A stretch of 41,567 nucleotides of DNA from Gammaproteobacteria bacterium (GTDB lineage: Bacteria > Pseudomonadota > Gammaproteobacteria > Thiohalospirales > Thiohalospiraceae). Location of the stretch: contig JABURT010000094.1 in assembly GCA_014762495.1 (NCBI GenBank), forward strand, positions 1-41,567. Reading direction: 5' to 3'. Below are positions 1-41,567 of the stretch, one piece after another. The notes below the pieces were generated by a model. The model was given only the letters and a program-made list of their open reading frames with translations. It ran no database searches and was not told the origin of the DNA. Each line of letters opens with the position of its first letter. Positions within the stretch are counted from its first letter, which is position 1. Position numbers and translations under genes: made by a program.

Positions 1-640
1 GGATACGTTCATCGTCGACGCGGCACTCGATACCGACGGCGCCCGGGCCGATGGCAGGCAGGGAAAGCTCGGGCGCCAGGTAATCGGGGATGCGTTCCTG
101 GAATTCAAGGCGTATCAAGCCGGCGGCGGCCAGGATAATGGCATCGTATTCGCCCTCGTCGAGTTTCTTCAGGCGCGTGTTGACGTTGCCACGCAGGTCC
201 AGAATTTCGAGGTCGGGCCGCTGCTCGCGCAACTGGCATTGGCGCCTCATGGAGGAGGTGCCGACGCGTGCACCCTGGGGCAGTTCTTCAAATCGACTGT
301 AGGAATTGGAGACGAAGGCGTCACGCGGGTCCTCGCGCGGACAGACCACGGCCAGGTGCAGGCCGTCGGGAAATTCCACCGGCACATCCTTCATCGAGTG
401 CACGGCGATGTCGGCCCGTCCCTCAAGCATACCGACTTCCAGCTCCTTCACAAACAATCCCTTGCCACCGACCTTGGCCAGCGGTGTGTCGAGGATCTTG
501 TCGCCCTGGGTCACCATTTTCACGAACTCCACCTCCAGTCCCGGGTTGAGTTCCAGCAGGCGGTCGCGGACGTATTCGGCCTGCCACATCGCGAGCGGGC
601 TGCGACGGGTGGCAATGCGGACGGTATTCTGTTCAGACAT
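1..640 (-). CDS. hemC: Hydroxymethylbilane synthase (porphobilinogen deaminase), C-terminus cut by window edge
   Basis: Polymerises four porphobilinogen molecules into hydroxymethylbilane in cytoplasmic tetrapyrrole (haem) synthesis. The reverse strand from an ATG at 640 reads [20 protein letters not shown], then the family motifs [34 protein letters not shown] and [17 protein letters not shown]. About 213 of the usual ~310 residues are present. The region with the dipyrromethane-cofactor cysteine lies beyond the left edge, so it cannot be checked. It is divergent from the thioredoxin-like gene at 799. In Pseudomonas hemC directly follows algR; here one gene separates them. The identification rests on several strong motifs. 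Confidence 0.97.
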
Positions 641-798
641 AACGACGGAAATCCAATCTCGAATAAACTGCGTATGGTATGTAGTGCGGCGGGGGGGTGC
701 AAATGCAGTAGACCCCAGCAAGACATTCAGAAATTATGAACCAATCCCCGCCAAAATTGTTTAAAATATGCCCAATACGTAGTTTGAGGTTCGTACAC

Positions 799-1317
799 AT
801 GCGCATCTTTCAAGTCCTGGCCGTCAGTCTGTTTGCCATCCTGGCCTTCGCCGGCGTCGGCAACAGTGCCACCACCAGCCTGCCGCTGACCACCGACCTG
901 CAGGCCGATGGCCAACTCGCCCTGAAAAAGCAGTTGCCCATTTTAATCGTGTTTACCGCCGAGCACTGTGCCTACTGTGAGGCCCTGGAGTCCGAACAGT
1001 TGCGCCCAATGATGATCAGCGGTGAGTACGACGACAAGGTCATCATCCGCAACCTGCGCATCGATACCTTTGACGACGTGGTGAATTTCGACGGCAAGGA
1101 TATCCCGGCAGAGACCCTGGCCCAGAAACACAGTGTCTGGGTCACGCCCACGATTATGTTCTTCGACCACCAGGGCAATACCCTGGCGCCCAAGATTATC
1201 GGCTATAACACGCCTTCCATGTTTGGCGGTTACCTCGATGAGCGCATCGATGCATCCCGCCAGATGATGCGCCGTGAGCTGGCCAGCCGCGACGCACAGG
1301 TCAAACCAGCACTGTAG
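799..1317 (+). CDS. Secreted thioredoxin-like protein (SoxW/DsbE-like fold)
   Basis: A 172-residue protein with an N-terminal hydrophobic signal (residues 1 to about 23, ending near GNSA) and a thioredoxin-type CxxC site, HCAYC, at residues 57-60. A VTPTIMFFD segment further on carries the cis-proline typical of the fold. This points to a periplasmic thiol reductase or thioredoxin-like chaperone. The start is set at 799 because MRIFQVLAVS begins the signal peptide and a GAGG lies about 11 bases upstream; a longer frame from 736 would put a charged tail before the signal. It is divergent from hemC and convergent with algR. Its substrate is unknown; an assignment to sulfur metabolism (SoxW) would be a guess. 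Confidence 0.8.
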   Translation: MRIFQVLAVSLFAILAFAGVGNSATTSLPLTTDLQADGQLALKKQLPILIVFTAEHCAYCEALESEQLRPMMISGEYDDKVIIRNLRIDTFDDVVNFDGKDIPAETLAQKHSVWVTPTIMFFDHQGNTLAPKIIGYNTPSMFGGYLDERIDASRQMMRRELASRDAQVKPAL

Positions 1318-1362
1318 GTTCCAAGCCCGGGCCCCTTATCGAGAGTTCCGGCCTGATGCCGG

Positions 1363-2061
1363 TCAACAGTGCATGGCGGCGCGTACTCGCGTCGCCAGGC
1401 GTCGGCTCACCGGCAGGGGCCGGTCATAACCCCGCAGCCAGACTCGCGTTCCACCCAGAACATCCCCTTCCAGCCGTTCAATACGCTTGCAGTCCACCAG
1501 GTAGGCTCGGTGGGTGCGTATGAAGCGGTCGCCATAGCGTTCTTCGAGCTGTTTGAGGGAACCGTCCACCACGTATTCATTGAGGCCATCGAAGGCCAGC
1601 ACTACCTTGTCCTCGGCCTTGAAATACCAGATGTCGTTCAGCGCCAGGCGTCTGACCTCCTTACCCTGTCGTATGGTGTGGTATTCCTCTTGCGGGGCCT
1701 GTCCCGGCTCCCGTCTTTGTGCTCGTTGCAGGGCCTGTTCCAGGCGTTGTTTCTTGACCGGTTTGAGCAGGTAGTCGAGGGCCTCGCGTTCGAAGGCCTC
1801 GACCGCGAATTCATTATGGGCGGTGACAAAGATGACCGCCGTCTCCACCTGCATCTCCTGTAGCTTCTTCGCGATCTCCATGCCATCCATCCCCGGCAGG
1901 GCGATGTCCAGCAAGACCACTTCGGGGTCGAACTCGCGCACGGCATTCAGGGCCTGCTCATAGTCCCCCGCCTCGGCTACCATCTCATGCCCCAGTTCCT
2001 CGAGCAGCCTTTGCAGGCGATGACGCGCCGGCACTTCATCGTCCACCACCAGTACACGCAT
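1363..2061 (-). CDS. algR: LytTR-family response regulator, AlgR-like
   Basis: A 232-residue two-component regulator. The receiver domain covers residues 1 to about 115, with acidic residues in VVDDE and the phosphoacceptor Asp52 in LLDIALPG. The LytTR DNA-binding domain covers about 130-232 (YHTIRQGKEVRRL, FIRTHRAYLVDC, LPVSRRLATRVR). The start at 2061 begins [11 protein letters not shown] and shares one base with the stop of the upstream kinase gene (TGATG), so the pair is probably translationally coupled. The argH/algZ/algR neighbourhood matches the Pseudomonas alginate and type IV pilus regulator locus. The regulon here cannot be read from sequence. Confidence 0.9.
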   Translation of the reverse strand: MRVLVVDDEVPARHRLQRLLEELGHEMVAEAGDYEQALNAVREFDPEVVLLDIALPGMDGMEIAKKLQEMQVETAVIFVTAHNEFAVEAFEREALDYLLKPVKKQRLEQALQRAQRREPGQAPQEEYHTIRQGKEVRRLALNDIWYFKAEDKVVLAFDGLNEYVVDGSLKQLEERYGDRFIRTHRAYLVDCKRIERLEGDVLGGTRVWLRGYDRPLPVSRRLATRVRAAMHC

Positions 2062-3089
2062 CAGGGCTTTCCTCGCAACGGTAACCACATCTCCACGGTG
2101 TAACGATCTCCTTCTTCCAGCCGCCACAGGCGCGCACTCTCACCGAAGACATTATTGAGGCGCTCCTCGACATTGGCCAGGGCCATGCGATGACCGCCGT
2201 CGCTCGTGGCGGACGAGAGGGGATTCTTCACCACGATATTGATCCCATCCCCGCGCCGTTGCAGAGACAGTTTCACAGTACCGCCCTCAATCAGAGGTTC
2301 GATGCCATGTCGTACGGCATTCTCCACCAGGGGTTGCAGGATCAGTGGCGGCACCTGCATTGGGGGAATCGATTCCACCTGCCACTCGACCTGCAGCCTA
2401 TCTCCCAGGCGTTGCTGTTCGAGGTTGAGATAGGCCCGTGTCAGTTCCAGTTCATCGTCAAGACTGTGCAGCGGCCGTTCGCCCGCGAGGCTGGTTCGAA
2501 ACAAGCCGGAGAGGTCCTCGATCAAGCCTTCGGCCTGGGACGGCCGCTCTGGGATCAGGCTGGCGATGGTATTGAGGCTGTTAAACAGGAAATGGGGTTG
2601 AATACGGGTCTGCAGGGTCTCCAGCCGCGTGCGCTGCATGGCCTCCAGGTTACGGCGCCAGCGTTGCTGCATGATCAGGTAACGCAGGGCAATGGCGCTG
2701 ATGAGGGTACCGATGGCCACGGCGCGCATGAGGAATTCCGCATGACCCATTACCGGCGGGGTGAGTCCGGATAGATAGACGCGATAACTCAACTCGCCCA
2801 CCAACAGGATAACGATGAGTATGATCAGCAGGCTCAATACTGTGGCGGTCATTGCCGGCAATCTTTGTAGGGGAACGCGTAACAGGCACAGGAGCGCGAT
2901 ACTGGTCAGGGCAATCCACTGTATGAAAATGGAGTAGAGACCGAGCGATTGCCAGAAGCTGACGGCCGTTTGAGTAGGCAACAGGGCGAGGATAATGGCG
3001 AGTATCTCACCGAGTATGATGACTTCCAGTAGCGTCGCCACCCGGCAGAAATCCGGCATCACCCAGCCTTCACTGTTCTTTTTCATCAT
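2061..3089 (-). CDS. algZ: LytS/AlgZ (FimS)-type sensor histidine kinase
   Basis: A 342-residue kinase with several N-terminal membrane segments (about residues 20-140). The His_kinase domain has phosphoacceptor His166 in [13 protein letters not shown], and an HATPase has the N-box [11 protein letters not shown]. It is the partner of the adjacent LytTR regulator, with stop and start overlapping as TGATG. The ATG at 3089 has a GGAG ten bases upstream. An internal ATG at 3059 ([11 protein letters not shown]) matches where related AlgZ/FimS proteins begin and is an alternative start. It is divergent from argH, as in Pseudomonas. Confidence 0.88.
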
Positions 3090-3204
3090 GTCTGGACAAC
3101 TCCACTCGCGCTCGTCCCATCATACCCCCAGTGCGAACCTGCCTAGAAGGGTCGAGATCGGCTATACTGCGGCCAACTTCACAGCTTCAAGACTGAAACC
3201 ATCC

Positions 3205-4584
3205 ATGAGCACAGAAAAACCCTGGACCGGACGCTTTACCGAACCCACCGACGCCTTCGTCGAGGCCTTCACCGCCTCGGTGGAATTCGACCAGCGCATG
3301 TACAAACACGATATCGAGGGCTCGCGTGCCCATGCCCGCATGCTGGCCCATGTCGGGGTCCTCAGCGAGGCGGAGCGCGACCAGATCCTGGGCGGCCTGG
3401 GCGAGATCGAAAAGGAGATCGACGCCGGCGATTTCCAGTGGAGCATCTCCCTGGAAGACGTGCACATGAACATCGAGAAGCGCCTCACCGACAAGATTGG
3501 GGATGCCGGCAAGAAGCTGCACACCGGCCGCTCGCGCAACGACCAGGTCGCCACCGACGTGCGCCTCTACCTGCGCGAGGAGATCGACACCATCGCCGCC
3601 GAATTGAAGCGCCTGCAGGGCAACCTCATCGACCTGGCCGAGCGCGAGTTTGACACCATCATGCCCGGTTTTACCCACCTTCAAACCGCGCAGCCGGTCA
3701 GCTTCGGCCACCACATGCTGGCCTGGAACGAAATGCTGCAGCGTGACAGCGAACGCCTGCTGGATTGTCGCAAGCGTGCCAACTCGCTGCCGCTGGGCGC
3801 CGCCGCCCTCGCCGGCACCACCTATCCCATCGATCGCGAGTTTGTCGCCCGCGAGCTGGGCTTTGAACGTATCTGCCAGAACTCGCTGGACGCGGTCTCC
3901 GATCGCGACTTCGTCATCGAATTCACCAGCTTCGCCTCACTGCTGATGATGCACATGTCACGCTTCAGTGAAGAGCTGGTGCTGTGGACCTCCAGCCAGT
4001 TCGACTTCATCGATCTCGGCGACTCCTTCTGCACCGGCTCCTCCATCATGCCGCAGAAGAAGAATCCCGACGTACCCGAGCTGGTGCGCGGCAAGACCGG
4101 CCGAGTCTACGGCCACATGATCAGCCTGCTGACCCTGATGAAATCCCAGCCCCTGGCCTACAACAAGGACAACCAGGAGGACAAGGAACCCCTGTTCGAC
4201 ACCATCGACACCATCAAGGGTTCGCTCAAGGTCTACGCCGATATGATGGCGCAGGTGGAAGTGAAGCGGGACGCCATGCGCGAGGCCGCCTTACGCGGTT
4301 TCTCCACCGCCACCGATCTGGCCGACTACCTGGTACGCAACGGCGTTCCCTTCCGTGACGCCCATGAAGTGGTGGGCAAGGCCGTGCGCCTGGGTGTTGA
4401 AAGTCAGCGAGACCTGTCCGAGATGAAGCTGGAGGAATTGCAGCAATTCTCTGATGCCATCAAGGCAGACGTGTTCGAGGTATTGACCCTTGAAGGGTCG
4501 GTTGCGGCACGCAATCACCTCGGCGGTACCGCGCCTGAACAGGTCAAACGGGCCGTGATCAGCGCCCGGCAGTCACTGCAATAG
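3205..4584 (+). CDS. argH: Argininosuccinate lyase
   Basis: Cleaves argininosuccinate to arginine and fumarate, the last step of cytoplasmic arginine synthesis. The 459-residue protein matches the family length. It begins [11 protein letters not shown] and carries [13 protein letters not shown], the [16 protein letters not shown] segment, and the fumarase/lyase signature [12 protein letters not shown]. The start at 3205 is preferred because the frame upstream to 2995 crosses the promoter region and reads into the algZ gene. It is divergent from algZ with about 115 bases between; a CBS-domain gene follows 51 bases downstream. Confidence 0.98.
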
Positions 4585-4635
4585 ACCTGGGGCCACAGAC
4601 AACGCCGGGGGGCAATTGACTAGTGAGGTCTCACC

Positions 4636-5064
4636 ATGAAGATCACTGAGATCATGACCCGCGACATCGTTGTTGTGGGTGTGAACGAAAACCTGGCCAT
4701 GGTGAAGCGACTCTTTACCAGCGACAAGTTCCATCACCTGCTGGTGGTCGACAAGGAGAATATCGTCGGTGTGATCTCGGACCGCGACCTGCTTAAGGCC
4801 ATCAGTCCCTTTATCGGCACGCATATCGAACACATACGAGATACCGAGACCCTCAATCAGAAGGTAACCCGAATCATGTCACGTCCGCCCATCGTTCTCG
4901 AACAGGGTGCATCGGTCATGGATGCGGTTAGCCTGTTTAACCTCCATGCTATCTCCTGCATCCCCATTATCGACGACGAGGAAAAACCCGTTGGCATTGT
5001 CACCTGGAGAGATATCTTTCGCGCGGTACTCAAGCGCAGGGAAGACAAGTCAGGTGGAGCGTAA
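4636..5064 (+). CDS. Two-CBS-domain protein
   Basis: A 142-residue soluble protein made almost wholly of a tandem CBS pair. CBS1 spans about residues 1-60 (MTRDIVVVGVNENL, HHLLVVDKENIVGVISDRDLL). CBS2 spans about 76-135 (MSRPPIVLEQGASVMDAV, ISCIPIIDDEEKPVGIVTWRD). Such stand-alone pairs bind adenosyl ligands and act as regulatory modules; no catalytic domain is attached and the partner cannot be inferred. A TGAGG precedes the start. The gene lies between argH and rsgA on the same strand and may be cotranscribed with rsgA, 24 bases downstream. Confidence 0.88.
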   Translation: MKITEIMTRDIVVVGVNENLAMVKRLFTSDKFHHLLVVDKENIVGVISDRDLLKAISPFIGTHIEHIRDTETLNQKVTRIMSRPPIVLEQGASVMDAVSLFNLHAISCIPIIDDEEKPVGIVTWRDIFRAVLKRREDKSGGA

Positions 5065-5088
5065 ACAAGTTTCCATGAGGCGATAGAT

Positions 5089-6147
5089 GTGGATTTTACT
5101 CTTCTGCAAGGGCTCGGTTGGGGCAACGACTTTACTCAGCAGCTGGACCTCGAACAACTCGACAGCGTGCGTCCCGCCCGTGTCATCAATGTCGGCCGAG
5201 ATCACTATCGGGTCGATGCGGGAAACGGTCCTATACTAGCCACCCTCAGTGGCCACTTCCGCTATGAACATCATGGCGATGCCGACTACCCCACCGTCGG
5301 CGACTGGGTGTTGCTGCATGAATCGGAGGCCGTGATCACCGAGCGCCTTGAGCGGCGCAACCTGATCTCTCGTCGTGGCGCAGGTTCTACAGATGTGCAG
5401 GCCCTGGCGGCCAATATTGATCTCCTGATCATCACCGCCGGGCTGGACCATGAGTTCAATCTTCACCGCATCGAGCGCTACCTGGTGATGGCCGCCCAGG
5501 CGGGCGTCACACCCATGGTCATCCTCACCAAGGCCGACCTGTGCGATGAGGTCGAGGATCGCATCGCGTCCGTGCAACAACGTCTTCCTGCAGGGGCGGA
5601 GGTCATGGCCGTCAACGCCCTCACCGAGCCGATGGCGGAGAGGCTGGCGCACTGGTTGACCCCTGGTACCAGCATCGTCGTGATCGGCTCCTCCGGTGTC
5701 GGCAAATCCACCCTGATCAACAACCTGGCGGGTCAGTCCCTGCAGGCCACGGCCGCCACCCGTTCAGACTCCAAGGGCCGCCATACCACGACTTCGAGAG
5801 ACCTGATCCGGTTACCGGGCGGGGCCTGCATTATCGATGTTCCCGGGATGCGCGAGGTGGGATTGGCGCCGACCGAAGGCGGTGTCAGCCGCCAGTTCAA
5901 CAGCCTGACCGAACTGGCACAACACTGCCGCTTCAGCGACTGTACCCATGAAAACGAACCGGGTTGCGCCGTACGCGATGCGGTTGAATGTGGCGAAGTG
6001 GATCCCGACGAATGGCAACACTATCTCAAGCTTCGAGCCGAAGAGCGCCATAACATTGCCGAGCATGAGAAGCGCAGAGAAGGCCGTATCTTTGGAAAAA
6101 TGGTGCGTGAAGTGAAAGCCATAAAAAAGCAAAATCGAGATGCATAG
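5089..6147 (+). CDS. rsgA: Ribosome small subunit-dependent GTPase
   Basis: A circularly permuted GTPase that assists late 30S assembly. An OB-fold occupies residues 1 to about 100, followed by G4 TKAD (147-150), G1 GSSGVGKS (200-207) and G3 DVPG (250-253), which is the permuted order diagnostic of RsgA/YjeQ. The C-terminal zinc knuckle shows Cys280, Cys285, His287 and Cys293. The length of 352 residues fits the family. The start codon is GTG at 5089; an overlapping ATG two bases earlier is out of frame. It lies 24 bases after the CBS gene. Confidence 0.96.
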   Translation: MDFTLLQGLGWGNDFTQQLDLEQLDSVRPARVINVGRDHYRVDAGNGPILATLSGHFRYEHHGDADYPTVGDWVLLHESEAVITERLERRNLISRRGAGSTDVQALAANIDLLIITAGLDHEFNLHRIERYLVMAAQAGVTPMVILTKADLCDEVEDRIASVQQRLPAGAEVMAVNALTEPMAERLAHWLTPGTSIVVIGSSGVGKSTLINNLAGQSLQATAATRSDSKGRHTTTSRDLIRLPGGACIIDVPGMREVGLAPTEGGVSRQFNSLTELAQHCRFSDCTHENEPGCAVRDAVECGEVDPDEWQHYLKLRAEERHNIAEHEKRREGRIFGKMVREVKAIKKQNRDA

Positions 6148-6252
6148 AGAGAATACGAGCTACAATTTCACTGGTTTAGTGTTAATACATATTGCGGCAT
6201 CGACAAAAGCTGCTTTAATCGAATAATCATTCACTGCCAAGAAGGATCTGAC

Positions 6253-6900
6253 ATGGGCAATTCAGAAGATAAGGGAACTATCATTTTCTCCTACCTGGAA
6301 CACCGTAAAACCATCGGACTCATCGGCATGAGTCTGCCATTTATCCTCGCCATCGGCGCATGGCTATTCTTTAACATGGGACTGCAAAGTTCTGTCAGTC
6401 ATTACTATTACACACCGATGCGCGGCGTATTCGTCGGCCTCATGTTCGTCATCGGTTTCTTCCTGCTCGCCTATCGCGGCTATGATCGCCGCGATGATAT
6501 TACCGGTGACATCGCCTTCCTCGGAGCGGTGGTACTGGCACTGTTCCCAACCACCGAGTCTCAGCTTTGCGGCGCCTCTGCCACCGTCGCAGGCACCATC
6601 CATTACGCGGGTGCCATCGTATTTTTCCTCAGCCTGATCTACTTTTCGCTGTTTCTGTTTACCAAGTCGAGTCCCGGCTCGACACCGACACCACAAAAAC
6701 TCAAACGCAATCTCATCTTTCGTCTATGCGCCTACATCATGATTGCCGCGATCATCTTGCTGGCGGCCTACACACTGGGCCCCGACAGCCTGTGTCAGTC
6801 GCTATCCGGCTATCGTCCCGTGTTCTGGCTGGAGGCCATCGCCATTCTGGCATTCGGCATGTCATGGTTCGTTAAGGGCGAGGCGATACTCAAGGATTAA
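6253..6900 (+). CDS. Six-helix membrane protein of unknown function
   Basis: A 215-residue integral membrane protein with about six hydrophobic helices (roughly residues 22-40, 55-75, 87-105, 115-137, 157-178 and 190-208). Between helices 1 and 2 is VSHYYYTPMRGVFVG, and helix 2 is followed by a charged loop, YRGYDRRDD. Such proteins recur in bacteria, but I know of no function. The start is supported by an AAGGA eight bases upstream of the ATG. It appears monocistronic; a 46-base inverted repeat lies 26 bases after the stop. Confidence 0.8.
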   Translation: MGNSEDKGTIIFSYLEHRKTIGLIGMSLPFILAIGAWLFFNMGLQSSVSHYYYTPMRGVFVGLMFVIGFFLLAYRGYDRRDDITGDIAFLGAVVLALFPTTESQLCGASATVAGTIHYAGAIVFFLSLIYFSLFLFTKSSPGSTPTPQKLKRNLIFRLCAYIMIAAIILLAAYTLGPDSLCQSLSGYRPVFWLEAIAILAFGMSWFVKGEAILKD

Positions 6901-6925
6901 TCATCGATATCGCCTGGACACATTG

Positions 6926-6971
6926 CACGGGCCTGGTGGAAACAAGACGCTATCGCGCTACCAGGTCCGTG
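6926..6971 (+). terminator. Long stem-loop after the 6253-6900 gene, no T-tract
   Basis: CACGGGCCTGGT at 6926-6937 pairs with ACCAGGTCCGTG at 6960-6971, with eleven Watson-Crick pairs and one G-U. Two further inner pairs are possible, and the loop is about 20 bases. It is not followed by a T-run, so it could be a 3' processing or stability element, a factor-dependent terminator aid, or part of a small RNA. About 150 AT-rich bases follow before the next gene. Confidence 0.4.
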
Positions 6972-7125
6972 ATGGCGGTCGAACGACACGATAACCACAC
7001 TAAAACCACTAGATTTATCACTGCCCCAAATGTTAAAAGTTCTTTAAAACTCCTGTTACATTCTTATCGAATATCATATTTAAGTCATACTCAAAGACCG
7101 AGTAGCCATAGTTATATGTGTCGAG

Positions 7126-7515
7126 ATGTCTCAAATCAGTACCCAGGTTCAACCGGATGAGCAGCTCACTACCCTCACCGCCCATGGCAAGGTAGACATC
7201 GAAATGATCATCGATGCAATGAAAGACATCTATGAACACAGCACTCCACCCACTCGCTATATGCTGTGGGACTTCAGCCATGCCGATCTCAGTAGCGTGT
7301 ACGGTTCCGATCTCAAGAGACTTAACAAGATCACAATGCAATTTGCTCATCTGCGTCCGGATGGCAAGACTGCCATTGTCAGCACCAATGACCTCGGCTA
7401 CGGAATTGGACGTCAATACTCCATCATTGGCAGGCTTAATGAATTACCACTGATCATCGATAGCTTCCGAAGTGTCGACGATGCAATAGAGTGGTTATAC
7501 TCTTCCAATAAATAA
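7126..7515 (+). CDS. SpoIIAA/STAS-like small protein
   Basis: A 129-residue soluble protein. It has the layout of SpoIIAA-like proteins: an opening beta segment (LTTLTAHGKVDIEMIIDAM), a central YMLWDFSHADLSSV strand and turn, a long helix, the strand TAIVSTNDLGYGIGR, and a C-terminal SVDDAIEWL helix. Relatives bind lipids or act as anti-anti-sigma-type partners, but the phosphorylatable serine context is not clear here. The region upstream is AT-rich and may hold its promoter. The RibD-like gene follows after 29 bases. The family call is by pattern only. Confidence 0.6.
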   Translation: MSQISTQVQPDEQLTTLTAHGKVDIEMIIDAMKDIYEHSTPPTRYMLWDFSHADLSSVYGSDLKRLNKITMQFAHLRPDGKTAIVSTNDLGYGIGRQYSIIGRLNELPLIIDSFRSVDDAIEWLYSSNK

Positions 7516-7544
7516 TCTCCCTCTTCCTCCCTGAGTGTTAATAG

Positions 7545-8099
7545 ATGAAGACATCCGTTTACATCGCCACCAGTCTTGATGGCTATATTGCACGTGTGGA
7601 CGGTTCACTGGACTGGTTACCCGGCAGCGATGGTCAATCCGACACTGGCATGGAAGGTGAGGACTTCGGCTACACAAAATTCTTTGACGATGTGGATGTC
7701 ATGGTCATGGGCCGTAACACCTATCAACTGGTGAGAAGTTTTGGTGAATGGCCCTACGGCGAAAAGTCAGTATTCGTATTGAGTGGGAGCCTGACCGATC
7801 TCTCCGTGGCACCGGGGGCGCAGGTACAACTTAAAAACTGTACTGTTAGGGAATTACATCAGGAGTTGAGTGCAGCAGGGTATCGTCATGCCTACATCGA
7901 TGGCGGCCAGACCATCCAGGGATTTCTCGGCGCAGGACTGATCGATGACATCACAATTACCCGCGTCCCCATACTCATCGGCTCCGGTATTCCCTTGTTC
8001 GGCCCCCTGTCCGCAGACGTCCGGCTTGAGCATGTGCGCACCCAAAGCTACGCCAATGGCTTTGTGCAGAGCCATTATCATGTGACGCGACCTGCATGA
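7545..8099 (+). CDS. RibD C-terminal/dihydrofolate-reductase-like protein
   Basis: A 184-residue protein with the opening MKTSVYIATSLDGYIARVDGSLDWL, VMVMGRNTYQLV, the HAYIDGGQTIQGFL nucleotide-binding region, and ITRVPILIGSGIPLFG. These are the hallmarks of the RibD-C/YyaP-type NAD(P)H-dependent reductase family. The true substrate of most stand-alone members is unknown. The stop overlaps the next start (ATGA at 8096-8099), so the two genes are probably translated together. Confidence 0.88.
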   Translation: MKTSVYIATSLDGYIARVDGSLDWLPGSDGQSDTGMEGEDFGYTKFFDDVDVMVMGRNTYQLVRSFGEWPYGEKSVFVLSGSLTDLSVAPGAQVQLKNCTVRELHQELSAAGYRHAYIDGGQTIQGFLGAGLIDDITITRVPILIGSGIPLFGPLSADVRLEHVRTQSYANGFVQSHYHVTRPA

Positions 8100-8443
8100 C
8101 ACTGCAACTGCCTCTTACGCTACAGGCCCAGGACCAGCCCGACTTCAAGGCCACGCTCAAGCAGGAACTGGAATCCCTGTCGGCGGATGAGCTGCCCTTG
8201 CAACAGGCACTGCGCTATAGCAGCCGGCTCGCACCGCGCCCTTTTAGCGTGATGTTGCTTCATCAACACAACGACTACACATCGATACACCTTCGAATCG
8301 GCGTCTTTTACACGGGTATCATCGCCGGATGCAGTTGTGCCGATGACCCTGCACCGCAGGACGAAGTCAATGAATATTGCGAGCTGGCAGTCGTGATCGA
8401 CCGTGCAACAGCCACTGCCACGATAGTGCTTCTCGAGGAGTGA
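8096..8443 (+). CDS. Small protein of unknown function coupled to the RibD-like gene
   Basis: A 115-residue soluble protein, not recognised. It has a helical N-terminal half rich in Leu and Glu, then a predicted beta-rich half with GVFYTGIIAGCSCADDPA and a final LAVVIDRATATATIVLLEE strand pair. A CxC pair (GCSC) sits near residue 83. The four-base ATGA overlap with the upstream reductase gene supports real translation and a shared role. Confidence 0.7.
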   Translation: MTLQLPLTLQAQDQPDFKATLKQELESLSADELPLQQALRYSSRLAPRPFSVMLLHQHNDYTSIHLRIGVFYTGIIAGCSCADDPAPQDEVNEYCELAVVIDRATATATIVLLEE

Positions 8444-8570
8444 GCCGACTAGCTCTGCTGAAATAGGACGTTTCACAGACAGTGCCCCAGGCACATCGAT
8501 TTGCCTGCATCCAGACGCCGTTAGGCTACGTATAAACCTAGACACACGTCTTCAGCACAAGGATGTCCAT

Positions 8571-9773
8571 ATGCCCGCACATCAAAGCAAGTTCTTCAGT
8601 CCCGCAACAGCTCTGCTGGGCCGCCTACGTCTCTCGAGGAAGTTTTTCCTTATCCTGCTGGTCTTCATCATCCCCCTTGCCTATATGAGTTGGGGCGTTG
8701 TGGCGGATAAGCAGCGGCAGGTCCTGTTTCATGAAACCCAATTGAGCGGCCTGCAAAGACTGGACGATACCTCCTCCATCCTGGCAAATCTGGTACGCCT
8801 GCGTGACCTGGGTTATGCCTCGGCACTGGGGTTTCAATCATCCTTTGATGAACCCGATGCGAAGGCAGAAATAGAACAGCGAATAAAACAACTCGCTACT
8901 GCGGATTCAAACAGCAGTCGCCAGCAGTTGGAAGAAGTCATGCACCTCTGGCAAGAATTGAATACCGGCTCAGGTGAAGCCTTACAAAGCCATAGTCTTG
9001 GCTTTCAACTTAGTCTAGCCATACATCAATATCGTCAACGCCTGGCTGAGAACTACCAGCTCCTTCTCGGGACTGACCTGGCCAGTTACCAGTTATCGCA
9101 TGTGGCGGTAGACAGCCTTGCCTATACCGTGGATGTGACAAGTGCCCTGCGCGGACTGGGCAGCGGCATCATTGCACGTGGTCACTACACTCCCGAGAGC
9201 TTTATCAAGATTTCCTACTATGCAGGCGAACTCGATAGTAATCTCGACGAGTTGGCAAGGGCCTTTGCCATCATCGGACATAGTCACCCCCATTTGCTGC
9301 AGCGCAGTGAGCAGGTCCTGAGCGCGGTACGCACATACCTGGAACAGACGCAAAGCCGTGTCATTGAACCCGACGCCTTCGAGATCAGCGCCGCGCGCCA
9401 TGCCCTGAGTGGCCGCGATGTGCTGCAATCCCTCATGCGTCTTCAACAGGAGACGGTCGCGACCCTCAAACAGCGACTGGAACAACAGATCCAGAATCAG
9501 ACCTGGCAGATGTACGAAGTGGTCGGTATCAGCGCGGCGATCATCCTACTGGTCATGTACCTGTTCAGCGGGTTTTACTATTCCATGAAACAGGGGATTC
9601 AGCAGATCAACGGAACCCTGGCCAACATCGCTCGGGGCAACCTGGAGCAACGTGCCGAAGTCCACAGTCGAGATGAAATCCACACCATCGCGGAAAATCT
9701 CAATCACACCGCGGGACAGCTTACCGAGCTGGTAAAAATTGCCTACTCACGCCAGCAGGAGGGCGCCCCATAA
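8571..9773 (+). CDS. Membrane receptor with periplasmic sensor and HAMP domain, no output domain
   Basis: A 400-residue protein with TM1 at about 24-46, a helical periplasmic sensor at about 47-318, TM2 at about 320-340, and a HAMP domain at about 341-395 (LANIARGNLEQRAEVHSRDEI). The layout matches chemoreceptors or sensor kinases, but the frame stops right after HAMP at QQEGAP. No MCP signalling, kinase or GGDEF domain follows in any frame downstream; the next gene encodes a DUF2061 protein. It may signal through a separately encoded partner or be a truncated relic. The ATG at 8571 is about 8 bases after an AAGGA. Confidence 0.8.
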   Translation: MPAHQSKFFSPATALLGRLRLSRKFFLILLVFIIPLAYMSWGVVADKQRQVLFHETQLSGLQRLDDTSSILANLVRLRDLGYASALGFQSSFDEPDAKAEIEQRIKQLATADSNSSRQQLEEVMHLWQELNTGSGEALQSHSLGFQLSLAIHQYRQRLAENYQLLLGTDLASYQLSHVAVDSLAYTVDVTSALRGLGSGIIARGHYTPESFIKISYYAGELDSNLDELARAFAIIGHSHPHLLQRSEQVLSAVRTYLEQTQSRVIEPDAFEISAARHALSGRDVLQSLMRLQQETVATLKQRLEQQIQNQTWQMYEVVGISAAIILLVMYLFSGFYYSMKQGIQQINGTLANIARGNLEQRAEVHSRDEIHTIAENLNHTAGQLTELVKIAYSRQQEGAP

Positions 9774-9856
9774 GCCTACTCCGGGCCGTTAATACATAGG
9801 AAAATCCAATCATATAAATACAAACAAACGATTTTACCTATTAGAAAGTCAGGCCT

Positions 9857-10123
9857 ATGCTGCTCTACATGGCAAACCCGAATGAGGACGGGAGCGTGAT
9901 TAAGACAGCAAGCTTCGCCGTGATGCACTTTATCGTGGCCTTTGGCGTGGCCTATGCCCTCACCGGTGACATCGTCATCGGGGGTGCTGTGGCCATGGTC
10001 GAACCTGCGGTAAATACCGTTGCCTACTACTTTCATGAAAAGATATGGCTAGTGCTTGGCAGGAAACGCGAGGCACAAGCGTTCGGCCACAACCATTCAC
10101 ATGGCAGCTTTTCCTTGAGTTGA
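9857..10123 (+). CDS. DUF2061 small membrane protein
   Basis: An 88-residue protein with the DUF2061 layout: an N-terminal KTASFAVMHFIVAFGVAYALTG segment, a second hydrophobic stretch (IVIGGAVAMVEPAVNTVAYYFHEKIW) and a basic, His-rich tail. The conserved ending YYFHEKIW is typical. Two inner-membrane helices are expected, and no function is established for the family. The start may instead be the ATG at 9869 (MANPNED), since the signal before 9857 is weak. Confidence 0.8.
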   Translation: MLLYMANPNEDGSVIKTASFAVMHFIVAFGVAYALTGDIVIGGAVAMVEPAVNTVAYYFHEKIWLVLGRKREAQAFGHNHSHGSFSLS

Positions 10124-10201
10124 GTCATGCCACAAAGCCATAAAACGCGCCCAATGATGGCAACGGACGGATGACTTTTTATGTTTCTTGTTTAAACTGT
10201 A

Positions 10202-10216
10202 GTGACAAGGTGTCAC
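10202..10216. promoter_or_regulatory. Perfect 15-base inverted repeat upstream of the coiled-coil gene
   Basis: GTGACA-AGG-TGTCAC lies 33 bases before the start of the gene at 10249. Its length and symmetry fit a dimeric repressor operator, but no regulator can be assigned. It could equally form a weak RNA hairpin in the leader. Confidence 0.35.
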
Positions 10217-10248
10217 GATGTTCCAGGAACCGTTCAAGGAGACACGAC

Positions 10249-10512
10249 ATGGCGGATTTAAAAGACGAAATTAACGAACTCCTGTCCGATTTGCAGCAGG
10301 TACGCGATGAACTCAAGGTGCAATTGCATCTGGCCAAGGAAGACATCAAGGACGAATGGGACGAGGTCGAGGGCAATCTCGAGAAGCTGGAAAGCAAGGC
10401 CCGTGATGTCGGCGATACCGCCAAGGAGGCCTCCGAGGATGTCGCCGAGGCCGCCAAACTCCTGGCCGAAGAGGTTAAAAATGGATTTAACAAGATCCGT
10501 AGCCGCTTCTAG
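10249..10512 (+). CDS. Small charged coiled-coil protein
   Basis: An 87-residue protein, almost entirely helical and highly charged (MADLKDEINELLSDLQQVRD and onward). Heptad-like spacing runs through residues 1-55, and an Ala/Glu-rich amphipathic helix at about 56-85 ends in IRSRF. It resembles YtxH-like or LEA-like stress proteins in composition, but no specific family is certain. The start at 10249 is chosen because AAGGAG stands eight bases before it; a frame open from 10171 lacks such a site. A strong intrinsic terminator follows. Confidence 0.75.
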   Translation: MADLKDEINELLSDLQQVRDELKVQLHLAKEDIKDEWDEVEGNLEKLESKARDVGDTAKEASEDVAEAAKLLAEEVKNGFNKIRSRF

Positions 10513-10538
10513 TCACGAACAAAAAATCGATTCCATAC

Positions 10539-10563
10539 AAGGCCCCCAATCGGGGGCCTTTTT
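10539..10563 (+). terminator. Rho-independent terminator
   Basis: AAGGCCCCC pairs perfectly with GGGGGCCTT around an AATC loop and is followed by TTT. It ends the coiled-coil gene transcript and lies between that gene and the convergent Lrp/AsnC gene. Confidence 0.92.
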
Positions 10564-10575
10564 CATCGCTAACGA

Positions 10576-11040
10576 TTATTCAGGAATCGGCAGTGCGGTC
10601 TTGTCCACCACCTTACGCATGACGAAGCTGGAATGAACCCCGCTGACCCCCTCGATGCGCGTGATGCGTTTGAGTAGCAGGTCCTGGTAGGCCTCCATGT
10701 CCTCAACGATGACCTTGAGCTGGTAATCGGCATCCTGGCCGGTGATGAGTAGACACTCCAGCACCTGCGGCAGGGCACTGACCTGTTGCTCGAAATTCTC
10801 GAACCGCTCGGGTGTGTGCCGATCCATGGAGATGTGGATCAGGGCCATTAGGCTAAGCCCCAGTTTTCTGGCATCGACCAGTGCACGGTAACCGAGGATG
10901 TAACCGGCCTCTTCGAGTGCCCGCACCCGCCGCAGGCAGGGCGAGGGTGAGAGGCCGATGCGATCGGCCAACTCCTGGTTGCTTAGGCGACCATTGTCCT
11001 GCAATACCTCAAGGATCTGTCTGTCGTAACGATCAAGCAT
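10576..11040 (-). CDS. Lrp/AsnC-family transcriptional regulator
   Basis: A 154-residue regulator. An N-terminal winged HTH (MLDRYDRQILEVLQDNGRLS, ELADRIGLSPSPCLRRVRAL) is followed by the RAM/AsnC ligand-binding domain (about residues 65-150; ECLLITGQDADYQLKVIVED is the typical core). The start at 11040 matches the family N-terminus; a start at 11055 adds five residues. It is divergent from leuA across 299 bases containing repeated GGCAA motifs, so control of leuA and of itself is likely. The amino-acid effector cannot be told from sequence. Confidence 0.93.
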   Translation of the reverse strand: MLDRYDRQILEVLQDNGRLSNQELADRIGLSPSPCLRRVRALEEAGYILGYRALVDARKLGLSLMALIHISMDRHTPERFENFEQQVSALPQVLECLLITGQDADYQLKVIVEDMEAYQDLLLKRITRIEGVSGVHSSFVMRKVVDKTALPIPE

Positions 11041-11067
11041 GAAATTGGCCCCCATAACCTTGTATAC

Positions 11068-11140
11068 GGCAAATTATATCGGCAACTTTACTATTATAGC
11101 TATATATTGCCTTAATAAGCCCATATTTGAGGCAAATTCG
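11068..11140. promoter_or_regulatory. AT-rich region with repeated GGCAA elements, putative Lrp-type operator
   Basis: Between the divergent regulator and leuA, GGCAAATTATA (11068), GGCAACTTTA (11081), TATATATTGCC (11101, inverted) and GGCAAATTCG (11131) recur in AT-rich DNA inside an otherwise GC-rich genome. Lrp/AsnC proteins bind degenerate, phased AT-rich sites, so this fits an operator array next to the regulator gene. This is inference from pattern and position. Confidence 0.5.
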
Positions 11141-11263
11141 CAAACATCTTTCGCACCAGGCGGCGTAGACTTTCAATCGTGCCTGTTACCGCAGGCGATA
11201 GAGGTTCCCGGCCCACAAGGCCTCCGACCCGGCCCGCACCCCACAAGGGTCTGTGCCAGCAAG

Positions 11264-11310
11264 GTGCCGCTCGCAGGAGCGGCACACCGTTATCACTCTC
11301 CGCAGGAGAG
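11264..11310 (+). promoter_or_regulatory. leuA leader with two GCAGGA-displaying hairpins
   Basis: Hairpin one pairs GTGCCGCTC with GAGCGGCAC (11264-11285, loop GCAG). Hairpin two pairs CTCTCC with GGAGAG (11296-11310, loop GCA). Both carry GCAGGAG (11273 and 11302), the same string that forms the leuA ribosome-binding site at 11327-11333. This could be a CsrA/RsmA-type or other post-transcriptional control element. No leucine-rich leader peptide was found. Confidence 0.45.
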
Positions 11311-11339
11311 ACCTGAGACAAGATCAGCAGGAGCCAGAC

Positions 11340-13022
11340 ATGCAACAGTTTGATCATCGCAAATACGCCGCCGCGCCACGCGTGGAATTGCCCAACCGGC
11401 AATGGCCCGACCGCCATTTGAGCGAGGCCCCGATCTGGGCCAGTGTCGACCTGCGCGATGGCAACCAGGCCCTGCTGGAACCCATGAGCGTGGCACAGAA
11501 GCAAAAGATGTGGGCCCAGTTGGTGAAGATCGGCTTCAAGGAGATCGAGGTGGGCTTCCCCTCCGCCAGCCAGCCGGATTACGACTTCGTGCGCTGGCTC
11601 ATCGAGGAAGAACAAATCCCCGAGGACGTCACCATCCAGGTCCTGGTGCAGGCGCGCGAGGATCTCATCAAGCGCACCTACGAATCCCTTGCCGGCGTGA
11701 AGCGGGCCATCGTCCACGTCTACAACTCCACCTCCACCGTGCAGCGTGAACGCGTGTTCCGCATGGACCGTGAGGCCATCAAGGCCATCGCCGTCAACGG
11801 CGCGCGCATGGTCAGGGAACAGGCGCAAGGCTACCCGGATACCGACTGGCGCTTCCAGTATTCCCCGGAGAGCTTCACCGGTACCGAGATGGACTATGCC
11901 GTCGAGGTTTGCAACGCCGTCATCGACGTGTGGCAACCGACGCCTGAGAGGCCCTGCATTATCAACCTGCCGGCGACGGTGGAGATGGCATCGCCCAACG
12001 TGTTTGCCGATCAGGTGGAATACTTCTCTACCCATGTCCGCCAGCGCGACAGCATCGTGCTCTCGGTGCACACTCACAACGATCGCGGCGGTGCCGTGGC
12101 GGCCGCCGAGCTGGCCCTGCTGGCCGGCGCCGATCGCGTTGAGGGCACCCTGCTTGGTAACGGCGAACGCACCGGCAACATGGACATCGTGACCCTGGCC
12201 ATGAACCTCTATTCCAGTGGCATCGATCCCAGGCTGGATCTCTCCAATCCCGACGAGATCATGCATGTCTACAGCGAGACCACCAACATGCCGGTGCACC
12301 CGCGCCACCCCTGGGTGGGCGAGCTGGTCTACACCGCCTTCTCCGGCAGCCACCAGGACGCCATCCGCAAGTCCTTGCTGATGCAGGGCCGGGACGAGCC
12401 CTGGCAGGTGGCCTACCTGCCCATCGACCCGCGCGACATCGGTCGCGACTACCAGGCCGTGATTCGGGTCAACAGCCAGTCGGGCAAGGGCGGCGTCGCC
12501 TTCGTCCTCGAACGCGATTACGGATTGAGATTGCCGCGCTGGATGCAGATCGAACTGGCGCAGGCGGTGCAAAAGGCGAGCGAGGCGAGTGCCGGCGAGA
12601 TCGGCTCGCAGGACATCCATCGCCTGTTCATGGAGCAGTTCGTACACGATACGGACCCCATGGCCCTGCTCGGCTACGATATCAGTCGCAACGGCCATGA
12701 CCGGGTCGACGCCCGGGTCAGTATCGAATCACGCGAACAGCATCTGGTGGGTGAGGGCGATGGGGCCATGGCCGCCTTCCTCCAGGCCTGGACCGCGCAC
12801 TCGGGACAGGCCGTGCAGATCATCGACTACAGCGAACACGCCCTCGGTGAGGGCAGCGATGCCGAGGCCGTCTGCTACGTGCAGTTGAATGTCGACGGCC
12901 AGCGCTTCGCCGGTGCGGCCTTCGACAGCGACACCGTAAGCGCCTCGCTCAAGGCCGTGGTATCCGCCATCAACCGCGCCTGGCGGATACAGGCGCCCGA
13001 CAGCCTGGTACGCTCGGCATGA
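11340..13022 (+). CDS. leuA: 2-isopropylmalate synthase, long form
   Basis: Condenses 2-oxoisovalerate with acetyl-CoA, the first committed step of leucine synthesis. The 560-residue protein begins MQQFDHRKYAAAPRVELPNR and has the HMGL-like TIM barrel with ASVDLRDGNQAL, the metal-site region LSVHTHNDRGGAVAAAE, VEGTLLGNGERTGNMD, and the C-terminal LeuA dimerisation/regulatory domain from about residue 430. This is the long (type 2) LeuA layout. The ATG at 11340 follows GCAGGAG by six bases. Divergence from an Lrp/AsnC gene suggests amino-acid-responsive control. Confidence 0.95.
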   Translation: MQQFDHRKYAAAPRVELPNRQWPDRHLSEAPIWASVDLRDGNQALLEPMSVAQKQKMWAQLVKIGFKEIEVGFPSASQPDYDFVRWLIEEEQIPEDVTIQVLVQAREDLIKRTYESLAGVKRAIVHVYNSTSTVQRERVFRMDREAIKAIAVNGARMVREQAQGYPDTDWRFQYSPESFTGTEMDYAVEVCNAVIDVWQPTPERPCIINLPATVEMASPNVFADQVEYFSTHVRQRDSIVLSVHTHNDRGGAVAAAELALLAGADRVEGTLLGNGERTGNMDIVTLAMNLYSSGIDPRLDLSNPDEIMHVYSETTNMPVHPRHPWVGELVYTAFSGSHQDAIRKSLLMQGRDEPWQVAYLPIDPRDIGRDYQAVIRVNSQSGKGGVAFVLERDYGLRLPRWMQIELAQAVQKASEASAGEIGSQDIHRLFMEQFVHDTDPMALLGYDISRNGHDRVDARVSIESREQHLVGEGDGAMAAFLQAWTAHSGQAVQIIDYSEHALGEGSDAEAVCYVQLNVDGQRFAGAAFDSDTVSASLKAVVSAINRAWRIQAPDSLVRSA

Positions 13023-13060
13023 GCGTAACACCTGCCCATGGTGATACAGGGGCCTGACTC

Positions 13061-13189
13061 ATGATGTTCTGGATCCTTCTTGGCGTCGTATTACTGTTCG
13101 TGATCGGTTCGGCCACCGCCCTCAATGCCCTCGGCCGAGGCCCCAAGCCGCGAAAGGAAGAACAGGAGACCCACCGCCGGGACGATTAG
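13061..13189 (+). CDS. 42-residue single-span membrane peptide
   Basis: A short frame reading MMFWILLGVVLLFVIGSATA, then a Leu/Gly/Pro linker and a highly charged tail (PKPRKEEQETHRRDD). One transmembrane helix of about 20 residues with a positive-rich cytoplasmic tail is expected. An AGGGG precedes the ATG pair by about 8 bases. It lies 38 bases after leuA on the same strand and may be cotranscribed with it. No family is recognised; the hydrophobic-then-charged layout makes it more than a chance frame. Confidence 0.55.
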   Translation: MMFWILLGVVLLFVIGSATALNALGRGPKPRKEEQETHRRDD

Positions 13190-13272
13190 CCTGTTTCGGT
13201 CATCGTCGTCTAATTCCGTATTTTTACTATGCTCATAGGCACAGTGGGAATAAATGATAAGAGGTGACGATC

Positions 13273-14325
13273 ATGACCGACATCGAGGCAATCCTGGGCG
13301 ACGAGGCCGAGGCCCTGCTTGGCTATGAATGCAAAGGCATCGACAAATCCCGGCTACACGCGCCGGGGCCCGGATTCGTCGACGAGGTGTTAGCCCTGAG
13401 CGACCGCCCCCCGCGCGTGTTACGCGCCATGCAGACGCTTTATAACAATGGGCGCCTGGCCGGCAGTGGCTATCTATCCATCCTGCCGGTGGATCAGGGC
13501 GTCGAACATAGCGGTGGCGCCTCCTTCGCCCCTAATCCACTCTACTTCGACCCCGAACATATTGTAGAGCTGGCATTAGAAGGCGGTTGCAACGCGGTCG
13601 CCTCCACCCTCGGCGTCCTCGGCCGGGTCAGCCGCAAATACGCCCACCGGATCCCCTTCCTGGTCAAGTTCAACCACAACGAATTGCTCACCTATCCGAC
13701 AATGCACGACCAGACCCTGTTCGCCAGCGTGGAGCAGGCCTATGAACTGGGTGCGATGGCGGTCGGCGCCACGGTCTACTTCGGATCCCAGGAATCGCGG
13801 CGTCAGATCGAGGAGGTGAGCGAGGCCTTCGCCCGTGCCCACGAACTGGGCATGGTCTGTGTACTATGGGCCTACCTGCGCAACAGCGCCTTCAAGAAGG
13901 ACGGCGTGGACTATCACACCGCCGCCGACCTCACCGGCCAGGCCAATCACCTCGCCGCCTCCATCGGCGCCGACATCATCAAGCAAAAACAGGCCACCAC
14001 CAACGGCGGTTTCGAGGCCATCGGCTTCGGCAAGACCCATCCCCTGATGTATGACGAATTGATGAAGGGCAACCACCCCATCGATCTGGTGCGTTACCAG
14101 GTGGCCAATTGCTACATGGGGCGGGTCGGCATGATCAACTCCGGCGGCCCCTCGGGTAAGGACGACCTGCACCAGGCCGTACGCACGGCAGTGATCAACA
14201 AACGCGCCGGCGGCATGGGTCTTATCTCCGGACGCAAGGCCTTCCAGAAACCCATGCAGGAAGGCGTTGAATTGCTCAACGCGATCCAGGATGTCTACCT
14301 GTCCGATACCGTGGGCCTGGCCTGA
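13273..14325 (+). CDS. fbaB: Class I fructose-bisphosphate aldolase, FbaB/DhnA type
   Basis: Cleaves fructose-1,6-bisphosphate through a lysine Schiff base; cytoplasmic glycolysis and gluconeogenesis. The sequence shows [32 protein letters not shown], the [12 protein letters not shown] segment with the probable catalytic lysine, [13 protein letters not shown] and a [15 protein letters not shown] phosphate-binding loop. From the ATG at 13273 the length is 350, equal to E. coli FbaB. An upstream GTG at 13264 lies within the AAGAGGTG ribosome-binding site, so ATG is preferred. Its neighbours are not glycolytic. Confidence 0.93.
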
Positions 14326-14372
14326 TCCTGCATTGTGTTCACAGATTCATGGCGCCGGGCTTGAGAGATGGA

Positions 14373-14394
14373 GGCCTACGCACTATCGTAGGCC
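14373..14394 (+). terminator. Perfect GC-rich stem-loop between aldolase and lipoprotein genes
   Basis: GGCCTACG and CGTAGGCC pair perfectly around CACTAT. No T-run follows, so it may be a weak terminator, a 3' stabilising hairpin or a REP-like element. It sits 47 bases after the aldolase stop and 28 bases before the lipoprotein start. Confidence 0.45.
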
Positions 14395-14421
14395 GACATC
14401 CTGATTCACCCGGACTCCATC

Positions 14422-15243
14422 ATGCGTCTTATCTTCGTCTTTCTGCTGCTCTTCATCACGGCCTGTACCACCACAACCACGCCCACGGTGGAGCCGGAAA
14501 ACCAGAACTATCGACTACGTGGTCTCGACACGCCGGACGGTGTTGGCCTTGCCAGCCAGGACTTCTATTCCGTGTACTATATCTACACGAGTGTCATACG
14601 CGCTCTGGAACTGGACGCAGTCTTGAGCCGCAATGAAACTGAAACAGTAATCAGGCGGGTCATCGACACCCTCAAACAAGGTAATGCAATCCAGCTCATC
14701 GTGCCCCATTTCAAGGGGGGATTCGATCTCCGCGTCACCCTGCGCACCGACTTTCAGATCAGCAAGGACACAAATGCCAACCTGTTAATCGTCTCCAACT
14801 ATGATCCCCGCCTCAACCGCACCGTCACTGGTGATAATCAGAAGGATGCCTATGCCACCTATTTTCTTATGGCGGCGGATAAGCTCATCAAGCATCAATA
14901 CGTTGATCGCCAGATGAGTCCGACTGAACTGAATGCCCTGTCACTGAATGCACTGGCGGATTATTACCTGTTTGATGCCGATCCCGCCAATGATCAACTG
15001 GGGCGAGTCATGCTAGTGAAGGCGATACCGCGCGTCGCGGATGATGCAGAGAAATTTCTCATGTACCTGACCCTGTCGCATTATGAGTTACTTGCTGCGA
15101 ACCCCGACGAGGCAAGGGTGCAATTGGCCCATGCCGAGGCCATTATCAATGCACAGCGCGATGCCAGGCTCCGTCAGAAGATGTCACAACTGTACAGTTA
15201 TGCCGGTGACATCTTGTATTATTACAACCAGTATCATCACTAG
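14422..15243 (+). CDS. Lipoprotein with helical repeat C-terminus, function unknown
   Basis: A 273-residue protein with a lipoprotein signal, MRLIFVFLLLFITAC, acylated Cys at residue 15, and a Thr-rich linker. The middle part is beta-containing and Thr/Asn-rich (GFDLRVTLRTDFQISKDTNA). From about residue 170 it is helical with TPR-like spacing (LMYLTLSHYELLAANPDEAR, LAHAEAIINAQRDARLRQKM). No family is recognised. It probably faces the periplasm on the outer membrane. A small acidic-protein gene follows 17 bases downstream. Confidence 0.75.
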   Translation: MRLIFVFLLLFITACTTTTTPTVEPENQNYRLRGLDTPDGVGLASQDFYSVYYIYTSVIRALELDAVLSRNETETVIRRVIDTLKQGNAIQLIVPHFKGGFDLRVTLRTDFQISKDTNANLLIVSNYDPRLNRTVTGDNQKDAYATYFLMAADKLIKHQYVDRQMSPTELNALSLNALADYYLFDADPANDQLGRVMLVKAIPRVADDAEKFLMYLTLSHYELLAANPDEARVQLAHAEAIINAQRDARLRQKMSQLYSYAGDILYYYNQYHH

Positions 15244-15260
15244 ATCACGGTCTAATCGAT

Positions 15261-15563
15261 ATGTCCAAGCTGGTTATGTTTTATGCCGAGGTCGACGCCA
15301 TCGATGATGCCGAGATCGATGATGAAGACCGCGAAGTGATCCTGATCCTGGTCAAGCAGGCTAGCGATGAAAATAATAACTTTCTCAATGCCCGTCGAAT
15401 TGCCGAACAGGCAGGCTGGCATAATGTTGAGGTCACCCAGGCAGGAGTGGTAGACCCTGATATAGACGATAACGAGGCGGTCTATCTTGCCAAGCAAAGC
15501 GCCATGCAGTTCGGCTATGCCATCCTGCGTTACAACGATATTTTCAGCCAGGACGACAACTGA
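15261..15563 (+). CDS. Small acidic protein of unknown function
   Basis: A 100-residue cytoplasmic protein, very acidic at the N-terminus (VDAIDDAEIDDEDREVILI), with a central helix (NNFLNARRIAEQAGWHNVEV) and a final helix containing AVYLAKQSAMQFGYAILRYN. It is not recognised. It follows the lipoprotein gene by 17 bases and has a weak ribosome-binding site, so it may depend on upstream translation. Confidence 0.65.
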   Translation: MSKLVMFYAEVDAIDDAEIDDEDREVILILVKQASDENNNFLNARRIAEQAGWHNVEVTQAGVVDPDIDDNEAVYLAKQSAMQFGYAILRYNDIFSQDDN

Positions 15564-15658
15564 GTCCTCTCGGTCTCATCCTCCCACATTCCGTTAATCG
15601 GCACGGCCATCCGAACAATGGGGAAGCCTGAATTGTCCGAGTGCGTTATCATGGCAAG

Positions 15659-17470
15659 ATGTCTCAAACGGCCCAAACCAAACCACTGACCACGTTTCGT
15701 TACACCTGGAAAGGCATCCTCCAGGAGGTGCTAAAGCACCGACATGAATTGGTGCTGGCCCATGTCATTGCCATCTTCACGGTACTTAGTCACGTTCCGA
15801 TACCGCTGCTCATGCCGCTAATGGTAGACGAAGTCCTGCTCGATAAGCCGGGCAAGGTCGTCGCCCTGATGGAAGACATTTTTCCCTCTGCCTGGCACGG
15901 ACCGGTGCTCTTCATCGGTACCGTACTCATTATCACCGTTATGTTGCGCGTGATGAGCATGCTGCTTGATGTCTTACAGACCCGTCAGTTTACGCTGATA
16001 GGAAAGGATGTCAGTTTTCGTATGCGACGGGACCTGCTGGAACGACTACAGCGCGTCTCCATGGCTGAGTATGAAACCCTGGGTAGCGGCTCGGTGGCAT
16101 CGCACTTTGTTACCGATATCAACGCCATCGACCAGTTTATCGGTGTCTCCATCAGTAAGACCCTGGTAGCGATCCTAAGCCTGATCGGGATCTCAGCCGT
16201 GTTGCTCTGGCTGCACTGGCAACTGGCTCTGTTTATCCTGTTTCTCAATCCGCTGGTGATATACTTTACCTTCACCCTCGGCAAACGGGTCAAGCGCTTA
16301 AAACAACGTGAGAACAGCGCCTTCGAGATCTTTCAGCAATCGCTGGTGGAAACACTAGATGCGATCCAGCAGATCCGTGCCAGTAATCGCGAAGGCCATT
16401 ACATCAAATCTGTCATTGACCGTGCGCGCGGCATCAAGACCCATTCGGCCGCCTACTCATGGAAATCCGATGCCGCCAGTCGTTTCTCCATGGGTGTGTT
16501 CCAGGTTGGTTTCGAGACCTTTCGCGCCACCGGTATGCTCATGGTGGTGTTCTCCGATCTCAGTGTTGGTGAAATGATGGCGGTATTCGGTTATCTGTGG
16601 TTCATGATGAGCCCGGTGCAGGAGGTGCTCAATGTGCAATACGCCTACTTCGCGGCCAATGCGGCACTGGATCGGGTAAACAAGCTGCTGGAGTTAAAAC
16701 AGGAACCAAAATATCCCCATCTTCACGATCCCTTCGGCGACAAGACCACTGTCGGTATTGAATTGCGTCATGTGAACTTTGCCTATGGCGATAATGAAGC
16801 GGTACTCAAAGACGTGAATCTTACGATTGAACCGGGCGAGAAGATTGCACTGGTAGGCGCCAGCGGTGGCGGTAAATCGACGCTGGTCAATGTCCTGCTT
16901 GGACTCTATCCACCCAACATCGGCGAGATGCTGTTCGACGGTGTACCCGTAACAGAGATAGGTCTCGACGTGGTGCGCGAAAACGTCGCCACCGTACTGC
17001 AGCACCCGGCCATGTTCAACGACACGGTACGCATGAACCTCACCTTGGGTGCCGATTATCCGGATGCGAAGCTGTGGCAGTCACTCAAGGTGGCGCAGTT
17101 GACCGAGGTCATCGAGCAATTGCCGCAGGGCCTGGACTCACTCATTGGTCATCATGGTGTACGACTGTCCGGAGGCCAGCAACAAAGGCTGGCCATCGCC
17201 CGCATGATCCTGGCCGAACCCAAGGTTGTGATCCTCGATGAGGCCACTTCGGCGCTGGATACCGATACCGAACAACGCCTGCACGAGGCCCTTAGCGAAT
17301 TCCTGCAACATCGCACAACCATCATCATCGCCCATCGCATTAGCGCCGTGCGCCAGGCGGATCGGGTCTATGTCTTCGAAGACGGACACATCATCGAGCA
17401 TGGTACCCATGAAGAGTTAATGAATCTGGATGGTCTGTATCACAAATTCTACGGTCATCTTGGCCTGTAA
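15659..17470 (+). CDS. ABC transporter, fused permease and ATPase (exporter type)
   Basis: A 603-residue half-exporter. Six transmembrane segments occupy about residues 30-320, followed by a nucleotide-binding domain with Walker A GASGGGKST near residue 400, the signature LSGGQQQRLAIARMIL, Walker B VVILDEATSALD near 526 and the H-loop IIIAHRI. This is the MsbA/LmrA-like homodimer layout; the substrate cannot be told from sequence. The start at 15659 (MSQTAQTKP) is preferred to a GTG at 15641. The transcript ends at a strong bidirectional terminator just after the stop. Confidence 0.92.
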   Translation: MSQTAQTKPLTTFRYTWKGILQEVLKHRHELVLAHVIAIFTVLSHVPIPLLMPLMVDEVLLDKPGKVVALMEDIFPSAWHGPVLFIGTVLIITVMLRVMSMLLDVLQTRQFTLIGKDVSFRMRRDLLERLQRVSMAEYETLGSGSVASHFVTDINAIDQFIGVSISKTLVAILSLIGISAVLLWLHWQLALFILFLNPLVIYFTFTLGKRVKRLKQRENSAFEIFQQSLVETLDAIQQIRASNREGHYIKSVIDRARGIKTHSAAYSWKSDAASRFSMGVFQVGFETFRATGMLMVVFSDLSVGEMMAVFGYLWFMMSPVQEVLNVQYAYFAANAALDRVNKLLELKQEPKYPHLHDPFGDKTTVGIELRHVNFAYGDNEAVLKDVNLTIEPGEKIALVGASGGGKSTLVNVLLGLYPPNIGEMLFDGVPVTEIGLDVVRENVATVLQHPAMFNDTVRMNLTLGADYPDAKLWQSLKVAQLTEVIEQLPQGLDSLIGHHGVRLSGGQQQRLAIARMILAEPKVVILDEATSALDTDTEQRLHEALSEFLQHRTTIIIAHRISAVRQADRVYVFEDGHIIEHGTHEELMNLDGLYHKFYGHLGL

Positions 17471-17471
17471 A

Positions 17472-17507
17472 AAAACGGCCGCCACTCGTTCGAGTGGCGG
17501 CCGTTTT
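17472..17507. terminator. Strong bidirectional terminator
   Basis: A perfect 17-base-pair stem (AAAACGGCCGCCACTCG with its complement) has a two-base TT centre. A-runs on one side and T-runs on the other let it serve both the ABC exporter (+) and the protease operon (-). Confidence 0.95.
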
Positions 17508-17525
17508 CAAGTTCAAGACCCCTGA

Positions 17526-17918
17526 CTAGAGACGAAGTCCGAGGTTGAGACCAAATGTTGTGCTGCTGAAGGTACTAATATAAGGGTCGAAGATGATGTT
17601 ACCGACCGGCAGATCGATACCTACCTTGGCCCCGGTCTCGGTCGTGTTGCCAAATTGAATTTCTGCCTGGATATAGGGGCTATCGGCATAACGTTCGATG
17701 TAAAATCGGAATGCGAGTCCCGCGCTCAATCCACCAGCAGCACTCACACCACTGAGGCGATAGGCCGAGTTGCTGAAAGCCCGGCTTTGATAAAACAGGT
17801 TAGGCTGATTGTCCGCCATAGCAACGAGGTCGGTGCCCACGATCACGGAACGCGCCTGCGCAGCATGGGCGAAGGCAAGGCCGCTGACAAGTAAGCCCAT
17901 CACTAGTAATTTTTTCAC
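17526..17918 (-). CDS. Small secreted beta-rich protein, second of a paralogous pair
   Basis: A 130-residue protein with a clear signal peptide (MKKLLVMGLLVSGLAFAHAAQA) and a Gly/Tyr/Phe-rich body of alternating residues: ALAFRFYIERYADSPYIQAE, KVGIDLPVGNIIFDPYIST and a GLNLGLRL end. The pattern suggests a small outer-membrane beta structure. It aligns with the product at 17945-18370 through VGIxxPV and DPYI and the glycine-leucine C-terminus. It is the last gene of the four-gene protease operon, 26 bases after its paralogue, and is followed by a terminator. No known family. Confidence 0.75.
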   Translation of the reverse strand: MKKLLVMGLLVSGLAFAHAAQARSVIVGTDLVAMADNQPNLFYQSRAFSNSAYRLSGVSAAGGLSAGLAFRFYIERYADSPYIQAEIQFGNTTETGAKVGIDLPVGNIIFDPYISTFSSTTFGLNLGLRL

Positions 17919-17944
17919 TGAACCCCCTTCAGGATTTTCAAGCC

Positions 17945-18370
17945 TTAGAATGGTAAGCCGATATTCAGTCCAATCCCGTATCCGGTGCCGCCGTTCCCGG
18001 TAACCAGACCTATATAGGGATCGACAATAACAATACTCACGGGAATTTCAATGCCAACATTGGCTGCCACTGCTACGCCATCGGCGGCATACCCAACACC
18101 ACCTTCTGCATAGGGAGTCATTCCATCCCGAGTAATAGGGTAGTAAAGTTTATAAAAGCCGTAATAGGCAATGCTCTGATTGACGTTATAGATGGAAATG
18201 CGAAGGGCTTCATCTCGCGACAGGGGTAGTTGATAGTATATATTTCCCACACCGCTGGCGAGGCCATAGGCATCGAATCCTGCCAGGGAACTCGCTTGCG
18301 TGACGCGCGCAAACGTCAGGATCATTAGCGCCGTGAACACCGAGCCTATCCATTTCAATACACGGTCCAT
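17945..18370 (-). CDS. Small secreted beta-rich protein, first of a paralogous pair
   Basis: A 141-residue protein with a signal peptide (MDRVLKWIGSVFTALMILTF, then ARVTQASS) and a Tyr/Gly-rich body: NIYYQLPLSRDEALRISIYN, YYPITRDGMTPYAEGGVGYA, NVGIEIPVSIVIVDPYIGLV. It ends GIGLNIGLPF. The terminal Phe fits an outer-membrane barrel insertion signal. The start is set at 18370, where GAGTGAGAG precedes the ATG; the frame stays open to 18430, but that part overlaps the upstream gene and lacks a signal. It sits 35 bases after the propeptide-like gene. Confidence 0.72.
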   Translation of the reverse strand: MDRVLKWIGSVFTALMILTFARVTQASSLAGFDAYGLASGVGNIYYQLPLSRDEALRISIYNVNQSIAYYGFYKLYYPITRDGMTPYAEGGVGYAADGVAVAANVGIEIPVSIVIVDPYIGLVTGNGGTGYGIGLNIGLPF

Positions 18371-18405
18371 AACTCTCACTCTATCAATGTTCAATCCGCC
18401 ACACC

Positions 18406-19029
18406 TTATCGAGGAAGCCGTTCTACCCACCAGTTTGGGGTCACACTCTCTGCCACATTGGCCTGGCTGATGAGTTTGGCTGTCTCCAGCGCATCCAATC
18501 CCGATCCGGTACGCACCAGGTAAAATTTCTTTTCATCACCTATGACTTGCTCAATTTCATAATCCTGGCTTTTTATCCAGGCACGCGCACGTTGTTCGTC
18601 CCATGTCGGCTCGAACCGCAGGATCACACCACCGGGCAGGGCGCGGCGTGTCCCGTTTTTTGCGTCGTAGAATACCGGCGATACCTTTGTGCCGGCATCA
18701 AGGTTCCTAATCGCGGTAATGGCCCGCGTCACATCATCGGTCGTAACCGACCAGATCCGCACCCCGGTGCCTCTGGCCTGACTCTCCTCGGCTCGAGGAA
18801 AGGCCTTTTGCACCACACCCATCGGCATGGCCGTCCCTGGAAACTCGGCAACCAGGCTCTTGCTCATGTAGACCACGCGCCGCTGGCCATCTTCCTGCCA
18901 TTCATAGGCCTGACCGTGATCCACCGGCTTTGCGCCCTTTTGTATCTTTTCGAAGGCCGCTGCGTTGAGGTTAAACATCAGTCCGACCAACAGCATCGGG
19001 AGCACACGAATCATATTCGCCCTGTTCAT
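18406..19029 (-). CDS. Secreted stand-alone subtilase propeptide-like protein
   Basis: A 207-residue protein with a signal peptide (residues 1 to about 25, ending NAAA). Its second half reads GGVILRFEPTWDEQRARAWI, then YEIEQVIGDEKKFYLVRTGS, LDALETAKLISQANVAESVT and PNWW. This is the standard form of the region that precedes the catalytic domain in many secreted subtilases. The neighbouring subtilase lacks it. A free propeptide could act as folding chaperone and inhibitor in trans. It lies 38 bases after the protease gene in the same operon. The name is by pattern, not by database match. Confidence 0.65.
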   Translation of the reverse strand: MNRANMIRVLPMLLVGLMFNLNAAAFEKIQKGAKPVDHGQAYEWQEDGQRRVVYMSKSLVAEFPGTAMPMGVVQKAFPRAEESQARGTGVRIWSVTTDDVTRAITAIRNLDAGTKVSPVFYDAKNGTRRALPGGVILRFEPTWDEQRARAWIKSQDYEIEQVIGDEKKFYLVRTGSGLDALETAKLISQANVAESVTPNWWVERLPR

Positions 19030-19067
19030 ATTTCATCCCACATACGTATGTCTCTCCTTACGCTGGC

Positions 19068-20732
19068 TCAACGTCCATATACCGTAATGGACCAGGAAAC
19101 GAGATTGCCGGTGTCGCCACTCCAGCCGTCACGAAGCCCCAAGGTCCAGTTGCCATCAGCGGCCTCGTCCAGATGGCGTACGCTGCCAAAGCGCCAACCG
19201 GTTGTGTAATCGGAACTGCACGCAACATATGAACTGCCATCGTTGCAGCGACGAAACTTGGCTAATTCACTGACTGTGCCATCAGGACTGGTCAACTGTA
19301 TATCCAGGTCACTGATATAGGTGTGGTCACTTGTCACGGTGACCTCGACAAACTCAATGTTGTTGATGCCGCTAGCCGAGATGGTAATCGTGTCCGTGGT
19401 CATTGCACCGTATTCGAGTAAGGTCCCCGTACCGTCGGCGATGGCGACGTTGGGGAACGAAGAACCGGTCACTGAGTCCAGAGCGTTCGAACCGCCGATG
19501 CTAGTCCAGCTCTGTGCCATGTTCACGGCGGCCTCTGCATCGAGTGCACCAAAGCCGTATTGATGATTGATGCTGAGGCCAGCACCATTGACGGACCAAT
19601 CAGGATCGGCGCTGTCGTTTTGACGCGCACTGCGTGCCAGGATCACGCGCACATCACGCCAGGTCAGATTGGGATTGGCCTCGCGCATGAGGGCAATGGC
19701 GCCCGAGGCTACCGGTGTGGCCGAGGAGGTACCGTTGAAGCACTTGGTGTAGTTGGGGCTGGAGTAGTCGGTCTTGCTGGCGCTGATAAACGTGCCGCCG
19801 CTGTTATAGCCATCGTTGCCGCTGCGATCCACGGTGGTCGTGGTATGGCCCGTACTGCAATATTCGCCCGAAGGGGTAGCAACGAGGACATTTGCGCCGG
19901 GCTCGGAATAGCTTGCACGGGTACCGTCGTCGGCCAGTGCGGCGATGGCGAAGACGCCACGGTAGTTGGCATATCCATCGTAGTTGGAATTATCGATGTG
20001 GATTAGCTCACTACCGGTACTGACCAGGGAGCCGCCATTGCCCGCGGCCCAGGTATAGACAGTACCCTTTCCACCCAGGCCGGTTGAAGTGCCCTCATCG
20101 ATGGCCGCGCGCCAGTTCGAACTCGAATCGATAAGTTCACCGGTGAAGTCCTGTGGTCCCCAGCTATTGCTGGAGACGGCATTATCGGCCTTGCCACGGG
20201 TCATGGCATCCAACTCATTGCTGAGTGTGCTGAGTTGCAGATAGTTGTATCCCACCAACTCGGCATTGGGTGCCACACCTTTTACCCCCTTCGCATTGTC
20301 GCCCACGGCCGCGGCAACACCGGCCACGGCGGTGCCATGTGAACCACCGGTGGGGTCGGTATCCTGGTTGGCGTAGTCCCAGCTCGCGCCGGGAATCACG
20401 TTGCCGGCCAGGTCTTCGTGACCAATCTCCAGGCCGTCGTCGACCACGACAATGCGGACACCGGTACCCCGATAGTTCGTCCAGACCGGTTCCACATTGA
20501 CGTCCTCCCCGACGACGCCTCCTTCCTGGCCGGTGTTCTTGAGATGCCACTGGTCGGGGTAGAGTGGATCCGGGCCGCTTACGCCCTCAATAGACCCGCC
20601 CGTGCCCAGGACACCCGCCATGGAGGGCAACTGGTCGCAACCCGATACACTCAGCAAAATAATAAATAAACCCGCCTTGAGCCCAGGGGATGGACTCAGA
20701 ATTCTCCGTTTCACCGCTGCCATATACTCCAT
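19068..20732 (-). CDS. Lipoprotein subtilase (S8 family, kexin-like) with C-terminal P domain
   Basis: A 554-residue serine endopeptidase. A lipoprotein signal with lipobox VSGC (Cys32) is followed by a 20-residue linker and, almost at once, DPLYPDQWHLKNTGQ, the usual entry to the catalytic domain. Catalytic residues are Asp98 (VVVDDG), His132 (GGSHGTAVAG) and Ser336 (NGTSSATPVASG), with oxyanion Asn232 (AAGNGG). A proprotein-convertase P domain fills about 440-554 (ISDLDIQLTSPDGT, GNWTLGLRDGWSGDTG). No propeptide lies inside; one seems to be encoded by the next gene. Asp follows the acylated Cys, which in E. coli favours inner-membrane retention. A promoter lies 33-61 bases upstream. Confidence 0.93.
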   Translation of the reverse strand: MEYMAAVKRRILSPSPGLKAGLFIILLSVSGCDQLPSMAGVLGTGGSIEGVSGPDPLYPDQWHLKNTGQEGGVVGEDVNVEPVWTNYRGTGVRIVVVDDGLEIGHEDLAGNVIPGASWDYANQDTDPTGGSHGTAVAGVAAAVGDNAKGVKGVAPNAELVGYNYLQLSTLSNELDAMTRGKADNAVSSNSWGPQDFTGELIDSSSNWRAAIDEGTSTGLGGKGTVYTWAAGNGGSLVSTGSELIHIDNSNYDGYANYRGVFAIAALADDGTRASYSEPGANVLVATPSGEYCSTGHTTTTVDRSGNDGYNSGGTFISASKTDYSSPNYTKCFNGTSSATPVASGAIALMREANPNLTWRDVRVILARSARQNDSADPDWSVNGAGLSINHQYGFGALDAEAAVNMAQSWTSIGGSNALDSVTGSSFPNVAIADGTGTLLEYGAMTTDTITISASGINNIEFVEVTVTSDHTYISDLDIQLTSPDGTVSELAKFRRCNDGSSYVACSSDYTTGWRFGSVRHLDEAADGNWTLGLRDGWSGDTGNLVSWSITVYGR

Positions 20733-20764
20733 GTAACGCCACGCCCTGGCGGGATAAGTTAACC

Positions 20765-20793
20765 TTTATAAACGCTTCGCCCCGGCAGGCCAA
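20765..20793 (-). promoter_or_regulatory. Sigma-70-like promoter of the protease operon
   Basis: On the minus strand a TTGGCC -35 (20788-20793), a 17-base spacer and a TATAAA -10 (20765-20770) stand 33 bases before the protease ATG. The spacing is ideal and the -10 matches five of six consensus bases. Confidence 0.6.
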
Positions 20794-20841
20794 GTGCTAT
20801 TGTGTGCGGCGTGAGCCGTATCACAGGAAAGGCCGGACTGT

Positions 20842-21324
20842 TCATACTCCAAAATCCTGTTGCTGCATGGTCCGGTTGTCAAGGATGACGCGCATGCCAA
20901 GCGCTAACTCGCCACCGCGGATGACCTTGCATGTCACCCCGCCACGCCATTGTGGTTGCAAAGACCGACATAGCCCGCGATGGGCGGTATCCATCTTTCC
21001 GCAGGGGTCGGTTTCTCCAGTGATCTCGAGCACGACGTCGCCGATACGAAGGGTCTGCCCAGTGCTATGTTCTAGCGGCAGTGCATCCACCAGAAGATTG
21101 GCACGGCGTTGAGTCCAGTGTAGTGTCACCCCCAGCTCGGCACAGGCCTCACTCCAGGCCGCCTCGGACATCAAAGTGATCTGACGTCGGCCCGGTCGAC
21201 TACGCTTATCCCCTTCAAGCCCCGTATCCACCGTCACCTGTGCACGTTCCAGTTCGTTCATGTTACCGCCCGCAGCGGGACGTATGCCGATACCGATGAG
21301 ATTTGCGCAAACTTCCCTATCCAT
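20842..21324 (-). CDS. MOSC domain protein
   Basis: A 160-residue protein carrying a MOSC domain: LIGIGIRPAAGGNMNELERA at the start, GLEGDKRSRPGRRQITLMS, RRANLLVDALPLE, LEITGETDPCGKMD with the conserved Cys that would bind the molybdenum cofactor sulfur, and GVTCKVIRGGELALGM. MOSC domains carry sulfur or act on molybdenum-dependent substrates; here it stands alone, like YiiM-type proteins. The start at 21324 overlaps the DUF1415 gene by eight bases. It is the last gene of the operon. Confidence 0.88.
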   Translation of the reverse strand: MDREVCANLIGIGIRPAAGGNMNELERAQVTVDTGLEGDKRSRPGRRQITLMSEAAWSEACAELGVTLHWTQRRANLLVDALPLEHSTGQTLRIGDVVLEITGETDPCGKMDTAHRGLCRSLQPQWRGGVTCKVIRGGELALGMRVILDNRTMQQQDFGV

Positions 21325-21892
21325 CTTCTTTTCCGGATTGCAGGCACTGATAGAGTATACGACGCAGCGTCTTGGTGCCCAGGTCATTCATTTTTTCGAT
21401 GTTATGTGCGGGGATAGTGTCGGCATCAGGATAGCTCTCAAGCACACGCTCGACCGACTCCTCCCTTAACAGGTGCAACATGGGATATGGAGAGCGGTTG
21501 GTATAGTTCTCGGCATCCTCAACTGCGGTACCGTTGAACCGGTATTGCGGATGCAAACTGGCCACCTGGAACTCACCTGTGTATCCACCCTCATCCAGCA
21601 CCGCGTCCACCACCGCCAGGAAATCGTTATAGTCTAAAAAATCTAGTAAGACATAAGGGTGGATAAGAAGGGTGGTTTCCAGTTCAAGGGCTGTGCCGCG
21701 ACGCAACCGCTCGAGTTCTTCGATTAAATCTCTTAGCAAAGATTCAGGTTCTCGAGCCTCACTGACTGCATAACGAATACGTTTTGACTGGAATGGTTTA
21801 TGCGCAAACGGACATAGATTGAACTTCAGTACGACTTGTTCTATCCAGCAACGTGTCGCGTCAATCACGGCGGTCGTCGAGGTATCACTCAT
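21317..21892 (-). CDS. DUF1415 family protein
   Basis: A 191-residue soluble protein with the DUF1415 pattern: RCWIEQVVLKFNLCPFAHKP near the N-terminus, TTLLIHPYVLLDFLDYNDFL, QVASLHPQYRFNGT and NRSPYPMLHLLREESVERVL. The family is conserved in gammaproteobacteria but has no established function; the conserved Cys and His hint at metal or thiol chemistry. Its start overlaps the DUF3820 stop (21889-21892) and its stop overlaps the MOSC start, indicating coupled expression. Confidence 0.88.
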   Translation of the reverse strand: MSDTSTTAVIDATRCWIEQVVLKFNLCPFAHKPFQSKRIRYAVSEAREPESLLRDLIEELERLRRGTALELETTLLIHPYVLLDFLDYNDFLAVVDAVLDEGGYTGEFQVASLHPQYRFNGTAVEDAENYTNRSPYPMLHLLREESVERVLESYPDADTIPAHNIEKMNDLGTKTLRRILYQCLQSGKEDG

Positions 21893-22140
21893 TTTCTTGG
21901 TGCCATGCCACCCTCGCGAAGAGGTTGAAACAAATACTCAAGGCCATTGAGCTTGACCTCATAGACTATGCGCAACATGTGACCCAACTCCCCCTCGGGA
22001 AAGCCCTGCTTGGCGAACCAGATCACATAGGGCTCCGGCAAATCGATCAGCAAACGGTTTTTATACTTGCCAAAAGGCATGCGGTAGCCGGCAAGTTTTA
22101 ACAACTTTTGCGGATCGTCCAACAGAGCCAGCCCTGTCAT
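21889..22140 (-). CDS. DUF3820 family protein
   Basis: An 83-residue protein with the DUF3820 signature: MPFGKYKNRLLIDLPEPYV, WFAKQGFPEGELG, and a final helix with LNGLEYLFQPLR. Some members have been described as quorum-sensing-regulated factors in Pseudomonas, but the molecular role is unknown. It follows the glutaredoxin-like gene by two bases and overlaps DUF1415 by four. Confidence 0.87.
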   Translation of the reverse strand: MTGLALLDDPQKLLKLAGYRMPFGKYKNRLLIDLPEPYVIWFAKQGFPEGELGHMLRIVYEVKLNGLEYLFQPLREGGMAPRK

Positions 22141-22142
22141 GG

Positions 22143-22541
22143 TCAGGCCTGCGGAGCGGCAAAGCGTCCATGTAAATAGTCGATAATGTCATTGGACTCA
22201 TACATCCATTCGACGTTGCCGTTATCCTTCTTGATTTGCAGGCAGGGGACTTTCAACTCACCGCCATCCACCATCAGGTCCTCACGATGTGCCATATCAT
22301 GTTGAGCATCTCGCAACTCAATATCCAGGGAGAGTCGACTCATTTCGCGCCGGACTTTAAGACAAAAGGGACAGGTCTTGAAATGATACAGGGCCAACTG
22401 CGATGTTTGCTCATCGACTTTTTTCTGCGCCTCTTTGCTGCGCTCGACACCTTTGGGTGTGGCGATCCAGTGCGCCAGTAAAACGACAGGTGTTAACACC
22501 AGGCGAACGGTCTTAAAAAAATAACGAATCAGTAGTCTCAT
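22143..22541 (-). CDS. Membrane-anchored glutaredoxin/GST N-terminal domain protein
   Basis: A 132-residue protein with an N-terminal hydrophobic anchor (about residues 8-26) and then a glutaredoxin-like domain: LALYHFKTCPFCLKVRREMS with the CPFC redox pair, GGELKVPCLQI with the cis-proline, and MYESNDIIDYLHGRF, the GST N-terminal glutathione-site motif. It is likely a glutathione-dependent thiol enzyme held at the membrane. It is the first gene of the operon with DUF3820, DUF1415 and MOSC. A terminator just upstream isolates it from the diguanylate cyclase gene. Confidence 0.85.
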   Translation of the reverse strand: MRLLIRYFFKTVRLVLTPVVLLAHWIATPKGVERSKEAQKKVDEQTSQLALYHFKTCPFCLKVRREMSRLSLDIELRDAQHDMAHREDLMVDGGELKVPCLQIKKDNGNVEWMYESNDIIDYLHGRFAAPQA

Positions 22542-22563
22542 GCTCTCATTCCGGCGTATAGGA

Positions 22564-22589
22564 AAAACCCTGAAGTGTTTCAGGGTTTT
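22564..22589. terminator. Bidirectional terminator after the diguanylate cyclase gene
   Basis: AAAACCCTGAA pairs perfectly with TTCAGGGTTTT around GTGT. On the minus strand it ends the 22738-23946 transcript before the glutaredoxin operon. Its A/T flanks would work in both directions. Confidence 0.88.
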
Positions 22590-22737
22590 ATGGGATCAGA
22601 ACCCACATTATACCCGCTGCGGCCAATTCAGTACCAATGCCCGGCATGGATGAGATGTCACCAACCGTGCAGCGCGTTGCTTGGACGGTCAGGAAAGGGA
22701 AATCACGACATATATGAAAGGATTGTCGGGTAAGGCC

Positions 22738-23946
22738 CTAGCTGCCCGCCGGGAAAACCGACTCAGAGGGCAGGGAATGGTTGTTGTTCGGGGCGTAGAC
22801 ACGAACGCAGTTCTTGCCGCATTTTTTGGCCTCATACAGGGCCTCGTCCGCCATTGCATACAGCTCTTCAAAGTCTGTATTGCCATTCTCAACGGTGGCA
22901 ACTCCCACGCTGACTCTGGCCAGGACATGGTGTTCGCCAATATTGATTAAAGTTGCTTCAAATAACTTTCGCAGACGTTCCGCGATCTCAACTGCCTTGG
23001 CCTGATTGACGCGGTCGAGTACGACTCCGAACTCCTCTCCACCGATACGGCCGATGACATCCTTCACACGAAAGAAATCCTTCATGTTGCTGGCAAAGTC
23101 CTTCAGCACTTCATCACCCGCAGTATGACCATAGGTGTCATTGATCTTCTTAAAATCATCGATATCCAGAACGATGAGTGATACCGGCTGCTTATCCAGT
23201 TTCGCGCGTGAAAGCAGGCGTCCCACCTGTTCAACAAATGCGCGTCGACATTGCATGCCGGTTAGATAATCGGTGTCGGCGAGATTTCGCAGGCGAAATT
23301 CCAGGCGGTCCGTCATCATCATGAGGTATCCGAACACCAGCAAGAGATTCAGTACGATAATGGTCATGAAGGTATAGCTGGTGTGCGATGAGGTCACCAG
23401 TTCGGTTCCGCCCATGGGCAAGAGCCCTGCGGCAAGGGCTCGCACCAGGAAACCGATACCAATAATGGTGAAAAGGATGCCGGTATAGATGTCGGCCGCG
23501 CTATGGCGGTGTGGCTCGACCAGTAACTCCTTGGCCATCAGCAGGCAAAACACACTGGCGAATATCGAAGAGACAATCACCCGATCGGCAAACTGCTCCG
23601 GCTCCATACCGAGCCAGGCAAACAGGATTGCGATTAAGGCAAAAAAGGCGATGCCATGGGCAAAGGGCAAGGCCGGCCGCCACTGCGTCAGGCGCACCCC
23701 CATGAAGAGCGTGTAGAAACCGAGAAGGATAATGAGATTGGCCGTGTATAGGGAAATCAGCAGACTGATGAATTGTTGCGTCGAGATCAGCACCAGCCCC
23801 ACGGCAAGCATTAGATAGCCTGCCACCATATGCGGCACACCCTTGACTCTACGATTCATGAATCCGCCAAGGACGATGGCAATACTGGTGACAATAAGTG
23901 TGATGGCCGTAACGACGACTAATGTACGCGGATCCAGCGTACCCAT
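22738..23946 (-). CDS. Membrane-bound diguanylate cyclase
   Basis: A 402-residue protein with about seven N-terminal hydrophobic helices (residues 8-215) and a C-terminal GGDEF domain that looks active. It has the metal site LIVLDIDDFKKINDTYGH, the catalytic motif GGEEF at 302-306 and an intact inhibitory I-site RVKD at 293-296, five residues before it. It should make cyclic di-GMP from GTP with product feedback. No partner gene is adjacent; it is divergent from the Na/Pi cotransporter with a CRP-type site between. The GTP-binding and I-site residues are clear. Confidence 0.93.
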   Translation of the reverse strand: MGTLDPRTLVVVTAITLIVTSIAIVLGGFMNRRVKGVPHMVAGYLMLAVGLVLISTQQFISLLISLYTANLIILLGFYTLFMGVRLTQWRPALPFAHGIAFFALIAILFAWLGMEPEQFADRVIVSSIFASVFCLLMAKELLVEPHRHSAADIYTGILFTIIGIGFLVRALAAGLLPMGGTELVTSSHTSYTFMTIIVLNLLLVFGYLMMMTDRLEFRLRNLADTDYLTGMQCRRAFVEQVGRLLSRAKLDKQPVSLIVLDIDDFKKINDTYGHTAGDEVLKDFASNMKDFFRVKDVIGRIGGEEFGVVLDRVNQAKAVEIAERLRKLFEATLINIGEHHVLARVSVGVATVENGNTDFEELYAMADEALYEAKKCGKNCVRVYAPNNNHSLPSESVFPAGS

Positions 23947-24010
23947 TACCTACCCCTGAATAAATCTATGTGGTTCCAAATCACTCAAGATATGTATATC
24001 GACAGCAAAA

Positions 24011-24026
24011 TGTGAATTCTTTCACA
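24011..24026. promoter_or_regulatory. CRP/Vfr-type binding site
   Basis: TGTGA-ATTCTT-TCACA is a perfect TGTGA-N6-TCACA palindrome, flanked by A-runs before and T-runs after as in strong E. coli CRP sites. Its centre is about 72 bases before the diguanylate cyclase start and about 117 before the cotransporter start, so it could act on either. Confidence 0.7.
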
Positions 24027-24078
24027 CTTTTTAAAAATTATTCTCGATGCTCAGAATCCCGTATTATCCGCACAATAT

Positions 24079-24104
24079 ACCGTGATGTTTGACACATTCA
24101 CGGT
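24079..24104. promoter_or_regulatory. 26-base inverted repeat before the Na/Pi cotransporter gene
   Basis: ACCGTGA (24079-24085) and TCACGGT (24098-24104) are exact complements, with a TGT/ACA pair inside. It lies 31 bases upstream of the ATG at 24136, as an operator or a leader hairpin would. It does not match the Pho box. Confidence 0.4.
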
Positions 24105-24135
24105 GATTTGAGCAAAAAACGAGAACACGACTGAA

Positions 24136-25761
24136 ATGAACACCCTGAATATCGTTATTACCGCAGCAGGCGGGCTCGGAATATTTCTGCTCGGCCTGGT
24201 CATTATGACCGGTGCCCTGCGTGCCCTGGCCGGCGAGGCCATCCATGCCGCATTAATGCGCTTCACCCATAGCCCCACCAGTGGCGCCATCACCGGCGCG
24301 GTCAGCACCGCCATCCTGCAATCTTCAAGTGCCACCACCGTGGCCGCCATCGGCTTCGTCGGCGCGGGCCTGCTGAGTTTCTCCCAGGCACTGGGGATCA
24401 TTTTCGGCGCCAACGTCGGCACCACTGTCACCGGCTGGTTGGTCACCCTGGTCGGCTTCAAGCTCAAACTGACCACGGTATTGTTGCCCATGGTACTGAT
24501 GGGTGTGCTCATCCACCTCTTTGCCAAAGGACGCTGGCGCCACCTCGGCCTGGCCATCGCCGGATTCGGGCTTATCTTTGTCGGTATCTCCATGTTGCAG
24601 GAGGGCATGCGCGGACTGGAAACGGGGGTCATCGACTATCATCTACCCGACGACAATATTCTCGGTAAACTGCAGCTTGTCGGAATTGGCATCCTGTTCA
24701 CTATTATCACCCAATCTTCGAGCGCCGGTGTCGCCACCACGCTCACCGCCCTCTATGCCGGGACCATCAATTTTCACCAGGCCGCCGCCCTCGTCATCGG
24801 CATGGACATCGGAACCACCTTCACCGCGGCCCTCGCCACGGTGGGTGGCAGTGTGGCCACACGGCGTACCGGGCTGTCTCACGTCTTCTATAACCTGATG
24901 ACCGGGCTCGGCGCCTTCCTCTTTATTACGCCTTATGTCTGGGTCTGGGAGACATATGCGCCTGGCGCCCTGCTGCAAAATTCGGAGCTGGCCCTGGTGG
25001 CCTTTCATACCAGCTTTAATACACTTGGTGTGATTCTGGTGCTGCCCTTTGCCCGCGCCTTTGCCAACATGATGGAGCGCCTGATCCCCGAACAGAGGAT
25101 CGCCCTTACGCGTGGACTCGACGCCTCCCTGCTCAAGGAACCGGGCGTTGCCATCACCGCGACGCATTCTGTGCTGCGCCAGGAATCCACCGCACTAATA
25201 CGCTATCTTAAATGGATGTTGGAGGAAGAGTTTCAGGATCGCCCCTTCCGCATGGCCGAGCTCGAGCAGGCCCTGCAAGAGACCCAGGTTTATATCGACG
25301 ACATTCATTTAAGCCAGGACAAGGGCAGGGATTGGGAACGCCTCTATGCCATCACCCATGCCCTCGATCATATGCACCGGCTACACAACCGCTTTCGCGA
25401 TGAGGAACGTCGGGCCATCGCGAAAAATTCGGAGCATATGATGGAACTCAAGCAATTACTGGACAGCCGCCTGATTGACCTTGTGAATGAGATTGAGGCC
25501 GGTGACTGGGGACTCGCCTCGCAGCGGGCGGAGGAAATGGCGCGAGACATGGACCTCGAGGCCGATGGACTGAGGGATCGGATCATGGCCATGGTCGCCA
25601 GTGACGAGATGGACGTGCCGCTGGCCAATGATTCACTTAAGACCCTGCGCTGGCTCAATCGCATCGGAACCCATATTGCACGCATGTTGTATTATCTGCA
25701 CCAGGCCAGCGAGACACGTGAACAGGTGCAGACGAAACTACAGGCGGAAACGGTTGCCTAA
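24136..25761 (+). CDS. Na/phosphate cotransporter family protein with PhoU-like tail
   Basis: A 541-residue inner-membrane protein of the NptA/YjbB type. Two repeated Na/Pi-cotransporter halves carry the QSSSA signature (TAILQSSSATTVAAIGFVGA near 60 and TIITQSSSAGVATTLTALYA near 195). GANVGTTVTG and GMDIGTTFTAAL follow in their respective halves. A PhoU-like helical domain covers about 345-541. It probably moves phosphate, either uptake with sodium or efflux. The upstream region has a palindrome and a CRP-type site. It appears monocistronic. Confidence 0.9.
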   Translation: MNTLNIVITAAGGLGIFLLGLVIMTGALRALAGEAIHAALMRFTHSPTSGAITGAVSTAILQSSSATTVAAIGFVGAGLLSFSQALGIIFGANVGTTVTGWLVTLVGFKLKLTTVLLPMVLMGVLIHLFAKGRWRHLGLAIAGFGLIFVGISMLQEGMRGLETGVIDYHLPDDNILGKLQLVGIGILFTIITQSSSAGVATTLTALYAGTINFHQAAALVIGMDIGTTFTAALATVGGSVATRRTGLSHVFYNLMTGLGAFLFITPYVWVWETYAPGALLQNSELALVAFHTSFNTLGVILVLPFARAFANMMERLIPEQRIALTRGLDASLLKEPGVAITATHSVLRQESTALIRYLKWMLEEEFQDRPFRMAELEQALQETQVYIDDIHLSQDKGRDWERLYAITHALDHMHRLHNRFRDEERRAIAKNSEHMMELKQLLDSRLIDLVNEIEAGDWGLASQRAEEMARDMDLEADGLRDRIMAMVASDEMDVPLANDSLKTLRWLNRIGTHIARMLYYLHQASETREQVQTKLQAETVA

Positions 25762-25835
25762 GTGATCCAGCGCAATGCGATTGTGCCGCAGACGGTCATA
25801 CTGACAATGAAAGTCCATCCACATTGGAGCCAATC

Positions 25836-26078
25836 ATGCTAGGTGAACACCATCACGACCTGACCCACGAATTTCCGGAATACAAGGACAAGATCCACGA
25901 ACTGAAATCCAGCGACAATCATTTCGCCCGTCTCTACGAGGAATACCAGGAGGTGGACAAAGAGGTGTTTCGCATCGAGGAGGAGATCGAAACCCCTTCG
26001 GACGACTACACAGAAGAATTGAAGAAGAAGCGTTTGCAGCTCAAGGACGAACTCTACGCCATTCTGCAGAAATCTTAG
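25836..26078 (+). CDS. YdcH/DUF465 family small protein
   Basis: An 80-residue helical protein with the DUF465 pattern: MLGEHHHDLTHEFPEYKDKI, then FARLYEEYQEVDKEVFRIEE and a final LKKKRLQLKDELYAIL coiled coil. The family is widespread and of unknown role. The start is placed at 25836 because GGAG stands about eight bases upstream; a TTG at 25824 would overlap this site. Confidence 0.9.
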   Translation: MLGEHHHDLTHEFPEYKDKIHELKSSDNHFARLYEEYQEVDKEVFRIEEEIETPSDDYTEELKKKRLQLKDELYAILQKS

Positions 26079-26116
26079 ACGGTGATGGGGCCGTGTGTCG
26101 GCTCCACATCACCCGC

Positions 26117-26662
26117 TCAGTTCGAGTAGGCCAGCCACAGCAGCACGGGCTCCTCGTCCTCGGCCAGGGTCTCACCCGACAACAGCACCACGCCGTTCCC
26201 CGCCTGCCACTGCTGGATGCGCTCAGCATCGGGTACCGCGGTGTTGGCCCCGCTCATGGGTTCGCCCAGATTACGTATCAATGAGCCATGTAGTTGTTCA
26301 TGATAGGAACGCTGGTAGGCAAGCTTGATGGCGGTCAGATTGTCGGACTTGAAGAAGACACTCATATATTGAGATGGGGTGCCGTTGACGGCCGCCAACG
26401 CCGCATAGCACAGTCGATCTCCGAACTGGCTCTGCTGATCACCGCACTGAAATTCGGCCTCGCCCATACCCTTGACGAATTCTTTCTCACTGATGTCGGC
26501 ATTGAGAGTTCGATAATCGAGTTGAACCTCGGGCGTCCCGCCCAGTTTCAACAGGAAGGTGTCCGAAATACGCTGTCCCTCGTCACTAAACAGAAACCAC
26601 AGCAGGGGACCAAACAGTGCGCCCAACAGCAGTAATCGTATGTAGATCTGGTTTACCGTCAT
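26117..26662 (-). CDS. Membrane-anchored protein of unknown function
   Basis: A 181-residue protein with one N-terminal hydrophobic segment (about residues 7-25, IYIRLLLLGALFGPLLWFLF) and a periplasmic domain. Two cysteines (FQCGDQQSQFGDRLCYAAL) could form a disulfide. It also has SVFFKSDNLTAIKLAYQRSY and a beta-rich C-terminus, GVVLLSGETLAEDEEPVLLW. It is not recognised. It lies between the convergent YdcH-type gene and the divergent CPBP protease gene, with about 80 bases to the latter. Confidence 0.7.
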   Translation of the reverse strand: MTVNQIYIRLLLLGALFGPLLWFLFSDEGQRISDTFLLKLGGTPEVQLDYRTLNADISEKEFVKGMGEAEFQCGDQQSQFGDRLCYAALAAVNGTPSQYMSVFFKSDNLTAIKLAYQRSYHEQLHGSLIRNLGEPMSGANTAVPDAERIQQWQAGNGVVLLSGETLAEDEEPVLLWLAYSN

Positions 26663-26744
26663 ATCTTCGCGTCTTCCCTATCGTATTGGCGGGCGGGACC
26701 CATATTGATTAAAGTAAGCGCACTATAGCACGAGCAAGGGGGCA

Positions 26745-27650
26745 ATGATGCGCAATGATATGACACGCCAATTCCTGATCTGGACTTTCTCGACCAGTTA
26801 CCTGGTCGGCTTCATCTTCTTCTATCTCGCGCGATTCACCGACATCTTCGTCCATACACCCAGCCTGGCCATGTTCATCCTCATCTTTTATATGTGGATC
26901 CCGGCACTGGTCTCCCTCGTGCTCATCAAACATATCCATGGTGAACGGCTGGCCGACTATGGCCTCCGATTTCGCCTGAACCGCGGCTGGATCGGGGCGT
27001 GGGTATTCCCTCTGCTGACCGGTTTTCTCACCATTGGCGTCTGCCTGGTGCTGGGAATCGGGGTATGGGACCCGGATTTCAGTGCCTTCCTCGCCGATCT
27101 ACAGACGCAGATGGATCCGCAGGAGTTCGAGCAGGCGCGTGCCCAGCTTGAGGGTATCAGCCTGCCACTTATGGCTGCCATGGTGGTGCTGCAGGGCATT
27201 ATCGCCGGCACCACTATCAACGCCCTCGCCGCCTTCGGTGAAGAGATGGGCTGGCGCGGACTGCTCTATACCCGGCTGCGCCCCATGGGTTTCTGGCGCG
27301 CCAACCTGCTCATCGGCCTCATCTGGGGCCTGTGGCATGCGCCCATTATCGCCGCCGGTCATAACTTTCCCGAGTACCCTGTGCTCGGAATCCTTGTTAT
27401 GACGATCGGCACCATCGCCCTCTCGCCACTCATCGGTTACGTACGCGAGCGCTCGGGCAGCGTTATCGCCGCAGCCATCTATCATGGTGTCTTCAATGCC
27501 TCGGCCAGTGTCTCCATTATGATGATCGCCGATGCACCCAATCTCCTGCGCAGTCCCCTGGGTGTGGGTGGTATCATTGCCATGGCCCTGCTCATCGGCT
27601 TGAGCGTCCTGCTGCTGGGTATGGGCCGAGAGAAAACAAGCAACGAGTAA
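26745..27650 (+). CDS. CPBP-family intramembrane metalloprotease
   Basis: A 301-residue protein with about eight hydrophobic helices and the CPBP/ABI catalytic motifs: EEMGWRG (Glu-Glu-x3-Arg), then GLIWGLWHAPII with the first His, and IYHGVFNAS with the second His and Asn. These residues bind zinc within the membrane. Substrates of most bacterial members are unknown. AAGGGGG precedes the start; two ATGs in a row (26745, 26748) are possible. It is the first gene of a tight same-strand cluster, two bases before the next gene. Confidence 0.92.
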   Translation: MMRNDMTRQFLIWTFSTSYLVGFIFFYLARFTDIFVHTPSLAMFILIFYMWIPALVSLVLIKHIHGERLADYGLRFRLNRGWIGAWVFPLLTGFLTIGVCLVLGIGVWDPDFSAFLADLQTQMDPQEFEQARAQLEGISLPLMAAMVVLQGIIAGTTINALAAFGEEMGWRGLLYTRLRPMGFWRANLLIGLIWGLWHAPIIAAGHNFPEYPVLGILVMTIGTIALSPLIGYVRERSGSVIAAAIYHGVFNASASVSIMMIADAPNLLRSPLGVGGIIAMALLIGLSVLLLGMGREKTSNE

Positions 27651-27652
27651 AC

Positions 27653-28030
27653 ATGCCAAAGACGATCTTTTCCATCATCGAATCGCCGGTCCATCCCAAC
27701 TTTTCCGACCTGTATGGTCGCCTGGGCCACACTGAAATCCGCATCGAGTCGATGCGCAAGGCGATTTCGCAACTGCGCAAGGACACCCCCGACATTGTGG
27801 TGGCGGAGTTCTTTTACGGCTACGGCAACAACTACGCCGGCATCAACATCTCCAATGTCGATGTGTTCCTGTTAAGTCTGCGCAAGTACACCGAGGATGC
27901 CCGTGTCATCCTGTTTGTAGACAAGAGCGAGCGCCAGTACGTCGACAAGCTCAATGAGGAATATCCCATCCACGCCGTGCTTACACATCCCGTCAACGAG
28001 GCGGAGATGGAACGGGCGCTACAGGACTGA
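27653..28030 (+). CDS. Conserved-looking 125-residue protein of unknown function
   Basis: A soluble protein with an alternating helix and strand pattern like a response-regulator receiver: DIVVAEFFYGYGNNYAGINI, VDVFLLSLRKY, ARVILFVDKSERQYVDKLNE, IHAVLTHPVNEAEMERALQD. However, the phosphoacceptor site and the acidic pocket are not apparent. I do not recognise a family. Spacing of two bases to the CPBP gene and eleven to the GIY-YIG gene places it in one operon. Confidence 0.75.
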   Translation: MPKTIFSIIESPVHPNFSDLYGRLGHTEIRIESMRKAISQLRKDTPDIVVAEFFYGYGNNYAGINISNVDVFLLSLRKYTEDARVILFVDKSERQYVDKLNEEYPIHAVLTHPVNEAEMERALQD

Positions 28031-28041
28031 CGGCTGCGCTC

Positions 28042-28311
28042 ATGTGGTACGTCTATATCCTCAAGTGCGCTGACGACAGCCTTTATACCGGCATCACCGT
28101 CGATCTGGCGCGTCGACTTGATGAGCACAACGGCAACAAGTCGCTGGGGGCACGTTATACCCGTAGCCGCAGACCTGTTACACTCGCCTACAGCGAAACG
28201 GCCGACTCACGCGCCACCGCCGCGACACGCGAGGCGGCAATCAAGAAGCTGAACCGCCGGCAAAAAGAACAACTGATCGAGGAATACCGAGCCCATGCAC
28301 TGGAACGCTGA
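28042..28311 (+). CDS. GIY-YIG domain protein (YhbQ type)
   Basis: An 89-residue stand-alone GIY-YIG nuclease-fold protein: MWYVYILKCADDSLYTGIT opens with the YVYIL and YTG strands, followed by RRLDEHN, GARYTRSRRPVTL, and a lysine-rich C-terminal helix AAIKKLNRRQKEQLIEEY. It is the YhbQ/UPF0213 type. The biological substrate of this group is not settled. It overlaps the lgt gene by 17 bases. Confidence 0.92.
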   Translation: MWYVYILKCADDSLYTGITVDLARRLDEHNGNKSLGARYTRSRRPVTLAYSETADSRATAATREAAIKKLNRRQKEQLIEEYRAHALER

Positions 28312-29071
28312 TCCCATCATGATCCAATTCGGCTCCTTCGCCATTCGCTGGTATGGAGTTCTCTTCGCCGCAGCCTTTCTCTCCGGCATCTACATCATGC
28401 GCAAGATATATCAAAGAGAAGGCCATAAAACGGATAAGCTGGATGATCTGCTTATATACATGATGGTAGGCACCATCATCGGCGCGCGTCTGGGCCATGT
28501 ACTGTTCTACGAACCGGGCTATTATTTCAGCCATCCGCTGGCCATCCTCAAGATATGGGAGGGCGGTCTGGCCAGCCACGGCGGCACCGTCGGCATACTC
28601 GCGGCAGTCTACCTCTACAGCCGCAAGTACAGCGAAGGTGGCTTTCTATGGTTAATGGACCGCCTTAGCCTGCCCATTGCGCTGGGGGCAGCCTTCATCC
28701 GCCTGGGCAACTTCTTCAATTCGGAGATCGTGGGCACCCCCACCAGCTTGCCATGGGGCATCATCTTCGAACGCATCGGCCCCGATCCACGTCATCCGGT
28801 GCAGCTTTACGAGTCCATTACCTATCTCACCACCTTCGTGGTTCTGGTGATGGCCTACCGACGCTTTAGCGGCAAGTGGAAGGATGGCGCCCTGTTCGGT
28901 CTGCTGCTCACGGTGATCTTTGGTGCGCGCATCCTGCTCGAATTCGTCAAGACGCGGCAGGCGGCCTACGGCCACGACTTCTGGCTCAGCGTCGGCCAGT
29001 GGTTGAGTATCCCCTTCGTGATCCTTGGCATCTTTCTCATGGTGCGCGCCTTTCGTACGCAGCAGTCCTGA
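28295..29071 (+). CDS. lgt: Prolipoprotein diacylglyceryl transferase
   Basis: Transfers diacylglycerol from phosphatidylglycerol to the lipobox cysteine of prolipoproteins at the inner membrane. The 258-residue protein has about seven membrane segments and the family motifs GARLGHVLFYEP, GGLASHGGTVG and the Lgt signature RLGNFFNSEIVGTPT with PWGIIFE and HPVQLYE. It starts within the GIY-YIG gene (17-base overlap). Its stop lies three bases from the stop of the convergent kinase gene, with no terminator between. Confidence 0.97.
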   Translation: MHWNADPIMIQFGSFAIRWYGVLFAAAFLSGIYIMRKIYQREGHKTDKLDDLLIYMMVGTIIGARLGHVLFYEPGYYFSHPLAILKIWEGGLASHGGTVGILAAVYLYSRKYSEGGFLWLMDRLSLPIALGAAFIRLGNFFNSEIVGTPTSLPWGIIFERIGPDPRHPVQLYESITYLTTFVVLVMAYRRFSGKWKDGALFGLLLTVIFGARILLEFVKTRQAAYGHDFWLSVGQWLSIPFVILGIFLMVRAFRTQQS

Positions 29072-29074
29072 TTC

Positions 29075-31276
29075 CTATACGGCGGGAAAGCGAACCCAGA
29101 AGTGACTGCCCCTTCCGAGTTCGCTTTCAATGCCAATTTCTCCACCCATCAGTTGAACCAGGCTTTGGCTCAGGGCCAGTCCGATCCCGGTGCCATCTAT
29201 ATTCACCTCCGGATTGTAGATACGCTCGAAGGGCTGAAACACACGCTCCATATCCTCTTCTCGGATACCGATACCGGTGTCGATGACGGAAATTTTCACC
29301 ATACCGTCCTGCTCGAGCACGGCCTGACAACTCACAGAGCCTCCCTTACGGTTGTACTTGATGGCATTGGTCAATAAGTTGATAAGCACCTGCTTGATAC
29401 GCAGATGATCGGTTAGTATTCGCAGCTCATCGGCCGCAAGATTGTTATCCACCTTGATCCCGTGTTGTTCGGCAATCGTCTGCGTCACACTCAGGCACTC
29501 GTTCACCACAGCCCGTACATCGACCCGCGTCATGGCAAAATTCATTTCCCTGGATTCAATCTTGGCGATATCGAGGACCTCATCAATCAATGCAAGCAAG
29601 TGATGGCCGGCTTTCATACACTCTGCCACATATATCTTCTGGTCACTGCTCAGCGTATCGCGCTCGCTCTCCAATAGCTGACCAAAACCCAGTAGCGCGT
29701 TGAGCGGGGTGCGCAACTCGTGACTCATACGTGAGAGGAACTCATTCTTGGCCTGGTTTTTTTGTCGCTCCTGCTTCACTTCCAGTTGCTGGGTAATGTC
29801 CTCGGCAATCCCGACCAGGCGATAAATCTCACCCTGTTCATCACAGACAGGAAAGGCTCGGTCACGAATCCAGAATGTGCTTCCGTTGGTATGCTGAACA
29901 CGATAGGTCTGGTCGTAGTCACCGATAGGCTGCCTGGGGAGGGCATCGATCACGGACTGTCGATCTTCCTCGTGTATACCCTGAAGAAACCTGAGCGGTT
30001 CACGGTATAACTCCGTGACTGAATAGCCCCAAATCCTCTCAAACGCGGGACTAACATAGATATTGATATCGGTCCTGGGGTCCCGCACCCAGAAGACCTC
30101 ATTGATGTGCTCGGCCAACTGGCGAAATATCTCCTCGCTGTTCCGTAGACTCTCCATGGCCAGCTTGGCCTGGGTGATGTCAGAAGTGGAATGGACCATA
30201 CCGATATTCAACTGATTCGCCATGACCGGTGCCAGGCTGATTCGCATCCATTTTTGCTGATGCGTATTAAAGAGCTCATAGCCCTCCAGTGCTTCGCCAT
30301 TTTCAATGTGCTGGCAAACGACACAGTCACGGCTATTCACCTGGGTATTGTGAAACAAGTCGTGGCAATGCCTATCCATGACGCGGTTTATATCGAGCCC
30401 CAGGAATTGGTATACCGCTTTATTGACCTGTGAAATCCTGCCCTGGCTATCGACTACCACGATCGGATCGGGAATCGCGTCATAGGTGCTCGTGGTCCTC
30501 GACATGAGTTGATAGGGTTCGGTGAGTGCGGAGCGAACAATGGCCACGAAGATGAGCCAAAAAGAGATGAACTTGAGGATATGTCCACTGACAATGGCAA
30601 GGTCATCTAACGAGACGTAGGATGTAAACACCAGTTCCGCCAGCATTGTCACCATCATGGCCGCCACCATGAGGCCGAAAAGGCTGAGTTCAAGGTAGTG
30701 ACGCATGCGGCTAATCATCGCAATCGCCAGGCTGGTGAGGGCGATAATTACATATTCGCTATAGACCTTGAACGGTGTGAGCCCCTCTCCCTCGATAAAA
30801 GTATCCGGAAACCGACCCAAATAGATTAGATAAAGTAGGACAACTACTACCAGGCCATAAGCATGGAAGATCCCCTGTCGATGAAAGGATCGGACGAAAA
30901 ATAAAGGCGCGACAAGCAGTGTCAATGCCTCCATATAACGTGTGGCGATCCATATCTGAATGGAGATGTTGGCGGAAATTTGCGGGAAGATCCCCATCTC
31001 CTTGTAGGTGAGGGTATGCGCCAGGTCCATGGTCCCTATCCAGAAATAGGCGATGCCCAGAAACAGTACAAAATTATTCTGCAGGAAACGGTGGGTGAAC
31101 CAGGCCACCATGAACATGGTGTAGGCGATGAGGATCGCGAACAGCTCAGCTAGTGTATGAAACAGCAAATAGCCGCCGAACAGCGAGAGTAATAACAAGC
31201 CGATCAACAGCAAGGGTGACACAGCATGGACAGTAAAGCTGCGCATGTCGCTTGACAGGTATTGTGGTCCAAACAT
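29075..31276 (-). CDS. MASE3-PAS-PAS sensor histidine kinase
   Basis: A 733-residue hybrid-less kinase. The N-terminal MASE3 membrane sensor has about eight helices (residues 15-250; FHTLAELFAILIAYTMFMVA, FLGIAYFWIGTMDLAHTLTY). Two PAS domains follow (about 255-370 and 380-500, the second with a PAC segment YRLVGIAEDITQQ). Next come HisKA with His near 518 (SRMSHELRTPLNALLG), and HATPase with the N-box LINLLTNAIKYN and VIDTGIGI and GTGIGLALS. The first PAS contains two Cys-bearing stretches (HCHDLF, DCVVCQH) that could bind metal or haem. No receiver or cognate regulator gene is adjacent. AAGGAA precedes the start. Confidence 0.93.
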   Translation of the reverse strand: MFGPQYLSSDMRSFTVHAVSPLLLIGLLLLSLFGGYLLFHTLAELFAILIAYTMFMVAWFTHRFLQNNFVLFLGIAYFWIGTMDLAHTLTYKEMGIFPQISANISIQIWIATRYMEALTLLVAPLFFVRSFHRQGIFHAYGLVVVVLLYLIYLGRFPDTFIEGEGLTPFKVYSEYVIIALTSLAIAMISRMRHYLELSLFGLMVAAMMVTMLAELVFTSYVSLDDLAIVSGHILKFISFWLIFVAIVRSALTEPYQLMSRTTSTYDAIPDPIVVVDSQGRISQVNKAVYQFLGLDINRVMDRHCHDLFHNTQVNSRDCVVCQHIENGEALEGYELFNTHQQKWMRISLAPVMANQLNIGMVHSTSDITQAKLAMESLRNSEEIFRQLAEHINEVFWVRDPRTDINIYVSPAFERIWGYSVTELYREPLRFLQGIHEEDRQSVIDALPRQPIGDYDQTYRVQHTNGSTFWIRDRAFPVCDEQGEIYRLVGIAEDITQQLEVKQERQKNQAKNEFLSRMSHELRTPLNALLGFGQLLESERDTLSSDQKIYVAECMKAGHHLLALIDEVLDIAKIESREMNFAMTRVDVRAVVNECLSVTQTIAEQHGIKVDNNLAADELRILTDHLRIKQVLINLLTNAIKYNRKGGSVSCQAVLEQDGMVKISVIDTGIGIREEDMERVFQPFERIYNPEVNIDGTGIGLALSQSLVQLMGGEIGIESELGRGSHFWVRFPAV

Positions 31277-31479
31277 TGAAATTCAGTTCCTTCTTATAAA
31301 GTCAGCGCAAGCTGTTGTGTCTTATTAGTTTTTTGCTATTCGATTCTATTGCGAAGCATGGGCCGACAACAACACTCAAGTTTGGGCCAGTGCCAAATAT
31401 GTAACGAATTTCTACCAAAATTATCGAAAATATCCCGATTACGATAAAATCCCCGGTTTCCCATACACCGGGCCAAGAT

Positions 31480-32154
31480 ATGACAAGAAAGGAACTGATT
31501 CAGGGATTTCGCGCCCTCGCGCTAGATCTACAGGGTGTGGACATAGATGTTTATGACACCTATGGTCGAGACCCGCTGGAACCGGTCATCGGCGAGGGCA
31601 ATCCCGATTCGCCCATCGCCTTCTTCGGTCGCGACCCCGGACGTGACGAGGTGCAATACCACATGCCCTTCATCGGCGCCGGCGGCCAGAAGGTGCGCAC
31701 CACTCTATATAAGCATTTACACAAGCGGGTGATGCCCGACTTCGAGGCCTCGGTGCAGGTGGGCAGCCATTTCTTCTGGGCCAATACCTGTCCGTACAAA
31801 CCGGTGGGCAACAAGGCCTGGTCGATGAAGGTGAAAAAACAGTTCCAGCCGCTGGTGGCCGACCTGCTTGTGCATCTATGGCACGGCAGGCACATCATCA
31901 CCCTCGGCCGTGAGGCCTTTCTCTGGTTCGCCATCAACCAGGACAAGTCGGTCAAACAACAGCTGGAGACCTTCTGGGAGACCGAGGACCGCTTCGAACA
32001 ATCGACCGAGATCACCCTCATCGCCCGCGACGGCACCAGCCGCAAGGTGAAGATCCATCCCCTGCCCCATCCCTCGCCGCTCAACGCCACCTGGTACAAG
32101 CGCTTTCCCGATCTGCTCGCGGCGCGCCTTCAGCAACTCAAGGTGAAAGTGTAG
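31480..32154 (+). CDS. Uracil-DNA-glycosylase-like protein
   Basis: A 224-residue protein of the UDG superfamily: AFFGRDPGRDEVQYHMPFIG resembles the GExPG motif I region, followed by GAGGQKVR, WANTCPYKP and the C-terminal motif LPHPSPLNATWYK (HPSP). Unlike family 4 and 5 enzymes it has a single cysteine, so no iron-sulfur cluster is expected. It may excise uracil or another base, or belong to a poorly studied branch. It is monocistronic and convergent with the lipoprotein gene at 32291; a terminator separates them. Confidence 0.85.
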   Translation: MTRKELIQGFRALALDLQGVDIDVYDTYGRDPLEPVIGEGNPDSPIAFFGRDPGRDEVQYHMPFIGAGGQKVRTTLYKHLHKRVMPDFEASVQVGSHFFWANTCPYKPVGNKAWSMKVKKQFQPLVADLLVHLWHGRHIITLGREAFLWFAINQDKSVKQQLETFWETEDRFEQSTEITLIARDGTSRKVKIHPLPHPSPLNATWYKRFPDLLAARLQQLKVKV

Positions 32155-32244
32155 AGCGGGTACTTGTCTCAAATGACAAGGTTCAGATCCGCCACTTTGC
32201 AATACGCCCGAAAAGTCGTGTATTTCAACGAATCACTCCCGCAT

Positions 32245-32268
32245 AAAAAGGGGCCTCGCGGCCCCTAC
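32245..32268 (-). terminator. Rho-independent terminator of the EF-hand lipoprotein gene
   Basis: On the minus strand GGGGCC, a GCGA loop and GGCCCC are followed by TTTTT. It lies just after the stop of the gene at 32291 and also separates it from the convergent UDG-like gene. Confidence 0.88.
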
Positions 32269-32290
32269 ATTACTGCTATTGGAATGACAT

Positions 32291-33817
32291 TCAGGGATAA
32301 GTCGGAGTCGAGGGAAGGCTTACCACCGCCTCGATCTCGTCCCACTCACCGTTCACATCGATGTCATTTAATGTCAAAAGACTATGTGAACTGGCCAGCC
32401 CGGTGACATCATCGCCACCATCGAGTGTGCCATCACCATTGATGTCAAAGGTGAAGCTACCGCCTCCCTGGATACAATTGTTGGCCGGGGCATAGGCCAG
32501 GGCCGAGGTGGAGGCATCAAAGACTCCTGTCGTGGTATTTAAGGAGGCGACCTGGTGCTGTACCGCGTCGATGGGCGTATGGCTGTTACCGGGACCCGCC
32601 CAGTTGCAAATCATGCCCTCGATATTGCCGCTGAAACTGTCCATGGCATTGCCGAAGCCGAAGAAGGCCTCCACGGTGGGGATACCGGTGGACGAGTCGT
32701 TGCTGACGTGGGCATTAAAGACACGGCTATGGCTGTCGCCCTTGCCCGCCTGCCAGGCGTAGACATAGTCGCCGGCCAGGTCATCAGGGTCGAAGCTGGC
32801 GGTGAGCTTATTAAAGTTTTCGGCCCAACCGCCAGTAGCGGTGGCCGCATCATAAGGTGTAGGGTCCATCACATTGCTGGCATTGAGGCCATCCTCTTCG
32901 CCGCAGTAGCGACCGCTGCGCATCTCCAGGTTAAGGGCCGATGCGGTACGATCATAAACCAACGAGGCGTTGTCTGAAATTCCGGCGCCCGCGCAATAAC
33001 CGTTTGAATCTGTACCGGCATCATTGTTGACATGGTAGGTCATACGCCCCTTGAACAGGCCGCTGGTACTGCCGTTGGGGGTATGGCTCATGGCAACGCC
33101 AATGTCGTAGTCACTGCTACCCGGTGTGTAGTTAAATGCCAGACTATAGGCATAGACATCGTCGCCGGAGCTGTCGGTGGAATGTGTCAGGGTCGCCGTG
33201 GTAAAGCTGGTGTCGGTAACACCGAGAGCATTCATCTGAGTCAGAAGATCCAGACTGCCGCCCGCAGCGGGCAAGGTCTCGCCACTGGCCAGGGCGACAC
33301 AGACCATGCTGGCCAAGCCCTTGAGTGAGGCGCTGGCGCGTCGGCTGATGCCGGTGAGGCGGCTATCGAGTTGATCGGCGGCGCAGGCATTGCCTGAGGT
33401 CGCGTCCGCTTCCAGCCACATGCCGACGTCACCACCGGGGAGCGTGGGCGGCGAACCAGCGGCGTCTGCACCATCAGGATGATTTTGGTAAGCAATCGAA
33501 GGACCATAACAGGCGGCGTTGACGGCACTGCTCAGGAACTCCGCCGGTTCAAAACCGCAGCTGCTGGTGGATGTGGCCGAGAGCAGGGCGTCGATCTCGG
33601 CGACCTCCACCTCGTACTCCGATGCATAACCACCTACCGCACGCGAGGCGATACCACCGGCTGAGGCCTGATAGGCGGTTGGTGAGGCGACGCTCAGACC
33701 GGAGGGGAAGGCGCCGGCGGTATCACTATCACTACCCGCGGGCGGGTTGCATGCAGCGAGCAGGAAAACCATCGCGCCAAGCAGAAACAGAGTAGATATC
33801 CTTTGGACATTCTTCAT
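32291..33817 (-). CDS. Large lipoprotein with C-terminal EF-hand calcium motifs
   Basis: A 508-residue secreted protein. A lipoprotein signal with lipobox LAAC (Cys23) is followed by a long, low-complexity Ala/Ser/Gly/Asp-rich region (residues 24-430) holding several Cys residues. Near the C-terminus are two calcium-loop-like sequences, DINGDGTLDGGDD (about 458-470) and a further DVNGEWDEIE, resembling dockerin/EF-hand loops. No catalytic motif is seen. It probably sits on the cell surface or in the periplasm. Function unknown. It has its own terminator. Confidence 0.75.
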   Translation of the reverse strand: MKNVQRISTLFLLGAMVFLLAACNPPAGSDSDTAGAFPSGLSVASPTAYQASAGGIASRAVGGYASEYEVEVAEIDALLSATSTSSCGFEPAEFLSSAVNAACYGPSIAYQNHPDGADAAGSPPTLPGGDVGMWLEADATSGNACAADQLDSRLTGISRRASASLKGLASMVCVALASGETLPAAGGSLDLLTQMNALGVTDTSFTTATLTHSTDSSGDDVYAYSLAFNYTPGSSDYDIGVAMSHTPNGSTSGLFKGRMTYHVNNDAGTDSNGYCAGAGISDNASLVYDRTASALNLEMRSGRYCGEEDGLNASNVMDPTPYDAATATGGWAENFNKLTASFDPDDLAGDYVYAWQAGKGDSHSRVFNAHVSNDSSTGIPTVEAFFGFGNAMDSFSGNIEGMICNWAGPGNSHTPIDAVQHQVASLNTTTGVFDASTSALAYAPANNCIQGGGSFTFDINGDGTLDGGDDVTGLASSHSLLTLNDIDVNGEWDEIEAVVSLPSTPTYP

Positions 33818-34191
33818 AGCACACCTTTTATCACAAATGTTTATTGTAGCTATCCACTTTATTTATCGCCGGTAAGAGGTTGTTCGTGAACAGAGATTCA
33901 GGCTTTTTTACAAAGCTTTTACACTGACACCTAAGCTGGCCATGGCATGCGGCACTATGCATCAGACGTCGAATGTCTAACATGGATAAGATTAGATAGA
34001 CACACATACGTAAGCCGGAACGTTGTCCGGCCCTTATCACCACGCATTAAAAATCATTTGCTTCGGACAGCAAGCCAACCCAAGGCGCCGATTTCTCAAT
34101 AAAATCAAATATCATTAGATAAAAGTGTGCAACGCAAGATAGATTCATGCGAAAGTAATTCCTCCATCAACTACCAGGCTAAGCCATACTC
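33818..34191. other. 374-base gene-free region with one short hairpin
   Basis: This AT-rich DNA separates the divergent lipoprotein (-) and monooxygenase-like (+) genes and should hold both promoters. The only clear structure is GCCGGA-ACGTTG-TCCGGC at 34015-34032. A 70-residue open frame on the minus strand has no ribosome-binding site and unconvincing composition. I assign nothing else. Confidence 0.6.
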
Positions 34192-34488
34192 ATGATCCTG
34201 GAAACCGCCATCCTCGATGTAAAACCCGGCCAGGAAGACGCCTTTGAGAAGGCCTTCGCCGAGGCTCAGGCCATCATATCCAGCATGAAGGGATATATTT
34301 CACATCAGCTGCATCGATGCGTTGAAAAGGAGAGCCGTTATCTGTTGCTGGTGAAGTGGGAGACGCTTGAGGATCATACGCTGGGCTTCCGGGGCTCGGC
34401 AGAGTACCAGGAATGGAAGCGGCTGTTGCATCATTTTTACGATCCCTTCCCCGAGGTGGAACACTATTCACTGGTGTTTGAAAATTAA
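34192..34488 (+). CDS. Antibiotic biosynthesis monooxygenase (ABM) domain protein
   Basis: A 98-residue ferredoxin-like-fold protein: MILETAILDVKPGQEDAFEK, YISHQLHRCVEKESRYLLLV, KWETLEDHTLGFRGSAEYQE and WKRLLHHFYDPFPEVEHY, the usual ABM pattern. Members bind small aromatic or haem-like ligands; no specific substrate can be named. It is flanked by long non-coding stretches, so it is probably monocistronic. Confidence 0.9.
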   Translation: MILETAILDVKPGQEDAFEKAFAEAQAIISSMKGYISHQLHRCVEKESRYLLLVKWETLEDHTLGFRGSAEYQEWKRLLHHFYDPFPEVEHYSLVFEN

Positions 34489-34807
34489 TAACGTTTGTTA
34501 GCATTTCATTGGCTGCTTATATTTCACACATCAAAGCACCCCGTCCACTCTTCCTCGTCTATTCGTCGCATACAGTAACCTCCACCCCCTCTCATGCGAC
34601 ATATGACCCATTTGGGTGATGAAACGCCACGGGAAATTCTGTTTCATTTCGATGTGACAACACAACAACCAGCAGCTTTCATGCAAGCTTGCATGGTCAG
34701 GCTGGACGAATTAGCCTGTTGATAAGAGTGACAATAATACGAGGCTCGTGAGCAACAGCCGTGCCCGAAACCCGAACTCAATATAATGCGACCAGGAGGC
34801 AAACATC
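34489..34807. other. 319-base gene-free region before the periplasmic protein gene
   Basis: This region contains a perfect 12-base palindromic pair ACCCA-TT-TGGGT (34606-34617) and a 16-base perfect palindrome at 34680-34695 (listed separately). A TATAAT at 34782-34787 has no matching -35 at 16-18 bases and lies too close to the start to act as a normal promoter. No convincing gene was seen here. Confidence 0.6.
34669..34705. repeat. 37-base nested inverted repeat around a perfect 16-base palindrome
   Basis: CATGCAAGCTTGCATG (34680-34695) is a perfect palindrome. Outer arms CCAGC (34669-34673) and GCTGG (34701-34705) are complementary, giving a nested arrangement. It lies about 100 bases before the periplasmic protein gene and could be an operator or a replication or transcription signal. 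Confidence 0.45.
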
Positions 34808-35182
34808 ATGCGTAATACATTTTTACTCACCATCCTCTCCGTCATGCTCGCCCTGACCAGCCAGGCGGCGCTCGCCGAGAAGAAGCTTTCCAAGGCCGAA
34901 GCCGAGGCGCTTTTCACCGACAAGACATTTGACGGCGTCAATGAAAAGAAAAACAGGGAGTTTCGTGTCTACTCATCACCGGATGGTGAGCATATCGTTG
35001 TACGAAAAGGAAAAACCAAGGAGAAGGAATGGCGCATCAATGATGACGGTCAGCATTGTGTGACGGGACGTAAGGAAAAATGTGCCGATGTCATCGACAT
35101 GGGTAACGGTGTTTACCACAAGATACGCAAAGGCAAACACACGCATACACTATCCAACTTCCAGGACGGAAACCAACTGTAG
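34808..35182 (+). CDS. Small periplasmic protein, DUF995-like
   Basis: A 124-residue protein with a signal peptide (MRNTFLLTILSVMLALTSQA, then ALA) and a mature domain: KLSKAEAEALFTDKTFDG, FRVYSSPDGEHIVVRKG, EWRINDDGQHCVTGRKEKC with two Cys that may form a disulfide, and GVYHKIRKGKHTHTL. The order of elements resembles DUF995 proteins (exopolysaccharide-linked in rhizobia), but the match is tentative. AGGAGG stands nine bases before the ATG. A terminator follows 25 bases after the stop. Confidence 0.75.
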   Translation: MRNTFLLTILSVMLALTSQAALAEKKLSKAEAEALFTDKTFDGVNEKKNREFRVYSSPDGEHIVVRKGKTKEKEWRINDDGQHCVTGRKEKCADVIDMGNGVYHKIRKGKHTHTLSNFQDGNQL

Positions 35183-35207
35183 TCGCGATTGATTCAATGG
35201 CTCAATT

Positions 35208-35235
35208 AAAAAGCCCGGCATAGCCGGGCTTTTTT
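35208..35235 (+). terminator. Rho-independent terminator
   Basis: AAAAAGCCCGGC and GCCGGGCTTTTTT pair around ATA, with a T-run at the end. It ends the periplasmic protein gene and, with A-runs on the other side, may also serve the convergent GGDEF-like gene. Confidence 0.92.
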
Positions 35236-35255
35236 CTTCCGTCTTGAATCTTTAC

Positions 35256-36095
35256 TTATGCCACCATTACCTGCTTGTCGCCACTGCTGGCATCGTCCAG
35301 GGCATCGGTAATGCGTTGCATGAGCGAGGTGATGTTATCGTTCTTGCGCCATTCCGATAATCCCATGTTTACCACCATTTTGGCGCCTTCTGGTAGTCCG
35401 GAGAGTTCGGTATCCTCGATCACCTTGGCCAGACGCTCGGCCAATTCTTCGGCGCCGGCAAGCGTTGTCTCGGGCAGGACCATGAGAAATTCGCCCTCGC
35501 CTTCGTGGCCGACCATATCGGCCCAGCGCACATAATCCTTCACCAGTTGACCCAGTTCGAGCAGTGCCTGTTCTCCGAGAATGTCTTCCAGTCCATCGTG
35601 CTGGGTACGTACGGTAAAGAGGATGATAGAGAGCGGGGTTTCATAGCGGCGGCAACGGGCGATCTGCGGTTCCAGACGCTGGATCACACCGCGGCGGTTC
35701 AACAGGCCGGTGACCGAATCATTGGTGGTTGACTCGACGACGATGGACTCCAGCCGATTGCGCTCACGTTCCAGGGAATGCTCACGACTCACGTCATAAT
35801 AATAATGGACCGTGTGATTGTCGTGACTGATGCTGGTTCGATGCAGCCAGCGTTCATCGTGGCCATGTACTGGTGGTATATAGATATCATCCTGCTCGGA
35901 GAAAAGCAGTTGCAATTCCAGCACATCGACCTTGTCTTGAGAGATGCCCAGGAACTCATCCACCTCCATATTCAACATTCCGGCCAGGGCCTGGTTGACC
36001 CACTCCACCCTGTTATCCTTGCCCTGTACCAGGACACCCATGGGTGCGCTGCCCAGGATCAACTCAAAGACCTCGGGGCTCATTGTGTCGGACAT
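35256..36095 (-). CDS. PAS protein with degenerate GGDEF domain
   Basis: A 279-residue cytoplasmic protein. A PAS domain covers about residues 5-115 (MGVLVQGKDNRVEWVNQALA) and a GGDEF-fold domain covers about 125-279. The catalytic motif is changed to GEGEF at 199-203, the preceding Arg is His, and the metal-binding Asp of the usual LDIDHFK is lost (here LFTVRTQ). GTP cyclisation is therefore unlikely; it may bind GTP or act as a partner protein. The start at 36095 has GGAG upstream; an ATG at 36125 lacks one. It follows the thioesterase gene by 69 bases. Confidence 0.88.
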   Translation of the reverse strand: MSDTMSPEVFELILGSAPMGVLVQGKDNRVEWVNQALAGMLNMEVDEFLGISQDKVDVLELQLLFSEQDDIYIPPVHGHDERWLHRTSISHDNHTVHYYYDVSREHSLERERNRLESIVVESTTNDSVTGLLNRRGVIQRLEPQIARCRRYETPLSIILFTVRTQHDGLEDILGEQALLELGQLVKDYVRWADMVGHEGEGEFLMVLPETTLAGAEELAERLAKVIEDTELSGLPEGAKMVVNMGLSEWRKNDNITSLMQRITDALDDASSGDKQVMVA

Positions 36096-36164
36096 CTCGT
36101 TCTCCTTGCCAGCTCGAATCCACATGTCCGCTTGAAACCTGGATCCGTGTATTACATCCCGACC

Positions 36165-36569
36165 TTAGCTATCGGCCTGCTTCGGGACGATTCTAGGTTT
36201 ACCTGTTTCGTCCACGGCGACGTAGGTGAGCGTGGCCTCGGTGACGCGCACGCGCTGTTCCGGGTCGCGACCGCGTTCGGCGAAGACCTCAACCTCGACG
36301 GTGAGTGATGTGTTACCCACTCGTACCACATCGGCATAGCAAGTGACTATATCACCAACATAGACCGGAGCGTGAAACTGAAATGAGTTTACCGCGACCG
36401 TCACAACTCTGCCACGGGCATGGTCGTAGGCAGCAATCGCACCGGCAATATCCACCTGAGACATAATCCAGCCGCCGAAGATGTCGCCCGAGGCATTGGT
36501 ATCAGTGGGCATGGCCAGCATGCGGGTGGTGGGCATGCGAGGTTCGGACCGCTCCCCGGTTTCTGCCAT
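36165..36569 (-). CDS. Acyl-CoA thioesterase, YciA type
   Basis: Hydrolyses acyl-CoA to free acid and CoA. The 134-residue hot-dog protein contains RMLAMPTDTNASGDIFGGWI with the catalytic Asp of the family, VTVAVNSFQFHAPVYVGD and VTEATLTYVAVDETGKP. The ATG at 36569 shares one base with the stop of the acyl-CoA synthetase gene (TGATG), so they are translated together. It is the last gene of the beta-oxidation operon. Confidence 0.93.
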   Translation of the reverse strand: MAETGERSEPRMPTTRMLAMPTDTNASGDIFGGWIMSQVDIAGAIAAYDHARGRVVTVAVNSFQFHAPVYVGDIVTCYADVVRVGNTSLTVEVEVFAERGRDPEQRVRVTEATLTYVAVDETGKPRIVPKQADS

Positions 36570-38374
36570 CAATGCCCCTCGTACATGTCGGCGATGTCCG
36601 AGGCAAAACGCTCCATGATGGGACCGCGCTTGGTCTTAAGCGTCGGGGTGAGCAGGCCGTTGTCGATGCTCCAGGGTTCCAGCTGCAGGCTGATACGGTA
36701 GATCTGCGCATAGCCCGGAAAATCCTTGAGTTGTCTGGCAATGCGATCCTTTACCAGTTCCTTCATGGCCGGATTTTTCAGCAGTTCCTCGGGCGAACCC
36801 ACGGCACCCTGTTCAATACAGAGCTGTTCCCAGGCCTCGGGGTTGAGCACCAACAGGGCGGAGAGGTAGGGCTTGCCCTCGCCCAGCACCATGGCCTGTT
36901 CCATCAGCGGATCCAGCAGGATTGCCATCTCCATGTCCGCCGGCGGCACCTTCTCGCCATTGGCCAGCACCAGGATGTCCTTGATGCGGCCGGTAATATA
37001 GATATGTCCCTGCTCGTCGATACGCGCCTTGTCGCCGGTATGAAGCCAGCCATCCCGTACCGTCTGCGCCGTCGCCTCGTCCATGTTCCAGTAACCCAGC
37101 ATGATATTGGGACCGGTGGCCAGTAGCTCGTCATCCTTACCGACCTTCACCTCGACGCCGGGCAGCACCGTACCGATGCTGGCGGGAATATTGTCCTCGG
37201 TACGGTTGACGCTAATGATGGGACTGGACTCGGTGAGCCCATAACCCTGCAGGATGTTCAGCCCCAGGCCGATGAAGACCTGGGTGATATCGGGTGCCAG
37301 CGGTGCACCACCGCTGACGGCGATACGCAGATTACCGCCCAGCTTGGCGCGGACCTTCTTCGCCACCAGCAGGTTAAGCAGCGGCCACAACAACTCCTTG
37401 GCGTGCCACTTTGCACGTCCCTGCGAACGCTCAAAGCGTTGCCAGCCGACATCGACGGCGGACTCGAACAGCTTGCGCGCGATGGGCGACTTCGCCGCCA
37501 GTTGCTCGCTGATGCGGTTATAGACACGTTCATAGATGCGCGGTACCGAGATCAGGACCTGCGGCTTGATCACCAACAGGTCTTCCGCCAGCTGCGGCAC
37601 CGAACGGGCATAGGCCACGGTGGCACCCGCCATCACCGTCAGGTAGTAACCGACAGTGCGCTCCAGGGTATGAGACAGCGGCAGGAAGGAGAGGAAGGTA
37701 TCGCTGGTATAGACGTCGATACATTGCAAACCGGCATAGGCGTTGCTCAACAGGTTTTTGTGGCTGAGCATGACACCCTTGGGGCGGCCGGTGGTGCCTG
37801 AGGTGTAGACGATGGTGGCCAGGCTATCGGGATCGATCTCGGCGATGCCGGTCTCCACCGGGCTCGCCGGCAACCAGGTATGCACGCCCACCACACGATC
37901 ATCGTCGATCTCGGGCGAGACCGGCCCGAGTACGATAATGCGTTTGACCGAGGGCAGTTTGCCCTCGGTCGCCAGCAATTCGCGGCACTGGTCGTCGCTC
38001 ATCAACAACAGGACTTCGCTGTTCGAGTCCTTGAGGATATAGGCCACGTTGTCTGCTCGGTCATCGACATAGAGTGGCACTGTCACCAGTCCGAGGGCCT
38101 GCGCGGCCTGGTCGTACATGACCCATTCACGGCAATTGGTGAGCATCATGGCAATGCGGGCGCCGGTCTCGATGCCCTCCTCTCTGGAGAGCGCCGTCTG
38201 CCAGCGTGATATCTCGTGCCCCATTTCAAACCAGGTGGTGTCCTGCCACTGTTCCCTGGCGCTGTCGAAGTGACGATAGGCCACCGCATCGGGACTGCGA
38301 CGGATTCGTTCCCGGAACAAGCCGGCCAGGGTGCCGGCCTCGTTTACGCTTATGATGTCTTTGTTATGACCCAT
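36569..38374 (-). CDS. Long-chain acyl-CoA synthetase (AMP-forming)
   Basis: Activates fatty acids to acyl-CoA via acyl-AMP. The 601-residue ANL enzyme has the P-loop IVYTSGTTGRPKGVMLSHKN, LQGYGLTESSPIIS, LHTGDKARIDEQGHIYITGR and the C-terminal-domain hinge GRIKDILVLANGEKV. It resembles the FadD15/long-chain group rather than E. coli FadD. The gene follows the FadJ-like gene by 21 bases and is coupled to the thioesterase by TGATG. Confidence 0.93.
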   Translation of the reverse strand: MGHNKDIISVNEAGTLAGLFRERIRRSPDAVAYRHFDSAREQWQDTTWFEMGHEISRWQTALSREEGIETGARIAMMLTNCREWVMYDQAAQALGLVTVPLYVDDRADNVAYILKDSNSEVLLLMSDDQCRELLATEGKLPSVKRIIVLGPVSPEIDDDRVVGVHTWLPASPVETGIAEIDPDSLATIVYTSGTTGRPKGVMLSHKNLLSNAYAGLQCIDVYTSDTFLSFLPLSHTLERTVGYYLTVMAGATVAYARSVPQLAEDLLVIKPQVLISVPRIYERVYNRISEQLAAKSPIARKLFESAVDVGWQRFERSQGRAKWHAKELLWPLLNLLVAKKVRAKLGGNLRIAVSGGAPLAPDITQVFIGLGLNILQGYGLTESSPIISVNRTEDNIPASIGTVLPGVEVKVGKDDELLATGPNIMLGYWNMDEATAQTVRDGWLHTGDKARIDEQGHIYITGRIKDILVLANGEKVPPADMEMAILLDPLMEQAMVLGEGKPYLSALLVLNPEAWEQLCIEQGAVGSPEELLKNPAMKELVKDRIARQLKDFPGYAQIYRISLQLEPWSIDNGLLTPTLKTKRGPIMERFASDIADMYEGH

Positions 38375-38395
38375 TATATTTATCCTCTTCGTGGC

Positions 38396-40423
38396 CTATA
38401 ACTGGCTCCAGTACGCATCCGGATGGAAGCGTTCGCCATACTTCTCCTCGAGTTGCTGCATGGACTCGCGCATCACCTGCACGCCCTCGCTGCGGACATA
38501 TTTCACCGGACCGCCGCGGAAGGGTGCAAAGCCGGTGCCGAAGATCATGCCGGCATCGAGCAGGTCGGCATCCTCGATCACACCTTCGCGCAGACAGGCC
38601 ATGGCCTCGTTGATATAACGCAGGGTGAGGCGCTCGACCACGTCCTGCCCACCCTTCTCGGGGGTGGTCGATGACACCTTCTGCGCCTTGCCATTCTTGT
38701 CGTAGCGGTAGAATCCCCGCCCCGACTTTTTACCCAAATGACCGGCGTCCACCATCTTCTTCAATCGAGCCGGGACTTCGCCACCCAGGTGCTGCGAGAG
38801 GTTCTCCGCCACGTGCAGGCAGATGTCCAGGCCCACGGTATCGGCCAGGGTGATGGGCCCCATGGGCATGCCGAACTTCACCGCCGCCTTGTCGATGGCC
38901 TGGATGGAGACGCCCTGCTCGGCCAGCACCACCGCCTCCATCAGATAGGGCATGAGGATACGGTTGACGAGGAAACCCGGCGAACTCTTCACCGGCAGCG
39001 GCAGACGCTTGATGCGGTGGGTGAAGGCCGAGGCGCGATCCACCACCTCGCTATGGGTGTCCTTGCCCTTGACGATCTCCACCAACTGCATCTGCGCCAC
39101 CGGATTGAAAAAGTGTAGTCCCACCAGTCGACCGGGATCATTGAGCGCAGTGCCGATCTCTTCCAGCGGGATGGAAGAGGTATTGGTGCACAGCAGCGTG
39201 TCGGGGCGGACCTTGGTCTCCACCTCGCGGAACAGGGTCTGCTTGGCCTCAAGGTCCTCGAAGATGGCCTCAATCACCACATCGGCGCGCTTAAGACCAT
39301 AGCCGTGGATATCCGGCACCAGCCGGTCCATGGCGGCCTGGATCGGGCGCGCACGCTTGAGCTTCTTTTTATAAAGCTTGTAGGCACGGGCCATAACCCG
39401 GCCCAGCGATTCATTGGAACGGTCCTGAACGGTGACATGCAGGCCCTGCATGGCGCACCAGGCGGCGATGTCGCCGCCCATGACGCCGCCGCCGATGACG
39501 TGTACGCGCTGGGGTCTGTAGCCCTCCAGCTTGCCGGCGCTCTTCATGCGTTCCTGCAGGAAGAACACGCGGACCAGGTTTTGCGCGGTGGCACCGGTAA
39601 TGAGACGGGCTACGGAGAGTGCCTCCTCTCGCAGCATCTCCGTGGGCTCGTCACCGAACTTGAGCCACAGGTCGATGAGAGCGAAGGGCGCCGGGTAGTG
39701 CTCAGGCGAGACCTTCTTGGAGACATTGCGCCACAGGTACTTGGCCAGCAGAGGGCGGGCCCACTTTTTGTTAAGGAGCCGTTTGTAGAGGGCCAGCGGC
39801 TTGTCCCGCGGCGGTTGCATGACCAAGGCCTTGGCACCGCGACGTAGCTGGCGTTCGGGCACGGCATGATTGACCAGTCCCATCTTTTTCGCGCGCCGGG
39901 CATCGATGCCACGGCCGGTAAGCATAAGATCCATGGCCGCCGGCGGCCCCAGCAACTGGGTGGCACGCACCGAACCGCCGAAGCCGGGATGGATACCCAG
40001 CTTGACCTCGGGCAGACCCAGGCGGGTAGTATCGGCCTCGGCGATGCGATAGCGACAGGCCAACGCCAGTTCCAGGCCTCCACCCATGCAGAAGCCGTGG
40101 ATCATGGCCACGCTGGGGCACTTGAGCATCTCGATGCGATCCATGACCGCCTGACCACGACGGATCAGCTCAAAGGCCATGTTGGGATCGGTCAACGAGG
40201 TGAACTCCTTGACATCGGCACCGGCAATAAAGCCATTGGCCTTGGCCGAGTAGATCACCACACCACGAACCGTCACATCGCCCAGTTCATCGAGGATGTC
40301 ATTAAGTTCGTCGATGACGTCACGCGAGAGGATGTTGGTACCGCTGTCGGCCTTGTCCAGGCCCAGCCAGGCTACCTTGTCGTCGTCGTAGTCGAGTTTC
40401 CAGTTTTTATAAGTCTTCGCCAT
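38396..40423 (-). CDS. fadJ: FadJ/FadB-like enoyl-CoA hydratase/3-hydroxyacyl-CoA dehydrogenase
   Basis: A bifunctional beta-oxidation enzyme of 675 residues. The crotonase half (about 1-300) has both catalytic glutamates (GGGLELALACRYR and LPEVKLGIHPGFGG). The dehydrogenase half (about 310-675) has the NAD-binding VHVIGGGVMGGDIAAWCA and the catalytic GLHFFNPVAQMQLVE. The layout matches the FadJ/FadB alpha subunit. The thiolase gene ends six bases upstream. Whether FadB or FadJ is the better name cannot be decided by eye; the thiolase neighbour favours FadJ. Confidence 0.92.
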   Translation of the reverse strand: MAKTYKNWKLDYDDDKVAWLGLDKADSGTNILSRDVIDELNDILDELGDVTVRGVVIYSAKANGFIAGADVKEFTSLTDPNMAFELIRRGQAVMDRIEMLKCPSVAMIHGFCMGGGLELALACRYRIAEADTTRLGLPEVKLGIHPGFGGSVRATQLLGPPAAMDLMLTGRGIDARRAKKMGLVNHAVPERQLRRGAKALVMQPPRDKPLALYKRLLNKKWARPLLAKYLWRNVSKKVSPEHYPAPFALIDLWLKFGDEPTEMLREEALSVARLITGATAQNLVRVFFLQERMKSAGKLEGYRPQRVHVIGGGVMGGDIAAWCAMQGLHVTVQDRSNESLGRVMARAYKLYKKKLKRARPIQAAMDRLVPDIHGYGLKRADVVIEAIFEDLEAKQTLFREVETKVRPDTLLCTNTSSIPLEEIGTALNDPGRLVGLHFFNPVAQMQLVEIVKGKDTHSEVVDRASAFTHRIKRLPLPVKSSPGFLVNRILMPYLMEAVVLAEQGVSIQAIDKAAVKFGMPMGPITLADTVGLDICLHVAENLSQHLGGEVPARLKKMVDAGHLGKKSGRGFYRYDKNGKAQKVSSTTPEKGGQDVVERLTLRYINEAMACLREGVIEDADLLDAGMIFGTGFAPFRGGPVKYVRSEGVQVMRESMQQLEEKYGERFHPDAYWSQL

Positions 40424-40429
40424 GGCTGA

Positions 40430-41567
40430 TCAGTCTCCTTCCCGTTCCACCAGTAACGCGCCGCCCTGGCCGCCGCCGATGCAGAGGCTGGCAAGGCCGC
40501 GCCTGGCCTTGTTGCGTTTGAGGACATGCAACAGGTGGAGCACAATGCGCGCGCCGCTGGTGCCGACCGGGTGTCCCAAGGAGACACCGCCGCCATCGAC
40601 ATTAAGACGTTCCTGATCCATCTCGCCCAGAGGCTGGGCAAGGCCCAGTTCGTTCTTGCAGTAGTCCTTGTCGCCCCAGGCCCTGAGACAGGCCAGCACC
40701 TGGCCGGCGAAGGCCTCGTTGATCTCGAAATAGTCGATGTCCGAAAGGCCAAACTTATGTCGCTTCATGATGGGGGTCATGGCATGTACCGGCCCTAGGC
40801 CCATTTGCGCCGGGTCCAGCCCCGCCCACTGCGAGTCGACGATGCGCCCCAGCACCGGCAGGTCGTATTTCTTCACCGCCTCCTCGCTGGCGAGGATGAG
40901 CCAGGCCGCGCCATCGGTGATCTGGGCGCTGTTGCCGGCGGTGACCAGACCGAAGGGACGGTCGAAGACCGGCTTGAGCTTGGCCAGCTTGTCCATGGCC
41001 GAGTCACGGCGCAGGCCGGTGTCCTCGTCATAGAACTTGCCGCGGTGGTCGTAGATGACTTCCATCTCCTCCAGTAAATGATTGTCGGTGGCATTTTGCA
41101 GGCGATGGTGGCTGCGCATGGCGTAGGCGTCCATCTCCTCACGCGTGATGCCAAAGCGGTAGGCCAGGTTCTCGGTTGTCTGGCCCATGGAGAGTCCAAC
41201 GATGGGGTCGGTGAGGCCGCGCAACAGTCCGATGATGGGCTTGAAGTGCCTGGGACGCAGGCTACCCAGCGCCTTCAGCCGCGCCCCCAGGCTCCTGGCC
41301 TTGGCCCACTGTCCGAGCCAGGCCACCATGGAATCATCAAGCAACACCGGGGCGTGGCTCATGGCCTCGGTCCCGCCGGCCAGCACCAGCTCGGAGAGAC
41401 CCAGGGAAATATTGTTATAGGCCGAGTCGATGGCCTGCATGCCCGAGGCGCAGTTGCGTTGCACGGTAAAGGCCGGCACCTTCTCCCCGCAGCCCAGGCG
41501 CAGGGCGGTGACGCGGGCGATCTTGGCCTCGTCGGGGCCGGGCATAACACAGCCCAGAACCACCTCG
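40430..41567 (-). CDS. fadI: Acetyl-CoA acyltransferase (thiolase), N-terminus cut by window edge
   Basis: Cleaves 3-ketoacyl-CoA in the last beta-oxidation step. The readable 379 residues include the nucleophile Cys in VQRNCASGMQAID, DIDYFEINEAFAGQ, the GGGVSLGHPVGTSGARI loop with His, and CIGGGQGGALL with the second Cys. About 50 N-terminal residues lie beyond the right edge. A long insertion with DPIVGLSMGQTTENLA and RFGITREEMDAYA is normal for FadI-type thiolases. It is the first gene visible of the operon. Confidence 0.92.
   Translation of the reverse strand, partial: EVVLGCVMPGPDEAKIARVTALRLGCGEKVPAFTVQRNCASGMQAIDSAYNNISLGLSELVLAGGTEAMSHAPVLLDDSMVAWLGQWAKARSLGARLKALGSLRPRHFKPIIGLLRGLTDPIVGLSMGQTTENLAYRFGITREEMDAYAMRSHHRLQNATDNHLLEEMEVIYDHRGKFYDEDTGLRRDSAMDKLAKLKPVFDRPFGLVTAGNSAQITDGAAWLILASEEAVKKYDLPVLGRIVDSQWAGLDPAQMGLGPVHAMTPIMKRHKFGLSDIDYFEINEAFAGQVLACLRAWGDKDYCKNELGLAQPLGEMDQERLNVDGGGVSLGHPVGTSGARIVLHLLHVLKRNKARRGLASLCIGGGQGGALLVEREGD

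Follow-up and report, generated by a model that had tools for sequence, protein, structure and literature searches.

A predicted kexin/furin-like lipoprotein protease of gammaproteobacteria and its stand-alone propeptide encoded by the neighbouring gene

In a gammaproteobacterial contig of 41,567 nucleotides (the whole of this stretch is called the window below), the gene next to that of a kexin/furin-like serine protease encodes a 207-residue protein that is a stand-alone propeptide. The protease itself has no propeptide in cis, and the available sequence evidence makes it a well supported conclusion that this domain would be supplied in trans by the 207-residue protein (called the chaperone below). 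Our computations show homology of the chaperone family to the propeptides fused to other S8 proteases, a propeptide-type fold, gene pairing with the protease, a conserved basic C-terminus and conserved aspartates in the S1 pocket of the protease. The locus would thus represent a bacterial relative of furin and kexin whose folding-and-inhibiting propeptide is encoded by a neighbouring gene and not fused to the enzyme, and external chaperones of this kind appear to be detached relatives of ordinary fused propeptides. The combination of an invariably basic C-terminus with conserved S1 aspartates provides a simple, testable rule for the recognition of a protease by its detached propeptide.

Locus organization and the protease

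The locus comprises the following features.

19068 to 20732, minus strand: kexin/furin-like serine protease (S8 plus P-domain), predicted lipoprotein, no cis-propeptide (from Pfam, nearest solved structures and site mapping)
18406 to 19029, minus strand: stand-alone propeptide of 207 aa with a signal peptide and the C-terminus ...ERLPR, putative external chaperone and inhibitor (from profile, Pfam, model and Foldseek)
18406 to 18627, minus strand: propeptide-fold part of the 207-residue protein, about residues 135-207 (from the AF2 model and the profile match to fused propeptides)
17945 to 18370, minus strand: small putative outer-membrane protein A of 141 aa, modelled as an 8-stranded barrel and encoded by the cassette's third gene (from model and Foldseek)
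17526 to 17918, minus strand: small putative outer-membrane protein B, 130 aa, paralogue of A, resident of the flanking locus (from homology and synteny)
17468 to 17510 (approximate limits), minus strand: hairpin and T-run terminator (shuffle z -6.5)

The four open reading frames described in an earlier note on this DNA were confirmed, with gaps of 38, 35 and 26 bases in order from the protease gene; protein A starts with ATG (an alternative GTG lies at 18430) and protein B with GTG. The note had further proposed one terminator and one promoter. The terminator was recovered as a 17-bp hairpin plus T run, common to a convergent ABC transporter gene. The single promoter was not confirmed: a search for a sigma-70-like site in front of the protease gene found none, and genes for a MOSC and a DUF1415 protein lie just upstream in the same direction, so that transcription could begin further upstream. 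A five-codon ORF (ATG TGG GAT GAA ATA TGA, 19026-19043, minus strand) overlaps the start of the chaperone gene by ATGA and has a better ribosome-binding site than the latter. This overlap suggests translational coupling with the chaperone gene; the small ORF is absent from the sister species G002.

The protease has 554 residues and carries a lipobox (VSGC). The entry sequence of its catalytic domain, DPLYPDQWHL, lies at residue 54, only about 20 residues after the lipobox cysteine, and the earlier reading that nothing propeptide-sized lies in between is borne out. The Pfam families Peptidase_S8 (E 2.5e-38) and P_proprotein (E 5.4e-19) both match. According to the family profile, the nearest solved relatives are kexin and furin, followed by Aeromonas sobria ASP, whose alignment to the profile ends before the profile's end. 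Site mapping located the catalytic residues D98, H132 and S336, the oxyanion N232 and the S1 aspartates D195 and D252 (D258 and D306 of furin). Together with the P-domain, these complete the set of features by which we recognized kexin/furin-like S8 proteases; the window protease has no counterpart of the S2 aspartate, D191 in furin. Among the relatives, the stalk that links the lipid anchor to the catalytic domain varies in length between about 20 and more than 300 residues, and the long stalks of the proteases from loci L020, L022 and L024 contain one to several copies of sandwich-like repeat units.

The 207-residue protein and its pairing with the protease

A profile of the chaperone family (A3), built from 15 of 18 relatives, was run over 2,416 ORFs. 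Up to E = 5, it matched members of the family and then only seven pro-regions of fused S8 proteases, namely those of loci L084 (8.6e-9), L085 (1.4e-8), L083 (1.1e-5), L094 (3.4e-5), L081 (1.1e-4), L092 and L070. The matched segment is N-terminal and directly ahead of the catalytic domain in these proteases, and spans about columns 86-208 of the profile in the best cases. Alignment of the family to L070 by hhalign gave E 1.5e-5 (prob 79). Given this specificity of the profile, we rejected a chance resemblance. The Pfam family Fervidolysin_NPro-like (PF22148) matches 11 of the 15 members (best 2.5e-5); its curated cut-off of 21 bits is passed by three relatives (23.0-25.0 bits), while the window protein alone stays below it at 13.8 bits. 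The suggestion that the second half of the 207-residue protein resembles a propeptide is thus sustained at the level of homology.

The AF2 model of the chaperone (pLDDT 84) places the propeptide topology, beta-alpha-beta-beta-alpha-beta, over residues 135-198, after an N-terminal domain. The structure comparison proposed in the earlier note was carried out with Foldseek; its matches include the furin-bound prodomain of PC1 (prob 0.99, TM (target) 0.73) and, at prob 0.85, A. sobria ORF2 (3wqb_B). This is a common fold, for which reason the E-values are weak (>0.001), and similar scores are reached by other ferredoxin-like folds. Single-sequence and profile searches against PDB sequences gave no meaningful match.

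The 18 relatives come from genomes G001, G002 and G003, from 10 of 369 sampled gammaproteobacteria (G000 and G003 recur among them) and from two Thiomicrorhabdus MAGs, one of which has two tandem protease-chaperone pairs. These MAGs were found with an alignment of the closer chaperone group, whereas a scan of genome contigs with the single chaperone protein detected no relatives; a four-sequence profile run over a phylum-wide sample returned only the window protein. The reading frames of the family are open and conserved at 21-45% identity. In 17 of the 18 cases, the chaperone gene adjoins a close relative of the window protease, being located downstream of it in 16 and upstream in one (G206, L026 2584-5096). 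The remaining genome, G058, has a solitary chaperone gene (L027 6103-6720) and two tandem kexin-like proteases on another contig (L057 204-4391). Conversely, all nine genomes with a close protease (at least 264 bits) among 274 gammaproteobacteria also have a chaperone.

Outside this group, no recognizable propeptide or chaperone was seen for the alphaproteobacterial and cyanobacterial protease relatives, so part of the protease clade may fold unaided. The kexin-like proteases of loci L087-L091, from alphaproteobacterial and cyanobacterial plasmids, continue on their C-terminal side into fused calcium-binding or other long regions and have neither a recognizable propeptide nor a chaperone neighbour. 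The signal sequences of the chaperones from L021, L023, L025, L027 and L007 resemble lipoboxes (e.g. LFGC, LYGC), so that several lineages may have a lipid-anchored chaperone.

All 18 chaperone-like relatives end in Arg or Lys, a property shared by 18% of other ORFs (naive probability of 18/18, ignoring relatedness, 4e-14). The window chaperone ends in RLPR, a furin-type R-x-x-R. On the protease side, each S1 aspartate (positions of furin Asp258 and Asp306) is kept in 16 of the 18 partner-type proteases, as compared to 5-6 of 10 fused proteases and 0-1 of 8 RTX-type relatives. In the A. sobria system, the C-terminal Lys of ORF2 lies at the catalytic centre of ASP (PMC5638518), and the basic tail and S1 aspartates described here would be compatible with a similar, product-like placement of the tail in the active site. 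A basic C-terminus that matches the S1 pocket, added to profile homology, predicted fold and gene pairing, supports the earlier proposal that a folding or inhibition domain acts in trans.

The small putative outer-membrane proteins and candidate mechanisms

Proteins A and B are homologous, as had been noticed: with B as the query, A-type proteins from other species were matched (E 9.8e-9 and 8.6e-7). The model of protein A (pLDDT 82, from a four-sequence alignment) has eight strands, and Foldseek ranks a designed minimal transmembrane barrel first, followed by Ail, OprF, OmpX and NspA. Both small proteins are exported and are probably 8-stranded outer-membrane barrels. Within the sampled genomes they occur only in the genus of the window; no barrel was found at the other chaperone-protease loci examined or in the other 273 gammaproteobacterial genomes searched, and their association with the protease is genus-specific.

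The two barrels differ in their genomic context. The gene for protein A comes after that for the chaperone in each of the three species of this genus (the window, G001 and G002), and the protease-chaperone-protein A unit sits at different genomic places in at least two of them. In G002, the gene for an orthologue of protein B (52% identity) is flanked in conserved order by the same genes as in the window, the ABC transporter gene on one side and MOSC-DUF1415 on the other, and this flanking locus contains no protease, chaperone or protein A, which are found on another contig. The G002 locus (L074) is collinear with window positions 15261-25761, and it lacks, at the corresponding place, the GGDEF gene of the window (22738-23946). 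A search of the window's own genome for a neighbour gene of the G002 cassette site gave no match and is uninformative. Since G002 carries protein B there without the other three genes, we interpret the four-gene unit as a three-gene cassette placed beside a resident gene B. The earlier idea of a single conserved four-gene system is rejected on this synteny, and what recurs across genomes is graded: protease and chaperone are widely conserved together, protein A joins them within the genus, and protein B belongs to the flanking locus.

In the mechanism that we consider likely, the detached propeptide acts as an intermolecular chaperone and then as an inhibitor with its tail in the S1 pocket. 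Both the protease and the 207-residue protein would be exported across the inner membrane, where the protease would become lipid-anchored via its lipobox cysteine. The propeptide-fold domain would template folding of the catalytic domain, and the C-terminal tail (...RLPR-COOH) would lie in the active site in the manner of a cleaved product, its Arg placed in the acidic pocket formed by D195 and D252. The chaperone would thereby block the protease until its own degradation or displacement, and the downstream barrels would be passengers or genus-specific accessories outside the core mechanism. Chaperoning, inhibition and the timing of release are inferred here from A. sobria ASP/ORF2 and from the general biology of subtilase propeptides.

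The 207-residue protein might also be only a tight inhibitor that serves as a safeguard for a protease folding unaided. Stand-alone inhibitors resembling propeptides do exist, for example Plasmodium SUB1-ProM (PMC6993865), the alphaproteobacterial RTX-type relatives without a visible propeptide are presumably active, and the chaperone gene is unlinked in G058. However, the proteases paired with a chaperone have no cis-propeptide, whereas the target of SUB1-ProM keeps its own, and nascent A. sobria ASP needs ORF2 for activity (PMC5638518); we therefore regard inhibition alone as unlikely. An origin of the pair from a decayed or misannotated fused protease, with a frame break between pro-region and catalytic domain, is extremely improbable and was rejected. 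The swapped gene order in G206 is what a broken fusion would leave, but at 16 of the 17 linked loci the chaperone gene comes after that of the protease, its product has its own signal peptide and the protease its own lipobox, and both the open frames and their conservation speak against decay.

The position of protein A bears on the idea of a joint envelope machine made up of three or all four gene products, with the barrels receiving or displaying the anchored protease, or being processed by it. The link between chaperone and protein A outlives relocation, given the different genomic places in at least two of the three species. Against a joint machine stand the absence of barrels from the loci and genomes searched outside the genus, the presence of protein B in G002 at its locus without the protease, and the lack of any sequence feature connecting a barrel to the protease, which together make it quite improbable. 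We attach still less credence to a more specific version, in which protease, detached propeptide and first barrel would be a relocating cassette whose products set up a furin-like processing site in the outer membrane, exposed at the surface, the barrel being a docking partner or a substrate of the chaperone-released protease.

Comparison with known systems

The fused S8 pro-regions of the Fervidolysin_NPro-like type (G005, G067, G203, G063, Pantoea, Leisingera) contain a homologous domain before the catalytic entry, whereas the window propeptide is a separate gene product with its own signal peptide, usually encoded after the protease gene. Plasmodium SUB1-ProM (PMC6993865) is likewise a stand-alone propeptide-like protein encoded near subtilase genes, but it is eukaryotic, was shown to be an inhibitor, and targets a SUB1 that retains its cis-propeptide. 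The furin/kexin proprotein convertases share with the window protease the catalytic domain, P-domain and S1 aspartates, and the R-x-x-R end of the window chaperone is of their type; unlike the window protease, they have the prodomain in cis, and furin has the S2 aspartate. Protein A resembles the OmpX/Ail/OprF-type barrels in predicted fold (Foldseek prob 1.00), and B is its paralogue; points of difference are a mature length of ~115 residues and the closest match of A, which is the designed minimal barrel 6x9z (E 2e-4).

The closest parallel is ASP of A. sobria, whose chaperone ORF2 is encoded downstream, a published precedent for a propeptide supplied in trans (PMC5638518); the earlier impression that no such system had been described does not stand. 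Both systems (ASP/ORF2 is PDB 3wqb) have a kexin-like S8 protease with a P-domain and no cis-propeptide, a small exported protein encoded directly downstream (16 of 18 relatives here), a chaperone of propeptide-type fold (here by model, with weak Foldseek E-values) and a basic C-terminal residue that could occupy the S1 pocket of a basic-specific protease. In contrast to ORF2, the window chaperone has an extra N-terminal domain, clearly matches fervidolysin-type propeptides and gives no match to Pfam PF18492 (ORF_2_N). The window protease differs from ASP in being a predicted lipoprotein and in its profile score, which is nearer to kexin/furin. An additional occluding region close to the entrance of the active site (ASP R566) is a further mark of the ASP type.

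Among the chaperone relatives, ORF_2_N was detected only in L021 (E 0.051), and a PF18492 search of 369 gammaproteobacteria found none above cut-off, while true ORF2 loci were found in Vibrio campbellii (PF18492 1.1e-25) and Pseudoalteromonas (1.2e-9). No similarity between the window family and Vibrio ORF2 was seen by hhalign (prob 0.3). We keep the window chaperone outside the ORF2 sequence family, as it is not recognizable by sequence as Pfam ORF_2_N. A bridge between the two types may be provided by L086 (G202), where the protease groups with ASP and its neighbour protein matches the fervidolysin prodomain above cut-off and the window chaperone family weakly (E 6e-4).

In the catalytic-domain tree, 10 of the 11 cis-propeptide proteases form one group. 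The window type, the ASP type and the propeptide-less RTX type form a 30-row clade (100/99), which places the window protease in the same propeptide-less clade as ASP; the eleventh cis-propeptide protease, the long-branched L093, adjoins it. A single clade of all trans-type proteases is compatible with the data (p-AU 0.52, not rejected). Thus the window pair probably works like ASP/ORF2 and shares its origin. These results extend ASP/ORF2, the one trans-propeptide protease that has been studied well, to a lipoprotein branch that diverges in sequence and is present in several gammaproteobacterial families, including Thiomicrorhabdus: supply of the propeptide in trans is a known principle, and its sequence-divergent, membrane-anchored form in other gammaproteobacteria is new.
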